Assembly: GCA_017480195.1 (NCBI GenBank) | Contig: JAFVBE010000011.1 | Span: 69,580-130,203, forward strand | Direction of reading: 5' to 3' | Source of the DNA: Lachnospiraceae bacterium | GTDB taxonomy: Bacteria > Bacillota > Clostridia > Lachnospirales > Lachnospiraceae | Length of the DNA stretch: 60,624 bases | Part shown: positions 1 through 60,624 of the stretch, piece after piece | Numbering within the stretch: the first letter of the stretch is position 1 | Layout of the letters: each line of letters begins with the position of its first letter | Notes under the pieces: generated by a model | Told to the model about the DNA's origin: nothing | The model's input: only the letters and a program-made list of their open reading frames with translations | Databases searched by the model: none | Made by a program: the position numbers and the translations under genes

Positions 1-241
1 TAAACATAAAGAGTATATATTCTCTTAGATTCGTAAACAGCAATATATAATAAGCCACCGCTACCACATATCCTGCACATCCAAGAAGTGTATTATGTAA
101 TTTGTATATTCGAAGAAGCTCGAATATCCCCCCTAAGGAAAGCAGAAGCATGGCTGCACCTGTGACATATCCTCCAAAGTACAATATAACCACCATAAGC
201 ACAACCAACACTATACCGCTTAAAAGTCTCTGCTTGAACAT
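1..241 (-). CDS. cdsA: Phosphatidate cytidylyltransferase, N-terminal part (runs off window)
   Basis: The first 80 codons of a hydrophobic protein are visible before the window edge; they start MFKQRLLSGIVLVVLMVVIL and contain three predicted membrane segments in close succession. CdsA makes CDP-diacylglycerol from phosphatidic acid and CTP in the membrane, the entry step to bacterial phospholipids. The identification rests on the typical N-terminal pattern (Lys/Gln-Arg basic start, then LLSGIVL) and on the position directly after uppS, the usual uppS-cdsA order. The ATG at 241-239 follows the uppS TAG stop with no gap, so the two are translationally coupled. The C-terminal CdsA signature lies outside the window, so the call leans on context. 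Confidence 0.8.
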   Translation of the reverse strand, partial: MFKQRLLSGIVLVVLMVVILYFGGYVTGAAMLLLSLGGIFELLRIYKLHNTLLGCAGYVVAVAYYILLFTNLREYILFMF

Positions 242-967
242 CTACTTTACCCCGCCATATCTTCTATCTCTGTCATTGTAATAAAGTACAGCCTTCTTAA
301 GCTCTTCCATATCAAAGTCCGGCCACAGACAATCCGTAAAATAAAACTCCGTATATGCAAGCTGCCATATAAGGTAATTGGATAATCTCAATTCCCCACT
401 CGTCCTTATCAGCAAATCAGGGTCAGGTATATCATAGGTATCAAGATAGCTCGATATCATATCCTCAGTTATCGGCTCCTCTGCCTTGCCCAACCTTATA
501 TCCTCGACAAGCCTTGCAACTCCTCGCCTTATCTCATCACGCCCTCCATAATTAAGTGCTATGGTGAAATTAAGTCCGTCGTATATAGAGGTTGCCTCTT
601 CAAGCTCCTCTATCTTCTCTACGATGTCTCCGTCAAGAGCAGTTCTGTCTCCTATAACCCTGACACGCATATTGTTCTTAGATGCCCGCTCTATACAGTT
701 GACAAGGTAATCTCTAAGAAGGTTCATAATGCCCGAGACTTCTTCTACCGAACGCTTCCAGTTCTCCGTCGAAAATGCGTATACGGTAAGGTACTTTATA
801 CCGAGGGTATTTGCATCTTCACAGATTTGCTCGACTACCTTTGCACCCTGCTTATGTCCGAAATTTCTCGGCATAAGTCTCTTCTTCGCCCATCTGCCAT
901 TGCCATCCATAATTATAGCAACATGCTCCGGAATATTAAGTTTTTTACCATCTATAACCTTTTCCAA
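242..967 (-). CDS. uppS: Isoprenyl transferase (undecaprenyl diphosphate synthase)
   Basis: The 241-residue cytosolic cis-prenyltransferase adds isopentenyl units to farnesyl diphosphate to give undecaprenyl diphosphate, the lipid carrier for peptidoglycan and other wall polymers. The family motifs are all present: HVAIIMDGNGRWAKKR near residue 16 with the catalytic Asp, GHKQG, YAFSTENWKR, NYGGRDEI and DLLIRTSGELRLSNYL. The length is normal for the family. The start is a TTG at 967-965 with an AGGAG seven bases upstream; there is no ATG before the conserved MDGNG motif, so the TTG is forced. The gene sits between frr and cdsA in the standard pyrH-frr-uppS-cdsA order. Confidence 0.97.
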   Translation of the reverse strand: MEKVIDGKKLNIPEHVAIIMDGNGRWAKKRLMPRNFGHKQGAKVVEQICEDANTLGIKYLTVYAFSTENWKRSVEEVSGIMNLLRDYLVNCIERASKNNMRVRVIGDRTALDGDIVEKIEELEEATSIYDGLNFTIALNYGGRDEIRRGVARLVEDIRLGKAEEPITEDMISSYLDTYDIPDPDLLIRTSGELRLSNYLIWQLAYTEFYFTDCLWPDFDMEELKKAVLYYNDRDRRYGGVK

Positions 968-1015
968 AGCGTTTCTCCTAAAATTATATACCTCTCATAT
1001 CAGTTCTTATTACGA

Positions 1016-1561
1016 CTAAACCGTAAGAAGCTCCTTAGATTTTTCTTCCATAGCCTTGTCGATTTTCTCAACAAATTTATCCGTCATCTTCTGTATTTTT
1101 TCTTCATTAATTTTAAGCTCATCCTCAGACATCTCATTCTGCTTATTCATCTTCTTGACAAAGTCATTTGCATCTCGTCTTACATTTCTTACCGCTACCT
1201 TAGCAGCCTCAGCCTTCTTCTTGATATCCTTGACAAGCTCTTTTCTTCTGTCCTCTGTAAGCTCAGGAAAGTTGATTATAACTGACTTACCGTCGTTATT
1301 AGGTGTAACTCCCAAGTCAGAAGTAAGTATAGCCTTCTCAATGTCCTTGATAAGACTTGGCTCCCAAGGCTGAATTATGATTGTTCTTGCCTCAGGTACG
1401 GTAATATTGGCAACCTGCTGTAACGGCGAAGGTGTACCATAATAATCCACTCTCAGCTTATCTAAGATATGAGGATTAGCTCTGCCCGCTCTTACCGTAG
1501 CGTATTCTGACAAAAGAGTATCCAATGATTTCTGCATTTTTTCTTCAAATTGATTTAACAT
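1016..1561 (-). CDS. frr: Ribosome recycling factor
   Basis: The 181-residue protein works with EF-G to split post-termination ribosomes. It is the expected length (about 185), mostly helical and charged, with family-typical stretches such as TVRAGRANPHILDKL, YYGTPSPLQQVANI and RDANDFVKKM. The start is ATG with an AAAGGGAT ribosome-binding site. It lies 42 bp after pyrH and 48 bp before uppS in one transcription unit, the standard pairing of pyrH with frr. Nothing is unusual in the sequence. Confidence 0.98.
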   Translation of the reverse strand: MLNQFEEKMQKSLDTLLSEYATVRAGRANPHILDKLRVDYYGTPSPLQQVANITVPEARTIIIQPWEPSLIKDIEKAILTSDLGVTPNNDGKSVIINFPELTEDRRKELVKDIKKKAEAAKVAVRNVRRDANDFVKKMNKQNEMSEDELKINEEKIQKMTDKFVEKIDKAMEEKSKELLTV

Positions 1562-1603
1562 TTTCTTATCCCTTTCTATAATTGATTCTTTTATTATAAT
1601 AAT

Positions 1604-2308
1604 CTAATCACATTTAACCAAAGTGCCGGTAAAGCCACCCGTTACAGCCTTGATTATGCTATTCTCCTCATTAAGTCCAAAAAGCATCATCGGCATCTTA
1701 TTCTCCATAGCAAGAACCGCTGCTGCAAGGTCTATAACGCCAAGTTTCTTATCTATTATCTCATTTATTTCAAGTGTGTCGTACTTTTTCGCATCAGGAT
1801 TAAGCTTCGGGTCACTGTCGTATACACCGTCTATAGCCTTTGCCATAAGGATTGCATCACAGGAGGTCTCAACCGCCATAAGTACCGTAGCAGTATCCGT
1901 CGAAAAATATGGATGTCCCGTACCACCTGCGAAGAAGCATACCTCACCGGCCTCAAGATATTCGACTGCCTTATCCTTAACGAAGCTTTCTGTCATATTG
2001 CCACAGGCAAACGGTGTCATTATATGAGATTTCACACCTACTCTCGTTAAGGCGTCAGCCGTATAAATACAGTTCATAACGGTTGCCAACATTCCTATCT
2101 GGTCTGCCTTTACCCTGTCCATATGCTCCGAGGTTCTTCCTCTCCAGAAGTTTCCCCCACCTATTACTATGCTTACCTGTATACCCTTGTCAACCACCTG
2201 CTTTATCTGCTTGGCAACTGCGAGCACCGTCTCCTCGTCAAAGCCTGTCTTCTTATCACCTGCAAGTGCTTCTCCACTTAATTTAAGTAATATTCTCTTC
2301 ATCTCCAT
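1604..2308 (-). CDS. pyrH: UMP kinase
   Basis: This amino-acid-kinase-fold enzyme phosphorylates UMP to UDP with ATP, the committing step to UTP and CTP. The N-terminal KRILLKLSGEALAG nucleotide site, the GGGNFWRG loop, DQIGMLATVMN and the FFAGGTGHPYFSTDTA segment are all intact. I place the start at the ATG at 2308 (MEMKRILLKL, 234 residues) because GGGAG lies eight bases upstream. An upstream in-frame ATG at 2347 would overlap the end of the bactofilin gene and add a non-homologous extension. The gap to the bactofilin stop is 16 bp. The usual upstream partners rpsB and tsf are not here. Confidence 0.97.
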   Translation of the reverse strand: MEMKRILLKLSGEALAGDKKTGFDEETVLAVAKQIKQVVDKGIQVSIVIGGGNFWRGRTSEHMDRVKADQIGMLATVMNCIYTADALTRVGVKSHIMTPFACGNMTESFVKDKAVEYLEAGEVCFFAGGTGHPYFSTDTATVLMAVETSCDAILMAKAIDGVYDSDPKLNPDAKKYDTLEINEIIDKKLGVIDLAAAVLAMENKMPMMLFGLNEENSIIKAVTGGFTGTLVKCD

Positions 2309-2324
2309 AAATGTATCTCCCGTC

Positions 2325-3524
2325 TTATTCAAAAAAGCTCTTAACATCTATTTCAGAATAGCACTGTGAGCAACGACCTTCTATTACGGCACCGTTGTTA
2401 ATCTGTACTGAGCGTGACTTTATATCACCCATTATAACTGCTGTCGAATCAACGATGACAGGTCCGTGTACATCTATGTCTCCATTTATTGCTCCTGCGA
2501 TAACCGCTGAAGTTGCAGATACATTTCCTACAACTACTGTACCTACACCTATCTTAACGCTGCCCTCTGTGACTATCTCACCCTTTATCTTAGCAGCATT
2601 TGCATATATTTCACCTGCATTTATATTACCCTCAATAGAGCCGCCTATAATCAGCTTTCCGCCACAGGTTACATCACCCTCGACAGAGCCGATTACATCT
2701 ATACCTCCGTCCGTCTCAATATTACCCTTAATGGTTGTTCCCTTAGTGATATATGTAGTGTCATCAGAGAGGATGCTGTTAGCCTCCTGCTCTTTCTCCC
2801 TGGTAGTTTCTTCCTCTACCATCTTCTCTATTATCTTCTCTTCCTCTGCCATATTGTCCTCCTCATAAAGCTCTTCACCGGATGCTTCGTCATTATCATT
2901 CTTACTTATTGCATCTTCAACCGCCTCGTTCAAGTCCATGCCATCAAGTGCATTTGCTACAGGCTCAAGTGCCTCCGCGTCCTCAATATTCTCCAGCATA
3001 TTCTCCTCATCAAGCGAATCCACCGCCTTTAATTCGTCAAAATTATATGCCTCCGCCTCAGTAGGTAAATCATCGGAACCTTCCGCATTTTCCTGAGAGT
3101 TCTCCTCTGAGAGTTCTTTAGGAGGTAAAGCCTCCAATAATTCTTCCTCCGGAGCCTCCTCCTCATCTCCAAACACATCAAGCTCATTGTTGTAATTTTC
3201 CGCTATTATCTCTGCCTCAGGGATGTCCTTAATTTTATCATCTCTATCTGAGACTTCTTCTGTATCAGCACTTTCGCCGGTTATTTCATTATCCAGATAT
3301 GATACTCCTAAATTATCCGTATCATCATTTCCTGCTACATCCTCCGAAGGTATGTCATCTATATTCTCCATCATATCCTCCGGTGCAATATCCATATCAT
3401 CATTATCATCAAAGGTATTAACTATATCTTCATCATCATATTCATTTGCAAGCTCATCCTTATCAGGCATAAGTTCATTTACAGCCTGTGCAAAATCTCT
3501 CTTAAAGTCCTTAAAAAAGCCCAT
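2325..3524 (-). CDS. Bactofilin-domain protein with long acidic N-terminal region
   Basis: The 399-residue protein has two parts. Residues 1-255 or so are low complexity and very rich in Glu and Asp after a short amphipathic start (MGFFKDFKRDFAQAV). The last ~140 residues form a bactofilin (polymer-forming cytoskeletal, DUF583) beta-helix with repeating Gly-Asn/Asp-Ile turns, starting around TYITKGTTIKGNIETDG. Bactofilins assemble into filaments without nucleotide and act as scaffolds for wall or membrane enzymes. The acidic extension is much longer than the few residues flanking the core in ordinary bactofilins. It is the first gene of the pyrH operon, has an excellent AAGGAGG site, and follows a promoter-leader shared with another operon (see 3558-3642). 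Its partner is unknown. Confidence 0.85.
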   Translation of the reverse strand: MGFFKDFKRDFAQAVNELMPDKDELANEYDDEDIVNTFDDNDDMDIAPEDMMENIDDIPSEDVAGNDDTDNLGVSYLDNEITGESADTEEVSDRDDKIKDIPEAEIIAENYNNELDVFGDEEEAPEEELLEALPPKELSEENSQENAEGSDDLPTEAEAYNFDELKAVDSLDEENMLENIEDAEALEPVANALDGMDLNEAVEDAISKNDNDEASGEELYEEDNMAEEEKIIEKMVEEETTREKEQEANSILSDDTTYITKGTTIKGNIETDGGIDVIGSVEGDVTCGGKLIIGGSIEGNINAGEIYANAAKIKGEIVTEGSVKIGVGTVVVGNVSATSAVIAGAINGDIDVHGPVIVDSTAVIMGDIKSRSVQINNGAVIEGRCSQCYSEIDVKSFFE

Positions 3525-3557
3525 TTTTTATCCTCCTTGTTTTAATAAATCTTATAT

Positions 3558-3642
3558 AACCATCTCGCCTGACGGTGAGATGATGGATGCTCATCAAATG
3601 TCCGATTGTGCAAGCACTTCGTTCACTTTCCTCGCTATTTTA
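3558..3642 (-). promoter_or_regulatory. Promoter and structured 5' leader, copy 1 (upstream of bactofilin-pyrH operon)
   Basis: Read on the minus strand, an extended -10 (TGGTAAAAT, 3645-3637) is followed by GCGAGGAAAG, a GTGC-TT-GCAC hairpin and a second hairpin, CATCTC ... GAGATG, ending near 3558. The ribosome-binding site of the bactofilin gene follows about 25 bases later. The same order of elements with nearly the same spacing occurs at 7182-7098. There is no good -35 box, which fits an extended -10 promoter. What the leader senses, if anything, is not known. Confidence 0.5.
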
Positions 3643-3654
3643 CCATATCTTAAA

Positions 3655-4203
3655 TCAATTTGAAAAGCCCTTATATAATTTAACCATAACCATAAGAATT
3701 GCAAAAGTTTTGTTGATATCCTCGTTATCCTCTAAGGAATGTCCCACGCCCTCGAACTGCTCAAGTGCTACATCCTGCTCTACACAGTATATCTTAAGCC
3801 TTCTGCTGTCTAAGAATTTGTCCTCCTTGCCCGCAACTACTATACATTTTCCTCTCTTCATATATTTAAGCGCGCTCTGTACAGGTGTAAGAAAAAGATG
3901 TCTCACTCTTATCTTATAGTATTCTTCATAGTAACCTGCAAGAGTTGTTCCCATGCTCTTTGATATGAATACTATATCCTCATAGGCAGAAAAATCTATC
4001 TTATCCAAGGCTGATTTGACATAAGGCTTAGCCTCCTCTATAAGTCCCTCTATATCATTTTTATCTCCCATCAGTTTAGAATTATAGTCAAGCCTCAATA
4101 TCTCATAATTCTTTTGTTCAAAGACCCTTCCGGCATAATACAGAAGCGGCTTATCCACACTGTAATTCCTTCCGGGAAATTCCACCAACAATTTTTTACC
4201 CAT
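3655..4203 (-). CDS. Small alpha/beta hydrolase-like protein
   Basis: The 182-residue protein looks like a compact serine alpha/beta hydrolase: a nucleophile-elbow motif SKSMG (consensus Gly/Ser-x-Ser-x-Gly) after the strand IVFI, a GKEDKFLD segment in place of the acid loop, and GVGHSLE with the catalytic His near the C terminus. The start is taken at the ATG at 4203 because AGGAG lies seven bases upstream; the upstream in-frame ATG at 4227 has no such site. The AGGAG overlaps the TAG stop of the preceding gene, so it is probably translationally coupled to the PEP-synthase-like gene. No signal peptide is seen. Substrate unknown. Confidence 0.6.
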   Translation of the reverse strand: MGKKLLVEFPGRNYSVDKPLLYYAGRVFEQKNYEILRLDYNSKLMGDKNDIEGLIEEAKPYVKSALDKIDFSAYEDIVFISKSMGTTLAGYYEEYYKIRVRHLFLTPVQSALKYMKRGKCIVVAGKEDKFLDSRRLKIYCVEQDVALEQFEGVGHSLEDNEDINKTFAILMVMVKLYKGFSN

Positions 4204-4213
4204 CTCATCACTC

Positions 4214-6223
4214 CTACTTGTAGTCAATTACATCTATATCGCCTACATTAAATATAAGCTCCGGCAGTACCAGATAGGAATATGCATGATACATATCGCG
4301 TCTTGACTGAATTATCTGAATATAGCTGTCTCTGCTGTGATAACCCATTATCTCTGATAATTCAAGATAAGACATATCCTCTCTGTCTATACCGTAGAGA
4401 TTGCCCATAACTACTATTATATCCAATATCAGACTCAAGGATTTTATGTATTCAAATCTGAAGTAAGCTCTATTAATTATTGCCTCTGTGACGAAGCTTA
4501 TAAGCACCTGTGGCGTAATATCAAGATCTACCCTTCTTAGCGCTTCTTCAAGTACTTCATTATCAAGAAAAACCTTCTCCGTGTCCTCTCTGTACACACC
4601 CTCCGAACCATCAAATATACCTTCAAGCTTCATATGCTTGTAACAGTCGGTTCTTATATCGTAGGTCTTAAGTCTCAAGTGTCCATACATTTCATTGAAT
4701 TCATCAGCGGTTATCTCACCATAGATATACCTTAGTATATCTTTCTCGAATCTGACCTCTGCCGTCTCAATACCCGATATGAATCGGTACATTTCCTCAC
4801 GGGAGAAATATCCTTCATCAACAAGACTGTTAAGCAACGATCTTGCCACTATCTCACATCTGGATTGTCTTATATATAACGGTGAGCCGTATTTTCTGAT
4901 TGAGTCTGTCAGGTCATTTACATATTTATAAAGCTTCATTATGTTAGTCTCTCTTAAAGGTGCATAGCTTCTTATCTCATGTCTTAAACGAGTCAGCTTG
5001 TCAAGTTCTTCCAAGTCTCGCTTTAACCATTCGTCATAATGCTTAATTATGTTCGTTGTTACCTCCTTAAGCGAGGTTGACACATCAGATAATTCTTCTC
5101 TGCTAAAGCCCTCATTCTCAAGCTCAGCAAGCTTCTTCTCAGTAGAAAAGACATAGCAATTAAATATAAGGTCTACCTCCAGACGCTCGTGAAGAACCGG
5201 CTTCTCCTTAAGCTTTTTTATGTAATATTCCTTGAGCTTGAATTTTATATTTTCCTTTAAGTTCTGAGGAGTCAGACCGTCTATTGAATAATCAACCGAT
5301 ATATACGGCTTATTGCCAACCTTCTGCATTATCTCATTTATGACAGAATCATAACCCATATTGCTTATACTCTCATTCCACACACCCGATGTTATGAGTT
5401 CGTTATAGAGTGAGCAGTCAAGAGGTCTTGGGTTCATACCGAGTATCTCAGCCGGTTTCCAGTTCGCCATATCCGATAGTACATGGCTTGTATCGAGATA
5501 ATCACATTTGGCGAAGGATTTTGCGTCAAAAAATTCCTTGTCCGTAAGCGCCATCGGCTTATCAAAAAGCTCAACCAATGGTCTTACCTGATATATAATG
5601 ATATTATCTATCGAGTCAATACCGAATTTTATCTCCAATGCTTCTATATCACTGTATACAGTTTCTATCTCCTTGACAGCCTTGATAAGACTTAAGAAAT
5701 CATAGTCTAAGAATTCCCATGACACATTATGTGCTATCCATTTTGTCTTCATTTCCTCAGTGTTGTCATTATTATCACTGTAATTAATCATATAGTATGG
5801 TCTTTTGTATATAAAATCCCTGGTAAATGCCACACCTGATATTACGATATTCTCAGAATATCGCTGAATAAGTATCTGTTCATCAAAATAATTAACAAGA
5901 TTCTCTCTATCTCCATCGGCATACATAAGCGCCATCTTCTTAAGCGCCTCTTCAAGTCCGAGCCTGTCATCTGATGCTATAGACTTGATACTGTTATAAT
6001 GCAGCATCTTGGAATAACCTGAATCCTCGTCATATCTGATAGAACTTCTTATGATAACCTTATCACCGATAAATCTCTCTCTTATCTGTTCATAGACATT
6101 ATCAAAATTCACCATTATCTCACTTACATGGACAATTATCATGTCCTCTATATATGATTTTTTAACTAATTCTTTAAGCTTTATAAGGGTTTCGGCTTTA
6201 GTCGGAAATAACGAATTCTGCAT
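4214..6223 (-). CDS. PEP/pyruvate-binding (PPDK N-terminal ATP-grasp) domain protein, truncated relative to PEP synthase
   Basis: The 669-residue protein has an N-terminal region like the nucleotide-binding domain of pyruvate phosphate dikinase and PEP synthase (about residues 1-215). It includes VIIRSSIRYDEDSG, VISGVAFTRDF and the domain-ending strand IIYQVRPL. The rest (SDMANWKPAEILGMNPRPLD and following, mostly helical) resembles the long middle part of atypical PEP-synthase-like proteins sometimes found in polysaccharide clusters. I do not see the phosphohistidine swivel motif (Gly-Gly-x-x-x-His) or the C-terminal PEP/pyruvate TIM barrel, so it cannot complete the PEP synthase reaction on its own. 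It follows a HAD phosphatase gene by 14 bp and overlaps the hydrolase ribosome-binding site. Function unknown. Confidence 0.65.
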   Translation of the reverse strand: MQNSLFPTKAETLIKLKELVKKSYIEDMIIVHVSEIMVNFDNVYEQIRERFIGDKVIIRSSIRYDEDSGYSKMLHYNSIKSIASDDRLGLEEALKKMALMYADGDRENLVNYFDEQILIQRYSENIVISGVAFTRDFIYKRPYYMINYSDNNDNTEEMKTKWIAHNVSWEFLDYDFLSLIKAVKEIETVYSDIEALEIKFGIDSIDNIIIYQVRPLVELFDKPMALTDKEFFDAKSFAKCDYLDTSHVLSDMANWKPAEILGMNPRPLDCSLYNELITSGVWNESISNMGYDSVINEIMQKVGNKPYISVDYSIDGLTPQNLKENIKFKLKEYYIKKLKEKPVLHERLEVDLIFNCYVFSTEKKLAELENEGFSREELSDVSTSLKEVTTNIIKHYDEWLKRDLEELDKLTRLRHEIRSYAPLRETNIMKLYKYVNDLTDSIRKYGSPLYIRQSRCEIVARSLLNSLVDEGYFSREEMYRFISGIETAEVRFEKDILRYIYGEITADEFNEMYGHLRLKTYDIRTDCYKHMKLEGIFDGSEGVYREDTEKVFLDNEVLEEALRRVDLDITPQVLISFVTEAIINRAYFRFEYIKSLSLILDIIVVMGNLYGIDREDMSYLELSEIMGYHSRDSYIQIIQSRRDMYHAYSYLVLPELIFNVGDIDVIDYK

Positions 6224-6237
6224 CTTCTACCTCAATT

Positions 6238-7056
6238 TTATAATATAAATTTTTCAATCACATCTACCAAGCCGTCTTCATCACAGCCCTTCGTAATGTA
6301 ATCAGCATTGTCCTTCACAATCTGCTGCGCATTGCCCATTGCTACTCCTATACCTGCATAGGCTACCATGGTGGCATCATTGAAGCCATCACCGCAGCAT
6401 ATAGAATTCTCTCTCGGTATGTCGAGAAGCTTAAGAAGCTCAGGTATCGTAGACGCCTTATCAACACCGTTGGTTGTAATTTCTATAAAATACGGTTCTG
6501 AGCGGTACACATTAAGCTTAGGCTCAAATAATGCCTTTAATTCCTGCTCACATCTTGGAGCTATATTCTCAGGTTCAGCAGTAAGCAGGCATTTAACCAC
6601 ATCAAAATCAACATATTCTGCAAAATCAGGCAATTCTACGAGAGACAGAAAGTTAAGTCTTGCTTCGTATTCCATATATTCATCTATTCTTGTGCCCGTA
6701 ATAGCCGTGTCACCCTCGTAGGTCACCATTCCGATGTCATTTTTTAATGCATATTCATAGATTGGTTTTACAAATCTATTCGGTATCACCTTCTCCACTA
6801 CGGGTTTTCCTGTCATACACTCTATTATCATTCCACCATTAAAGGACAGTGCATATCCACCCTTTTTATCCAAAGAAAGAGCCTCTACATACTGTCTCAT
6901 ACCACGATATGGTCTGCCCGAAGCAAGAACTATAATATGTCCTGCCTCCTGCACCTTCATAAGTGCGGCATGTGTCTTCGGAGTTATCTCCTTCTTAGAA
7001 TTGACAAGTGTTCCGTCTATATCAAGTATAAGTATTTTCTTATCTGTTTTTTTCAT
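6238..7056 (-). CDS. Cof-type HAD-IIB family hydrolase
   Basis: The 272-residue HAD phosphatase has motif I ILDIDGTLVNSKKEI with both catalytic aspartates, motif II LASGRPYRGM, and motifs III/IV around CCGDGFNDATMVAYAG, then the typical Cof ending GVAMGNAQQIVKDNADYIT. Members of this subfamily dephosphorylate sugar phosphates, nucleotides or vitamin-B6-type phosphates, often promiscuously. It is first in a three-gene operon with the PEP-synthase-like protein and the small hydrolase, which suggests a common small-molecule or polysaccharide task. It is preceded by the second copy of the promoter-leader module (7098-7182). Confidence 0.9.
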   Translation of the reverse strand: MKKTDKKILILDIDGTLVNSKKEITPKTHAALMKVQEAGHIIVLASGRPYRGMRQYVEALSLDKKGGYALSFNGGMIIECMTGKPVVEKVIPNRFVKPIYEYALKNDIGMVTYEGDTAITGTRIDEYMEYEARLNFLSLVELPDFAEYVDFDVVKCLLTAEPENIAPRCEQELKALFEPKLNVYRSEPYFIEITTNGVDKASTIPELLKLLDIPRENSICCGDGFNDATMVAYAGIGVAMGNAQQIVKDNADYITKGCDEDGLVDVIEKFIL

Positions 7057-7097
7057 TTTTATTTCTCTCTCGTAACATTCAATCCAAGATATAGTAT

Positions 7098-7182
7098 ACC
7101 ATCTTGCTTAACAATTTGATGGTTTATTTCATTAAAGTATCATTTGCACAAGTGCAACGACACCTTTCCTCGTATTGTACCA
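7098..7182 (-). promoter_or_regulatory. Promoter and structured 5' leader, copy 2 (upstream of HAD operon)
   Basis: On the minus strand an extended -10 (TGGTACAAT, 7182-7174) is followed by ACGAGGAAAG, a TTGCAC-TT-GTGCAA hairpin and an ACCATC ... GATGGT hairpin ending at 7098. From the -10 to the last GATGG is 76 bases here and 78 bases in copy 1 at 3642-3558. Hairpin 1 differs in sequence between the copies but can pair in both. The distance from the end of the leader to the ATG is about 40 bases. Confidence 0.5.
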
Positions 7183-7227
7183 CAATAAAGCTCACCAAGC
7201 AAGCGCGTGAGCGCTTATTTGGCATAA

Positions 7228-7274
7228 AACAAAAACGCGTTCCCATCTGATTTTTCATCAGGCAGGAACGCGCC
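7228..7274 (-). terminator. Rho-independent terminator after the galactanase gene
   Basis: On the minus strand CGCGTTCC and GGAACGCG form an 8-bp GC-rich stem (plus an inner CTGAT/ATCAG pairing), followed by TTTTTGTTTT. It lies 20 bp after the galactanase stop. A second small hairpin, AAGCGC-GTGA-GCGCTT, lies just beyond at 7201-7216. Confidence 0.9.
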
Positions 7275-7292
7275 TTTTATTTAAAAGCTATT

Positions 7293-10200
7293 TTATCTTT
7301 TTTTACCCTTCATGTATCTTTTATTTGTATAATACAATGCACTCATACCTGCCGCGGACATTATTGCAAGCATTATAACAAGCATAAGTTCAAATGTATC
7401 TCCTGTCTTAACACCATCATTTGTACCTGTATTATCAGTATTGTTGCTTGGTGTCTCTACTGTCGCAGGGGTAGGGGTAACCGTATCAGTTTTATCTGTA
7501 TCATTATTACCGGTATCTGTATTACCGGTATCTGTATTACCCGTATCAGTCTTGTCCTCATCTTCTTTCATAACGACTGTAAGATTAGTCTTGGCAATAC
7601 CATTTGTAAATACTATCTCTACACTATGCTCACCCTCATCAAGAGTATCTAAGAATGACTTAAGGAAGGTAATAACCGTCGAACCCTTCTTAGCAGTATA
7701 GTTCGAAGGATCAACAACCTTACCATCTATCTTAACCTCTACAAATTTTACGAATGGTCCGTCAGATTTAATGGTGATATTGCTGCTTTCATCCTCAACC
7801 CACTCACTGTCTGCACCTTCTATGATGTGGTACTCAACATCATCTGCAAGCTTATTCAGATAGAAATCATCAAATGCTCCCCATGCACCTGTTGTAAGAC
7901 TGCTAAGACCAATTACTCGGATTCCAACTGTTATCTCTGTATTATCCTCGTCAATCTCTATATCGGACACCTCCGGATTCTGCCATTCAAGCCATCCATT
8001 TAATTTAGCTGTATCTGTCCATTCCTTGTCTCCGACCTTTACAAATAACTCAATGGTGTAATCTCCGTCAGCGCCTCCTCCCTCGACATAGCAGCCTGCT
8101 GTATATACACCAGCATCTACCGTAACTGTCTGATAAAATGTGAAGGTCATAGCATTTCCATCCCAGAAATGATATGCATAATCTCCGGTACGATAGTTTC
8201 CACCCTCGCTCTTGCGCGATATTGCCGAGGCGCTATCACCTTCTGTAATCCACATAGAAGTATCGCTATCCTCAAAGCTTGGGTTAATCAGATAATTCTT
8301 CGGCTTAAGCGTCAGTGTACATATCACATCGTAGCTTACTCCATCATATACAGCCGTGCCATCTATAGGATATTCACCTTCTCCTGAATATATAGCTTCC
8401 TTGATATCCTTCTCAGACCATGTAACCTCTGCTGTGTCAGTCTTACCACTTGCAAACATTACATCTACTGTTTCAGGAAGCTCTATATCCTCATATGTGG
8501 TATCATCATCCAACTCATACTCTGCTTCCGTATCTAATACTCCTATTACAGAGTCCGACGAGGTTGTACCTCCTCGTATCATATTAAATACCTTTAGTGT
8601 ATCAAGTGCCGTTCCATCGAAATCAAATACTGCCTCATTATCTACAGCCGAGCCGCCATACCACTTACCTGCATCCTCATCATAGCCTGCTGAATAGCTT
8701 GATGCCCAGCCCGAGCCATATTTCTCCCAAAGCGCTTTATTCTGCGCTAACACTGTCGCTGCGTCAGAAGCACTCGCATCATATACCTGTACAGGAATCC
8801 ATGCAGGCTCCCAATAGAATACTCCTATACCCTTATTATTAGGGACATTGGCTACAGCCTCAACTACATTCCTTACAGATAATGCCTGACTCTGAAGGCT
8901 TACCGGATAAGGTATTGTGTTACCTGACTTGCCTTCATATACTGTATTGGTATGTCCATCACCATCCTCATAGGTACGTGCATAAGAGGTTTCAGCAACC
9001 ATTACATATTTGCCATATGTCTCTGCAATATTACTTAGTTTTGTAGTAAGATTACCGAGTGTTCCATGCCAGTACGGATAATATGATGTAGCAAATACAT
9101 CATACACAACATCATAATAGTTAAGATTAGCTGCATACGACTCAAATGCACTGCCCTCAGGGTTTGTAAAATGTATTGCAATCATAATCTGTCTGTTATA
9201 AGCTTCTTCTATATTCTGTATACCCGTGCTTCCTGCATTGAAAAGCTTACACATATTCTCCCAGCTTGTTTCTCCGCAGAAGCCATTCGTAGTTTCATTA
9301 CCGACCTGAACCATGCCTACATCTACACCGGCATCAAGCATTGTCTTAAGACTGTCCTCAGTATATGCCTGAAGCGCTGCCGCCTTGTCATCCAAGGTCA
9401 TACTCTGCCATGCCTTAGGTGCGGAATACTTACCAGGGTCTGTCCAGAAATCTGAATAATGGAAATCTACCAGAACTCTCATTCCGGCATTGGAAGCCCA
9501 CTGTCCAATCTTGACTGCGGTTGCAAGGTCACAGGCACCGCCTCCATAGCTATTGTCATTTTCATCGTATGGATCTACCCATGTGCGTATTCTTATGTAA
9601 TTAACACCTGATGACTTAAGCAGGTTGAAGAATTCCTGGTCGCCAAGTACTTTGCCATCAAAGTCTTTAAATGTTGCGCCGCTGTTCCTTATTGAAAGAT
9701 AAGATGACACATCAAAGCCTGTTATAAAGTCATTCATTATAGTAACCTTCTCTACATATAAATCTGACTCGACAGGTGAAGCAGATACAGGCGTCGTATC
9801 AAATGTAAAGGTTCTTGTGTTCTGACTTGCAAGGTATTCATTAGCAGCAGCAAGCGTGGTAAAGGTTTTGCTACCAATGATGTATATCTCTCCACCATCA
9901 TCTACTGATGCAATAGCATCATATGTTGTTGTATCCTCCCACTTAAAGCCATAGGACGCTACAGTCGTCTCAGAGCTGTCATATATTCCAAGTCCTGCAT
10001 TATCATTCTCAGTATCTGATATGATTAATGAGAAGTAATTCCAATTTGATTCAGGAGTATCCTGCTTAAGCTTAGTCAGGCTCTTACCCCAGCCAAACGG
10101 GTCAGCAGTTTCCACATCATCTCCTGCTTTAACTGTGGCCTGGTTATCCCATACTCCCATATAAAGCGGAGCATTACTTCCTGTGTAATAGTAATATACC

Positions 10201-11243
10201 TTTACGGTTTTTGTTTCTTCAGGAGTATTGTCAGCAGGCTTTTCTTTAGTTACCTCTCCGTCTTTTAAGTAATATGTAGTGCTATCGCCGGAGATAAGTT
10301 GTTTATATACATCTGTACTAAATCCATATCCAACTATCCAACCGCTGCTACTCTTAGCATATATGCCAAAGCCTTCATTTTCATTTGTTTTATCAACTAT
10401 TTTAAATTCTGTATAATACCAGTTTTCGTCAGTTTCGTCTTGTGTCAGTGTAGCCTGTTTCTTATTCTCTGTATCAGCATTATCAGCTTTCCACCCAAAA
10501 TCATCAGATGTTGTTGCAGCATCAGTGAATTCTATTCCCTTATGCTTCCAGATATCAATATAAAGTGGTGTGTCAGTTCCAGTATAATAATAGTATAGCT
10601 TAAAGGTTACAGGCTCATCCGGGTCTGTTGGGTCGCTTGAGCCACTGCTCGAGTCAGATTTTTTCTCTAAAACTATGTCGTCTATATCTCCCCAGTAATC
10701 AGCAGGTACATCTCCACTTATTTTAATTTCTACATCAGCAGTTGTTCCCTCTTCAATAGTAAATTCATCAGATTCAAGAGTCGACCATACATCCCATCCT
10801 TCTGATGCTCCAAATGTCTTCCCCGTACTGTCACCATTTACATATAATTTTAATCCTGAGGCAGTTCCCAAAAGACCATCATAAATCAGCTTAACCCTAT
10901 ATGTTCCGGCTTCAACTCCGTTAACAGTCTGATATAATGACAAAGCAGAGGCAGTTGTACCAACATTAGTAAAATGAAAAACCTGTGAAGTATTGTTCTG
11001 TGCTCCATCGCCTATTGTCTTTGTCCATGTTCCATCAAAGTCAGTCCAATTCAATGTATACGACCAACCAGATCTTAAATCACTTGAAAAATCGCCATTA
11101 CTAACTAATGTTGTAGCCTCCCAGGTATCCTCCGCCTTCACATCACCAAAACCACCTAAAAAAGTACTCCCCGGTGTGATTACTGACAGTATGACAGCAA
11201 GTATCATCGCCGTTATCCCTCTGTAAAGTCTTTTTCCTCTCAT
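7293..11243 (-). CDS. Cell-surface arabinogalactan endo-beta-1,4-galactanase (GH53), multimodular
   Basis: The enzyme is expected to cut beta-1,4-galactan of type I arabinogalactan and pectin side chains outside the cell. Counting from the ATG at 11243 (AAGGAGG six bases upstream; 1316 residues): signal peptide about 1-37; a CBM-like beta-sandwich about 45-195; two tandem ~125-residue Tyr/Trp-rich modules about 212-337 and 345-470; GH53 barrel about 503-890 with acid/base Glu650 in VQVGNETT and nucleophile Glu751 in MVAETSYA; a bacterial Ig-like module about 905-983; a second CBM-like beta-sandwich about 984-1135, possibly CBM61; an X2-like module about 1137-1225; a Thr/Asp/Asn linker; and a C-terminal KTGD motif, membrane segment and basic tail, like a variant sortase signal. 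The nearby LacI-type operator suggests induction by sugar. Module names other than GH53 are tentative. Confidence 0.93.
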   Translation of the reverse strand: MRGKRLYRGITAMILAVILSVITPGSTFLGGFGDVKAEDTWEATTLVSNGDFSSDLRSGWSYTLNWTDFDGTWTKTIGDGAQNNTSQVFHFTNVGTTASALSLYQTVNGVEAGTYRVKLIYDGLLGTASGLKLYVNGDSTGKTFGASEGWDVWSTLESDEFTIEEGTTADVEIKISGDVPADYWGDIDDIVLEKKSDSSSGSSDPTDPDEPVTFKLYYYYTGTDTPLYIDIWKHKGIEFTDAATTSDDFGWKADNADTENKKQATLTQDETDENWYYTEFKIVDKTNENEGFGIYAKSSSGWIVGYGFSTDVYKQLISGDSTTYYLKDGEVTKEKPADNTPEETKTVKVYYYYTGSNAPLYMGVWDNQATVKAGDDVETADPFGWGKSLTKLKQDTPESNWNYFSLIISDTENDNAGLGIYDSSETTVASYGFKWEDTTTYDAIASVDDGGEIYIIGSKTFTTLAAANEYLASQNTRTFTFDTTPVSASPVESDLYVEKVTIMNDFITGFDVSSYLSIRNSGATFKDFDGKVLGDQEFFNLLKSSGVNYIRIRTWVDPYDENDNSYGGGACDLATAVKIGQWASNAGMRVLVDFHYSDFWTDPGKYSAPKAWQSMTLDDKAAALQAYTEDSLKTMLDAGVDVGMVQVGNETTNGFCGETSWENMCKLFNAGSTGIQNIEEAYNRQIMIAIHFTNPEGSAFESYAANLNYYDVVYDVFATSYYPYWHGTLGNLTTKLSNIAETYGKYVMVAETSYARTYEDGDGHTNTVYEGKSGNTIPYPVSLQSQALSVRNVVEAVANVPNNKGIGVFYWEPAWIPVQVYDASASDAATVLAQNKALWEKYGSGWASSYSAGYDEDAGKWYGGSAVDNEAVFDFDGTALDTLKVFNMIRGGTTSSDSVIGVLDTEAEYELDDDTTYEDIELPETVDVMFASGKTDTAEVTWSEKDIKEAIYSGEGEYPIDGTAVYDGVSYDVICTLTLKPKNYLINPSFEDSDTSMWITEGDSASAISRKSEGGNYRTGDYAYHFWDGNAMTFTFYQTVTVDAGVYTAGCYVEGGGADGDYTIELFVKVGDKEWTDTAKLNGWLEWQNPEVSDIEIDEDNTEITVGIRVIGLSSLTTGAWGAFDDFYLNKLADDVEYHIIEGADSEWVEDESSNITIKSDGPFVKFVEVKIDGKVVDPSNYTAKKGSTVITFLKSFLDTLDEGEHSVEIVFTNGIAKTNLTVVMKEDEDKTDTGNTDTGNTDTGNNDTDKTDTVTPTPATVETPSNNTDNTGTNDGVKTGDTFELMLVIMLAIMSAAGMSALYYTNKRYMKGKKR
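7486..7555. repeat. 15-bp tandem repeat in the galactanase linker
   Basis: The region coding for the Asp-Thr-Gly-Asn-Thr linker carries near-perfect 15-bp copies (unit TATCTGTATTACCGG on the plus strand), giving the repeated residues DTGNT. Such coding repeats can change copy number and so the length of the wall-spanning linker. Confidence 0.75.
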
Positions 11244-11316
11244 AAATAACCTCCTTACATGCATTTACTTCTACTTTTCCTGTTTTTCATTATTTTCTTC
11301 CGCATCCATTCGGTCT

Positions 11317-11343
11317 GCGCAATAGTTGCGCAACCGGTTGTCC
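11317..11343. promoter_or_regulatory. Candidate LacI-family operator(s) upstream of the galactanase gene
   Basis: Two overlapping palindromes are present: GCGCAA-TAG-TTGCGC (11317-11331, perfect) and GCGCAACCGGTTGTCC (11328-11343, 14 of 16 positions symmetric with a perfect CAACCGGTTG core). The central CG with TTGCGCAA/CCGG arms is characteristic of LacI/GalR-family sites. On the minus strand a possible promoter (TTGAAG, 18-base spacer, TATACT) ends about 17 bases upstream, which would put the operator over or just after the transcription start. No LacI-type gene is in the window. Confidence 0.55.
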
Positions 11344-11385
11344 ATCACTATTTTCAGTATATATCATCAGTTGACATTTCTTCAA

Positions 11386-11414
11386 TTGACAATTCCTCCA
11401 ATAAAATTTATGCA
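11386..11414 (+). promoter_or_regulatory. Possible promoter of the RlmH-like gene
   Basis: A perfect TTGACA (11386-11391), a 17-base spacer and a weak -10, TATGCA (11409-11414), lie about 85 bases before the RlmH-like start. The same 29-bp region probably also contains the divergent galactanase promoter elements. The -10 is poor, so this is tentative. Confidence 0.3.
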
Positions 11415-11499
11415 GTTTGCACAAAAGATATTTTTTTGATTTACATGAAAGGCTTTTTTGATTAATATTAATTATAGAAAATTTTTAAGGGATATAAAA

Positions 11500-11955
11500 A
11501 TGCAGATTATATTACATATAGATACCAAAAAAATTGATACCGATTATGAGCACGCAATTAATGAATACTTCAAGCGTACATCTGCTTTTGCTAATATAAG
11601 TATGAAGCTGTATAAGGATTTTATGAAGCTGTCTCTAAAGGATAATTCTTTCAAATTCGTCGTAGTATCCGGAAAGGCTTCGTTTACCTCGACTGAGTTT
11701 GCGAAGAAAATAACCAATATAGGTCTTAACGGATATTCATGTATTGAATTTATAATTTCCGAAATAAATTTATATGAAGACATCTATACAGACAAGAATA
11801 ATACCAAAGATAAACCACTCGATTTATCCGACGAAAATTATGAAATTTTTAATCTTACAAGTATGAACATAGGTGTCGAGCCGACTGCTACCGCTCTTGC
11901 TGAACAGATTTACAGAGCTTACACAATCAATAATAATATCAACTATCATAAATAA
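11500..11955 (+). CDS. Diverged RlmH paralogue lacking the SAM-binding motif but keeping the RlmH C-terminal tail
   Basis: The 151-residue protein aligns end to end with RlmH (23S rRNA pseudouridine-1915 N3-methyltransferase). AINEYFKRTSAFANISMKLY matches the RlmH segment AIxEYxKRL, SGKASFTSTEFAKKI matches xGKxLSSExFA, and the last residues AEQIYRAYTI ... YHK match EQxYRAFKI ... YHK with identical spacing. It lacks the Gly-Gly-Ser-x-Gly SAM loop (FIISEIN instead of FVIGGSxG), the catalytic-region MTFPHQ is MNIGVEP, and a ~20-residue linker is deleted. I start at the ATG at 11500 because AAGGG lies eight bases upstream; the open frame extends to 11458. It converges on the real rlmH gene, which has the opposite losses. 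Likely a non-catalytic partner subunit; a degrading duplicate is the alternative. Confidence 0.75.
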   Translation: MQIILHIDTKKIDTDYEHAINEYFKRTSAFANISMKLYKDFMKLSLKDNSFKFVVVSGKASFTSTEFAKKITNIGLNGYSCIEFIISEINLYEDIYTDKNNTKDKPLDLSDENYEIFNLTSMNIGVEPTATALAEQIYRAYTINNNINYHK

Positions 11956-11957
11956 TT

Positions 11958-11993
11958 ATAGGAAAGCTTTATATACCGATACTAAGCCTTCCT
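11958..11993. terminator. Bidirectional hairpin between the convergent RlmH-family genes
   Basis: AGGAAAGCTT (11960-11969) pairs with AAGCCTTCCT (11984-11993) in a 10-bp stem with one GU-type pair. It starts a few bases after the RlmH-like stop and overlaps the last codons and TAG of rlmH. U-tracts on both sides are weak, so termination strength is uncertain. Confidence 0.6.
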
Positions 11994-12449
11994 ACATACA
12001 TCTGATATAGCTTCAAGCAGAATAACCCTCATAAGCTGGTGCGGAAATGTCATATTGGAGAAGCTTAATCTATAATCTGCCCTTTTTACAGTCTCATCAG
12101 ATAGCCCTAACGAGCCACCTATAACATATACCACAGAAGTACAATAATTAGAAAATGCCCTATACATAAGTCTATTCATATCTTCATTCGTGGTTGACTT
12201 GCCGTCTATACATAGAGCAATAACATAGTCTTTAGCTTCTATTTTAGACAGCAGCTTCTTTCCCTCGATATTTTTTATTTTCTCAATAACTGTTTCACTC
12301 GCATTCTCCGGTATACTTTCGTCAGGCACTTCTATTATCTCGACCTTATATTTTCCGCATTTTTCTATCTTCCTGCGAAGTTCATTTATTTTGTTTCTTA
12401 GGAATTCTTCTTTTACACTTCCTACTACAAGTATTTTTATCTTATTCAT
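11982..12449 (-). CDS. rlmH: 23S rRNA (pseudouridine-1915-N3)-methyltransferase, atypical short C terminus
   Basis: The 155-residue SPOUT-fold protein has the family N terminus (KIKILVVGSVKEEFL), VEIIEVPDE, the SAM-binding YVIGGSLGLS (residues 108-117) and LSFSNMTFPHQLMRVILLE (His137, Arg141, Glu146). RlmH methylates a pseudouridine in helix 69 of assembled 70S ribosomes. After LLE, typical members end EQxYRAFKIxxGEPYHK; here the end is AISDVCRKA, seven residues shorter, without the Tyr-His-Arg/Lys tail that in the known enzyme reaches into the partner active site. Reading the DNA in other frames does not restore the tail, so no simple frameshift explains it. The convergent neighbour carries exactly this tail. 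Confidence 0.9.
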   Translation of the reverse strand: MNKIKILVVGSVKEEFLRNKINELRRKIEKCGKYKVEIIEVPDESIPENASETVIEKIKNIEGKKLLSKIEAKDYVIALCIDGKSTTNEDMNRLMYRAFSNYCTSVVYVIGGSLGLSDETVKRADYRLSFSNMTFPHQLMRVILLEAISDVCRKA

Positions 12450-12630
12450 AGTTTAAACCTTCATACATTTCTTAAAAACATTATATAGATAATTTTCATT
12501 TAATTTACATAACTTTTTTACACAATGTTTTTTATATTGTCATAATTTGTTCATAATTTTAGTTTATATTAAGTATATAAATTAGAGTTTTTCATAAATC
12601 CTCTCTTTAAATTATATTATTGGTAATAGA

Positions 12631-12660
12631 AAAATGCCGGTTTTGTTCGCCGGCATTTTT
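12631..12660 (-). terminator. Terminator after putP
   Basis: AATGCCGG and CCGGCATT form an 8-bp stem with a 9-base loop, followed on the minus strand by TTTTTC. It is about 25 bp after the putP stop and could also serve plus-strand transcripts. The rest of 12450-12630 is AT-rich with no gene that I can recognise. Confidence 0.85.
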
Positions 12661-12682
12661 GCATTTTATTAATTTATCCTCA

Positions 12683-14224
12683 TTATACATTTCCGTTCTT
12701 TACATCATCGAACTGCTCTGCTATCTCATCACTTACCTTAGGTGTAATAAGTGATACAACCACTATGAAGAGTAAGCTTACAAAGAAGCCAATAAGCAGT
12801 GAATATGCTCCTGTATATGTAGAAAGTGTAACCTTGGCTCCATCCATATCTATGAGCTTGATGTAGTCCCACAGTATAACTGTCGCAGCACCGCTTATCA
12901 TACCTGCTGCAGCACCCGGAAGATTAATACGCTTCCAATAAAGTGACATAAGTATTGTAGGACCAAATGCCGCACCAAGACCTGCCCATGCATCTGATAC
13001 GAGTCCCATTATACTTGAATCAGGATTCCATGCGATGGCAAATGCTATAACAGCTATTACAAGCACAGATACTCTCGCTATAAGAAGTACGGTCTTCTCC
13101 TTCATATTCTTGAAGAATACGCCCTTGAACAAGTCCTCAGATATTGATGAAGATGATACAAGAAGCTGTGAGTCTGCCGTAGACATAATAGCAGCAAGTA
13201 TTCCACAGAGAAGTATACCTCCCAGGAATGGCAGATTTGAATCCTTGGTAAATATCTTCATTATCATTTCAATATATACCTTCTCGTATGCCGCGCCTTC
13301 ATTAGACAGAACATCTGGATAGAGATATGCACGACCTACTACACCGATTACACAGGCTACGACCAGCGAAAGAAGCACCCATACGATGGCTACTTTTCTG
13401 GATTTTGAAAGTTCCTTCTCGTCCTTTATAGCCATGAATCTTACAAGTATATGAGGCATACCACAATAACCAAGTCCCCATGCGAGCTGTGAAGCTATAC
13501 TTACCGCTGTGATAGGCTTACCGTTTTCTACAAATATATTAAGATAATCGCTTGCATCACCTACACCACTGTCAATAAGGTTAGGTATGATATTACCCGT
13601 TCCAAGTATTGCAACCGCTATGATAGGTACTGCAAGTATACCCACGAGCATCATCATGCCCTGTACAAAGTCAGTCATACACACAGCTAAAAATCCGCCC
13701 AAGAATGTATATGCAAGTATTACAATTGCGCCTATAAGAAGAGCTGTATGATAATCAATATTTACTATAGAAGAGAAAAGCTTTCCTCCGGAGGCAAAAG
13801 CCGAAGCAGTATATACTAAGAAGAATATAAGTATAACTATGGCAGATATAGCCATAAGCACCTTCTTCTTGTCTCCAAATCTATTGCTAAGATATTCCGG
13901 TATCGTAAGAGAATTGCCCGCTTTTATCGTATATCTTCTAAGTCTTCCCGATACGAATATCCAGTTAAGCACTGTACCTATGAAAAGTCCTACAGCAATC
14001 CATGCCTGATTTGTACCAAAGGCATATATGCCACCCGGAAGTCCCATCAAAAGCCAGCCGCTCATATCCGATGCCTGCGCTGAAAGCGCTGCCACCCATC
14101 CGTTAAGACTTCTTCCTCCTAAGAAATAATCATCTGCATTCTTGTTCTTCTTCACATTTGATATACCTATGAACATCATAAGTCCCATATAAAGAACGAA
14201 CGCTAACACAATCCAAAATGTCAT
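12683..14224 (-). CDS. putP: Sodium/proline symporter
   Basis: The 513-residue integral membrane protein belongs to the sodium:solute symporter family with about 13 membrane helices. Diagnostic stretches are the N-terminal DDYFLGGRSLNGWVAALSAQ and ASDMSGWLLMGLPG, plus TADSQLLVSSSSISEDLF in the later sodium-site helix. These match PutP rather than the pantothenate or sugar members of the family. It imports proline with sodium for nutrition or osmoprotection. Its ATG follows the thiN stop by two bases with AAGGAT as ribosome-binding site, so it is co-transcribed at the end of the long priA-thiN cluster; a hairpin terminator follows. Confidence 0.92.
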   Translation of the reverse strand: MTFWIVLAFVLYMGLMMFIGISNVKKNKNADDYFLGGRSLNGWVAALSAQASDMSGWLLMGLPGGIYAFGTNQAWIAVGLFIGTVLNWIFVSGRLRRYTIKAGNSLTIPEYLSNRFGDKKKVLMAISAIVILIFFLVYTASAFASGGKLFSSIVNIDYHTALLIGAIVILAYTFLGGFLAVCMTDFVQGMMMLVGILAVPIIAVAILGTGNIIPNLIDSGVGDASDYLNIFVENGKPITAVSIASQLAWGLGYCGMPHILVRFMAIKDEKELSKSRKVAIVWVLLSLVVACVIGVVGRAYLYPDVLSNEGAAYEKVYIEMIMKIFTKDSNLPFLGGILLCGILAAIMSTADSQLLVSSSSISEDLFKGVFFKNMKEKTVLLIARVSVLVIAVIAFAIAWNPDSSIMGLVSDAWAGLGAAFGPTILMSLYWKRINLPGAAAGMISGAATVILWDYIKLIDMDGAKVTLSTYTGAYSLLIGFFVSLLFIVVVSLITPKVSDEIAEQFDDVKNGNV

Positions 14225-14226
14225 AG

Positions 14227-14886
14227 TTAATCCTTCGTCTCTAAGACAAGTAAGTATCCGTTACTCACCTTAATAAGACCTTCCTCCTTTACTAATTCAT
14301 TACTTACTCCAAGTGTCTCATCCTTATTAAGAACCGCGCCACTTAAGTTATATTTAAAGCCCGAAAGCGTTATCCCACTTACTACATCCGAAAATGGAAT
14401 AATTGAAATATACTTTCCATATAAGGCTTTTCTTCGTATAATAAGCTCTTTCTTCTCATTAATCAGTCTAATTCTGTTCTGTCTGTCAATAATCTCGGTA
14501 GATACATCTTTATCCAAACATATCTTAAGGAGATTTAAGTTGCCTAAAAAATGGTCTAATCTGCCGCCGGTAGCTCCGAGTATTATTATATGCTCCGGTT
14601 TAAGTTCAAGCGCCTTCTCTACAGCCACATGTGTGTCCGTATAATCCTTATCAGTATTTAGCGCTATGATATTATCACAGGCTTCATAATTTCTCCTTAC
14701 CTTATCACTTACGGAATCAAAATCTCCTATAATAAGCTGTGGATTAATATCATATCCGGAAAGAGCCTCCAAGCCTCTGTCAACTCCTATTATGTATGCA
14801 TTTTTATATTCATTGATTATACTATTTAATACTTCCTTATCTATGCTGCCACCCGATACAATTATTACATCATCCATGCTTTTCAA
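14227..14886 (-). CDS. thiN: Thiamine diphosphokinase
   Basis: The 219-residue enzyme transfers pyrophosphate from ATP to thiamine, giving thiamine diphosphate. IGVDRGLEAL, PQLIIGDFDSVS, NTDKDYTDTHVAVEKAL and LGATGGRLDHFLGNLNLL are the conserved family blocks, including the Asp cluster for magnesium. The start is uncertain: a TTG at 14886 lies about 12 bases after AAAGG, while an ATG at 14877 has no clear site of its own. Both give a normal-sized protein. It lies 65 bp after rpe in the conserved rsgA-rpe-thiN order. Confidence 0.93.
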   Translation of the reverse strand: MKSMDDVIIVSGGSIDKEVLNSIINEYKNAYIIGVDRGLEALSGYDINPQLIIGDFDSVSDKVRRNYEACDNIIALNTDKDYTDTHVAVEKALELKPEHIIILGATGGRLDHFLGNLNLLKICLDKDVSTEIIDRQNRIRLINEKKELIIRRKALYGKYISIIPFSDVVSGITLSGFKYNLSGAVLNKDETLGVSNELVKEEGLIKVSNGYLLVLETKD

Positions 14887-14951
14887 ATCATATCAACACC
14901 TTTCACCGCTTCATAAAGCCACATAATAATCATATATATTTATCGATTATT

Positions 14952-15605
14952 TTATCTTGACAATATCTCATTAAACCTTGTTACATTGTCTGCTATATCA
15001 CCATTAAAGCAGGCTGAGCCGGCAACAATTACATTTGCACCCGCATCAAGTACAGTATCCACATTATTCAAATTGATACCGCCATCCACCTCTATATAAA
15101 TATTAGGATTATCAGGGTTTAAATTATATTTTAACCAGTTTAATTTGTCAATCGCAACCGGCATGAATTTCTGTCCGCCAAAGCCCGGCTCTACACTCAT
15201 TACAAGCACCATATCCACCTCCGGAAGATAAGGCTTAACCACAGCTATATCCGTCTTGGGATTAACAGCAAGCCCGGTTTTTAATCCAGCCTCCTTAATC
15301 TTGGATATAGTTTCAGACAGATTTTCACATGCCTCATAATGTATAGTGAGTAAATCTGCTCCTGCTTCCTTAAAAGCCTCTATATATCTTACAGGCTCCT
15401 CTATCATAAGATGCACATCAAAGAAAGCCTCCGTAATACCTCTTATAGCCTTAATAACAGGCGGACCGAAGGATATATTCGGCACGAACATTCCGTCCAT
15501 AACATCGAGATGATACCATTTGACTCCCGCCTTATCTAATATTTTTGCATCTCTTTCAATATTGTTAAAATCTATTGAAAGAAGTGATGGTGCCAGAATA
15601 TTCAT
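14952..15605 (-). CDS. rpe: Ribulose-phosphate 3-epimerase
   Basis: The 217-residue TIM-barrel enzyme interconverts ribulose 5-phosphate and xylulose 5-phosphate in the pentose phosphate pathway. The N-terminal LAPSLLSIDFNN, HLDVMDGMFVPNISFGP (metal His and catalytic Asp), DVHLMIEEP, VMSVEPGFGGQKF and VDGGINLNN blocks are all present. The ATG follows the rsgA stop by one base; the rsgA end supplies the GAGG ribosome-binding site. The length is normal. Confidence 0.97.
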   Translation of the reverse strand: MNILAPSLLSIDFNNIERDAKILDKAGVKWYHLDVMDGMFVPNISFGPPVIKAIRGITEAFFDVHLMIEEPVRYIEAFKEAGADLLTIHYEACENLSETISKIKEAGLKTGLAVNPKTDIAVVKPYLPEVDMVLVMSVEPGFGGQKFMPVAIDKLNWLKYNLNPDNPNIYIEVDGGINLNNVDTVLDAGANVIVAGSACFNGDIADNVTRFNEILSR

Positions 15606-15606
15606 C

Positions 15607-16485
15607 TTACCATTTCCTCTTTTCCTTTAATTCTTCATACAGCAATTTATAATTATCATATCTTAAGCTGCTTATGTGTCCGTCTGAAAGAGCCTCCTTT
15701 ACCGCACATTCAGGCTCATTTATATGTATGCAGCCATTAAATCTGCACTTGCCCTCATATTCATTAAATTCGTTATAATAGTATTTCAGTTCCTCTGCTT
15801 CTATTCCCTCGATATATAGCGAACTGAAGCCTGGTGTATCCATAATGTAAGTATCCTCATCCACATACATAAGCTCCACATGTCTCGTAGTGTGTTTGCC
15901 TCTCTTTATCTTCTCACTAATCTCACCTGTCTTGGCATAGCTATCGGATTTTATGGCATTAATTATAGAGGATTTTCCTACTCCCGAAGGACCTGCCAGC
16001 ACTGTAGTTTTCCCTGTCAGCTTAGCCCTTATCTCTTCTATATTCTTATCCTCATAGGTTGATGAGGTTATAACCTCATAGCCACAAGAGGAATATATTT
16101 TTTTAATTTTTTCTGCTGTTTCTTCATCTGTTAAATCGGATTTATTGAAGCATATAATTGTATCTATATGCTGAACATTCATCATAACCAAAAATCTATC
16201 CAGCAAATTATAGTTTGGCTTTGGATTTGATAACGCGAATATAATAATTGCCTGATTGATATTAGAAACTGCCGGACGAATAAGAGAATTTTTTCTTGTC
16301 TTTATAGAAATTATATTTCCCGTTCTTTCTTCTTCATCTATGATGTCTATATCGACATCATCTCCAACTGTAGGCTTGATATTCTGATTTCTGAATATCC
16401 CCTTTGCCTTACATTCATATACTATTTCATCGTGCAGGTGGACATAGTAAAATCCACCTACACCCTTAATAATCTTTCCTGTCAT
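15607..16485 (-). CDS. rsgA: Ribosome small-subunit-dependent GTPase A
   Basis: The 292-residue circularly permuted GTPase helps finish 30S subunit assembly. It has an N-terminal OB domain (GKIIKGVGGFYYV), the permuted GTPase motifs FNKSDLTD (G4), AGPSGVGKSSIINAI (G1) and MDTPGFSSL (G3), and a C-terminal zinc-binding segment with Cys and His (CRFNGCIHINEPECAVKEA). I take the ATG at 16485, which lies one base after the prkC stop with GTGAG upstream; a GTG at 16497 would overlap prkC. The usual neighbours stp-prkC upstream and rpe-thiN downstream support it. Confidence 0.96.
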   Translation of the reverse strand: MTGKIIKGVGGFYYVHLHDEIVYECKAKGIFRNQNIKPTVGDDVDIDIIDEEERTGNIISIKTRKNSLIRPAVSNINQAIIIFALSNPKPNYNLLDRFLVMMNVQHIDTIICFNKSDLTDEETAEKIKKIYSSCGYEVITSSTYEDKNIEEIRAKLTGKTTVLAGPSGVGKSSIINAIKSDSYAKTGEISEKIKRGKHTTRHVELMYVDEDTYIMDTPGFSSLYIEGIEAEELKYYYNEFNEYEGKCRFNGCIHINEPECAVKEALSDGHISSLRYDNYKLLYEELKEKRKW

Positions 16486-16486
16486 A

Positions 16487-18748
16487 TTAGTTCTCACTAT
16501 ATGTTGTGCTCACATTCTGTGAGAAGGAGCCTGTTACATTGCTTCCATCCGAGGCAATAATATTAATTGTAAAGGACTCCTGTGATGAAAGGTCTGCTAT
16601 CGTATTACTTACATCATAAGGCTGACCTACCACAGCAACCGTTATCTGACTCTGTGCAACTGCCACGCCGGATGCGTTAATCACCTGTACGGTAAAGGTC
16701 TGATTAATAAGCTCCTCGTTGTTACAGGTTACGGTTCCCTTGATATTCGCTGTATAGGTTACAGGAACCTCCTCTGTAGTCTCCGGTCCGTCACTTATTA
16801 CAAAATCAACCGCTGTACCCTCAGGTACCTCTGTACCGCTTACAGTACCCTGTCTTATAACATAGCCCTCAGCAACATTATCACTATTCTCGTGGCTTAT
16901 GGTTCCTGTAGCAAGCTTCTTCGACGCAAGTGTATTCTCTGCCTGTGCCTGAGTATATCCGGTGAGATTAGGAACCTCAACCAGCTTTTCATCAGAACCG
17001 TTACTTACGACAAGGATTATCTTGCTTCCCTCAGCCGCCATACTTCCTGCTGCCGGCTCGGTTCTTATAACCTTATCCTTCTCTATATCATCATTACTTT
17101 CAAAGGAATGTGTGACAGTAAAGCCTGCCTCCTGCAATATGGTAACGGCTCTTTCATCCTCATAATTCGTAACATCAGGTATCTGTATTTCCTCTGCACC
17201 TGCACTTACTTTAATAACTATCTCAGCATCTGCTTTAAGGAAATCACCCTTATTGGCACTCTGCTCAAATACATAGCCCTCCTGAACCTCAGGATTATTC
17301 TCATGCTCAAACCTGACATTTGTAAAACCTGCATCAGATAATATCTTTGAAGCAGCAGTCTCTGAAAGTCCTACTACATCCTGCATCTCATATTCATCTA
17401 ACACTTCAATTCCGGAATCTGTACCGGTTGTATCATCTGTTGTCTTGTCGTCTCTGTTACCAAAGCTGAACCATCCCATAACCTTGCCAAGTACAACTAT
17501 TACTATTATGGCTAATATTATGGCTGTTACTACCGCACCGATTATGACTGCCTTCTTAAGATTTGGATCTAAATCCGAGTCATCATCATAATCCTCATCA
17601 TAATCCTCGTCATCATCATAATCCTGTACCTTCTTAAGCTTTCCGTTTGGTGCAGGAGTATATTCCTCCTCTTCTTCCTCATAGTCCCATGGATCTTCTA
17701 CATTAAGAAGCTGATTAATCCTGTCATTATTTACAGGTATCGGAGATATGCCCTGCACAGCAGTCATCTCTCCCATTTCATTCTGTAATGGAGGATTAGA
17801 CATATAAGTATCTACAGGTCTTTGCTGTACATTATGGCTGGCATTTCTGACAGCCTCAATTTCTTCCTTAGACCATTCCTGTGTATTTCCATTGGTAATT
17901 GTAGACGGAGCTACAACTATATCTATATTAGGGTTGTTCTGAACACGCTTCAAATCTGCTATAAGTGCGCTTGCCGTAAGATATCTTCTCTCCGGCTTCT
18001 TCTGTGTAGCCTTAAGTATTATCTTCTCGAAGCTCGCATATATATCAGGATAATATTCTCTTGGCGAAATCATCTCATTCTGTATATGCATAAGTGCAAC
18101 CGATACATTGTTATCTCCCTCATAAGGAACTCTTCCGGTTACCATCTCATACATGGTAATTCCAAGTGAATATATATCACTTCTTTCATCACAATATCCA
18201 CCCCTCGCCTGCTCAGGAGATATATAATGTACACTTCCCATAGCACCTGAGGTAAGCGTATTTGCCGAAGCAGCCTTCGCTATACCAAAATCAGTAACCT
18301 TAAGATTACCATTCTTATTGACTAATATATTCTGTGGCTTGATGTCTCTGTGAATAATGTGATTCTCATGCGCTGTCTCAAGAGCAGACGCTATCTGTAT
18401 GGAGAAGTCAATCGCCTTATCCATGGGAAGTCTGCCGTTCTCAGTGATATATTCCTTAAGCGTTATACCCTCCACAAGCTCCATAACTATGAAATATATT
18501 CCATCATCCTCTGTAACATCATACACATTTACTATATTAGGGTGTGTAAGCCCCGCTGAAGCCTGTGCTTCTATCCTGAACTTTGTAACAAAATTCTTGT
18601 CGTTCACGAATTCAGGCTTAAGCATCTTAATAGCAACATTTCTGTTAAGTCTGTGGTCCTTTGTCTTATATACTATAGACATTCCACCTGCGCCAACGAC
18701 CTCAAGTATCTCATATCTATCACAAAGTATCATTCCCGGTTTTAACAT
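16487..18748 (-). CDS. prkC: PASTA-domain Ser/Thr protein kinase
   Basis: The 753-residue membrane kinase senses peptidoglycan fragments or lipid II and phosphorylates cell-wall, translation and division proteins. It has an N-terminal Hanks-type kinase (Lys41 in VAIK, HRDIKPQN with catalytic Asp135, DFG at 153-155, GSVHYISPEQARGG activation segment). An acidic stretch around 370-400 leads to a single membrane helix (about 410-435), then three PASTA repeats and a C-terminal ~110-residue beta-rich region beyond the last PASTA. The start is ATG 18748 (AAAGGG eight bases upstream); a GTG at 18766 is less likely. It follows the phosphatase stp by 34 bp, the usual antagonist pair. Confidence 0.97.
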   Translation of the reverse strand: MLKPGMILCDRYEILEVVGAGGMSIVYKTKDHRLNRNVAIKMLKPEFVNDKNFVTKFRIEAQASAGLTHPNIVNVYDVTEDDGIYFIVMELVEGITLKEYITENGRLPMDKAIDFSIQIASALETAHENHIIHRDIKPQNILVNKNGNLKVTDFGIAKAASANTLTSGAMGSVHYISPEQARGGYCDERSDIYSLGITMYEMVTGRVPYEGDNNVSVALMHIQNEMISPREYYPDIYASFEKIILKATQKKPERRYLTASALIADLKRVQNNPNIDIVVAPSTITNGNTQEWSKEEIEAVRNASHNVQQRPVDTYMSNPPLQNEMGEMTAVQGISPIPVNNDRINQLLNVEDPWDYEEEEEEYTPAPNGKLKKVQDYDDDEDYDEDYDDDSDLDPNLKKAVIIGAVVTAIILAIIVIVVLGKVMGWFSFGNRDDKTTDDTTGTDSGIEVLDEYEMQDVVGLSETAASKILSDAGFTNVRFEHENNPEVQEGYVFEQSANKGDFLKADAEIVIKVSAGAEEIQIPDVTNYEDERAVTILQEAGFTVTHSFESNDDIEKDKVIRTEPAAGSMAAEGSKIILVVSNGSDEKLVEVPNLTGYTQAQAENTLASKKLATGTISHENSDNVAEGYVIRQGTVSGTEVPEGTAVDFVISDGPETTEEVPVTYTANIKGTVTCNNEELINQTFTVQVINASGVAVAQSQITVAVVGQPYDVSNTIADLSSQESFTINIIASDGSNVTGSFSQNVSTTYSEN

Positions 18749-18782
18749 AATTCTAACCCTTTCCACTCATTTCTCGAATAGT

Positions 18783-19502
18783 TTAGCTTGCGATAACAAC
18801 TACAGATATATTATCTGCACCGCCGTAATAATTAGCCCTGTCAACCAATGCCTGCGCTATATCATACAGGTCATCACTATCTGTCACTATATCCTTTATC
18901 TCATCATCCTCGACCATATTTGATAAGCCGTCAGAGCACAACAAATATTTATAATCAGGATTTATATCTATTTCAAAGAAATCCGGTATAACCTCTTCTT
19001 TTGACCCCATCGCTTTAGTAATTATATTTTTCTCAGGATGGTTTCTTCCTTTTTTCCTCTCTAACTTGCCGTCCCTGATAAGTTCCTCGACAAGCGAATG
19101 ATCCATAGTAATCTGTCTTATATCATTTCCTATGGCATATAATCTGCTGTCACCAATATTAGCAATATATAACTGACTATCAGATGCTACAGCCACTACC
19201 ATGGTTGTTCCCATACCTCTTAGGTCAGGATCCATGCTTGCCTTCTTGTATATCTCATTATTCGCAAATATCATAGCCCGCTTCAATACTGCTATCGGAT
19301 TTTCTATAGTTGATTTTTTTATAAAATCAACGGCTATATCAATAGCCATTTTAGATGCCTGATCTCCTGCTTTATGTCCACCCATTCCATCAGCCACTAT
19401 GTATAGATTAGGCAATGGTCCAACCGGCTTATCAGAGAAGAAAATGCTGTCCTGATTGCTGCTTCTCTTGTTACCGGTATCTGTTTTACCATATGAATTC
19501 AT
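18783..19502 (-). CDS. stp: PP2C-family protein phosphatase (Stp/PrpC type)
   Basis: The 239-residue metal-dependent phosphatase reverses PrkC phosphorylation. Its metal-binding and catalytic motifs are intact: TGNKRSSNQDSIFF near the start, VADGMGGHKAGDQAS, GTTMVVAV, YIANIGDSRLY and the last-metal segment LLCSDGLSNMV followed by GADNISVVVI. The ATG overlaps the rlmN stop (ATGA), so the two are coupled, and prkC follows in the same unit. Confidence 0.96.
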   Translation of the reverse strand: MNSYGKTDTGNKRSSNQDSIFFSDKPVGPLPNLYIVADGMGGHKAGDQASKMAIDIAVDFIKKSTIENPIAVLKRAMIFANNEIYKKASMDPDLRGMGTTMVVAVASDSQLYIANIGDSRLYAIGNDIRQITMDHSLVEELIRDGKLERKKGRNHPEKNIITKAMGSKEEVIPDFFEIDINPDYKYLLCSDGLSNMVEDDEIKDIVTDSDDLYDIAQALVDRANYYGGADNISVVVIAS

Positions 19503-20539
19503 AGGCTTCCCTCAACTTTATTTACCATGTGTTTTCTTCTTAATTGTCCGCAGGCAGCATCTATATCGCTACCCACACTCTTTCTTATAGTAACATTTAT
19601 TGAATTTTTTTCAAGTCCTAATTTGAATTTTTGTATAGAATAATCGTCTGATCTGCTAAAATTACGCTCCTCAATTTTATTTACCGGTATAAGGTTTACA
19701 TGACAGTTAAGCCCCGCAAGCAGCCCTGCAAGCTCATAAGCATCCTCTGCACTGTCATTTTCTCCTTTTACCAGACTGTACTCAAAGGTTATTCTTCTTC
19801 CCGTCTTTTCAAAATATATCTTACATGCATCTATTATCTCACTTATACTATATGTATTTGCAATCGGCATAAGTTTTCTTCTTTTTTTGTCATTCGGTGC
19901 ATGGAGCGAAATTGCGAGAGTTATGGCTAAATCCTCATCTGCAAGCTTAAGTATATTCGGCACTATACCGCAGGTTGACATGGTTATGCTTCTTCCACTC
20001 AGGTTATATCCTCTCTCATCCGTGATAAGCCTTATAAATCTTATAAGATTATCATAATTATCAAGCGGCTCTCCTGTACCCATTATAACTACATTCGATA
20101 TTCTTTCGCCTGTGTCTCTCATCACCGCATATATCTGTTCAAGCATCTCGGAGGCATAGAGATTTCTAACGAGACCGCCTATAGTTGACGCACAGAACCT
20201 GCACCCCATACGGCAGCCCGCCTGGGAGGATATACATATGGAATTACCATAGGAATATCTCATAAATACTGTCTCTATCATTTGCCCATCATATAACTTA
20301 AATAAGTATTTTACGGTTCCATCTATCTTAGATACCTGCTTTGTCTCTATCTCAAGCGATATAAAGCCATCCCTCAAAATTTTTTTTCTTAAGGTCTTAG
20401 GAAGGTTAGTCATATCATCTACACTTCCTATATATTTTTTATGCATCCATTCAAAAACCTGCTTAGTCCTATAAGCAGGCAATCCGAGAGATAATATGTA
20501 TTCATTTAATTCATCATAGTACATAGAGCGTATATCCAT
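19499..20539 (-). CDS. rlmN: Dual-specificity 23S rRNA / tRNA adenine-C2 methyltransferase
   Basis: The 346-residue radical SAM enzyme methylates A2503 of 23S rRNA and A37 of some tRNAs. The cluster-binding Cys triad is in AGCRMGCRFCAS (C-x3-C-x2-C), followed by VVIMGTGEPLDNYDN and the catalytic-cysteine region near the C terminus (VGSDIDAACGQL). I favour the ATG at 20539, six bases after GAGG and one base after the rsmB stop; an ATG at 20551 that overlaps rsmB is the alternative and adds four residues. It sits between rsmB and stp as in other Firmicutes. Confidence 0.96.
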   Translation of the reverse strand: MDIRSMYYDELNEYILSLGLPAYRTKQVFEWMHKKYIGSVDDMTNLPKTLRKKILRDGFISLEIETKQVSKIDGTVKYLFKLYDGQMIETVFMRYSYGNSICISSQAGCRMGCRFCASTIGGLVRNLYASEMLEQIYAVMRDTGERISNVVIMGTGEPLDNYDNLIRFIRLITDERGYNLSGRSITMSTCGIVPNILKLADEDLAITLAISLHAPNDKKRRKLMPIANTYSISEIIDACKIYFEKTGRRITFEYSLVKGENDSAEDAYELAGLLAGLNCHVNLIPVNKIEERNFSRSDDYSIQKFKLGLEKNSINVTIRKSVGSDIDAACGQLRRKHMVNKVEGSL

Positions 20540-20540
20540 A

Positions 20541-21887
20541 TCAGACCTCATCTGTCTTCCTACGCTTCATTACCGCATAGAAAAATCCATCACACTTATC
20601 TATCCCCTGCAGGAATAATCTTTTATTTATCAGAGTATAATCCTTATGTCTATCTAAAAAATATTCCACGACCTCCTCATTTTCTTCAGGGACAATAGTA
20701 CATGTACTGTATAGTAATATGCCATTATATTTAATATATTTACAGATATTATCAAGTATGTCTTTTTGCAATCTGCTTAAGTCCTCTGTCTGTTCCTTTG
20801 TAACATGGTATTTGATATCATTTTTTCTACCCATTATGCCAAGTCCGGAGCAAGGCAAATCCGCTATAATCAGGTCAACGCCTCTGTCAAGGTTCTCCTT
20901 TGAATACATCTCTAAGGTTTCAAACCCCTCCGTGGCATCATGGCAGGCGATTACAGCATTATCAAAGCCTAATCTGTCTGTATTTTCTTCAATAAGCTCA
21001 AGCTTTTCTTCTGATATATCCAGCGAATAAATCCTGCCCCTGCCATTCATATATTCAAGCGCTGCCGTAGTCTTACCTCCCGGCGCCGCACATACATCTA
21101 TAGCTGTAAAGTCATTATCTATAATATCTATATTGTCAAACGCCTCCCTTACCGCGCACATGGAGCTTTCGTCCTGAACGGTAAAATATCCCTTCTTATA
21201 ACCAACTATCTTCCTTATGAAATCATAGTCTTTTATAAGAAGCGCCTTGTCGTCATAATATCCGTATTTCACATTTATGCCTTCGTCTTCAAGCAGCCTC
21301 TTTAATTCATCCTTTTTTATGAGAGTTTCATTTACTCTTATTGTAGTTGAACGCTTTTCAAATGTACCCTCTAATATATCCATATATTTATCCGGATAAT
21401 ACTCTTTTATTCTCTTAACCAAATCCTTAGGCATAGAGTATTCTATAGATAAATATTCATCTGTATTCTCCTCGCGTGAAGGGTATGTGATATTATCCTT
21501 ATTTCTTGATATACTTCTTAAGACTCCGTTGACAAAGCCGGAAAGGCCACTAAAATTATGCTTTTTTGCAAGTTTAACCGCCTCATTACAAGCTGCACTG
21601 TCAGGAACCCCATCCATGAAAATCATCTGATATACACCCATACGAAGTATGCACCTTATCATAGGCTTACATTTATTAATCTTGGTCTTTGAGAATTGGT
21701 TGATGATATAATCTAACTTAAGACGCGTCTCGACAACACCTTCAGAGAGTCTTGTTATAAAGGCTCTCTCGTTTTTTTCTGTAAACTGGTTTTTGCTTAA
21801 CGCTTTGTTTAATGCTATATTTGAAAATGTGTTACTTTCCTCAATATCCATAAGTATGGACAGCACTATATCTCTTGTATCTATCAT
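20541..21887 (-). CDS. rsmB: 16S rRNA (cytosine-967-C5)-methyltransferase
   Basis: The 448-residue protein has an N-terminal NusB-like RNA-binding domain (about residues 1-145, from MIDTRDIVLSILMDIE) and a C-terminal Rossmann methyltransferase. It shows AIDVCAAPGGKTTAALE for SAM binding, ADLPCSGLGIMGRKNDIKY with the first catalytic Cys, and LLYSTCTIVPEENEEVVEYF with the second. The ATG at 21887 lies six bases after GGAG at the fmt end; the longer frame to 21929 overlaps fmt. It continues the def-fmt-rsmB-rlmN order. Confidence 0.96.
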   Translation of the reverse strand: MIDTRDIVLSILMDIEESNTFSNIALNKALSKNQFTEKNERAFITRLSEGVVETRLKLDYIINQFSKTKINKCKPMIRCILRMGVYQMIFMDGVPDSAACNEAVKLAKKHNFSGLSGFVNGVLRSISRNKDNITYPSREENTDEYLSIEYSMPKDLVKRIKEYYPDKYMDILEGTFEKRSTTIRVNETLIKKDELKRLLEDEGINVKYGYYDDKALLIKDYDFIRKIVGYKKGYFTVQDESSMCAVREAFDNIDIIDNDFTAIDVCAAPGGKTTAALEYMNGRGRIYSLDISEEKLELIEENTDRLGFDNAVIACHDATEGFETLEMYSKENLDRGVDLIIADLPCSGLGIMGRKNDIKYHVTKEQTEDLSRLQKDILDNICKYIKYNGILLYSTCTIVPEENEEVVEYFLDRHKDYTLINKRLFLQGIDKCDGFFYAVMKRRKTDEV

Positions 21888-21888
21888 A

Positions 21889-22833
21889 TTATTCTCCGAC
21901 AGGCATACCAACCTTAAGCTTATTACCATTAAGATAAGCGGCTGTATCCATAGGCTTCTTGCCCTCCGGAAGAAGCTTTAGTACGGTTATCGCACCCTCA
22001 CCGCATTTTATCGTAAAATTCTTTTTTGTGATTTCTATAATCTCTCCCGGCTTAGTATCTATATATTTTTCTTCATCTATGTCTGCAATTCTTACTTTCA
22101 ACAGCTTAACATTCTTCCCTGATATTTTGGTGTATGCACAGGGCCATACTATAAGAGCTCTAACCTGCCTGTCTATATAAGCTGCAGAACTGTTGAAATC
22201 AATCTCACCCATATCTTTGGTAAGCATAGGTGCATAGGAACTTAAAGCATCATCCTGCTTTACTCTTGCAGCAGTTCCTGCCTCAAGCTTCTCTAATGTC
22301 TTGATAATAAGCTCTGCTCCACATACAGCAAGCTTGTCATGCAAAGTCTCTCCTGTATCATCAGAAGTTATATCAACTTCCATCTTATCAATCATATCAC
22401 CTGTGTCGAGTCCCTTCTCCATATACATGGTAGTTACTCCGGTTTTTTCTTCACCGTCGAGTATGGAAAGCTCTATCGGTGCAGCACCTCTGTATTTCGG
22501 AAGAAGTGAAGCATGTATATTGATACAGCCATATGTCGGAATATTAAGTATGTTCTCCGGCAAAATCTGTCCATAAGCGGCTACAACTATAACATCCGGG
22601 TTTAAGCTCTTAAGTTTCTTAACTACCGACTCGTCTTTTACCTTCTCAGGCTGTAATACCTCTATATTGTACTCCTGTGCAGCTAACTTAACAGGTGTTG
22701 GAATCAGGGCTTTACTTCTTCCCTTAGCCTTGTCCGGCTGTGTAACCACAAGAGATATATTATGACCTGCTTCTATAAGCTTTTTAAGCGGATATACTGC
22801 GAAATCCGGCGTACCCATATATATAATATTCAT
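21889..22833 (-). CDS. fmt: Methionyl-tRNA formyltransferase
   Basis: The 314-residue enzyme formylates initiator Met-tRNA using 10-formyltetrahydrofolate. It has the N-terminal NIIYMGTPDFAV, the family signature with catalytic residues NIHASLLPKYRGAAPI (Asn-x-His), and GVTTMYMEKGLDTGDMI, followed by the smaller C-terminal RNA-binding domain. Def, whose product removes the formyl group, is immediately upstream. The length is normal. Confidence 0.97.
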   Translation of the reverse strand: MNIIYMGTPDFAVYPLKKLIEAGHNISLVVTQPDKAKGRSKALIPTPVKLAAQEYNIEVLQPEKVKDESVVKKLKSLNPDVIVVAAYGQILPENILNIPTYGCINIHASLLPKYRGAAPIELSILDGEEKTGVTTMYMEKGLDTGDMIDKMEVDITSDDTGETLHDKLAVCGAELIIKTLEKLEAGTAARVKQDDALSSYAPMLTKDMGEIDFNSSAAYIDRQVRALIVWPCAYTKISGKNVKLLKVRIADIDEEKYIDTKPGEIIEITKKNFTIKCGEGAITVLKLLPEGKKPMDTAAYLNGNKLKVGMPVGE

Positions 22834-22890
22834 ATAATCTACCTTTCAAATCAAATTCAAACAATCCTTAAAACATAATCATCCAACGAT

Positions 22891-23376
22891 TTAAGCATCT
22901 TCAATCTCAGGGGGAGCATCTATACTATGTAAACCGTCTGTAGCTAAATCCTTATACAGTATTCCATCTAAGTGGTCTAATTCATGGCATATTGCTCTTG
23001 CAAGAAGCTCCTCTCCCTCGACGGTTATCTCATTCATATTCCTGTCAAGCGCCTTACATACAACATGGTTTGGTCTTTTGACATTTCCGGATAATCCAGG
23101 CAGACTAAGACACCCTTCTTCGCCCTCCTGCTCTCCGTCAGACGAAACTATAACAGGATTTATAAGCGCAAGCGGGTTGCCATCGCATATATCTATAACT
23201 ACTATTCTTTTAAGTACTCCAACCTGTGGTGCAGCAAGTCCTACGCCGTTTGCCTCATACATGGTATCAAACATATCGTCAATAAGTGTCTCGATTCTGC
23301 CTGTCATCTTCTCAACCGGTTTACAGGTCTTTCTTAATATATCATCTCCGTCATACCTTATTTTTCTGATTGCCAT
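22891..23376 (-). CDS. def: Peptide deformylase
   Basis: The 161-residue metalloenzyme removes the N-formyl group from new proteins. The three motifs are present: GVGLAAPQVG (45-54), EEGCLSLPG with metal ligand Cys89, and AICHELDHLDG with His131, Glu132 and His135. The start is the ATG at 23376 (AGAGG eight bases upstream), which gives the standard MAIRKIRYDGD beginning. The longer open frame to 23457 would overlap priA and encode an implausible hydrophobic extension. Confidence 0.97.
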   Translation of the reverse strand: MAIRKIRYDGDDILRKTCKPVEKMTGRIETLIDDMFDTMYEANGVGLAAPQVGVLKRIVVIDICDGNPLALINPVIVSSDGEQEGEEGCLSLPGLSGNVKRPNHVVCKALDRNMNEITVEGEELLARAICHELDHLDGILYKDLATDGLHSIDAPPEIEDA

Positions 23377-23392
23377 TTTATAAACCTCTTTT

Positions 23393-25402
23393 CTAATACA
23401 TATTAACAGGATTAACATCGAACATAATACTAATCCCGTCCTGTTCATAATTGTCAAATGTCTCTCTGATTTTCCTAAGCCTGCCTAAATCATCAGACTT
23501 AATATATATTACCCTGCGGAATATATCGTTTATTCTGACTATCGACGCATCAGCAGGTCCTATAATTTTTATTCCAACATGTTCTTCAGAGAATGTTTTG
23601 ATTTTCTTAGATATATTCTCCGATTCTTTTACGAGGAAATCATAATCCCCTGATGTAATAAGCATTACCATCATATTATATACAGGAGGATATTTCATAA
23701 GCCTTCTGTATGACAGTTCCATATCAAAGAAATCCTCATAGCTTTGTTTTTTTACCGTCGCTATCGCGTAATGCTCAGGCTGGTAGGTCTGAATCACTAC
23801 CCTGCCCTCCTTATCACTTCTTCCTGCACGACCTGCCGCCTGAGTAAGTAAATCAAAGGTTCTTTCTCCTGAGCGATAGTCATTTGAAAAAAGAGAGATA
23901 TCCGCAAGCAGTATTCCAACCAATGTTACATTTGAAAAATCATGTCCCTTGACTATCATCTGCGTTCCAATCAAAATATCTGCCTTACGGTTTACAAACT
24001 GATTTATAATGCTCTCATATGAGCCCTTTCTCGTAGTTGTATCTTTGTCCATCCTTAAGGTCTTGGCATTCGGGAAAAGCTTTCTTATCTCCTGCTCGAC
24101 CTTCTGAGTACCAGTTCCAAAGCCACCTATCATCTTAGACCTACACTTCGGACATTCCTTCGGCTTTCTCTCGGTATGTCCGCAATAATGGCACATCATA
24201 AAACCATTATCGTGAAGCGAAAGCGATACATCACATTTCGGACACTTTATAACCTCTCCACATTCTCTACAGGATACAAAGCTATTATAGCCTCTTCTAT
24301 TGATAAATAACATTATCTGTTCTTTTTTTTCAACACATTTCTCTATAGCATTATGTAATTCGCTGCTTATTATACTTCTATTACCAAGATGAAGTTCCTC
24401 TCTCATATCTACTATCGAGACATCCGGTAAAGCAGCACCTTTCGGTCTTGCTGACAACTGCCACAGCTTATAATGTCCAAGCTTAGCCTGCATATAACTC
24501 TCCATGGATGGAGTTGCTGAACCAAGTATGACGGAAGCACCCGCAAGTCTTGCTCTCTCAAGAGCAACCTCTCTGGCATGATATTTCGGTGACTGATCGC
24601 TCTTATATGCCGCATCATGTTCCTCATCTATAACAATTATTCCAAGATTATCGCATGGTGCAAAAAGCGCCGAGCGTGGGCCGATTATCACATCTACTTC
24701 ATGAGCTTTGACACGCTCAAACTCCCTATATCTTTCTCCCTTGCTCTGTCTTGAATTAACAACTGCAATCCGATCCCCGAAATACTGCTTAAATCTTGCA
24801 ACATTCTGATAGGTAAGTGCAATCTCCGGCACAAGAACTATAGCCTGCCTGTGCTGCTCAATAACCTTTCTGATACAGTTTATATAAACCTCTGTCTTTC
24901 CACTGCCTGTAATGCCATGCAGAAGATAGGTTTTATATATACCATTACTAAAATCCTGCTTAAATTCATCGACAATCTTATTCTGTTCCTCGTTTAGTGA
25001 ATCCACCTGCTCCATATTAAAATCAGGAGCTTCCGTAATAAACGCCGGAGCCTTCTTATTTATCCTCTCCTTGACAGGCATAACAACCTTAAGTGCATTT
25101 ATCATGGTAGAGCCGTAGTTTGTATGTATGAAGAAAGCTAATTTTATAAGCTGCCCCTCTATCTTAAGGCTTTTGTCCGATATGTCAGATATTTCTTTCA
25201 TTTTATCTATCTCAAATGAAGCTCTGTCGGTAATACCTATCACATATCCCTTACGCCTCTTGTTATATTGTCCAAACGGAACAAAAACCTGCATTCCTAC
25301 CTCAAGCACATCCTCTAAGTCTTCAGGTATTTTATATTGAAAGGTTTTGTCTATGGCTTCATGCGAAATATCTATTATTATATCCGCATATAGTTGTGAC
25401 AT
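23393..25402 (-). CDS. priA: Primosomal replication restart helicase PriA
   Basis: The 669-residue helicase reloads the replisome at stalled forks. It contains an N-terminal DNA-binding domain (about 1-105), helicase motif I GITGSGKTEVYI, motif II VIDEEHDAAYKSD, and the zinc region with paired cysteines (CRECGEVIKCPKCD, CHYCG, CPKC). Motif VI lies in the QAAGRAGR segment. It is somewhat shorter than E. coli PriA (732) but complete. The start overlaps the 3' end of murE by 44 bp; GGAGG six bases before the ATG shows the overlap is real. Confidence 0.96.
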   Translation of the reverse strand: MSQLYADIIIDISHEAIDKTFQYKIPEDLEDVLEVGMQVFVPFGQYNKRRKGYVIGITDRASFEIDKMKEISDISDKSLKIEGQLIKLAFFIHTNYGSTMINALKVVMPVKERINKKAPAFITEAPDFNMEQVDSLNEEQNKIVDEFKQDFSNGIYKTYLLHGITGSGKTEVYINCIRKVIEQHRQAIVLVPEIALTYQNVARFKQYFGDRIAVVNSRQSKGERYREFERVKAHEVDVIIGPRSALFAPCDNLGIIVIDEEHDAAYKSDQSPKYHAREVALERARLAGASVILGSATPSMESYMQAKLGHYKLWQLSARPKGAALPDVSIVDMREELHLGNRSIISSELHNAIEKCVEKKEQIMLFINRRGYNSFVSCRECGEVIKCPKCDVSLSLHDNGFMMCHYCGHTERKPKECPKCRSKMIGGFGTGTQKVEQEIRKLFPNAKTLRMDKDTTTRKGSYESIINQFVNRKADILIGTQMIVKGHDFSNVTLVGILLADISLFSNDYRSGERTFDLLTQAAGRAGRSDKEGRVVIQTYQPEHYAIATVKKQSYEDFFDMELSYRRLMKYPPVYNMMVMLITSGDYDFLVKESENISKKIKTFSEEHVGIKIIGPADASIVRINDIFRRVIYIKSDDLGRLRKIRETFDNYEQDGISIMFDVNPVNMY

Positions 25403-26864
25403 CTTCTTCCTCCAAAATCTCTCTGATTAAATCTCTTTCATCCATATGATGCTTTACACCCATAATCTCCTGATCGTCCTCATGTCCTATGCCGGCTAAC
25501 ACGATTACATCGCCCTCCTTAGCATTCATAATCGCATATCTTATAGCTTCCTTTCTATCAGGGATTTCTATATATTCACCATCCGTCTTTTTCATACCGG
25601 TTACAATATCAGCTATAATTGCAAGCGGTTCCTCGTCTCTTGGATTATCACTTGTAATAATCGTATAGTCGGATAACTTTCCTGACACCTCACCCATATC
25701 ATATCGTCTGTCTTTAGATCGATTACCTCCACAACCGAATAATGATACGAGTCTCTTAGGTCTGTAGGCTTTAAGTGCAAGCAGAAGACTCTCCAATGCC
25801 ATAGCATTATGTGCATAATCAATCATAATAGTAAAGGCATCCGATATTGGTATCATCTCAACTCTTCCGCGAACCTTAATCTCCTTTAAAATTTCCGCTA
25901 TATTCTCAAACGGTACATTTAAACTATCTGCTACGGCTATGGCCGCAAGTGAATTGTGTACAGAGAACTCACCCGGCAAATCCACTATTACATCTCCTGA
26001 CATCTTACCGGAGACCTCATATTCTATACCAAGTACTCCATCCTTATTATACAGCTTGAATCCATTTGCCCTGTAATCCGCATCGGCCATAAGTCCATAG
26101 GTTAATATCTCACATTCGGCATTATCCATCATATAATCCGAATACTCATCATCTATATTAAATATTCCTACCTTGCATAAGGTAAAAAGCTTAGCCTTCC
26201 ACATCATATATTCCTCAAAGGTTTTATGCTCATTAGGTCCTATATGATCCTTAGAAAGATTTGTAAATATTCCATAGTCAAAATCAACTCCTGCCACTCT
26301 GTCAAGCATAAGCCCCTGTGAAGAAACCTCCATTACGACACTGTCAAGTCCGTTATCTACCATAGTCTTCAGAGTTTTATGAAGAATTATGGATTCCGGT
26401 GTGGTATTCTGCGCCGGTATAGTACTTACTCCATCTATTATTTCTATCGTACCAATGAGTCCTGTCTTATGTCCTGAAAGTTCAAGCATATTCTTAATCA
26501 TATAGGTGGTTGTGGTTTTGCCCTTCGTACCTGTAATTCCTATTACATTTAGCTTCTTGGATGGTTCACCATAGAACTTAGAGCTTATATATCCCATGGT
26601 ATAGCGTGTACTGTCAACCTTGATTACAGTGGTTTTTTTCAAATGCGACAAATCTATATCCTTCTCGATTACAAGCACCGACGCACCTTTACCAGATACC
26701 TCATCTGCATATTTGTGTCCGTCAAAGACAGCTCCTGATATGCAGAAGAACAAGTCGTTCTCTCCAACTTTTCTTGAATCATTCTGTATATTATTTATTT
26801 GAGTGTCAATATTTCCTTTGACAAGTTCATATTTTAAGCCACATATTAATTCTGATAACTTCAT
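25359..26864 (-). CDS. murE: UDP-MurNAc-tripeptide synthetase, meso-diaminopimelate type
   Basis: The 501-residue cytosolic ligase adds the third amino acid to the peptidoglycan stem peptide. The ATP loop GITGTKGKTTTTYMI, the substrate loop with NTTPES, the MEVSSQGL block and the carbamylated-lysine segment MWKAKLF are visible. The DNPRDEEP motif is the signature of meso-DAP-adding enzymes as opposed to lysine-adding ones. The gene occupies the position between rpoZ and priA that coaBC holds in B. subtilis. A hairpin separates it from rpoZ, and a TATAAT-containing sequence lies within 20 bases of the ATG, so it may have its own promoter. Confidence 0.95.
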   Translation of the reverse strand: MKLSELICGLKYELVKGNIDTQINNIQNDSRKVGENDLFFCISGAVFDGHKYADEVSGKGASVLVIEKDIDLSHLKKTTVIKVDSTRYTMGYISSKFYGEPSKKLNVIGITGTKGKTTTTYMIKNMLELSGHKTGLIGTIEIIDGVSTIPAQNTTPESIILHKTLKTMVDNGLDSVVMEVSSQGLMLDRVAGVDFDYGIFTNLSKDHIGPNEHKTFEEYMMWKAKLFTLCKVGIFNIDDEYSDYMMDNAECEILTYGLMADADYRANGFKLYNKDGVLGIEYEVSGKMSGDVIVDLPGEFSVHNSLAAIAVADSLNVPFENIAEILKEIKVRGRVEMIPISDAFTIMIDYAHNAMALESLLLALKAYRPKRLVSLFGCGGNRSKDRRYDMGEVSGKLSDYTIITSDNPRDEEPLAIIADIVTGMKKTDGEYIEIPDRKEAIRYAIMNAKEGDVIVLAGIGHEDDQEIMGVKHHMDERDLIREILEEEDVTTICGYNNRYFA

Positions 26865-26914
26865 AGAATATTATACCTCGCATTCCCGATATATTATCTC
26901 GCCAAACAAATATT

Positions 26915-26947
26915 AAGGGCTGCAACAGCAAAGTGCGACAGCCCCTT
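26915..26947. terminator. Hairpin terminator between rpoZ and murE
   Basis: GGGCTG (26917-26922) pairs with CAGCCC (26939-26944) around a 16-base loop that can pair partly. On the minus strand it follows the rpoZ stop by a few bases and ends in TTAATATTT; on the plus strand it has a stronger T-run. It likely ends the yicC-gmk-rpoZ transcript. Confidence 0.75.
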
Positions 26948-26950
26948 TTT

Positions 26951-27184
26951 TTATTCGTCATCTCCAACAATTTTTATCTTACTATTATATAATTCCTCAA
27001 CAGCTATTGATAACGGTTTCTTGTCCTTTCCGTCAACAAGCGCCTCGTCGCCTGCAATTATCTGTCTGGCTCTCTTGGAGGTAGCCATAACGATTGAATA
27101 TCTGCTTTGCACAACCGGATGCTCGCCCTCCTCGACATCACTGTTTACAACTGCCATTAAGTCTGTGTATGATGGGTGTAACAT
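26951..27184 (-). CDS. rpoZ: RNA polymerase omega subunit
   Basis: The 77-residue protein stabilises the beta-prime subunit. SRYSIVMATSKRARQI followed by KPLSIAVEEL is the conserved omega core (Ser-Arg-Tyr, Ala-x-x-Lys-Arg-Ala-Arg-Gln, Lys-Pro-Leu). AAGGAG lies seven bases before the ATG. It follows gmk by 14 bp, the normal gmk-rpoZ pair, and is followed by a terminator. Confidence 0.95.
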   Translation of the reverse strand: MLHPSYTDLMAVVNSDVEEGEHPVVQSRYSIVMATSKRARQIIAGDEALVDGKDKKPLSIAVEELYNSKIKIVGDDE

Positions 27185-27198
27185 ATTTTTTCTCCTTC

Positions 27199-27816
27199 CT
27201 ATAAGCTCTTAAGCTCGCTTTTTATTTTATCTATAAATTCTAAATTATTCTTCTTTAAACTCTTATTACTTACTATAATTGAATGAATAGTCTTTACACA
27301 TTCTTCAATTTCATCGTTAATGACAATATAATCGTAAGCATCTATATCATCCGATTCCTGTGCAGCCCTCTTCATTCTCTTATTAATAACTTCCTCTGTC
27401 TCAGTACCTCTTCCTGCCAGCCGTTCCTTAAGGCTTGCGGCATCAGGAGCAGTAACAAATATAAGCAATGCATTAGGATACTGCTTCTTAACATTCATAG
27501 CTCCCTGAACTTCTATCTCCAGGATTACATCTCTGCCTTCCTTCATCTCGTTCTCAACGAATTTTCTTGGTGTTCCATAATAATTATCAACATATTGTGC
27601 CCACTCTATAAATCCATTGTAATCAATCAGATTCTGGAATTCCGCAACAGTCTTAAAATAATACTCTCTGCCATCTTCTTCTCCATCTCTCGGAGCTCTG
27701 GTCGTAGCTGAGATGGACAGACTGTATCCATATTCCTCAACAAGTTTTTTTACGACTGTACCCTTACCTGCTCCGGAGAAGCCTGATACAACTATCAAAA
27801 AGCCCTCTTTGTTCAT
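27199..27816 (-). CDS. gmk: Guanylate kinase
   Basis: The 205-residue enzyme phosphorylates GMP to GDP. It has the P-loop VVSGFSGAGKGTVVKKL, the GMP-binding SISATTRAPRDGEEDGREYYF and the LEIEVQGAMNVK block. In Firmicutes remA usually separates yicC and gmk; here the two genes are only 19 bp apart with no room for it. Otherwise ordinary. Confidence 0.97.
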   Translation of the reverse strand: MNKEGFLIVVSGFSGAGKGTVVKKLVEEYGYSLSISATTRAPRDGEEDGREYYFKTVAEFQNLIDYNGFIEWAQYVDNYYGTPRKFVENEMKEGRDVILEIEVQGAMNVKKQYPNALLIFVTAPDAASLKERLAGRGTETEEVINKRMKRAAQESDDIDAYDYIVINDEIEECVKTIHSIIVSNKSLKKNNLEFIDKIKSELKSL

Positions 27817-27835
27817 ATTATCACCTGCTTTTATT

Positions 27836-28714
27836 TTATTCTATATTCTGAATTTGTTCTCTGACTTTTTCTATCTCGGTCTTTAATTCTATACCTCTGT
27901 CAGAGATTTGCAAAGAATTAGACTTGCTAAGTATTGTATTAGCCTCTCTGTTCATCTCCTGTGCAATGAAATCAAGCTTTCTTCCCACATCACCACCATT
28001 AAGCAAAATTTTCTTAGTGCTTTCTATATGGCTTCTAAGTCTGACTATTTCCTCATCTACACATATCTTATCGGCATAGAGCGTAACCTCCATTGCAATC
28101 CTTTGATCGTCAATCTGAGTATTCTCATTTAATTCATTAATCTTCTCAATAATTCTCTTCTTATAAGCATCAATAATCTCAGGAGATTTTTCTTCAATAA
28201 ATGAAACTATATCAAGCATATTATCTAATTTATTAATTAAATCCGTCTTGAGATTATCGCCCTCAATAGTTCTTGCCTCGATGAACTTATCACAAGCCTC
28301 GTCAATTGCTTCCTTCAATCTGTCCCATACAGCTTCATCATCACCTGTATGCTCCTCTAAAGTAAAGATCTCAGGGAATCTGCCTATATTTGAGGTCTTG
28401 ATATCGGCAGTGATATCAAAGTCCTCTGCCATCTGTCTTAAATAACCTATGTATTCGCCCGCTATCTCCTTGTTATACTTTACACATACATTAGACTTGG
28501 TATAATCCTCATATGTAATAAATACATCAACCTTACCACGCGCTATTCTTTCCTTAAGAAGATTTCTTATATCTGCTTCAAAATGATTAAATCTCTTTGG
28601 AAGCTTTATATTCATATCACAATATCTGTGATTTACAGCCTTAATCTCTACGATTATCTTCCTGTCCTCGCTTATCTTCTCGCTTCTTCCGAAGCCCGTC
28701 ATGCTCTTAATCAA
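27836..28714 (-). CDS. YicC family endoribonuclease
   Basis: The ~292-residue protein begins IKSMTGFGRSE, the hallmark of the family, and ends with the conserved GRKLDFIAQEMNREANTI plus a coiled C-terminal helix. E. coli YicC is reported to be an RNase acting with PNPase on small RNAs. The start must be non-ATG to include the usual MIKSMTGFG start: two TTG codons lie at 28717 and 28714, and the second gives the family-standard N terminus; the first ATG is at 28702. The gene heads the yicC-gmk-rpoZ unit and has a good promoter (28766-28794). Confidence 0.93.
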   Translation of the reverse strand: MIKSMTGFGRSEKISEDRKIIVEIKAVNHRYCDMNIKLPKRFNHFEADIRNLLKERIARGKVDVFITYEDYTKSNVCVKYNKEIAGEYIGYLRQMAEDFDITADIKTSNIGRFPEIFTLEEHTGDDEAVWDRLKEAIDEACDKFIEARTIEGDNLKTDLINKLDNMLDIVSFIEEKSPEIIDAYKKRIIEKINELNENTQIDDQRIAMEVTLYADKICVDEEIVRLRSHIESTKKILLNGGDVGRKLDFIAQEMNREANTILSKSNSLQISDRGIELKTEIEKVREQIQNIE

Positions 28715-28765
28715 CAATGCATCCAGCCTTTCTTATCTTATTGTATCGTCGTTTAAACCCAATAT

Positions 28766-28794
28766 ATTATAGTATATTACAGGCAAAAAAGCAA
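28766..28794 (-). promoter_or_regulatory. Promoter of yicC-gmk-rpoZ
   Basis: On the minus strand TTGCTT (28794-28789), a 17-base spacer and a perfect TATAAT (28771-28766) lie about 50 bases before the yicC start. Confidence 0.65.
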
Positions 28795-28810
28795 CTTCTT
28801 TTAACTTAAT

Positions 28811-30604
28811 CTAAACTTCCTTATATTCTTCTATGCCATGTATATCCGGCTCCACTGTCATTGAATAATTCGTATGATAAATGACAAATCCCGGATTGGC
28901 TTTAGGCGGTTTTTTCAAATTCTTTCTCATAGTATAATCTATCTCAACTTTACTACTGTCCCGTCCCGAAGAATAATATGCGGCAAGTCTTGCGGCCTCC
29001 TCGTAGGTTTTATCAGGTAATTCATCACCCTCGCATTTGACTATTACATGTGAACCGGTTGTCTGCTTGGCATGAAACCACATATCATCTGAGGCAGATA
29101 TTTTAAATGTTAGCTCATCATTTTGCAGATTATTTTTTCCTACATACATATGATAACCGTCGCTTGATATATAATGAAGAGGCTTACTTTTCGTCGGATT
29201 TTTAGTCTTGCTCTTATTATAGGATTTTCTAATGTATCCACTCTCGATAAGCTCCCTTCTTATATCTGCCAAATCTCCTTCTCCCTCTGCTATTTCGAGT
29301 GAATTCTGAACAGACAAAAGATATGTAAGCTCATCTTTCGTCTCATTACAAAGAACACTCAATGCTTCATAGGTTCTTTTAAGCTTATTATATCTTTCAT
29401 AATACGACTTGCCATTCTCAAGAACAGACTTGTCAGGATTAAGCGGTATGGTTACCTTTTCACCAGTATAATAGTTTTCACATTCAAAGCTTTTTGCTCC
29501 TGCTTCTACACTATATCCATAGGTCGTTATCAGTTCTCCGTATAATTTATATTTATATCTTTTATCCGTATCAGCAAGCTGTGCCATCTGTAAATCATAT
29601 TTTTTGGCAGTTCTTTCGATGGCATTTGATACAAGCTTTCTAAGGTCTGTCGAGCGTTGTTTTATCCTTGAACTTACACTCTTGCCGCTGTAATATTCCC
29701 ATATCGTCTCTGATACTGAATCAAAAGGCTTAAGACCCGTCTTATCTTTAGCAGGCATAGCTTCATATTCACACATATTACCATAAGAAGAAAGCTCAAC
29801 TGATGAAAATTCCTTCGGAATATATCCTTCATAAGCTATACAAGGTGTAAATTCCCCTGACACTATGTTCTCCATAAGAGACTTAAAACTGTCATAAAGC
29901 TTCTCCTTATCTGAGATACTAAGCTCCGCGGTATTATTCTTGTCAATGTCTGCACGATATATTATCTCATTAGCTAAAGTTGGAGAAATTCCTGTATAAG
30001 CGGTATATATCGCCTTGTCGAGAGGCATATTTTCAGCTAATATATGATTGACAAAAAAATTAACCTCAAGGTTCAAAGGATTTAACTTATCCTTAGATGG
30101 TGGATACACATAGTTTCTGCCCGGAAGAACTTCTCTGACTGAGCTTACCGCATGTGATATATGCTTTATACTGTCTATTATCATACCCTTATCATCTACG
30201 AATATGATATTGCTGTGCTTGCCCATTATCTCAACCACAAGTCTCTTTATGCATATATCTCCCATCTCATCTAAATGCTCTATATCGAATTCAATTATCC
30301 TCTCAAAATCAGGCTGTCTTATATCCTTTATTCTTCCATTGCCTATATGCTTACGAAGCAGCATACAGAAATTAGGAGCTACATCTGGATTTTCCTTATT
30401 CTTATCACTAAGATAAACCATAGGAAGTCCCGCATCCGCAGATATGACAAGCCTCTCTGATATATTCTTATCCTCAAGCCTGTTCTTCACCACAAGACAG
30501 ATTTCATCCACCTCCGGCTGATATATCTTATAAATCCTTCCGCCGATTAAATTGTCTCTTAATTCCTTTACCAGACCTGCTATCGTAATTCCATCCATCG
30601 CCAT
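28811..30604 (-). CDS. rqcH: Ribosome-associated quality control protein RqcH / NFACT family
   Basis: The 597-residue protein is the bacterial Rqc2/NEMF homologue that binds stalled 50S-peptidyl-tRNA and adds alanine tails; older annotation calls it fibronectin-binding FbpA. The N-terminal NFACT-N domain (MDGITIAGLVKELRD, then APNFCMLLRKHIGNGRI), a coiled-coil middle (about 290-440) and the C-terminal NFACT-R domain (DGYHMYVGKNNLQND, DMWFHAKQTTGSHVIVK) are visible. The ATG at 30604 is preceded by AAGGAG. It is a stand-alone gene between the yicC unit and the palindromic element. Confidence 0.95.
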   Translation of the reverse strand: MAMDGITIAGLVKELRDNLIGGRIYKIYQPEVDEICLVVKNRLEDKNISERLVISADAGLPMVYLSDKNKENPDVAPNFCMLLRKHIGNGRIKDIRQPDFERIIEFDIEHLDEMGDICIKRLVVEIMGKHSNIIFVDDKGMIIDSIKHISHAVSSVREVLPGRNYVYPPSKDKLNPLNLEVNFFVNHILAENMPLDKAIYTAYTGISPTLANEIIYRADIDKNNTAELSISDKEKLYDSFKSLMENIVSGEFTPCIAYEGYIPKEFSSVELSSYGNMCEYEAMPAKDKTGLKPFDSVSETIWEYYSGKSVSSRIKQRSTDLRKLVSNAIERTAKKYDLQMAQLADTDKRYKYKLYGELITTYGYSVEAGAKSFECENYYTGEKVTIPLNPDKSVLENGKSYYERYNKLKRTYEALSVLCNETKDELTYLLSVQNSLEIAEGEGDLADIRRELIESGYIRKSYNKSKTKNPTKSKPLHYISSDGYHMYVGKNNLQNDELTFKISASDDMWFHAKQTTGSHVIVKCEGDELPDKTYEEAARLAAYYSSGRDSSKVEIDYTMRKNLKKPPKANPGFVIYHTNYSMTVEPDIHGIEEYKEV

Positions 30605-30666
30605 GATAAAATATCTCCTTATATCTGAATATAACAGTTGTATAATGCACTGACTCCTATTAAAAC

Positions 30667-30904
30667 GGCTTGCTATATAAAGAAAACCGTACGAAGAAAC
30701 AGACAGCTAAGGCAATGATTAGCACAATTTGTGTGAAACCGGAAACGAGAATTCACATAGACTCGCTCAGAAACAGACTGTTTGAGCGAAGCGAGTTGTC
30801 TGTTTCGTGCAGAGCGTAAAGAATTCGAGTTTACCGGTTTAGCAAATTGATTGCTTGTTGCCGAGCTGTCTGTTTCTTCTACGGTTGCCTTAATGCGGCA
30901 AGCC
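30667..30904. repeat. Long nested palindromic element, copy A
   Basis: The gene-free stretch 30605-30929 is almost filled by a ~240-bp near-palindrome. From outside inward the paired arms are: GGCTTGC / GCAAGCC; a ~23-bp arm AACCGT ... AAACAGACAGCT with its complement ending ACGGTT; GCACAATTTG with CAAATTG; AAACCGG ... GAGAATTC with GAATTC ... CCGGTTT; and a core with GCTCAGAAACAGACTG, TTTGAGCGAAGCGAG and TTGTCTGTTTCGTGCAGAG. About 100 bp of the centre is nearly identical to copy B at 38643-38843, in inverted orientation. No open frame or transposase is present. Confidence 0.85.
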
Positions 30905-30929
30905 TTCTCTTTAAACTACGCGTTTATTT

Positions 30930-32366
30930 TTATATCTGCTCATATAATCTCTGATAGATTTCAGCGGAATTGCTCCAGCTATAGTTCTGCTGCATAGCTC
31001 TCTCCTGCATATTACACCATGCCTCTCTGTCATCAAAGAATATCTTCTTGGAATAATTTATCGTATTGAGAAGTTCAAAAGCATCATAATTTGCAAATGA
31101 AAATCCCGTACCTGTTCCATCATATTCGTTGTAAGGCTGAACCGTATCCTTGAGTCCGCCTGTCTCACGCACTATAGGTAATGTTCCATATCTTAAAGCC
31201 ATAAGCTGTGTAAGACCACAAGGCTCAAATCTTGAAGGAACCAGCATTGAATCACAGGCTGCATAGATTTCATGCGACAAGTCCTCTGAATAATATATAT
31301 TTGCTGATACCTTTGCAGGATGGAACTGCTGATAGTATTTGAACATTTCCTCGTATCTTCTGTCACCTGTTCCAAGCACAACGAACTGTGTACCATCCGT
31401 ACATATATCGTTCATTGCCCTGTCTACAAGGTCAAGACCCTTCTGGTCTGTAAGACGCGATATAATACCTATCATATACACATCAGGGTCTACAGGAAGT
31501 CCAAGCTTCTTCTGTAATTCAGTCTTATTATTAACCTTATTCTTTCTAAAATTCTTCAAAGTATAGTTCTTGAATATCTTCTTGTCAGTCGCAGGATTAT
31601 AGTCATCATAATCAATACCGTTCACTATACCCCAGAGAGATTCATGCCTTGCACTTAACAATCCATCCAGGCCCTCTCCATACTGAGGAGTCTGAATCTC
31701 CTGAGCATAGGTATTAGACACTGTTGTAATCTTATCAGCATATACAAGTCCGCCCTTGAGCATACTTGCATCCTTATTAAGTTCAAGCTTATCAGGCGTG
31801 AATATGTATTCAGGAAGCCCTGAATACTCCTGTATGGTTTTTATATCCCACTTACCCTGAAATTGAAGATTATGTATCGTCATAACTGACTTGATGCCTG
31901 CATAAAAAGGATTGCTTGCAAATAATGTCTTAAGGTAAACCGGCACAAGTCCTGCTTGCCAGTCATGACAGTGAACTATATCAGGCTGGAAACCTATACT
32001 TGGAAGTATCGCAAGTGCCGCTTTACTGAAATAGCAGAACTTCTCGATATCCCATTTGACATCTCCATATATATTGAAACCATTAAAGTAATACTCGTTA
32101 TCTATAAAATATACCGGAACGCCCTCGTACTCAAGATACATTACTCCGACATACTGCTGTTTCCAGCCTATATCCATGTGAAAATGAGTAATATACCTCA
32201 TTTTATTTTTATACTTTGCCGGCAGACACATATAGTTAGGCATGATAACTCTGACATCATATTCCTTCTTGTCGAATATCCTTGGCAAAGTTCCAACTAC
32301 ATCTGCAAGTCCTCCCGTCTTCACGAAAGGAACACATTCTGATGCAATATAAGCTATTTTTTTCAT
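30930..32366 (-). CDS. glgA: Glycogen synthase (ADP-glucose type)
   Basis: The 478-residue GT5 glycosyltransferase elongates alpha-1,4-glucan from ADP-glucose. The ADP-glucose-binding KTGGLADVVGTLPR near the N terminus, HCHDWQAGLVPVYL, and the C-terminal SRFEPCGLTQLMALRYGTLPIVRETGGLKDTV with the catalytic Glu are typical. The gene is isolated from other glg genes in this window. GGGGGAT precedes the ATG. The palindromic element begins 26 bp after its stop and might act as its terminator. Confidence 0.96.
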   Translation of the reverse strand: MKKIAYIASECVPFVKTGGLADVVGTLPRIFDKKEYDVRVIMPNYMCLPAKYKNKMRYITHFHMDIGWKQQYVGVMYLEYEGVPVYFIDNEYYFNGFNIYGDVKWDIEKFCYFSKAALAILPSIGFQPDIVHCHDWQAGLVPVYLKTLFASNPFYAGIKSVMTIHNLQFQGKWDIKTIQEYSGLPEYIFTPDKLELNKDASMLKGGLVYADKITTVSNTYAQEIQTPQYGEGLDGLLSARHESLWGIVNGIDYDDYNPATDKKIFKNYTLKNFRKNKVNNKTELQKKLGLPVDPDVYMIGIISRLTDQKGLDLVDRAMNDICTDGTQFVVLGTGDRRYEEMFKYYQQFHPAKVSANIYYSEDLSHEIYAACDSMLVPSRFEPCGLTQLMALRYGTLPIVRETGGLKDTVQPYNEYDGTGTGFSFANYDAFELLNTINYSKKIFFDDREAWCNMQERAMQQNYSWSNSAEIYQRLYEQI

Positions 32367-32435
32367 AGCATATCCCCCTTATCATCAAGTCTTGTATTAT
32401 ATATTTATATTATTTTATTATAACAATCACTATAA

Positions 32436-35390
32436 TTACTGCCCTTCTCCACTCGGCTCAGTCGGTTCTGACGGCTGTTCAGTCGCCTGTGTAGTAGGTG
32501 CCTCTGTCGTAGTTGGTGCTTCCGTAGCAGGTGCCTCTGTCGTAGTTGGTGCTTCCGTAGTAGGTGCCTGCGTCGTAGGCGCCTGCGTCGTTGTAGCAGG
32601 CTGAGGCTCAGGATTACTTACCGGCGCAAATGTAACATTTATTGAAGCATTATCCTGAACATCAGTAAATGTATAGCTTGTAACGACACCAACACTTGCT
32701 CCATTAACCTGTACATCAGCTATGGTATATCCATTGTAAGGAGTAATCATAAATGTAACCGTCGAACCTCTGTCAACCTCTACTGAAGGCGAAATAGCTC
32801 CACCTTCTCCGGCAGATGATGTAAGTGTAAGCTTCTCTGATTCCTCAGGATGAAGCGGACATACTTCCTCTGTAAAATTATATCCATCCGTACTTTCTCC
32901 GCCCTGTGTGCTGACAAGCCGCTTCTGACCTGTCGTCTCATCTATCTCAGCCGTAAAGGTTACAGTGTCGGGACATTGAGAGGTTGCAATACACTTTGAC
33001 TCTCTACAGAAGGTATAGGTTGCGTGACCTGCACATCTTTTCGTAGGTATCGAATCAGTTGAGCAATAATCCGTAAATGTCGGACATCCCTCTCCCGGCA
33101 AATCTCCGGTAAGCTGGCACAAGGTAACTGTTGTTATTCCCTCAGGCTTCTCAAAATCCACCGATGGATCCTGACCTTCCATAGTAGCTATCTGATCCAT
33201 AATATCTCTCCACATTCTACAGTGAAGACTCTGGTTATATCCACCCATATCTACATTTGAGTCAAAGCCCATCCAGATTGATGCAGTATAATATGGTGAC
33301 ATACCACAGAACCACAGATCGTAAGTATTGGTAGTCGTACCTGTCTTTCCGGCACACTTGATACCGGTTGTCATTCTTGCAGAGCCACCTGTACCACCAT
33401 TTAATACGGATTTCATACCCTCTATAAGCTGCCATGCTGTAGTAGCCTTCATAACTCTTCTGGTAGTAGGGGTTGTATTATCTATGACTACATTTCCGTC
33501 GTGATCAACAACCTTTGAATATACAACCGGCTTCGTATATATTCCGCCATTAGCTATGGATGCATAAGCTCCGGTCATTTCATAGGTTGTAACACCTTTG
33601 GTAATTCCTCCAAGTGCCGTAGCCTGATTTATATCCGATATGATACTTCCATCACTGTCCACATCATAGTCTACAATTGTTGTAAGTCCTACATCAACAA
33701 GATACTGATATGCAAGCTCCGGTGTAGCCTCTGTTATAGCCTTGACCGCTATAATATTCATTGAATTCTGTATTGCCGTCCTAACCGTAACCGGTCCCCT
33801 GTACGAGCTTCCCCACCAATTATGAACCTCTACACCATTGGCATATTTATAAGGTTCATCAGTAAACGGCGTAGCCAGACTTCCTCCACAGGCATCTATA
33901 AGTGGAAGGTATGCTGCCAGTATCTTGAAGCATGATCCGGGCTGTCTCGGTGAATCTGTAGCCCTGTCCAAACCTCGATTACTTGCTTTGTCTCCACGTC
34001 CTCCGACTATTGCCTTTACATATCCGGTTTTCTGATCCATGAGGGTAAAGGAAAACTGTGGTTGAGGCGATACCGTGAACCGCTCTCCGCTATAGGTTCC
34101 TCCGGTTCGTATCAGCATGGCTTCCTTGAAGCCGTCCGCCGCCGCTCGCGCAGCATCTTCATTCTGATATATATTGTTATATTTTGAGTTACCCGTCTGC
34201 TCCTTATAATATTTTATCAGGTGTCCTATCGAGTAATTGTGTGCTGTCTCTCCGTCTGCATCAAGGATTGTAAGCTCATAATCAAGACCCACTCTGGTTC
34301 CGTCTCCGTAGTAGCTTGTATCATTGATTACATCCTCGCATATCTTCTGTATCGCCTTATCCTGTACTGAATATACTGAATATCCGCCAGTGAATATCAT
34401 CATGGACGCTTCCTGCTTGGTACATCCGTATATCTCCATGAAATCATTCTCAAGGTCTACGAGTATTTTATCAGTATAGTATGAGTAAATATCACCTTCA
34501 GCTTCCTTGATATCCTGAACCTCAGCTATCCTCGCAAATACATCATCTGCCATAGCCTCATCATACTGAGCCTGTGTTATATATCCAAGATCACGCATCT
34601 TATTAAGTACTCGCTCTCTTCTCTCTGCACTTTGATCCGGAAATCTTACAGGGTCATACTTTGTAGGATTCTGTGTGATGCCTGCTATAGTGGCTGCCTC
34701 AGAGACAGTAAGTTCATTAAGTTCTTTATTGAAATACTTGGAGGCCGCAGACTGAATACCGTTTACACCTCGTCCAAGATATATCTCATTTAAGTAATAT
34801 TCAAGAATCTGTTCTTTAGAATATTTCTTTTAAAGCTCTATAGCAAGATACTGCTCCTGTATCTTTCTCTCAAGCTTGTCCATAAAGGTTGTCTCACCCA
34901 TACCGACATTGAATACTTCGTTCTTGATTAACTGTTGAGTGATGGTAGAAGCACCCTGATCAAATTCTCCGGATCTCGCGCCCTCTACAAAGGCTCTCAT
35001 TATACCTCTTACATCTATGCCATTATGCTCCCAGAAACGCTGATCCTCTATTGCGACAAATGCATTTATCACATCCTTAGGTATATCATCATAGTAGACA
35101 TATACTCTGTTAGATCCAATAGTAGATATCTCCGTCTCAGGATTACCATTAGAATCATATATAAAGGTCTTAAAACCCTTCGGCATAATGCTTATCTGAT
35201 TTATATCAGGTGCATTATCAAGTATACCCTTCATCATACCAAAGCCCGCACCTGCTACTGTAATAATAAGCGTAATAAGTACAAGTAAAAATATCTTGAG
35301 CATATTTACAAGCACCTTACGCTTAACTCTTTGCGATTTAGAGACTAATTCCTTCTGCTTCTTGATAGTCTCCATCTTTGAATAGCCCAT
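32436..35390 (-). pseudogene. Class A penicillin-binding protein (PBP1A type) interrupted by one in-frame TAA
   Basis: The frame runs from ATG 35390 (AAGGAGG eight bases upstream) to 32436 with one stop, TAA at 34832-34830, codon 187. The first part has a cytosolic basic tail, a membrane helix (about 30-52) and GT51 motifs EDQRFWEHNGID and GASTITQQLIKN. The stop replaces the residue expected between AIEL and KKYSKEQILEYYLNEIYLGRG, usually Glu, so one GAA-to-TAA change explains it. After it the same frame continues unbroken with the rest of GT51, the transpeptidase (SCFKI and KTGTT motifs), a Gly-rich beta-repeat domain and a Thr/Glu/Ala/Pro tail. Intact, this would polymerise and cross-link peptidoglycan. 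Real mutation, recoding or base-call error cannot be told apart here. Confidence 0.85.
32497..32605. repeat. 33-bp tandem repeat coding for the Thr-Glu-Ala-Pro tail of the PBP
   Basis: Two full 33-bp units (32497-32529 and 32530-32562) and degenerate further copies encode 11-residue repeats of the TTEAP / TTQAP type at the C terminus. Copy number may vary between strains. Confidence 0.75.
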
Positions 35391-35448
35391 CCCGGCTACC
35401 TCCTTAATATCTATGTATTGTAATATATAACTTCACATTCGTTTAAAT

Positions 35449-35477
35449 ATTATACCAAATATAAGATTCAAATACAA
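35449..35477 (-). promoter_or_regulatory. Promoter of the penicillin-binding protein gene
   Basis: On the minus strand TTGTAT (35477-35472), a 17-base spacer and TATAAT (35454-35449), with TTGG just before the -10, lie about 60 bases upstream of the ATG. The promoter being intact suggests the interruption of the gene is recent or artefactual. Confidence 0.65.
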
Positions 35478-35543
35478 GTTCAATTAACCTATACAATAAT
35501 TATTTTTTCCACATTTTTATCACATATACATCTAACAAAGAAA

Positions 35544-35574
35544 ATCACCCCACGCATCAAATGCGTGGAGTGAT
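35544..35574 (-). terminator. Terminator after the TetR / flavodoxin-like pair
   Basis: ATCAC-C-CCACGCAT and ATGCGTGG-A-GTGAT make a 14-bp stem with a CAA loop, followed on the minus strand by TTTTCTTTG. It is about 45 bp beyond the flavodoxin-like stop and separates it from the PBP promoter. Confidence 0.85.
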
Positions 35575-35618
35575 AGGAGGAAGAAAACAATATATAAAAT
35601 AGTTTTTTTGTGACTTAT

Positions 35619-36287
35619 TTATATAACCTTACTAAATCTGATACCTGCAAACATAGAATCATCCAGATAGATATTATTAAGCTTAGCCTTGGTTCTTCCG
35701 GTTTTCTCAAGCGAATACCCATAATTAAGCCCAAATTCATTGTACTGCTTTTCTATATGAGGTTTATTGTTAATCTCATCAAAGCTGTGATACAATAACC
35801 CATCTAATATTGTATTAATTATTTCCTTTGATTCTCTTGGTTTGTCAACACTTTTTACCGAATAACTCTGTCTGAAGCTGTCACGCTTTATACCCTTACA
35901 CCTTACGAAGATATCTGACTTTTTGCTTAAGGATTTTTTGTCAATAATTCTTTTGAACTGATCTATAATTTTAATGTGATTAGCCATATCGCGCTCAAGA
36001 TGCTCACCTACCGCCACAGCGTACACATAAGTGTCCCTGCCTACGCGTAAATTTTGCATAAATGAATATATCGCAAGAGAAATACCCCAACTATGGGCGG
36101 GAAATATTATCCCCACACTTTCAGCATCTAAAGTCTCCCCCGTATATTCTGTATACTTTAGGATAGTACATCTTTTCATATCCATTTTGATATGCTCTGC
36201 CACTTCTCTGCCTGCGTCCATCTTTCGTAGTCTCTGGTTTAAAGGCATAGCATCCATTTCATCTGAAACATAGAAAACGTAATTCAT
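35619..36287 (-). CDS. Flavodoxin-like fold protein of unknown function
   Basis: The 222-residue soluble protein resembles the flavodoxin part of EFR1-type flavodoxin-ferredoxin proteins: the segment GIIFPAHSWGISLAIYSFMQNL matches the second flavin loop and following helix, and YVYAVAVGEH the next strand and loop. The usual N-terminal phosphate-binding loop (Ser/Thr-x-Thr-Gly-Asn-Thr) is replaced by VSDEMDAMPLNQRL, and the C-terminal 4Fe-4S ferredoxin cysteines are absent. FMN binding is therefore doubtful. It starts two bases after the TetR stop with AGGAGG, so it is co-transcribed with that regulator. Confidence 0.55.
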   Translation of the reverse strand: MNYVFYVSDEMDAMPLNQRLRKMDAGREVAEHIKMDMKRCTILKYTEYTGETLDAESVGIIFPAHSWGISLAIYSFMQNLRVGRDTYVYAVAVGEHLERDMANHIKIIDQFKRIIDKKSLSKKSDIFVRCKGIKRDSFRQSYSVKSVDKPRESKEIINTILDGLLYHSFDEINNKPHIEKQYNEFGLNYGYSLEKTGRTKAKLNNIYLDDSMFAGIRFSKVI

Positions 36288-36289
36288 GC

Positions 36290-36916
36290 TTACCTCCTTA
36301 CCAAAGAATCATAAAAGGTTCTGAAGGAATATCTCAGGTATTCTTCCCTATCCATATTAACTTTATTTTTCAAAGTATCCTTCTTCCTGTCTGCTACCTG
36401 AATGATACCGCTGATTGCTGACCAAACATACAGCACTGTAGGCTGTAGGTCTATATCTTTTCTTAATACATTATGTCTGACGCCCTTCTCAAGAAGACTG
36501 CTTATTAGTTCCCGTAGTTCCCTGCCAACATCCTGATTAATTATATTGGTCTTCTTACGGCTGTTAGTCATATTCTCCTCGCCCATAAGACTTGCATAAT
36601 ACTTCGGATACTTCTCCTCAAAAGAAACAAGACAGTCACACAGACGGAAATATGTTTCCTCAAAGCCCTCATCTGCACTTATACAGGTTTCTATCTCACC
36701 GGTAAGAATGCTTAAGTAATCTTCCACTATTGAATTATATATGTCCTCTTTACTTTTGAAGTAGACATATATCGTTGATTTACTGTAATCAGCGTGTTTG
36801 GCTATATCATCCATAGTGGTAGCCTCTACACCCTTAAGCTCGAACAATTCCTTAGCCGCCTCTAAAATGTTGTCACGATTGAATTGTTCTAACGCCGCCT
36901 TCTTTCGTGTACCCAT
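36290..36916 (-). CDS. TetR/AcrR family transcriptional regulator
   Basis: The 208-residue regulator has an N-terminal helix-turn-helix: NILEAAKELFELKGVEATTM, DDIAKHADYSKSTIYVYFKS. The C-terminal ligand domain is not recognisable to a subclass. The start is the ATG at 36916 with GAGGG five bases upstream; a TTG at 36928 is the longer alternative. It is the first gene of a pair with the flavodoxin-like protein and probably controls its own AT-rich promoter region (36934-37073). The ligand is unknown. Confidence 0.9.
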   Translation of the reverse strand: MGTRKKAALEQFNRDNILEAAKELFELKGVEATTMDDIAKHADYSKSTIYVYFKSKEDIYNSIVEDYLSILTGEIETCISADEGFEETYFRLCDCLVSFEEKYPKYYASLMGEENMTNSRKKTNIINQDVGRELRELISSLLEKGVRHNVLRKDIDLQPTVLYVWSAISGIIQVADRKKDTLKNKVNMDREEYLRYSFRTFYDSLVRR

Positions 36917-36933
36917 TCTAACCCTCAATCTAA

Positions 36934-37003
36934 CTTATAGTTCGTTTATCGTACTTATAGTTTGATTATTATATTTTAAGTATAATAATCATATCTATAG
37001 TTT
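36934..37003. promoter_or_regulatory. AT-rich TetR promoter region with repeated TATAGTT motifs
   Basis: CTTATAGTTCG (36934) and CTTATAGTTTG (36954) are direct repeats exactly 20 bp apart, with a third copy CTATAGTTTA near 36995 and an inverted copy (CTATAAGTTCG) near 37074. They are candidates for autoregulator binding; the surrounding 130 bp is over 80 percent A+T. Confidence 0.35.
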
Positions 37004-37073
37004 ATTAATTATATTTATATTTTATATTTTAATATTGTATTATAATTTTTATACCAACTTGTCGATTATTGTA

Positions 37074-37811
37074 CTATAAGTTCGATTTATTGTCAATAGT
37101 ATTTCTCATAATTAATAAAAGTTTCTTCTCAAGCCGGCTCACCTGCACCTGACTTATCCCTAATTCCTTTGCAACTTCATTCTGGGTTTTATCCTGAAAA
37201 TATCTAAGTAAGATTAGCTTTTGTTCTTTTTCTGAAAGACCACTCATAGCTTGTTCTATGAGTATTCGATTGAATAGATTCTCTGCTGCCGTCTCCGACT
37301 CATACTCGTCTGACAGCTTGTCCACCAGACACATTTCATTACCGTCATGCTCATATATGGTCTGGTATATGGATTCCACATCCTTATTTGCTTCCGTTGC
37401 TGCAAGAATATCCTCACAGCTAAGTCCTGTCGCCTCCGACAGTTCATTGATATCAGGGTCACGACCAAGCTTAAGATTAAGCTCATCTCTTGCAAGGCTT
37501 ATCCTGTAGCCATTTTGTTTTAATATTCTTGATACCTTTATCATTCCGTTGTCTCTTAGAAATCTTTTTATCTCTCCGGCGATAAGCGGTACGGCATAGG
37601 TTGAGAATTTTACCTCGTAGCTCTCCTCGAATCTGTCTATAGCCTTAAGCAAACCTATACAGCCTATCTGATATATATCCTCAAGGTCATAGCCGCGTCC
37701 AAAAAACCTCCTGGCTATACTCCATACAAGACCGGAATTGTCTGAAACTATTTTCTCCTTTGCAGCTTTATCACCTTTTCTTGCCAGTCGAAATAGCTCC
37801 AATTCATTCAT
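37074..37811 (-). CDS. sigF: RNA polymerase sporulation sigma factor F
   Basis: The 245-residue sigma-70 family protein has region 2 (GCIGLLKAIDRFEESYEVKF, then STYAVPLIAGEIKRFLRD), region 3 and a region 4 helix-turn-helix (KTQNEVAKELGISQVQVSRLEKK). The gene order SpoIIAA-SpoIIAB-sigma identifies it as sigma F, the first forespore-specific sigma factor, rather than sigma G or B. It starts immediately after the spoIIAB stop. No damage is evident. It indicates a sporulation programme, though it does not prove the organism sporulates. Confidence 0.95.
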   Translation of the reverse strand: MNELELFRLARKGDKAAKEKIVSDNSGLVWSIARRFFGRGYDLEDIYQIGCIGLLKAIDRFEESYEVKFSTYAVPLIAGEIKRFLRDNGMIKVSRILKQNGYRISLARDELNLKLGRDPDINELSEATGLSCEDILAATEANKDVESIYQTIYEHDGNEMCLVDKLSDEYESETAAENLFNRILIEQAMSGLSEKEQKLILLRYFQDKTQNEVAKELGISQVQVSRLEKKLLLIMRNTIDNKSNL

Positions 37812-38255
37812 TTATTCAAACTGATGGCTGTTAGCCCCAATCTCCTTCCACATTTTTACTATCGTTCCACTTCCCACTGTCGAGCTTACCTCTATCTTAT
37901 CCATAAATGCCTCCATGAAGGAAAAACCCATGCCCGACCTGTCCTCATCCGGTCTCGTTGTATACATTGGCTCCATCGCTTTCTTTACATCCTCTATGCC
38001 TTTGCCCTCATCAATTATCTCTATGTAGATATTCCTTTCATTCACATTGGCTTTTATCTTTATCTTTCCATCACCATTTTCGTAACCGTGTATAATCGAA
38101 TTTGTGACCGCCTCCGAGACTGCGGTCTTTACATCCGAGACTTCTTCAAGCGTAGGATTGGTGCCTATTATAAATGCAGCCACAACCATTCTTGCGAAGC
38201 CTTCATTCTGAGCAATGCTGTTAAACTCGACAATCATTTCGTTTGTATTATTCAT
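37812..38255 (-). CDS. spoIIAB: Anti-sigma F factor SpoIIAB
   Basis: The 147-residue GHKL-fold serine kinase holds sigma F inactive and phosphorylates SpoIIAA. It shows the N box AVSEAVTNSIIHGYENG, the G1 box IIDEGKGIEDV and the G2 region DRSGMGFSFMEAFMDKI. Its first codons overlap the spoIIAA end by 8 bp and its stop abuts the sigF start, so the three are coupled. Confidence 0.96.
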   Translation of the reverse strand: MNNTNEMIVEFNSIAQNEGFARMVVAAFIIGTNPTLEEVSDVKTAVSEAVTNSIIHGYENGDGKIKIKANVNERNIYIEIIDEGKGIEDVKKAMEPMYTTRPDEDRSGMGFSFMEAFMDKIEVSSTVGSGTIVKMWKEIGANSHQFE

Positions 38256-38601
38256 AATAACCTCCTGCTACCATCTCGTTTATAATATCCTCCTTCGTGT
38301 CAGCTTTTTTTATAATTCTGTATATACCGGACATTTCCAATATCTTATCTATATTGTCGTTTACATTTAACAGATACACTCTTCCGCCCTTATCCTGTAC
38401 CTTCCTATATCTTCCTGTAATTAGTCCGATTCCTGAACTGTCCATGAAGCTGGTATTGGCAAAGTCAAATATCAGATATTTCACCTTGTTTTCCTCAAAT
38501 ATTTTTTCGCTTCTCTTCTTAATCTTGTCCGCAGCATAATGATCCAGCTCGTGTGGCAGATAATATATCATCACGCCATCCTTATATTCATATTTTTCCA
38601 T
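38248..38601 (-). CDS. spoIIAA: Anti-sigma F factor antagonist SpoIIAA
   Basis: The 117-residue STAS-domain protein releases sigma F from SpoIIAB when dephosphorylated. The phosphorylatable serine is in FANTSFMDSSGIGLI (DSSG motif). AGGAGG precedes the ATG. The sigma-H-type promoter expected in front is not visible to me; the space upstream is taken by palindromic element copy B. Confidence 0.95.
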   Translation of the reverse strand: MEKYEYKDGVMIYYLPHELDHYAADKIKKRSEKIFEENKVKYLIFDFANTSFMDSSGIGLITGRYRKVQDKGGRVYLLNVNDNIDKILEMSGIYRIIKKADTKEDIINEMVAGGYYE

Positions 38602-38642
38602 TTTCTTACCTCCTGTTATTTCTTCTTACAACTTGATTTTGG

Positions 38643-38843
38643 CGGGCTCAGGCGACATGGCAGATAAGAAACTCGCAAGCAATTTGCTAAATCAGTAAGC
38701 TCGAATTCTTTACGCTCTGCACGAAACAGACAACTCGCTTCGCTCAGACAGTCTGTTTCTGAGCGAGCCTACGCGAATTCTCGCTTCTGATTTCACGCAA
38801 ATTGTGCGAATTGTTTCTTTATCTGTCCTGTCGCCTGAGCCCA
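38643..38843. repeat. Long nested palindromic element, copy B (inverted relative to copy A)
   Basis: The gene-free stretch 38602-38938 holds a ~200-bp near-palindrome. Its outer arms GGGCTCAGGCGACA (38644-38657) and TGTCGCCTGAGCCC (38829-38842) pair perfectly and are unrelated to the outer arms of copy A. The inner part read on the minus strand matches copy A read on the plus strand, including GCTCAGAAACAGACTG, GAGCGAAGCGAGTTGTCTG and GCAGAGCGTAAAGAATTCGA. In the stem flanking the GAATTC sites the two copies differ by paired changes (AAACCGG with CCGGTTT in A; AAATCAG with CTGATTT in B). Confidence 0.85.
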
Positions 38844-38870
38844 CCCTAACATATATAAGCTTTATGATAA

Positions 38871-38907
38871 AATAAAAAGAAAGTAGTAATTTTAATTTAC
38901 CACTTTC
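38871..38907 (-). terminator. Terminator after the zinc-ribbon TPR gene
   Basis: On the minus strand GAAAGTGGTA and TACTACTTTC form a 10-bp stem with one mismatch and an AT loop, followed by TTTTTATT. It begins about 30 bp after the TPR gene stop. Confidence 0.8.
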
Positions 38908-38938
38908 TTTCGTACATAAAATGAAATATAATTTCTGT

Positions 38939-40069
38939 TTATTCGTTGTTTATCATGTTTTGCAGATCTTCGTCAGACATGCCGCTTTGGATATCTGAGT
39001 AATCGGGCAGAGGATTTTCGCCTGCGTTCTGTGGGTTTTTAAGCTCATCTATCTCTAAGTTTAGTTCTGCGATTTCATTGCTTAATGTATTTATCGTCTG
39101 ATTTCTGTCTGCTAATTCTTCACTGTAGGATTTAATCAGGTCATCCTTTTCCTTTATTATCTTACGCTTCTGTGCCGGTACGACAACGAAGAAGAGTAAG
39201 CAGATTCCAAGTATTATTCCAAGTATGACATAGATACCTGAGTATTTGGCAAAACTTATCTCACCGTATTCGCCCCTTGAAACAGCCTTAGCCTTGTATC
39301 GCTCTATAATATCGTTAAAGAACATTCTTATGGAGCCGCCACTACTGCCGGTTTCAGTGCTTAATGTTATAGCAGCCTCATCCTCATCCAAAAGCCCATC
39401 ATTTTCAACCGACTCCTTGCTCATCTCTATAATATTCTCGTCGGTATCGCCCATCTCATGCAGATAATGTATCGCAAGTGTATTAGCCTTATCTATCTTG
39501 AGGACTCTCCTAAGGGTTGTCCTTGCCCTCTCGTAGTTATCTGCATTTATGTATAACAACGCAAGCAGAAGATAGCCTTTTACAAAATGCGGATTTGCAG
39601 ATAATACACTCTTAAGCTGTATGATAGCCAGGTCATAATTGTTTGTATTGGCATATATAAGTGCCTGATTGTATTTCTTGGCAATCTGGTCAACATTTTC
39701 TAAGAGAGTCGGATCCTGCCTTAATTCCTTAAGGTACTTGGATGCAAGATTACCTGACTGCTTGTAATTGACACTCATTACCCACTGGCTAAGCGCATTT
39801 ACAATCTCGCCCATCTCATAATATACAAGGCCAAGCAGATTCCTCGTCATAATATTCTTCTTGTTATAGCGAAGCGACATATTAAGAGATTCTATAGCTC
39901 CCGATAAATCCCTCGCAACCGCTCTGTCATAGCCTATGTTGTAGTAATAATCAGAGGTATTAAACGCCTTTTTTAGTACGGTAAGCGGCATATGACAGGC
40001 TGAACAATATCCGTTTTTTCTAACCTGTGCCCCACAGCTTGGACACAGTACAGGTCTTATACCAGCCAT
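38939..40069 (-). CDS. Membrane-anchored zinc-ribbon / TPR protein
   Basis: The 376-residue protein starts with a CPSCG ... YCSAC zinc ribbon (residues 9-26), followed by four or so TPR-like repeats (about 38-215; IESLNMSLRYNKKNIMTRNL, QLKSVLSANPHFVKGYLLLA, RTTLRRVLKIDKANTLAIH). Then come an acidic linker, one membrane helix (about 280-302), and an external coiled coil (about 303-350) rich in Glu, Leu and Lys. It looks like a scaffold with a cytoplasmic TPR and an outside coiled coil. AAGGAG lies six bases before the ATG, inside the end of the 59-codon gene. No specific function known to me. Confidence 0.8.
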   Translation of the reverse strand: MAGIRPVLCPSCGAQVRKNGYCSACHMPLTVLKKAFNTSDYYYNIGYDRAVARDLSGAIESLNMSLRYNKKNIMTRNLLGLVYYEMGEIVNALSQWVMSVNYKQSGNLASKYLKELRQDPTLLENVDQIAKKYNQALIYANTNNYDLAIIQLKSVLSANPHFVKGYLLLALLYINADNYERARTTLRRVLKIDKANTLAIHYLHEMGDTDENIIEMSKESVENDGLLDEDEAAITLSTETGSSGGSIRMFFNDIIERYKAKAVSRGEYGEISFAKYSGIYVILGIILGICLLFFVVVPAQKRKIIKEKDDLIKSYSEELADRNQTINTLSNEIAELNLEIDELKNPQNAGENPLPDYSDIQSGMSDEDLQNMINNE

Positions 40070-40071
40070 TC

Positions 40072-40251
40072 TTATCTCCTTCTGCCAACCATACGATTAG
40101 CTACATCCTCACTTGCCGCCTTCATTTCTTCTGTAACCTGAAACACTATATCACTTATATCCTTTAAATCATTATTATATATCGCATCCTCCGCCTGACT
40201 TACCTCAGGTATCGGCTGAAATCTCTTGAGTTCCTCTTCAAAATTTATCAT
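40072..40251 (-). CDS. Small protein of 59 residues between folC and the TPR gene
   Basis: An open frame of 59 codons begins MINFEEELKRFQPIPEVSQA and ends GRRR. It is acidic and helical with a basic end, has no membrane segment, and resembles no family I can name. Its ATG at 40251 overlaps the folC TGA (ATGA) and its stop is two bases before the TPR gene ATG, whose AAGGAG lies inside it. This exact fit between two genes, with translational coupling on both sides, is good evidence that it is translated. It may be a partner of the TPR protein; that is inference only. Confidence 0.7.
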   Translation of the reverse strand: MINFEEELKRFQPIPEVSQAEDAIYNNDLKDISDIVFQVTEEMKAASEDVANRMVGRRR

Positions 40252-41579
40252 CCTTGTGCCTCCATTATCATCTGCTTTATCTCACCAGCCAGATAAAGTG
40301 AACCTGCGCATACGAGAATTCTGTCTTCATATCCAAGCACTTCCTTGCAGGCCTCACCAAATATGTATCCTATATCATCATTATATTTAATCCTACAGTT
40401 GTTATTAATATGCGAAGCGAAAAGCTCCGCAATATATTCCGCTGATACTGCCCTTTTGGAATTAATCTTAGTCACATAAATTCCATCAGGTTTAAGTCCG
40501 TCACATAAAAGTTTTATCATCGGCTTATAATCCTTATCCTCTGCGACAGCGAATAAGATATATTTCTTCTTACTTTCAAAACTCTTATTCACGCTCTCTA
40601 TAAGACGCTTCACCGCAGCCTCGTTATGAGCTCCGTCTATGCATACATTCGGATATATGAATTCCATCCTGCCCGCCCAGAAAAAATGCCCAAGGGCTTT
40701 GTTACATTCCTCCTGACTGATATAGCAGCCGCCTGTCAGTCCAAAAAGCCTGTTGCATGTTACTATCGCCGTAGCTGCATTATCAAGCTGATACAGGGCA
40801 TTTGTATTAATAAGGATATGTTCATAATTATAATAACTATTTGACAATGAAAAATCAATGCTTTTATAGCTTAAATCATTTATTATATAATCTGTTTTTG
40901 CGACATTAATAGCTTCGGCATTGTAACTTTTGGCAACTTTCGATATCACAAGGTCAGCTTCATCACTTCCCGTATTATATACGACAGGGGTATCCGACTT
41001 TATTATACCTGCTTTTTCTCCTGCAATATCCGTAACAGTATCTCCAAGATACTTAGTATGGTCAAGTCCTATGGAGGTTATGACGGTTATAACCGGCGAC
41101 AGAAGATTGGTCGCATCAAGCCTTCCGCCTAAGCCCGTCTCATATATGACATAATCAGGGCTTTTCTTTTCAAAATAAACTGTTGCCATAGCAAACATAA
41201 ATTCAAAAAAGGAGATATGAGTCTTTCCTCTTCCTATTATTTTTTCTTCTGCTTTTTTTACAGTCAGAAAACAATGTAGGAAATCCTCCTCAGAAATCAT
41301 ATTGTCTGCTACAATAATACGCTCCCTGATATCCACAAGATGAGGAGATGTAAAAATTCCAACCTTATATCCCTTCTCCTCCAATATGCATTTGATAAAA
41401 TTCGCAGTCGAACCCTTGCCATTTGTACCTGCAATATGTATGCTCTTTATCTTCTTATGCGGAGCGCCTAACTCCTCCATTAGAAAGTTTAAATTCTCAT
41501 TTCCTGATTTTTGTCTTGTATCGGATTTCGCAAAAAACGGAATATCATTTATATAATTTACTGCCTCTTCATAATTCAT
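40248..41579 (-). CDS. folC: Bifunctional folylpolyglutamate / dihydrofolate synthase
   Basis: The 443-residue Mur-ligase-family enzyme adds glutamates to folates. It has the ATP loop IAGTNGKGSTANFIKCIL, FTSPHLVDIRERI, the ETGLGGRLDATN block and the C-terminal CIDGAHNEAAV. The start follows the queF stop by two bases with only a weak ribosome-binding site, so translation probably depends on coupling to queF. Normal length. Confidence 0.96.
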   Translation of the reverse strand: MNYEEAVNYINDIPFFAKSDTRQKSGNENLNFLMEELGAPHKKIKSIHIAGTNGKGSTANFIKCILEEKGYKVGIFTSPHLVDIRERIIVADNMISEEDFLHCFLTVKKAEEKIIGRGKTHISFFEFMFAMATVYFEKKSPDYVIYETGLGGRLDATNLLSPVITVITSIGLDHTKYLGDTVTDIAGEKAGIIKSDTPVVYNTGSDEADLVISKVAKSYNAEAINVAKTDYIINDLSYKSIDFSLSNSYYNYEHILINTNALYQLDNAATAIVTCNRLFGLTGGCYISQEECNKALGHFFWAGRMEFIYPNVCIDGAHNEAAVKRLIESVNKSFESKKKYILFAVAEDKDYKPMIKLLCDGLKPDGIYVTKINSKRAVSAEYIAELFASHINNNCRIKYNDDIGYIFGEACKEVLGYEDRILVCAGSLYLAGEIKQMIMEAQG

Positions 41580-41581
41580 AA

Positions 41582-42076
41582 TTATCTGTTATCAACTTTC
41601 TCAGGATACATATCGTGATTGACTAATCTATCGTATGCAACCTGCTCCCACTTCGTTCCTTCTTTTCCGTAATTGCAGTAAGGGTCTATGGAGATTCCAC
41701 CCCTCGGCGTGAACTTACCCCATACCTCGATATACTTCGGTTCCATCAGCTTAATCAAATCCTTCATAATAATATTCACACAATCCTCATGAAAATCTCC
41801 GTGATTTCTGAAGCTGAATAAGTAAAGCTTCAAAGACTTGCTCTCCACCATAAGCTTATCAGGTATATAGGATATGTATATGGTTGCAAAGTCCGGCTGT
41901 CCCGTAATCGGACATAAGCTTGTGAACTCAGGACAGTTAAATTTAACAAAATAGTCATTATCCTGATGCTTATTTACAAAGGTTTCTAAAATATCTGCCG
42001 AATAATCAGACGGATATTCCACCTTCTGATTGCCAAGCAAAGTTATGCCTTCCTTTTCCAAATCCGTTCTTGCCAT
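41582..42076 (-). CDS. queF: NADPH-dependent 7-cyano-7-deazaguanine reductase
   Basis: The 164-residue tunnelling-fold enzyme reduces preQ0 to preQ1 in queuosine synthesis. The nucleophile Cys55 and Asp62 sit in [12 protein letters not shown] at the same numbers as in the B. subtilis enzyme; the NADPH motif [21 protein letters not shown] follows with Glu78, His96 and Glu97. No other queuosine gene and no preQ1 riboswitch is visible nearby. GAGG precedes the ATG. Confidence 0.97.
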
Positions 42077-42137
42077 TTTTCTTCCTCTTTTCTTTCTAAT
42101 TCAGCATTATATATTTCTTATATAAATTTTGATTATT

Positions 42138-45100
42138 TTAATCTATGTTTATATCTTTTTCAAGATAAAATGAGTATATAATCTTTTCCGCAACCTTTAA
42201 ACCGGTAATTTGTTCCAGCACATATGAATAATAATCAAGCTGTGCCTTATACCTTCTTATCAACTCATCCTCATCTGCAAAATCAGTCTTATAATCCATA
42301 AGAATAACTCTGTTATCCTCAATAAAAAATGCATCAATAATTCCCTGAACTATAACCATATCATCATACGAATATTCCCTATCGGTCTGACACGCTTTAT
42401 CTAATGTAATTTCAGTCTGCATCTCACTATCAAAAAATTTGTCTAAAGGCTTATTCGAAGTCTCAAACAGATTATCCTCGAACAACCTGTCTACAGGTAT
42501 GCCTGCAGAAAACTGCTGCTCTTTCCTAAGCCTTCCTCTTACATCCGCCTCTATCATACGAAGCCCTAAGTCCGACAGAAGCATAGCTCTTATCTTATAG
42601 GGATTTATAACCGAAGATTCCTCTTCATCAAATATATCCTGAGCCGTCATAGCTTCAAGAGCATTTCTTATAAATTTTAGAAGCTCCTTATCAGCATGAT
42701 CGCTGTCTATTATATCCTTAACTGATTTAAAATCAAGAAGCTCCATAAACTTATGTATTATGGTTCCGCGTCTTGCACCGGTTATCTTATTCTTTTCACG
42801 GTCGATGCTTTCTATGCTACCATTGTTCACAGTGCCTGAGCCATATATAGCTTCCATATCTTCTGAATCTTTTTTTCCCTCTGCTTCATCTATATCTGCC
42901 AGCATAAATCTCTCACTCACATCATAGCTTTCGCCGTCATAAGCCTTCATCTTCTTTATGTCAGATATAGACATCTTACTCCTTATATTAACATAACTCT
43001 CATACAGATAAACTGCCTCGAAGCTTGCCTTAAAGGAATTATATAATATATCCTTCTCGGAGGAAAGTGCTTTATCATAGAAGTCATATATTGAATACGC
43101 CTTCTTAACTGTGCTTACATTCATATAAGCATTTACATCCTCCTCATCAAATATAAATTCTCTTATATCACAGTCTTCTCCGAGACTTTCATAACGCGCC
43201 ATGGCATATACTATCCATCTTAGATAACTACCCGCATCAAATCTTTTTTCAAATGATAATAATCTGTCATCCGCAGAACGAGCATCAACCTTTCGACTGC
43301 TTACCAGCTCACTTAAATTCCTGTCACAACCGGTTATAATAAGCTTCTCCTTCGCCCTTGTAAGTGCCACATATAATACTCTTAATTCCTCTGCTACATT
43401 TTCCTTCTTAATAAGAAGCTTGAACGCCTCACGCATAAATGAGCTCCTCTTATAGCGATTTTCCCGGTTTACATAATACGAAGTAAGATAATAATCACTG
43501 TGCACTATAAGCTGATCGCGCATTTCATTATTATTCATATTCTTACCGAAGCCACTTGCAAACACTATAGGATACTCCAAGCCCTTGCTCTTGTGGATTG
43601 ATATTATGCGTACCACATCCTCATCATCAGAAAGAATATTGGCTTCTCCGAAATCAACCTCATTTATCTTAAGTCTATCCACATATCTTAAAAAATTAAA
43701 TAGTCCCTTATAGGTTCCGTCCTCGAAGCTGTGAGCCTTCTCGATAAGCATATTTATATTGGCTTTTCTTCTATGTCCCATGGGCATAGCCATCGCATAG
43801 TTATAGTAGTTCGTAATATCCAGAGCTTTCCATATAAGTGACGCTATGGACATAACCTTATTGTCCTCCTTCAAGGTATATATTATATCAAATATATGTT
43901 TAAGCTTATCGGATATATAGTCCTCCACATCCTCCATATAGCAGACGCATTTCTCATATAAATTATGTTTATCTTTAAGTTTCTTTGAAGCATAGTCAGC
44001 TATTATGGCAAGCTCATTCTCATCTATATCGGCGAGAGGAGATAAGAGCACAGCACCAAGTGGAATATCCTGTCTTATATTATCCACGACGGACAAAAGA
44101 GACATTATAGTCCTTATCTCAACAGCATCGAAATATCCGCTTGTATCCTCCAAATAAGCCGGAATACCAGCCAGAGAAAGTACATTATATACAATTTCTC
44201 CAAACCCCTTCATATTTCTTGACAGGATAACTATATCCTTGTACGAAGCCCTGCGGTATATGCCCTTATCCTCGTCATATACATACTGAGGAGAAGCCTC
44301 GTCAAGAAGCTCCTTTATCCTATTTGCAATTACATAGGCTTCAAGCTCAATATTGGATTTTTTATCTTCGGTATCAAAACTTTCTATGAATAGTATTTCA
44401 GTCTTCTTATCAACATTATCGGATATTTCCTCATTGCATGGTGGGAATTCCTTCGTAGGCACAAGAGCTACATTCTCATCATATGTGATACCACCTAAAT
44501 CCTCTCCCATAAGTTGATAGAAGAAAAAGTTAATCGTATTAAGCACATTGTCTCTCGAACGAAAATTATTCTTAAGCTCAATCTTTATCTCATTTCCTTC
44601 ATCTTTAAAGGAGTTATACTTAGATATAAAAAGGTCAGGTCTTGCCATGCGGAATCTGTATATGCTTTGCTTCACATCACCTACCATGAACATATTATAT
44701 CTGCCGTTTTTTATACCTGATACAGAATACAATATATCCTCCTGTAAGAAGTTACTATCCTGATATTCATCTATAAAAATCTCATCATACTTCTCAGATA
44801 TTTTCTCACCAAGTAAGGTCGGAATAGGCTTTCCCGTCTCATCATACCCTGCGCATACAAGCCTATATGCCATATGCTCAATATCAGAGAAATCATATAG
44901 CTTCCTCTTATCCTTCTCCGCATCATATCTTTGGGAAAATTCTACAACAAGATTAAGTAGTGGTATAAGATATTCTGACATATTTCCTATTTCTTCTATT
45001 ATTTCATCAGAAGAATTCTCTGCAGGTTTTATTTTTTTTATAATATCCTTGTATGCATTCCTGTTCTTTTTAAATTGCTCTACAAGTTCTTCATCATATG

Positions 45101-45956
45101 CATCACCCTTGCAGGTTTTAAGCTTCATCCATGTAAACTTAAGCGCCTCTGACAACATATCATAATCACTCGCCTCATATATGTGAGACAACACTTCAAT
45201 ATCAGACTCTGCTACTGCATGGTTTTTGTCGGGTCCACCCTCCATATCACATATATCAAGTCCGGCTTTTGCACTCTCCAAAGCATTATATACATACGCT
45301 CGAACAAGTTCAAAAAACGCCTTAAACCACCCCGTCTTATATAAGGACTCCCTGTCATGTATATCAAGTGCATTTTTAGCATTTTCAAACCAATCGTAAG
45401 GTCTTGGATAGCTTGATGCCACCTTGTAAATCTTAAGTATATTTTCTTTTAAAATATCATCATTTTTTACATTGTCAAATATATCAAGAAGATCAAAAAA
45501 ATCAGCATTCTTATCATTATAAAGCTCAGCAAACATATCTTCTAAGATATCATTTTGCATAAGAGCCATAATACCGGCGTCACCTATACCAAAAGCCGCA
45601 TCTATACCAAGCAATCCGAAATTCTCCTTAACCAATGAGAGACAGAAACTGTCTATGGTCTGTATATTAGAACGGTTAATAAGCACAAGCTGTCTGATAA
45701 GATGGTCATTATCAGGGTTATCCGCAATAAGCCTTTCTAATCTTGCCGCGATTTTTTCCTTCATCTGTGCAGCGGCAGCCTTTGTAAATGTAACTACTAA
45801 AAATTCATCAATATCCTTAGGTGAATTATCATCCGTAATCTTATTTATTATGCGCTCAACCAATACAGCAGTCTTACCTGAACCTGCCGCAGCCGATACC
45901 AAAATATTCGATTGTCTCCTGTCTATCGCCTGCTGTTGTGAATCAGTCCACGCCAT
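42138..45956 (-). CDS. addA: ATP-dependent helicase/nuclease subunit A
   Basis: The 1272-residue UvrD-like helicase with a C-terminal RecB-family nuclease works with AddB on double-strand breaks, degrading to Chi-like sites. Walker A LVSAAAGSGKTAVLVERI, motif II IFIDEYQDSNF, motif VI VALTRAKEKLIITG and nuclease residues around VQGIIDAFFIEDNRVILMDYKTD are intact. It starts inside the last codons of addB (14-bp overlap, AGGAG upstream), the usual addB-addA order. Confidence 0.97.
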   Translation of the reverse strand: MAWTDSQQQAIDRRQSNILVSAAAGSGKTAVLVERIINKITDDNSPKDIDEFLVVTFTKAAAAQMKEKIAARLERLIADNPDNDHLIRQLVLINRSNIQTIDSFCLSLVKENFGLLGIDAAFGIGDAGIMALMQNDILEDMFAELYNDKNADFFDLLDIFDNVKNDDILKENILKIYKVASSYPRPYDWFENAKNALDIHDRESLYKTGWFKAFFELVRAYVYNALESAKAGLDICDMEGGPDKNHAVAESDIEVLSHIYEASDYDMLSEALKFTWMKLKTCKGDAYDEELVEQFKKNRNAYKDIIKKIKPAENSSDEIIEEIGNMSEYLIPLLNLVVEFSQRYDAEKDKRKLYDFSDIEHMAYRLVCAGYDETGKPIPTLLGEKISEKYDEIFIDEYQDSNFLQEDILYSVSGIKNGRYNMFMVGDVKQSIYRFRMARPDLFISKYNSFKDEGNEIKIELKNNFRSRDNVLNTINFFFYQLMGEDLGGITYDENVALVPTKEFPPCNEEISDNVDKKTEILFIESFDTEDKKSNIELEAYVIANRIKELLDEASPQYVYDEDKGIYRRASYKDIVILSRNMKGFGEIVYNVLSLAGIPAYLEDTSGYFDAVEIRTIMSLLSVVDNIRQDIPLGAVLLSPLADIDENELAIIADYASKKLKDKHNLYEKCVCYMEDVEDYISDKLKHIFDIIYTLKEDNKVMSIASLIWKALDITNYYNYAMAMPMGHRRKANINMLIEKAHSFEDGTYKGLFNFLRYVDRLKINEVDFGEANILSDDEDVVRIISIHKSKGLEYPIVFASGFGKNMNNNEMRDQLIVHSDYYLTSYYVNRENRYKRSSFMREAFKLLIKKENVAEELRVLYVALTRAKEKLIITGCDRNLSELVSSRKVDARSADDRLLSFEKRFDAGSYLRWIVYAMARYESLGEDCDIREFIFDEEDVNAYMNVSTVKKAYSIYDFYDKALSSEKDILYNSFKASFEAVYLYESYVNIRSKMSISDIKKMKAYDGESYDVSERFMLADIDEAEGKKDSEDMEAIYGSGTVNNGSIESIDREKNKITGARRGTIIHKFMELLDFKSVKDIIDSDHADKELLKFIRNALEAMTAQDIFDEEESSVINPYKIRAMLLSDLGLRMIEADVRGRLRKEQQFSAGIPVDRLFEDNLFETSNKPLDKFFDSEMQTEITLDKACQTDREYSYDDMVIVQGIIDAFFIEDNRVILMDYKTDFADEDELIRRYKAQLDYYSYVLEQITGLKVAEKIIYSFYLEKDINID

Positions 45957-48900
45957 GTATCTTATCTCCTACCATTTCCTTAATCTTTCCATATAGCAGA
46001 TTCTTATCTGTCTCCGTATATTTCATAAATCTTTCCCTGTTACCGCCGTATTTTGTATCAAACCTGCATACTTCCTTATAAACGCAATATTCGCAGGTAC
46101 TATGTCTATCTATCACCATAGGATTTTTATCTATCTCACCATCAACTATATGCTGTGCAAGTTCCTTCGCCTTATACATGGAAAAAGCATTTATCGTTGC
46201 AAATTTCTCGTCGTCATCATTGATAAGTCCCTTTAATTTAAGCTTATTTTCACGCTCTTTTTCCGCACTTATATCATCAAATGCCTTAACATAAGGGTCT
46301 GTCATCTGATAATAATACATACCCTCAGGAGTAATCTTTAATTTCTCCGCATTGCTTTTATCCTTATTATAATGGTTTTCAACCAGCTCAAGCATGATAT
46401 TCATATAGATTGAAAGCTGGAGCTGTAAGCCCTCATATAACTGACTTATCTTAAATTCGTGATTGCCTGTTTTGTAGTCTATGATTCTAAGGCGTAAGCT
46501 TTGTTCGGATGGAGAATAGTATACATCTCCCCTGTCAACAACTCCCTTAAGTGTCATAGTGAATTTATCTTCTCTTATCTCCTTGGAGAAATGATACTCA
46601 AAATATTCCGGTTTAAGTGCATCCTCATCATTTATCTTAGATAATACCTTCGCGGTTCTTCTGCCTATCCTCTTTAATGTATCCAATAAATATACATACC
46701 TTCCCTCCTCATCAAGGACAGAAGCATCGTATTCATTAATGAATGCCTCTCCTACATACCTGTCAATCATCTCATCACGCATATCGTCAGTCACAGAAGA
46801 CCAGTCATTATTCATATTATCATGTACATGTCTGTACATATGCTCCATCGCGCTATGTATAATTATACCTATATTCCTACTATCTATCTCGCGTATCTTC
46901 CTCTCGGAAAGTTCAAGCGTATATTGCAGAAAATACGAATAAGCACAGCCTGCAAATTTTTCAAGTCTTGATATAGACTGCGAGACAAGCTTTAACTTAA
47001 TAAGCTCCGAGACTTCCTCGGAAAGCTTCTTCGGAACATTATTATACACCATCGCCCTTTCTATAACCTGTAAGTTCTCATCCTCCAAATCGTGATAGAT
47101 ATGATAGAGCTTAAGCGTCTTATCCAGATTTTCATAATTGCCGTCCATTATCTGACGCATGCCGGTAATCAAAGTATCAAGTGAAGACTTCCTCGTACTA
47201 ACCTTGAAGTCCTCATCATATCCCTCTGACATACCTGTGAAAATGCTCTTTATTCTGGATATAAGATATGACGGTCGTAAAGACTCATTACCGCTACTCA
47301 TCTTTGTATATGACAGGTAAAGCTTCTCCGACGGCTTAGTCATATTTATGTATAGATAGAACTGCTCAACAAATGCATTGAATCTGCCTGTAGGTGCAAG
47401 TTCAAGTCCAAATCGTTCTAACCTTTCCTTGTCACTGTCACTTATAATTGCAGCCGCATTGTCCTTCTTCGGAATTATCCCATCATTTACTCCCACTATA
47501 AAAAGGCACTTTATATCCTCTAATCTGGTTCTCGTTATATCACCTACCATAACCATATCAAGTGTAGATGGTATAACACCTAAGGTAAGCTCTGACAGTC
47601 CAAGCTTCAAAAGCTCTGTGAAATCATCAATACTTACCTCTTCCTCGCCAAGTATCTCATCAAGCTTATCAAATATTGAAATCATTCTGTCATATAATGC
47701 TTCGTTATCCAACAATTTGTCCTTGAACTTAAGGGTGTCAGTAAATCCTTTAAGAGTCCTTGTATAATCACTAATCCTGTTATGTTTTTTTGATAATACA
47801 TCATGGATGGGAAGCAGAATACTCATAACATATTCTCTTATATCCTCCACATCATCATCCCATTTTCTGCTCCAATATAACTTACTGCGCAGTCCTCTTC
47901 CAAGCACATAATTCTCCAGAAGCTCTATATCATCAGCTTCAAGTTCATCTAAGACACCGGATTTTAAAAAGGCAAATACACTATCATAGGAGAAGTTTTC
48001 CTTCACTATCCTTAGGACATACTCCAGTGAATTAATGTAAGGATTATCCCTGACAGGTATGGTTGTATCTAAGAAATACGGTATATCGTATCTATCGAAA
48101 ATTCTCTCAACATGATTTGCCACATCATTAAGATTTCCGGTTATTATCGCAATATCCTTATATCTATATCCATTATCTTTTATAAGCCCCCGGATTTTAT
48201 AAGCCACACCTTCAAGTTCCTTAAGAGGCGTATCATATACATTTACTGATATATCATCCTGAAGCTCATCAAATATGTCATAAGGAAATCTGAATATATT
48301 TTTTTCCAGGAATGAAATTGCATGACTTTTCTCCGTCCATCTGTTTTTTTCCTTACCCTCGATAAATATATCATCATCAATATCTATCGAATGTCTGATT
48401 GCGATTTCCTTTAATGAGGATACCGTCTTATGAGAGAGATAAAAAAGCTCATGCTCCTTTATATTCCTTCTTTTATAATACTTCTTATCAATCGTAAATA
48501 CACCATATATCTTCTTCGCATATATCATAAGTTCCCTAATGAGCTTAAGCTGATTAGGTGTAAAACCGGTAAATCCATCTAATACTATTACACTGTTTTT
48601 TATGTAGTCCGAAGTGCTGATTTTATCCGCAAGCAGCTCTATAAGCTGCTCCGCAACTATATACTCTTTCTTAAGCTTTTCCTCAAAGCATTCTCTGATT
48701 ATCTGTACATCCTTAAGCTTCATATAAAGAAGCTTATTATCCTCATCATCCTCTAAACTGCAAAGCACCTCATTTATATGCTCACTTGATATATTATACT
48801 GATACATCTCCGATATAAGAGACTTTATCTCATCTATAAATCCGGATTTATCAAGGTTTCCTGCATATAGATTAAGCTCGTCCCTTTTATCGCCTGCTGC

Positions 48901-49191
48901 CTTCCTTATCATCATGCTTTTACCGAAGTCCTCAAGCACCTTGGCAGGCTTTACACCCTGTTCATCAAACACACGAAAACAAAGACGGTTAAAGCCTATC
49001 ACATCTATATTCATTGTTGCTTTGTTTGGATGCAGCATAACAAGCTTTTTCTGCAAAGCCATCGAATACTGCTCAGGGACAAGAAGAATATAATTTGTAT
49101 CCTCGTTCTTTATACCGTCTTCTATTATTCTTTTATATATATTATAAGATTTTCCTGAACCTGAGGGACCAAGCACCATCTGAACAGACAT
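45943..49191 (-). CDS. addB: ATP-dependent helicase/nuclease subunit B
   Basis: The 1082-residue protein has an N-terminal P-loop (VLGPSGSGKSYNIYKRI), an inactivated helicase fold that recognises Chi, and a C-terminal nuclease (LRIIDYKTGNHEF). The nuclease is framed by iron-sulfur cysteines: FAGCAYSYF upstream and CEYCVYKEVC (C-x2-C-x5-C) near the end. Length and order match the AddB of Clostridia. Confidence 0.96.
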   Translation of the reverse strand: MSVQMVLGPSGSGKSYNIYKRIIEDGIKNEDTNYILLVPEQYSMALQKKLVMLHPNKATMNIDVIGFNRLCFRVFDEQGVKPAKVLEDFGKSMMIRKAAGDKRDELNLYAGNLDKSGFIDEIKSLISEMYQYNISSEHINEVLCSLEDDEDNKLLYMKLKDVQIIRECFEEKLKKEYIVAEQLIELLADKISTSDYIKNSVIVLDGFTGFTPNQLKLIRELMIYAKKIYGVFTIDKKYYKRRNIKEHELFYLSHKTVSSLKEIAIRHSIDIDDDIFIEGKEKNRWTEKSHAISFLEKNIFRFPYDIFDELQDDISVNVYDTPLKELEGVAYKIRGLIKDNGYRYKDIAIITGNLNDVANHVERIFDRYDIPYFLDTTIPVRDNPYINSLEYVLRIVKENFSYDSVFAFLKSGVLDELEADDIELLENYVLGRGLRSKLYWSRKWDDDVEDIREYVMSILLPIHDVLSKKHNRISDYTRTLKGFTDTLKFKDKLLDNEALYDRMISIFDKLDEILGEEEVSIDDFTELLKLGLSELTLGVIPSTLDMVMVGDITRTRLEDIKCLFIVGVNDGIIPKKDNAAAIISDSDKERLERFGLELAPTGRFNAFVEQFYLYINMTKPSEKLYLSYTKMSSGNESLRPSYLISRIKSIFTGMSEGYDEDFKVSTRKSSLDTLITGMRQIMDGNYENLDKTLKLYHIYHDLEDENLQVIERAMVYNNVPKKLSEEVSELIKLKLVSQSISRLEKFAGCAYSYFLQYTLELSERKIREIDSRNIGIIIHSAMEHMYRHVHDNMNNDWSSVTDDMRDEMIDRYVGEAFINEYDASVLDEEGRYVYLLDTLKRIGRRTAKVLSKINDEDALKPEYFEYHFSKEIREDKFTMTLKGVVDRGDVYYSPSEQSLRLRIIDYKTGNHEFKISQLYEGLQLQLSIYMNIMLELVENHYNKDKSNAEKLKITPEGMYYYQMTDPYVKAFDDISAEKERENKLKLKGLINDDDEKFATINAFSMYKAKELAQHIVDGEIDKNPMVIDRHSTCEYCVYKEVCRFDTKYGGNRERFMKYTETDKNLLYGKIKEMVGDKIHGVD

Positions 49192-49211
49192 AGAAAACCT
49201 CCAATTAAAAC

Positions 49212-50414
49212 TTAAGCATAAGGGTCAGCATACAGTCTTGATATCTCTGCAATCTTATCCTTATTCATCTTAAAGCATTGTGTTATACGCGGTGAGAACA
49301 CGCCGCATTCTCCATCGAGTATCATGGAATACGCTGTATCAAAATCAATAGCCTTTCTGTAAGCCGTATTCGTCATAAGTGCATCAAAGGCATCAACTAT
49401 TGAAACTATCTGTGCCGAAAGCGGAATACTCTCTCCAATTAACTTCTCCGGATATCCCTTGCCATCGTATCTCTCGTGATGATATCTACATATCTCATAG
49501 CTATAGTGATACATCTCATCAGTCTGGAACTCCCTAAGTGCCTCAAGTATCTCACAGCCTTTGGTGGTATGCGATTTAACCATATCGAATTCCGAATCAG
49601 TAAGCTTCGTAGGTTTCATCATTATCTCATCCGGAATAAGAATTTTACCTATATCATGCAGACAGGATGCATCAGCTATATTAACAGCTATCTCCTTGGT
49701 AAGATGTGACTCAGGAAAGTATGATATAAGCGAATCACATATTATTGCAGTTATCTCTCTTACTCTCTTAATATGATTCTTACTTAAACCTCTAAATTCC
49801 GCCACAGTTCCAATCATATATATGTAGGCATGCTGTAAATCAGAGATATCCTCCTCATGAAGACGCTTTTTATCAGTCTCAGAGAGGTCGTCATATTTTA
49901 TCTCTTTGTGTTCATCTGAGCTTTCTTGTGACTTACTATCTCTTACATTCTCCTCTGACGGCTTAGGTGTGTCTTCTTCATTTGCCTGACTTTTGATGAT
50001 ATTCACCTTCGCCTCAAGAATCTTTGTCTCCTGCTTCTCCTTTAGACATCTTTTAATCGAGAATAAAAGCTTGTTCGGATTAACAGGTGTCATCAATATA
50101 TCTGCCGCCATACTGTCAAAGCAGTTCTCTATATCCTCATTCTCCAGCTTCTCCGCCAAGACTATAACAGGTATATATTTCATGCTCGTATTTTTATGCA
50201 TAAGATTCATTATCTGAAATATATTCGTATTAGGCAGAGCAAGGTCTATAATAAGACAGTCAATTCTATTGGTCTTATCTGACAGCGCTCTTATGGTTTG
50301 CGCACCATCTATAGCCTTGACCATATCATAATCGGCATTTAACATACGCGATATATCCGCCATAAGCTTGAAGCTTCCCGTAGATATAAGTATTTTCTTC
50401 TTATTTTCTCCCAC
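49212..50414 (-). CDS. Response regulator with HD-GYP domain (probable c-di-GMP phosphodiesterase)
   Basis: The ~400-residue protein has an N-terminal receiver domain (KKKILISTGSFKLMADI, phospho-acceptor Asp in LIIDLALPNTN), a charged linker (about 135-185) and an HD-GYP domain with HDIGKILIPDEIMMKP, VKSHTTKGCEILEAL and YHHERYDGKGYPEKL. HD-GYP enzymes hydrolyse c-di-GMP. The start is a GTG at 50414 with GGAGG seven bases upstream, directly after the stop of the FapA-like gene; the longer frame to 50459 lies inside that gene. No sensor kinase is nearby. Coupling to the FapA-like gene suggests a joint function. Confidence 0.9.
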   Translation of the reverse strand: MGENKKKILISTGSFKLMADISRMLNADYDMVKAIDGAQTIRALSDKTNRIDCLIIDLALPNTNIFQIMNLMHKNTSMKYIPVIVLAEKLENEDIENCFDSMAADILMTPVNPNKLLFSIKRCLKEKQETKILEAKVNIIKSQANEEDTPKPSEENVRDSKSQESSDEHKEIKYDDLSETDKKRLHEEDISDLQHAYIYMIGTVAEFRGLSKNHIKRVREITAIICDSLISYFPESHLTKEIAVNIADASCLHDIGKILIPDEIMMKPTKLTDSEFDMVKSHTTKGCEILEALREFQTDEMYHYSYEICRYHHERYDGKGYPEKLIGESIPLSAQIVSIVDAFDALMTNTAYRKAIDFDTAYSMILDGECGVFSPRITQCFKMNKDKIAEISRLYADPYA

Positions 50415-50427
50415 TGTTTTTCCTCCA

Positions 50428-52743
50428 TCAGTGATACATAATTGGAACAATTTTTTCATTAACTTCTTTGAAGGTTACATCCTTCATCTCGTGGTCTAAT
50501 AAAAGCCTCGCCCTGTTAATAACAATCAGGCAGCCGGCATATGCCGTATGTGACACTGTAAGTGAAATCATCGCTGATTTTTCTGCCAGCTCATTGGTGA
50601 ATGCATCTCTTTCCGCCTTTATTTCCTCCATCTCCTTAAGCAGTTGTAAGATGGCTGTCTGGACATTCTGATATACCGGGCTTTGCTTAAATATATCCAG
50701 TTTTCTCTGCATCTGAAGCTTCTTTAACTCTTCTCTAAATATTATAATCTTATGATTTACCTCTTCAGATTTCATATGCCAGTTCCTTAATTTATTCTCA
50801 AAATAGCTGTTTGCACCTATTTCAAAATTAGTCTTTATCTCTGACTGATTGCCTATAGAGGACGCTTCTATCCCATATATCGCAGAAGTAACTCCTCCAA
50901 CTATTGAGCCCTTTCGTCCTGATATTATTACCTTGTTCATTGCAATAGCATTACAATTATACAGATAATTACTTTCTATGTTATTCTCAGCATATATTCT
51001 AACATTTTCAAAATACTTTCCGTGTACATCATTACCGGCTTCTATCGAGCCAATACCTCTGGCAGAAACTCCCGACTTAATAAGTACATCCTTTCCTGCC
51101 TTGATAAATGCCGCATCCACATTTCCATTTATAGTTACACTTCCTGTTGCTTCAATAGATACCCTTGAACCAACATCACCAAGTATATACACATCTCCGT
51201 CGAACTTTATATTGCCGTGTCCGGCGGTCAAATCGCCTTTAACCTTATACAAATTACTAATTTCAATATAATCATTTTTCTGCTCTATACAACCTGTAAA
51301 ATCAGCCACATAGGTAACACCATCATCTAAGATAGTGAAGCCCTTACCCCTAAGTCTTGACAGATTTACACCCTTCTTAGGATGTATAAGTTTTCCCCTG
51401 ACATCATAACCGTATATACCGTTTGTAGCAGGATGGTATATAGCTATTGTATCGCCCTCTTCGACTTGTTCAAAGAGCTTGACATCATCATAATCTACAG
51501 AGCCATCTTCATTAACTTTAGGCTTATAATCTATATTTGCATTGAAGAAATATTCAAAATATCCATCCTCTCCGTCTATAGGCTCCTTCGCTGAGGCTAT
51601 AAGAATCCGGCTTCCGTCTGATTTGATTCCTTTTACAAGGCTGTCAATAACATCTTTTTTGATACCCTGTCTTATACCATTCTGCTTAAGGGTATTCATT
51701 ATTTCATTTTCTTTAAGTACAGCCATCTCTCCATCCATGAAACCGATAAGATATGCAGACATTCCTTCATCATCTATCTCAACGCTGATATTCAAATAAG
51801 ATAAATCTCGTTCTTCATCTGCCCTTTCTTCCTCAAATTTCTTGCCGGCATTAATATCCTTCTTGACCTCATTTTCATCAAAAGAAAGAATTTCAACAGA
51901 ATCATTAAGCAAATCTGAGCCGACCACGCCATGTTCTTTAAGCATCAGCCTTCGATTCATCATATCAGTTGCACTCCACATAGCGGAAGCATAATCTGAT
52001 ACATCCAGACCATCCTCAAGTCCCAGCCTCATCTCTCGCATCTGCTTGTGTGAGAAAAGCTCATCAAGATAAATACTTACATCTACACCTGCCTTTATTC
52101 CAAGTCTTATCTCACGCATCTGCAGCCAGTTGTATTTGGTATCATTATACAGGCTTATATCCAAGCCTTCCTCAAGGCCGGATCTTATCTCATACATCTG
52201 ACTTCCTGATAGGATTTCATTTAAGTATTTACTTATATCAACACCCGAATCAAGTCCGAGTCTTATCTGTTCAAGCTGCTCGCTCGAATATCCTGCCTCG
52301 ACATATTCATCAATATTTACATTGTCAAGAAATGCATGTCGTATCTCTCTTAGGATGGATTTGTAATAACCTTTTTCGTAATATGGTCTCAAATCAATTC
52401 CATCCAAAAGTCCTTTTCGGATTTCCCTCATGATAAGATAATCCAAATGCTTATCAAGATATATGGATACATCCACATTATCATGTATGCCTCGCCTTAT
52501 CTCGCGCATCTGAAACCAGTCATATCCATCATCCAAATACGGGACTACATCTAATCCCTGCTCAAGTCCCTTTCTAATTTCTGCCATCTGGAGAAACATA
52601 TATTTCTTATCAGCATAAACCTCGACATTTACACCGCTTGTAAGACCTTTTTCAATCTCGTCAAGCTGCATATGGTCGAAGCCCTGAACTCTGTAAAATT
52701 CTAATCTGTCTGATATATTTTCATTAAAAAAAGTATTATCCAT
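50428..52743 (-). CDS. FapA/DUF342-domain protein with N-terminal 26-residue repeats
   Basis: The 771-residue protein starts at ATG 52743 (GGAG six bases upstream). Residues ~24-260 are nine 26-residue repeats of the pattern Gln-Met-x-Glu-Ile-Arg-x-Gly-Leu ... Gly-Val/Leu-Asp-Val/Ile-Ser-x-Tyr (for example QMREIRLGIKAGVDVSIYLD). Then comes a linker, and a DUF342 (FapA) right-handed beta-helix about 430-670 with KGDLTAGHGNIKFDGDVYI and Gly-Asn/Asp turns, then a coiled-coil C-terminal part. DUF342 proteins are bactofilin-like polymer scaffolds. No membrane segment is seen. It is followed at once by the HD-GYP gene. Confidence 0.85.
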   Translation of the reverse strand: MDNTFFNENISDRLEFYRVQGFDHMQLDEIEKGLTSGVNVEVYADKKYMFLQMAEIRKGLEQGLDVVPYLDDGYDWFQMREIRRGIHDNVDVSIYLDKHLDYLIMREIRKGLLDGIDLRPYYEKGYYKSILREIRHAFLDNVNIDEYVEAGYSSEQLEQIRLGLDSGVDISKYLNEILSGSQMYEIRSGLEEGLDISLYNDTKYNWLQMREIRLGIKAGVDVSIYLDELFSHKQMREMRLGLEDGLDVSDYASAMWSATDMMNRRLMLKEHGVVGSDLLNDSVEILSFDENEVKKDINAGKKFEEERADEERDLSYLNISVEIDDEGMSAYLIGFMDGEMAVLKENEIMNTLKQNGIRQGIKKDVIDSLVKGIKSDGSRILIASAKEPIDGEDGYFEYFFNANIDYKPKVNEDGSVDYDDVKLFEQVEEGDTIAIYHPATNGIYGYDVRGKLIHPKKGVNLSRLRGKGFTILDDGVTYVADFTGCIEQKNDYIEISNLYKVKGDLTAGHGNIKFDGDVYILGDVGSRVSIEATGSVTINGNVDAAFIKAGKDVLIKSGVSARGIGSIEAGNDVHGKYFENVRIYAENNIESNYLYNCNAIAMNKVIISGRKGSIVGGVTSAIYGIEASSIGNQSEIKTNFEIGANSYFENKLRNWHMKSEEVNHKIIIFREELKKLQMQRKLDIFKQSPVYQNVQTAILQLLKEMEEIKAERDAFTNELAEKSAMISLTVSHTAYAGCLIVINRARLLLDHEMKDVTFKEVNEKIVPIMYH

Positions 52744-52867
52744 ATGGTACTCCAAAATCTTCAATTCATATAGTCGATACAAAATATTTGGCACACATTG
52801 TGAAATAAGTCAACATATTAGAATATTATATCATAAATCCTTGTAATTAGTAAACACCGCTATTATA

Positions 52868-54877
52868 TCAAAGATTAATCTGCTTTATCTCCCGAGAGGA
52901 ATCAGGTATTACCTTATCCTTATAACGCCTTAATACCTCCTGAGCAAGTCTTAGCATATCTGCATGATTATAGATATCCGCTATATTAAACTGTACATCT
53001 CCGCTCTGGCGTATACCGAAGAAATCTCCCGGACCTCTTAATCTTAAATCCTCTCCTGCAATGAAGAAGCCGTCATTAGACTCCTCTAATACCTTAAGCC
53101 TCTCGGTTACTTCTTCATCATCTTCCTTTCCGTTTATGAAAATACAGTATGACTGTTTTTCTCCTCGACCGACACGACCTCTTAGCTGATGTAGCTGGGC
53201 AAGTCCAAAGCGTTCAGAATTTTCGACCATCATAACAGTGGCATTAGGATTATTTATACCAACTTCTATTACTGTCGTAGATACAAGTACATCAATTTCT
53301 TTATTCATAAACTTTTGCATTATGTCGTTCTTTTCATTCGCCTTCATCTGCCCATATAAAGTCTCAACCCTGACATTCGCAGGAAGTGCTGTCTTCAATG
53401 TATCAGTATACTCTATTACATTTGATACATCAAGTGAATCACTTGTATTAACCATAGGACAGATAACATAGACCTGACTTTGCTCTGCTACCTGACCTGC
53501 GATGAATTTATATGCTGTATTCCTGTAATTCGTACCGACGACACAGTTCTTTATCGGCTTTCTGCCCTTCGGCAGTTCCTTGATAACCGATATGTCAAGG
53601 TCTGAATACATAATAATCGCGAGTGTCCTCGGTATTGGAGTAGCACTCATTACAAGTATGTGCGGGGAATCTCCCTTCTGTGACAGTAGTTCACGCTGAG
53701 AAACTCCAAACCTGTGCTGCTCATCTGTTATAACCAGTCCAAGATTATAGAACTCAACCTTATCCGCTATAAGTGCATGTGTACCGATGATTATATCTAT
53801 CTCGTCAGATTTTATCCTCTCATATATATCTCTTTTTTCTTTCATAGGAGTCGAGCCGACCAGACAGCCTATATTAAGTCCGGTATCTGCAAATAACTCT
53901 GTCAAAGACTCATAATGCTGTTTCGCAAGCACCTCTGTCGGCACCATAAACGCACACTGATAACCTTCTTTAGCGCAAGCAAGAAGTGCGGCTGCAGCCA
54001 CAACTGTCTTACCGGAGCCTACATCTCCCTGTATAAGTCTGTTCATTACTCCGCTGCCACCCATATCTTCCAAGATATCGTCTATCGCCTGAGCCTGTCC
54101 TTTGGTAAGCTTATATGGAAGGGTTGATATAAAATCAGATACAATCTTACCCTGAACAATCTTATGACTATTAGTAAGGATTACATTTTCCTCCTTAAGC
54201 TTCGCAAGATCATATAAAAATTTATAGAACTCATCGAATGCCATTCTTCTTATTGCATTTTTCAAAAGCTCCTCATTCATCGGAAAGTGTATATTCCCAT
54301 AGCTTTCCGTAATATCCATCAGATTATATTCGTTCTTTACGGCATCCGGTATATAATCTCTCATCTCAAGATATGCACTTCTTGATGCCTTGACCGCCTT
54401 CTGAAAGGTCTTGTTCGATAAGCCTTTGGTAAGTGGATATACCGGCTGGAGTTCCTGACGCATATTTTCGTATACGACAGGCTTATAGTATTCAGGCTGT
54501 TCCATCACACGCATATTATTCTTAATCTTTATCTCGCCAACGAATACATAGGTGTCGCCCTTGTGAAAGGCATTTCTGAGATACGGCTGATTAAACCATG
54601 TCACCCTCATACTGCCGCTCGAATCTTTAACAATCATGGTTACCAAGGTAAGACTTCTTATGCGCTTTACTTCCACATAGGAATAAACTATCGCCTCAAC
54701 CACATTTCTGCTGCCAACTCTTGTCTTACCTATATCCACCGGCTCGCCATAGAATATATAATCTCTTGGAAATGTATTAATCAGCTCTCCTACATTTCTT
54801 ATACCAAGCTTTGCAAAAAGAGAAGCCGTCTTATCACCTATTCCTTTGATATTTGTCAGTTCGTCTCTTAAATCCAT
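52868..54877 (-). CDS. recG: ATP-dependent DNA helicase RecG
   Basis: The 669-residue helicase remodels stalled forks and Holliday junctions. The N-terminal wedge/OB domain (about 1-230; IKGIGDKTASLFAKLGI start), motif I LIQGDVGSGKTVVAAAAL, motif II LVITDEQHRFGVSQRE, motif VI LHQLRGRVGRGEKQSYC and the C-terminal RecG segment are intact. The start overlaps the preceding membrane-protein gene by 44 bp, with GGAG six bases upstream. Confidence 0.97.
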   Translation of the reverse strand: MDLRDELTNIKGIGDKTASLFAKLGIRNVGELINTFPRDYIFYGEPVDIGKTRVGSRNVVEAIVYSYVEVKRIRSLTLVTMIVKDSSGSMRVTWFNQPYLRNAFHKGDTYVFVGEIKIKNNMRVMEQPEYYKPVVYENMRQELQPVYPLTKGLSNKTFQKAVKASRSAYLEMRDYIPDAVKNEYNLMDITESYGNIHFPMNEELLKNAIRRMAFDEFYKFLYDLAKLKEENVILTNSHKIVQGKIVSDFISTLPYKLTKGQAQAIDDILEDMGGSGVMNRLIQGDVGSGKTVVAAAALLACAKEGYQCAFMVPTEVLAKQHYESLTELFADTGLNIGCLVGSTPMKEKRDIYERIKSDEIDIIIGTHALIADKVEFYNLGLVITDEQHRFGVSQRELLSQKGDSPHILVMSATPIPRTLAIIMYSDLDISVIKELPKGRKPIKNCVVGTNYRNTAYKFIAGQVAEQSQVYVICPMVNTSDSLDVSNVIEYTDTLKTALPANVRVETLYGQMKANEKNDIMQKFMNKEIDVLVSTTVIEVGINNPNATVMMVENSERFGLAQLHQLRGRVGRGEKQSYCIFINGKEDDEEVTERLKVLEESNDGFFIAGEDLRLRGPGDFFGIRQSGDVQFNIADIYNHADMLRLAQEVLRRYKDKVIPDSSREIKQINL

Positions 54878-55601
54878 TTATTACTCCGTATAAAACATTA
54901 ATTAATATAATCACTAATATTGTAAGTAATGCATATCCTACAAGATACCCTGATGCCCCCATATTTCTCTCAAGCAATTCGAGCGGCGACTCCTTTGAAG
55001 GATATTTCAAGAACATATAATTCACTCTTAAAAGCTTGTCAACTGTATATACAGGCGGTACAACGACAATCAAAAAAACTACCGCCTTCCACATATTATA
55101 TATAGATGGTCTTATGTCACCGCCGACAAGTCCACAGACTATATATATAACTATACCCCCGTGGAACAAAAATCCATGAAATGTAATAAAATTAAACGCC
55201 GGATAATATGCCCAGTTAGGAAATACAAGCGCAAGTATCGTCCCCGGCAGACATAGGCTGTATAATACCTGTCCCCAAAAATCATTCTTAAAAAAGGAAT
55301 GTATAAAGCATACCATACCTGCTATGCTGCACAAATGAAGTGGCAGCTCATACTTAGACATATTTCCTTCAAGGCTTAGTATTATAATTCTTATTACTAT
55401 AAGAAAAAGTAATATACTTCCCAACATTTTTAAAATGATGGCGTGTATTTTATTATCTGATTTTTTATAAATGACAGCCATAATAAAAGCCGTTGCAATA
55501 ATTATAACAAGCCACAATATATGTGTCACGCTGAATTGATTAAAGCCCACACCGTCAGGTATATCATCACTATATGTCCAAAAATTAATATCTTCATTCA
55601 T
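54834..55601 (-). CDS. TIGR02206 / YwaF family integral membrane protein
   Basis: The 255-residue protein has about six membrane helices. The segments FSVTHILWLVIII, YELPLHLCSIAGM, LCLPGTILALVFPNW and FITFHGFLFHGGIVIYI match the family (Pro-Leu-His-x-Cys and His-Gly/His-His-Gly motifs). Its function is unknown. It lies between fakA (137 bp away, with terminators between) and recG, and overlaps recG. Confidence 0.85.
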   Translation of the reverse strand: MNEDINFWTYSDDIPDGVGFNQFSVTHILWLVIIIATAFIMAVIYKKSDNKIHAIILKMLGSILLFLIVIRIIILSLEGNMSKYELPLHLCSIAGMVCFIHSFFKNDFWGQVLYSLCLPGTILALVFPNWAYYPAFNFITFHGFLFHGGIVIYIVCGLVGGDIRPSIYNMWKAVVFLIVVVPPVYTVDKLLRVNYMFLKYPSKESPLELLERNMGASGYLVGYALLTILVIILINVLYGVINGFKRRTDKYQRNR

Positions 55602-55631
55602 TTTATTTTTACTTCCAAGCGTTAATAATCA

Positions 55632-55724
55632 CAAGGAACTGCCGTTATTTACGACAGTCCATCATTTGCAGCTATGAATAAAAAAGGCTACTACTCTACA
55701 TTTTCCACGCAAAGCAATAGCCTT
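55632..55724 (-). terminator. Two hairpins after fakA
   Basis: Nearest the gene, AAGGCTA (minus strand, 55724-55718) pairs with TAGCCTT (55690-55684) and is followed by TTTTTATT, a standard terminator. Further on, GGACTGTCG pairs with CGGCAGTTCC around 55657-55632 followed by a weaker T-run. Together they should separate fakA from the TIGR02206-recG genes. Confidence 0.8.
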
Positions 55725-55737
55725 ATCTAATCGTATC

Positions 55738-57423
55738 TTATTCTACTGAAAGAATATAGTAATATACCGGCTGGTTTCCGGCATTAACCTCGATTTCATA
55801 ATCAGGATAAGCCTCAGCAAGTACCTTAGAAACCTTGTCAGCATCTTCTTTACTAACATCCTGTCCGTAATATATACTTATAAGCTGTGAATCATCATCT
55901 GACATCTCCGCTACAAGTTCCTTGATAACCTCATATATATCGGTTCCGACAGCCTTGATACCATCATCGGATATTCCCATGAAGTCACCTGTCTTAATCT
56001 CTTTACCGTCTATAGAGGTATCTCTTACCGCATAGGTAACCTCACCTGACTTAACAGCACTCAAGCCATCCGTCATACTCTCGGTATTCTCCTCAGGACT
56101 TTGTGAACCCTCAAATCCGATTAATGCACTTATACCCTGTGGTATAGTCTTAGATGGGATTACTATAACCTTCTTTTCCTTCTCAATGCTTGCAGCCTGA
56201 TTAGCGGCAAGTATAATATTCTTGTTATTCGGAAGTACAAATACCGTATCGGCATTAACCTTCTCGATAGCCGAAAGCACATCATCTGTACTTGGATTCA
56301 TGGTCTGACCGCCTGATATAATGTGGTCTACTCCAAGCTCCTTAAAAATATTATCAAGGCCCTCACCTACTGATACTGCTACGAAGCCATACGGCTTCTT
56401 CTCCTGATTCTTCTTAAGCTCAGCAAGCTCTTCATCACGCTTCTTTGCATTGATTTTATCCTGCTCCTTGATAAGCTTCTCCTGATGTTCCTCACGCATA
56501 TTGTCTATCTTCATGCGTGTGAGCGAGCCGTATTCCAAGCCCTTCTCAAATGCAAGACCGGGATGATTGGTGTGTACATGTATTTTAACTATCTCATCAT
56601 CTGCAACACATACCAACGAATCACCTATTGACAAGAGGTATTCCTTGAATTTCACCTCATCATCTATAGTGAATTCCTTCTCAAGATTGATTATGAATTC
56701 AGTACAATATCCGAATTTAATATCTGATGTATCAATATTCTCTGTATCAATCCCTGATGACGCGGTACCTGATGTCTTAGCCGGCTTAGCAATATCAACA
56801 ATCTCTTTACCAATAAGTCCGTTATAAACTCCCTTAAGGAATTCCATAAGTCCCTGTCCGCCTGAGTCTACGACTCCTGCCTCCTTAAGTACAGGCAGAA
56901 GCTCAGGTGTCCTCTGAAGAGTCTCATCGCCACATTCAATAATTGCCTCTGTAAAGGCTTCTATATCAATATCCTGCTCTGCAAGCTCAACAGCCTTCTC
57001 AGCCATTCCCTTAGCAACCGTAAGTATTGTTCCTTCCTTAGGCTTCATAACTGCCTTGTATGCTGTCTCTACAGCTCTTACAAATCCATCTGCGATAATA
57101 TGAACATTTATCTCAGACTTATCTCTGATTTCCTTACAAAAGCCTCTAAGAAGCTGTGAAAGAATTACGCCTGAATTACCTCTGGCACCTCTTAACGAAC
57201 CACTGGATATAGTCTTGGACAAATCCTTAATGGACGGATTACTTAATGAACTAACCTCATTTGCAGCAGACATAATGGTAAGTGACATATTTGAACCTGT
57301 GTCACCGTCAGGAACAGGGAATACATTGAGCTCGTTAATATATTCCTTATTTCTATCCAAATTATTAGCTCCTGCAATAAATGCCTTTTGAAGCAATTCT
57401 GCATCAATTATCTCTATAGCCAC
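55738..57423 (-). CDS. fakA: Fatty acid kinase catalytic subunit FakA (DAK2/YloV family)
   Basis: The 561-residue kinase phosphorylates fatty acids carried by FakB for phospholipid synthesis. The N-terminal DhaL-like domain has NVFPVPDGDTGSNM with magnesium-binding Asp39 and Asp41 and GARGNSGVILSQLLRGF. The middle domain has the EFIINLEKEF block, and the C-terminal domain includes VSVGEGLDNIFKELGVDHI and NNKNIILAANQA. The start is a GTG at 57423 with AGGAGG nine bases upstream. It follows asp23, the usual pairing. No fakB is in the window. Confidence 0.94.
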   Translation of the reverse strand: MAIEIIDAELLQKAFIAGANNLDRNKEYINELNVFPVPDGDTGSNMSLTIMSAANEVSSLSNPSIKDLSKTISSGSLRGARGNSGVILSQLLRGFCKEIRDKSEINVHIIADGFVRAVETAYKAVMKPKEGTILTVAKGMAEKAVELAEQDIDIEAFTEAIIECGDETLQRTPELLPVLKEAGVVDSGGQGLMEFLKGVYNGLIGKEIVDIAKPAKTSGTASSGIDTENIDTSDIKFGYCTEFIINLEKEFTIDDEVKFKEYLLSIGDSLVCVADDEIVKIHVHTNHPGLAFEKGLEYGSLTRMKIDNMREEHQEKLIKEQDKINAKKRDEELAELKKNQEKKPYGFVAVSVGEGLDNIFKELGVDHIISGGQTMNPSTDDVLSAIEKVNADTVFVLPNNKNIILAANQAASIEKEKKVIVIPSKTIPQGISALIGFEGSQSPEENTESMTDGLSAVKSGEVTYAVRDTSIDGKEIKTGDFMGISDDGIKAVGTDIYEVIKELVAEMSDDDSQLISIYYGQDVSKEDADKVSKVLAEAYPDYEIEVNAGNQPVYYYILSVE

Positions 57424-57455
57424 CTCAATTTTCCTCCTAAAAATTGTTCTTCCAA

Positions 57456-57815
57456 CTAATCTATAACTCTTACACCTTCGACGAAGATGTTGATATTCTT
57501 AACCGTCATACCGGTCATATCCTCTACGGAATATTTAACCGTGCTTACAAGATTGTCACATACCGTAGATATGCTCACGCCATAAGCTACAATTATATGG
57601 AAATCTATTGTAATCTGATTTTCTTCATCTATTACAACATTAACTCCCTTGCTTACGCTGTCACCCTTAAGAAGCTTGGCAATGCCGTCCTTCATACTTA
57701 TGGTAGCCATACCGACTATACCAAAGCATTCAAGAGCTGCGTGTCCTGCATATTGAGCTATTACTTCATTTTCTATAACAATGTCTCCAAATTCATTCGT
57801 CATATAACCCTTCAT
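57456..57815 (-). CDS. Asp23/Gls24 family envelope stress protein
   Basis: The 119-residue protein belongs to the Asp23 family (YloU type): NEFGDIVIENEVIAQYAGHAALECFGIVGM and the C-terminal VKNINIFVEGVRVID are typical blocks. Such proteins sit at the membrane and are linked to envelope stress. I choose the ATG at 57815 (AGGAGG eight bases upstream) over the ATG two codons earlier, whose ribosome-binding site would be only two bases away. It is the first gene before fakA and has a strong promoter. Confidence 0.93.
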   Translation of the reverse strand: MKGYMTNEFGDIVIENEVIAQYAGHAALECFGIVGMATISMKDGIAKLLKGDSVSKGVNVVIDEENQITIDFHIIVAYGVSISTVCDNLVSTVKYSVEDMTGMTVKNINIFVEGVRVID

Positions 57816-57847
57816 AGACATTACCTCCTATATAAACATTCTAAGTA

Positions 57848-57876
57848 ATTATACCCATTATATGGAATTTAATCAA
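57848..57876 (-). promoter_or_regulatory. Promoter of asp23-fakA
   Basis: On the minus strand TTGATT (57876-57871), a 17-base spacer and a perfect TATAAT (57853-57848) lie about 33 bases before the asp23 start. This is the best sigma-A-type promoter in the window. Confidence 0.8.
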
Positions 57877-57953
57877 GGATAAAATTTATACATATTACAT
57901 AAGTACCAAATGTCAAATTTAAACAATAAATCCTACTCTTAATCGTATAAACT

Positions 57954-58433
57954 TTAATTAGGATATATCAGTCTCTCGTCACTTATGTCATCTATAACCT
58001 CATCGAGATATTTTTTACAAATATATCTTGCCATAGGCAGATTCATATCCCTGTAGTTGCCACAGTCCTTCGCACAAGCTCCCGGCACCTCGTCATCAAA
58101 TGTACTCATAAATTCAAATAATTCCTTAATAAGCGGTACAATATCCTTTGACTCATAATCACCTGCAAGTATCAGATAAAAGCCTGTCCTGCAGCCCATA
58201 GGTCCAAAATAAATTACCTTATCCTTATAATCCTTATGGTTTCTCAAAAATGTCGCACCAAGATGCTCTATCGTATGTATCTCGGCAGTATTAATAACCG
58301 GTTCAAAATTCGGTCTTGTAATTCTTATATCAAAGGTAGTAACGATATTGCCGTTTACATTGTCCTTCCTTGACACATATATGCCCGGAAGAAGTCTCAG
58401 ATGGTCTACAGTAAAGCTTGCTATTTTCTCCAT
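57954..58433 (-). CDS. luxS: S-ribosylhomocysteine lyase
   Basis: The 159-residue metalloenzyme makes homocysteine and DPD, the precursor of autoinducer-2. The metal ligands His53 and His57 with Glu56 are in EIHTIEHLGATFLRNH, the third ligand is Cys124 in AKDCGNY, and catalytic Cys81 is in GPMGCRTGFY. Length is normal, and AGGAGG lies eight bases before the ATG. It follows mtnN by 12 bp, so the two steps from S-adenosylhomocysteine to homocysteine are encoded together. Confidence 0.98.
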   Translation of the reverse strand: MEKIASFTVDHLRLLPGIYVSRKDNVNGNIVTTFDIRITRPNFEPVINTAEIHTIEHLGATFLRNHKDYKDKVIYFGPMGCRTGFYLILAGDYESKDIVPLIKELFEFMSTFDDEVPGACAKDCGNYRDMNLPMARYICKKYLDEVIDDISDERLIYPN

Positions 58434-58445
58434 TTTTAATTCCTC

Positions 58446-59138
58446 CTATATATTCTCGACGATTGCTTTTACTAATTTTACGCTGTGCGCTATGGCCTTA
58501 GCCTCAAAGGTCGGATAGTCCTCTGTAGCACTGTCGTCCGCCTTATCGGATATGGCTCTTATAATAAGGAATGGTATATTGTTAAGATAGGCAGCCTGTG
58601 CTATCGCAGCCCCCTCCATCTCTGTGCAGTATCCGGCAAAGTTATCACATATTCTATCCTTTACAGCCTTATCGGAGATAAACTGGTCGCCGCTTACTAC
58701 TCGTCCTTCAAAAACCTTTATATCAGGATTTACTCTCTCACAGCAAGCCTTAGCAATGCTTCTTAGGTTTTCATCAGCAATAAATACTGAGGTCTCCATA
58801 CGAGGTATAACACCCGGCTCATATCCAAAGCCTGTCGCATCCATATCGTGCTGAAGTGCATCAGTTGATAAAACTATATCTCCTATATCTATATCTGCAT
58901 TAAGACTGCCCGCTATACCGGTATTTATTACTGCATCAACACCATACACATCAACTAAAATCTGTGTACAGATACCTGCATTTACCTTACCTATACCGGA
59001 GCGTACCACAACGACATCCTTACCTGCCATAGTTCCCTTGTAAAAATCCATAGAGGCTCTTGAAGCAATCACAACATCAGACATCTCCTCCTTAAGCTTG
59101 CTTACCTCTTCATCCATTGCACCTATTATACCTAACAT
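58446..59138 (-). CDS. mtnN: 5'-methylthioadenosine/S-adenosylhomocysteine nucleosidase
   Basis: The 230-residue enzyme cleaves adenine from methylthioadenosine and S-adenosylhomocysteine, feeding LuxS. GIIGAMDEEVSKL at the start, VVVRSGIGKVNAGI, VINTGIAGSLN and EMEGAAIAQAAYLNNIPFLIIRAISDKAD (catalytic Asp) are typical. The start is the ATG at 59138, with AGGAGG six bases upstream; the longer frame to 59216 has no site and adds a foreign extension. Confidence 0.97.
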   Translation of the reverse strand: MLGIIGAMDEEVSKLKEEMSDVVIASRASMDFYKGTMAGKDVVVVRSGIGKVNAGICTQILVDVYGVDAVINTGIAGSLNADIDIGDIVLSTDALQHDMDATGFGYEPGVIPRMETSVFIADENLRSIAKACCERVNPDIKVFEGRVVSGDQFISDKAVKDRICDNFAGYCTEMEGAAIAQAAYLNNIPFLIIRAISDKADDSATEDYPTFEAKAIAHSVKLVKAIVENI

Positions 59139-59262
59139 AAAAGTCCTCCTGTTGTATTTTTTACATATTAAAATTAAATCTAAATTGTAATGCTGCCTAA
59201 AATTATGAAATGACATACATAGTTATTTTAACACTAATCACTTCAATATGCACGAAAATTTA

Positions 59263-59290
59263 TTTACTTTTAAAATTATTTTGATATAAT
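59263..59290 (+). promoter_or_regulatory. Promoter of the membrane-anchored unknown
   Basis: TTTACT (59263-59268), a 16-base spacer and TATAAT (59285-59290) lie about 49 bases before the ATG at 59339. Confidence 0.6.
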
Positions 59291-59338
59291 GAGAACTGTC
59301 TGAATTGATTACTGTATTTTTGAAAGGTGTTGTAGTTT

Positions 59339-60142
59339 ATGAAAAAGAAAAGACAGATATATTTGATTATTTTTCTCATAATATTTTTAGTTGCAATTTT
59401 TTCTGCAATATATCTGACTAATGTAAATAAATACAGGAATAAAAGCATTAGCGAACTGGCTGAATATAAAAGCATTAATAAAAGTGAATATATGATGCTT
59501 GTAAATGACTATTATAATTATGATTATGAAGGCATAAACAATATTTATGTCGGACCGGGACAGAAATATGATGATATATATGAGCTGTTAGGGAATATAA
59601 TTATCAGGGAACGGATAGGAAGTTATGACATTGAATCTGATACCTTTTCAATTAATTTTTCTCCTATTGTTCCACGGGACAATATAAGGTATACATTCTG
59701 TGACGATGGTATAATTATTGATGATTATTGCTACAGGGTTGACGGATTAGAGGAATTAAAAGCATATATTGATTCCTACACCATTACTTTAGACGAGGTT
59801 ATAAAGCTCTCAGGTGAGGATACGGAGGCTATAGATGAGCAGATAAAGGCAGCTTTTTCAAGCGAACAAATCAGTGAATTAAGCGAGCTTATCGAAGATG
59901 AAGCTTACGGTTTATCAGACAGTGTATATATAAGGTATATGGATTTTCAATATAATTATGCTACAATAGGCTCCGGCATGGTAATTGATTACTATCCTAT
60001 AGATGAGAATTTTTATATTGAAGACAGATTGGGAGATAACTTCATATATCTGTACAGCACTAAGAATGATGTTGAGCCTGTAAATATATTAAACAATCAG
60101 GAAGCAGTCAGACAGTTTATTGAGGATAATACACCTCAATAG
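59339..60142 (+). CDS. Membrane-anchored protein of unknown function
   Basis: The 267-residue protein has a short basic start (MKKKRQIY), one hydrophobic helix (about 8-27) without a lipobox cysteine, and a soluble, strongly acidic, Tyr/Asp/Ile-rich remainder that should lie outside the membrane. I recognise no domain. The region around YVGPGQKYDDIYELLG hints at a compact external alpha/beta module, perhaps SmpA-like, but this is weak. AAAGGTG precedes the ATG. It is one of the few plus-strand genes, between the divergent mtnN-luxS unit and rpmB, and has its own promoter. The base composition is slightly more AT-rich than its neighbours. Confidence 0.7.
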   Translation: MKKKRQIYLIIFLIIFLVAIFSAIYLTNVNKYRNKSISELAEYKSINKSEYMMLVNDYYNYDYEGINNIYVGPGQKYDDIYELLGNIIIRERIGSYDIESDTFSINFSPIVPRDNIRYTFCDDGIIIDDYCYRVDGLEELKAYIDSYTITLDEVIKLSGEDTEAIDEQIKAAFSSEQISELSELIEDEAYGLSDSVYIRYMDFQYNYATIGSGMVIDYYPIDENFYIEDRLGDNFIYLYSTKNDVEPVNILNNQEAVRQFIEDNTPQ

Positions 60143-60229
60143 GATTATAGAATTTACAGCAGATTAATCCGCTAAACAGCAAAAAATAATCCTACAGATA
60201 TTCATAATTGAAAATATTTTATTTTTTGC

Positions 60230-60258
60230 TTGCATATTATATTGATTTTTGTTAAAAT
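60230..60258 (+). promoter_or_regulatory. Promoter of rpmB
   Basis: TTGCAT (60230-60235), a 17-base spacer and TAAAAT (60253-60258) give a ~100-base leader before the rpmB ATG at 60368. Confidence 0.6.
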
Positions 60259-60295
60259 ATGTTCGTTGTGGCTTATGAAACAATGATCAAAGCGA

Positions 60296-60316
60296 CGGTT
60301 ACGCCTTCGTGAACCG
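60296..60316 (+). promoter_or_regulatory. Leader hairpin upstream of rpmB
   Basis: CGGTTACG-CCTT-CGT-G-AACCG forms an 8-bp stem with one bulged G, followed by GCATTTT. It sits in the rpmB leader about 50 bases before the start. It could be an attenuator or an autoregulatory binding site for L28, or only a stabilising hairpin. Confidence 0.4.
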
Positions 60317-60367
60317 GCATTTTGTGAATTGTGGGCTAATATTTGGTTTGTCAAGGAGGTGCTAACG

Positions 60368-60553
60368 ATGGCAAAATGTAGTATTTGTGAAAAGAGTGTT
60401 CACTTTGGTAACAATGTGAGCCATTCTCATAGAAGATCAAACAGAATGTGGAAGTCAAACATCAAGTCTGTAAAGGCTTTAGTAAACGGTACACCTAAGA
60501 AGATTTATGTATGTACTCAGTGTTTGAAGTCCGGTAAGGTTGAGAGAGCATAA
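60368..60553 (+). CDS. rpmB: 50S ribosomal protein L28
   Basis: The 61-residue protein has the two zinc-type cysteine pairs CSIC near the start and CTQC near the end, and SHSHRRSNRMWKSNIKSV, typical for L28. The ATG at 60368 has AAGGAGG eight bases upstream; the longer frame from 60329 has no site. In B. subtilis rpmB lies next to the asp23-fakA pair but diverges from it; here it is separated from them by the luxS-mtnN unit and the unknown gene. Confidence 0.97.
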   Translation: MAKCSICEKSVHFGNNVSHSHRRSNRMWKSNIKSVKALVNGTPKKIYVCTQCLKSGKVERA

Positions 60554-60571
60554 TACTTACTTACATTACTG

Positions 60572-60605
60572 TTAAAAAAGACTTGTCAGATGACAAGTCT
60601 TTTTT
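60572..60605 (+). terminator. Terminator after rpmB
   Basis: AAAAGACTTGTCA and TGACAAGTCTTTT form an 11-13-bp stem with a tiny loop, followed by TTTTTTATG. It lies about 20 bp after the rpmB stop. Confidence 0.9.
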
Positions 60606-60624
60606 ATGCCCTTGGAGACGGGGG

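Follow-up and report, generated by a model that had tools for sequence, protein, structure and literature searches.

RlmH (also YbeA or OrfX; PF02590, COG1576), the N3-methyltransferase of pseudouridine 1915 in 23S rRNA, has been described as a homodimer encoded by one gene, and both proteins considered here belong to the same sequence family. In the E. coli enzyme, according to the available text of Koh 2017 (PMC5430550), the active site is composite, the SAM pocket coming from one monomer and the C-terminal tail from the other; mutants of E138, Y152, H153 and R154 are inactive, and a section heading states that all mutants dimerise. The same portions of the paper (PMC5430550) place R25, R26, R142 and R154 of the tail-giving monomer on the predicted RNA-binding face, name bight positions 122, 125 and 127 as hydrophobic dimer contacts, and give K42 and R43 as RNA contacts of the SAM side. 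Almost all enzymes of the SPOUT superfamily are homodimers by the accessible part of PMC9508554, and the excerpt of PMC1829167 goes as far as suggesting a heterodimer for yeast Ygr283c/Ymr310c. A literature search by title and beginning of abstract, with subscription journals mostly outside its coverage, returned nothing on a heterodimeric RlmH or on an island-borne RlmH partner. To our knowledge, no heterodimeric RlmH was known previously.

The rlmH gene is also a landing site of SCCmec, which leaves it working. In the available sections of PMC6222049 both SCCmec and the Enterococcus cassette chromosome are serine-recombinase islands in the 3' region of rlmH, and no RlmH-partner gene is mentioned there for these cassettes. 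For the division of labour that we propose below, the nearest parallels lie in other enzymes: by the accessible text of PMC6221367 the catalytic subunit of trypanosome AdoMetDC needs a partner, prozyme, that is not itself the active enzyme, and TRM6-TRM61 is, by the accessible text of PMC5007650, a two-subunit enzyme of which one partner is likewise not itself the active enzyme.

Two RlmH homologues with complementary losses

In the window (the whole analysed stretch, 60,624 nucleotides of a Lachnospiraceae genome) the half-sites of RlmH lie in two proteins, each without the other's part. A, an RlmH homologue and the putative SAM-binding subunit, is encoded on the minus strand at 11982..12449 (155 aa, ATG start); B, a degenerate RlmH and the putative tail-donating subunit, is encoded on the plus strand at 11500..11955 (151 aa from its ATG), and 26 bases (11956..11981) separate the convergent stop codons. 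A possible upstream TTG start of B (11458..11499, plus strand) would add 14 residues to give 165 aa, and the ATG at 11500 is preferred because relatives align from it. A purine-rich stretch (AAGGG, GAAGG) stands 8 bases 5' of each start codon. Among the same-locus convergent pairs of the window genus, the window included, the two frames overlap in 16 of 29. The pair is adjoined on the minus strand, at 7293-11264, by a gene for a 1323-aa secreted protein which, from its translation, resembles a multi-domain glycoside hydrolase with a C-terminal anchor.

A keeps GGSLG, MTFPHQ and VGxxKE and ends in LLEAISDVCRKA, where ISDVCRKA stands in place of the catalytic tail. B carries AEQIYRAYTINNNINYHK and keeps E22-Y23-x-K25-R26 and E138-Q139-x-Y141-R142...Y152-H153-K154 (E. 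coli numbering), with the GGS loop and the Pro-His of FPHQ absent. Thus the SAM loop GGxxG and the Pro-His of bight 3 are present in A only, and the full catalytic set E138, R142, Y152, H153, R/K154 in B only; the A of the window retains E138 and is without 142 and 152-154. The sequence-only reading had described such a pair, a tail-less protein with the SAM loop and MTFPHQ kept and a whole-length RlmH homologue with the tail kept and the GGS loop and the His-Gln of MTFPHQ lost, and its description held wherever we compared it with the open reading frames and profiles.

The A and B of the window are 15% identical to each other. PF02590 (Pfam cut-off 27) matches A with 126 bits over profile positions 2-141 of 154 and B with 43 bits, above cut-off. 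Against the NCBIfam RlmH models A scores strongly and B weakly, both under the equivalog cut-offs (best model NF000985: 158.9 bits for A against 172 required, 38.1 for B), and neither alone therefore counts as a complete RlmH. Aligned to the B. subtilis and S. aureus structures, A continues as far as residue 148-149 and then stops; in the five inspected A whose profile match crossed the stop codon no vestigial tail was seen 3' of it. A profile of 32 B, that of the window first, matched a profile of 12 complete RlmH in hhalign at 100%, with E 6e-42 and 135 of 136 columns, and the adjacency of two whole-length RlmH homologues is far beyond chance. AlphaFold models from two-row alignments reached pLDDT 49.9 for A and 34.8 for B, too low to inform on the fold.

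Co-occurrence of A and B

A third, complete rlmH elsewhere in the genome, which the sequence-only reading had named as evidence against itself, was sought by a six-frame search of the host assembly (2.4 Mb, 63 contigs, 84.7% complete), and only A and B were found. In all surveys together, whose genus, order, class and phylum samples overlap and in which every genome is counted once, 59 genomes have A and B, one has A only and three have B only; B together with a complete RlmH was seen in none of the four samples. Such co-occurrence of a tail-less with a GGS-less RlmH is what the same reading had proposed to look for, and it argues for a heterodimer. A tail-less RlmH without its partner, sought in the genus and order samples, was found in one of the 60 genomes that carry a tail-less gene (G161), and no stops or frameshifts lie inside the surveyed B matches.

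The window genus (37 genomes including the host) comprises 30 genomes with A and B, five with one complete RlmH and two incomplete assemblies without a match; none of the 37 has the pair and the complete gene together (pair 30 versus complete gene alone 5: Fisher p 3e-6, a value that ignores the kinship of the genomes). The order sample (392 genomes) added 18 pair genomes, one with A only (G161) and two with B only (G103, G168), and 30 of its genomes have no RlmH-family match. The class and phylum samples were queried with B only (E up to 1e-9 and 1e-34), the search for A without B covering the genus and order samples. With the B profile, nine more B were found in the class sample (343 genomes), none weaker than E 9e-37, against 2e-35 for the strongest match of complete type; A is present in eight of the nine genomes, and in the ninth, G567, B lies at a contig end. 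The phylum sample (328 genomes) gave B in three more genomes, each with A. The four unpaired genomes are all drafts, 88-98% complete; G161 is a draft of 260 contigs, and its same-genus relative G181 carries A and B. Pair-bearing and complete members coexist within the genera g1, g77 and g122.

As to the complete RlmH of the order sample, the best 150 matches listed all reach position 154, the 17 single-match genomes no stronger than E 9.4e-50 were inspected individually, and 80 more weaker single-match genomes, picked by hand, all reach position 154. Of the loci, L034 is a duplicate of L045 and was dropped, as were L091, which lies at a contig end, and a broken fragment of L102; L097 was excluded from the tree only. 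An extra B on a 4.4-kb contig of G008 is counted as a B sequence and not as a genome. The lone RlmH of G374 (L114), a highly divergent protein with AGS for GGS from a lineage of the same family, was placed in the complete set. Several candidates were rejected: the apparent pairs of G373 and G127 are each a single gene split by contig ends, G163 carries two complete copies plus a fragment at a contig end, the frame of G157 is broken, G167 combines a complete gene with a match of just 25 aa, and the second copy of G062 (L102; 3258-3755, 3 kb from the intact one) has an internal stop. The rlmH at G540:C29:97868-98342 was matched in two parts that overlap and join at profile position 132, the result of a frameshift or an assembly error.

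The genes are convergent within 160 bases in 39 of the 59 pair genomes and at 13.6 kb in one; they stand in adjacent tandem, A then B, in five (G489, G714, G658, G550, G865), in tandem 14-15 kb apart in three, and at separate places or contigs in 11. Among the last, A and B are 2.3 Mb apart on one contig in G057 and 0.4 Mb in G072, and in G023, counted as separate, both genes are near contig ends and may be adjacent. Since unlinked, tandem and convergent pairs all occur, the pairing of A with B is independent of linkage. That A and B need not be neighbours goes beyond the sequence-only reading, as do the retention of RNA-binding residues by B and its presence in rlmH islands, described below.

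Proposed division of labour between the putative subunits

All 63 B keep E22, K25, R26, Q139, R142, I146, Y152, H153 and K154 (E. coli numbering), and 62 keep E138; all 60 A keep G9, G76, G103, G107, S121, T126 and H129, and 59 keep K12 and G104. Because A was recognised by its GG loop and missing tail (the last 10 A also by the PHQ motif) and B by its tail (with E138, Q139, R142 and I146 as further criteria for the last 11 B), independent evidence is limited to the other residues, among them E22, Y23, K25 and R26 in B and G9, K12, G76 and S121 in A, and the rows share descent, so that these counts are not independent events. The SAM-side positions of A vary in B (among the 31 B outside the window genus G76 is found in 19 and G103 in 17), and positions 122, 125 and 127 remain mostly hydrophobic there. 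If A and B correspond to the two monomers of the E. coli type, B should keep residues 25-26 and A need not, and so it is observed: most of the set conserved in B is gone from A, the first 49 of which keep K25 in 15 cases, R26 in 8 and R142 in 10, and of the 49 complete RlmH 48 have K/R25 and all have R26. The B of G658 (L168) has K at position 138 and its partner A has D there, possibly a swap between the subunits, and the loop of the G454 A reads GA instead of GG; these two proteins fall outside our motif regular expressions, were read separately and are included in the totals.

We hold it very probable that A and B, as its two unlike subunits, together make up an obligately heterodimeric RlmH with one composite active site. 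A would bind SAM in the knot, by its GG and FPHQ loops, and B, a pseudo-enzyme that would no longer bind SAM, would dock head-to-tail on A like the second E. coli monomer and lay its tail (Y152, H153 and K154, organised by E138-R142) over the SAM of A, providing also the RNA-binding residues K25-R26. The site so composed would N3-methylate pseudouridine 1915 in helix 69 of 23S rRNA, and the second, symmetry-related site would be dead. The dimer, its geometry and its activity are what we infer from comparison of sequences with the described enzyme. If true, this would be the first heterodimeric RlmH known to us, in which nature has set apart the half-sites deduced by Koh 2017 from structures and mutants, and its single possible active site would offer a test of whether RlmH needs one or two sites per ribosome.

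It may be asked whether A, which has a full SAM pocket, occurs once without B (in G161) and retains E138 in 54 of 59 cases, is a working homodimer that uses other tail residues, B being then a separate ribosome-binding or regulatory protein of RlmH descent. We find this improbable, since Y152, H153 and R154 are each essential in E. coli (by the available text of PMC5430550), the replacement tails of A share no common motif in alignment, and B keeps the catalytic residues and was found in all but one of the 60 genomes in which RlmH lost them.

Still less probable, in our opinion, is an A-B heterodimer with a changed job, by which another nucleotide would be methylated or the activity regulated by dissociation. 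Two subunits would permit regulation, and at position 42 all 30 A of the window genus carry S or P, against K in 40 of 49 complete proteins, from which it also follows that the K42/R43 contacts are not a general feature. However, between them A and B retain the catalytic residues assigned to RlmH, and helix 69 of 23S rRNA is identical to the E. coli sequence in 27 of 27 copies found, in seven pair-bearing genomes. No helix 69 copy within 3 mismatches was found in 11 of the 18 genomes searched, including the host and two genomes with complete RlmH, probably due to the absence of rRNA from draft assemblies.

Both genes are under purifying selection: in gene pairs chosen by hand, dN/dS lay at 0.06-0.16 in the 13 of 14 A comparisons, and at 0.07-0.26 in the 11 of 15 B comparisons, for which dS was measurable. 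That A and B are decaying relics of a duplicated rlmH, m3-pseudouridine 1915 being lost or on the way to loss, is the least probable reading of all: RlmH may be dispensable, as the 30 order genomes without a family match suggest, and B is very divergent from A, but dN/dS far below 1 for both, B frames without stops, residues invariant over many families, and the retention of A and B together even when unlinked speak against decay.

Islands that cut rlmH and carry B

In three genomes of three families (G401, G622 and G499) A is without only Y-H-K, and rlmH is cut at codons 150-151 by a common sequence, GTGATTTAC(C/T)GAATACATGACTCC. The left end of an island sits there directly before Y-H-K, and B lies 14-15 kb further. 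Two islands are intact, 15.7 kb in G401 and 15.9 kb in G622, with B inside. A large serine recombinase (705 and 704 aa, 92% identical; Pfam domains Resolvase, Recombinase and Zn_ribbon_recom in G401) comes directly after the cut, followed by a type I restriction system, a tyrosine recombinase and, near the far end and on the same strand as A, B; the genes were assigned by Pfam in G401, and in G622 by tblastn for the recombinases and from translations for the restriction genes. Beyond B stands an inverted copy of the left end and then E-P-Y-H-K-stop, the severed tail codons, and when the flanks are joined in silico a complete RlmH frame results in both genomes. As B lies whole inside these two islands, its tail is its own. 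G499 is an eroded copy of the island, with the left junction and B retained and no recombinase following; its right end was not found in the 19.9 kb read, which are partly masked.

Like SCCmec, the islands of G401 and G622 have a large serine recombinase and stand in the last codons of rlmH; the window itself is not such an island. Unlike SCCmec, their insertion removes Y-H-K, and they carry the tail-bearing B and a type I restriction system. SCCmec has a ccrA/ccrB pair; in G401 one serine recombinase of 705 aa is seen. The B of the three islands are 88-93% identical and their A 57-63%, and the A of G401 shares 77% identity with the complete RlmH found in G337, a member of its genus, which indicates that B moved and A is native. 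In these islands B looks like an island-borne spare subunit.

A fixed link between island and B is spoken against by G652 (G652:C1:3347870; L181, L188), where a 99% identical, interrupted serine recombinase belongs to an island inside an ABC-transporter ATPase gene, in which neither B nor a right end was found, and rlmH is intact. The left-end motif was found in 2 of 391 class genomes (G499 and G652), so such islands are rare among these genomes. B was not found as cargo of phages, plasmids or viruses: the 12 plasmid and 20 phage matches to the G401 B are at most 41.3% identical and nearly all of 465-480 bases, as complete RlmH, the annotated ones being named rlmH, and the same query gave no match to viral contigs.

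Origin of the pairs

The B nearest to that of the G401 island are those of the tandem pairs of families f65 and f77 (55-59% identity), followed by f24 (48%), f44 (43%), f4 (40%), f22 (41-31%) and the window genus (36-29%), and the orientation A then B is common to islands and tandem pairs. This order of relatedness and the shared orientation fit an island that erodes to a tandem pair and is later rearranged. The exact left-end motif is absent from the other A/B loci examined.

A tree of 48 A and 49 complete proteins, in which the tail columns were left in and long branches meet, shows six state changes (5-7 in bootstrap), starred branches forcing two; in view of those columns and branches we claim only a separate tail loss of G401, whose A falls together with its genus-mate's complete gene at support 100/99. 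In the B tree, made by a quick method, 38 B lie on one side of a branch with SH-aLRT 98, where long-branch attraction is possible.

On balance we favour a history in which islands insert at rlmH codons 150-151, bring B as a spare part and erode into domesticated pairs, among them that of the window, whose descent from such an island we infer from B relatedness and gene order. A serine-recombinase island would insert into these codons and sever the catalytic Y-H-K tail, and the island-borne B would dimerise with the severed host RlmH and restore the active site in trans; the host would thus pay little for the disruption of a useful gene. After erosion of the island the host would retain A and B as a tandem and then rearranged heterodimer, and the convergent pair of the window would be a domesticated descendant. 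The islands suggest in this way a new payment for an insertion site, a partner protein supplied in trans while the broken gene is not rebuilt, and a path that can be traced from a cargo gene to a subunit on which the host depends.

Two other genes are common to the islands of G401 (L090, 1824-17500) and G622 (L163): one encodes a 369-aa protein without a Pfam match, and the other a conserved protein that combines RNase H and ParB-like domains (by Pfam, in G401).
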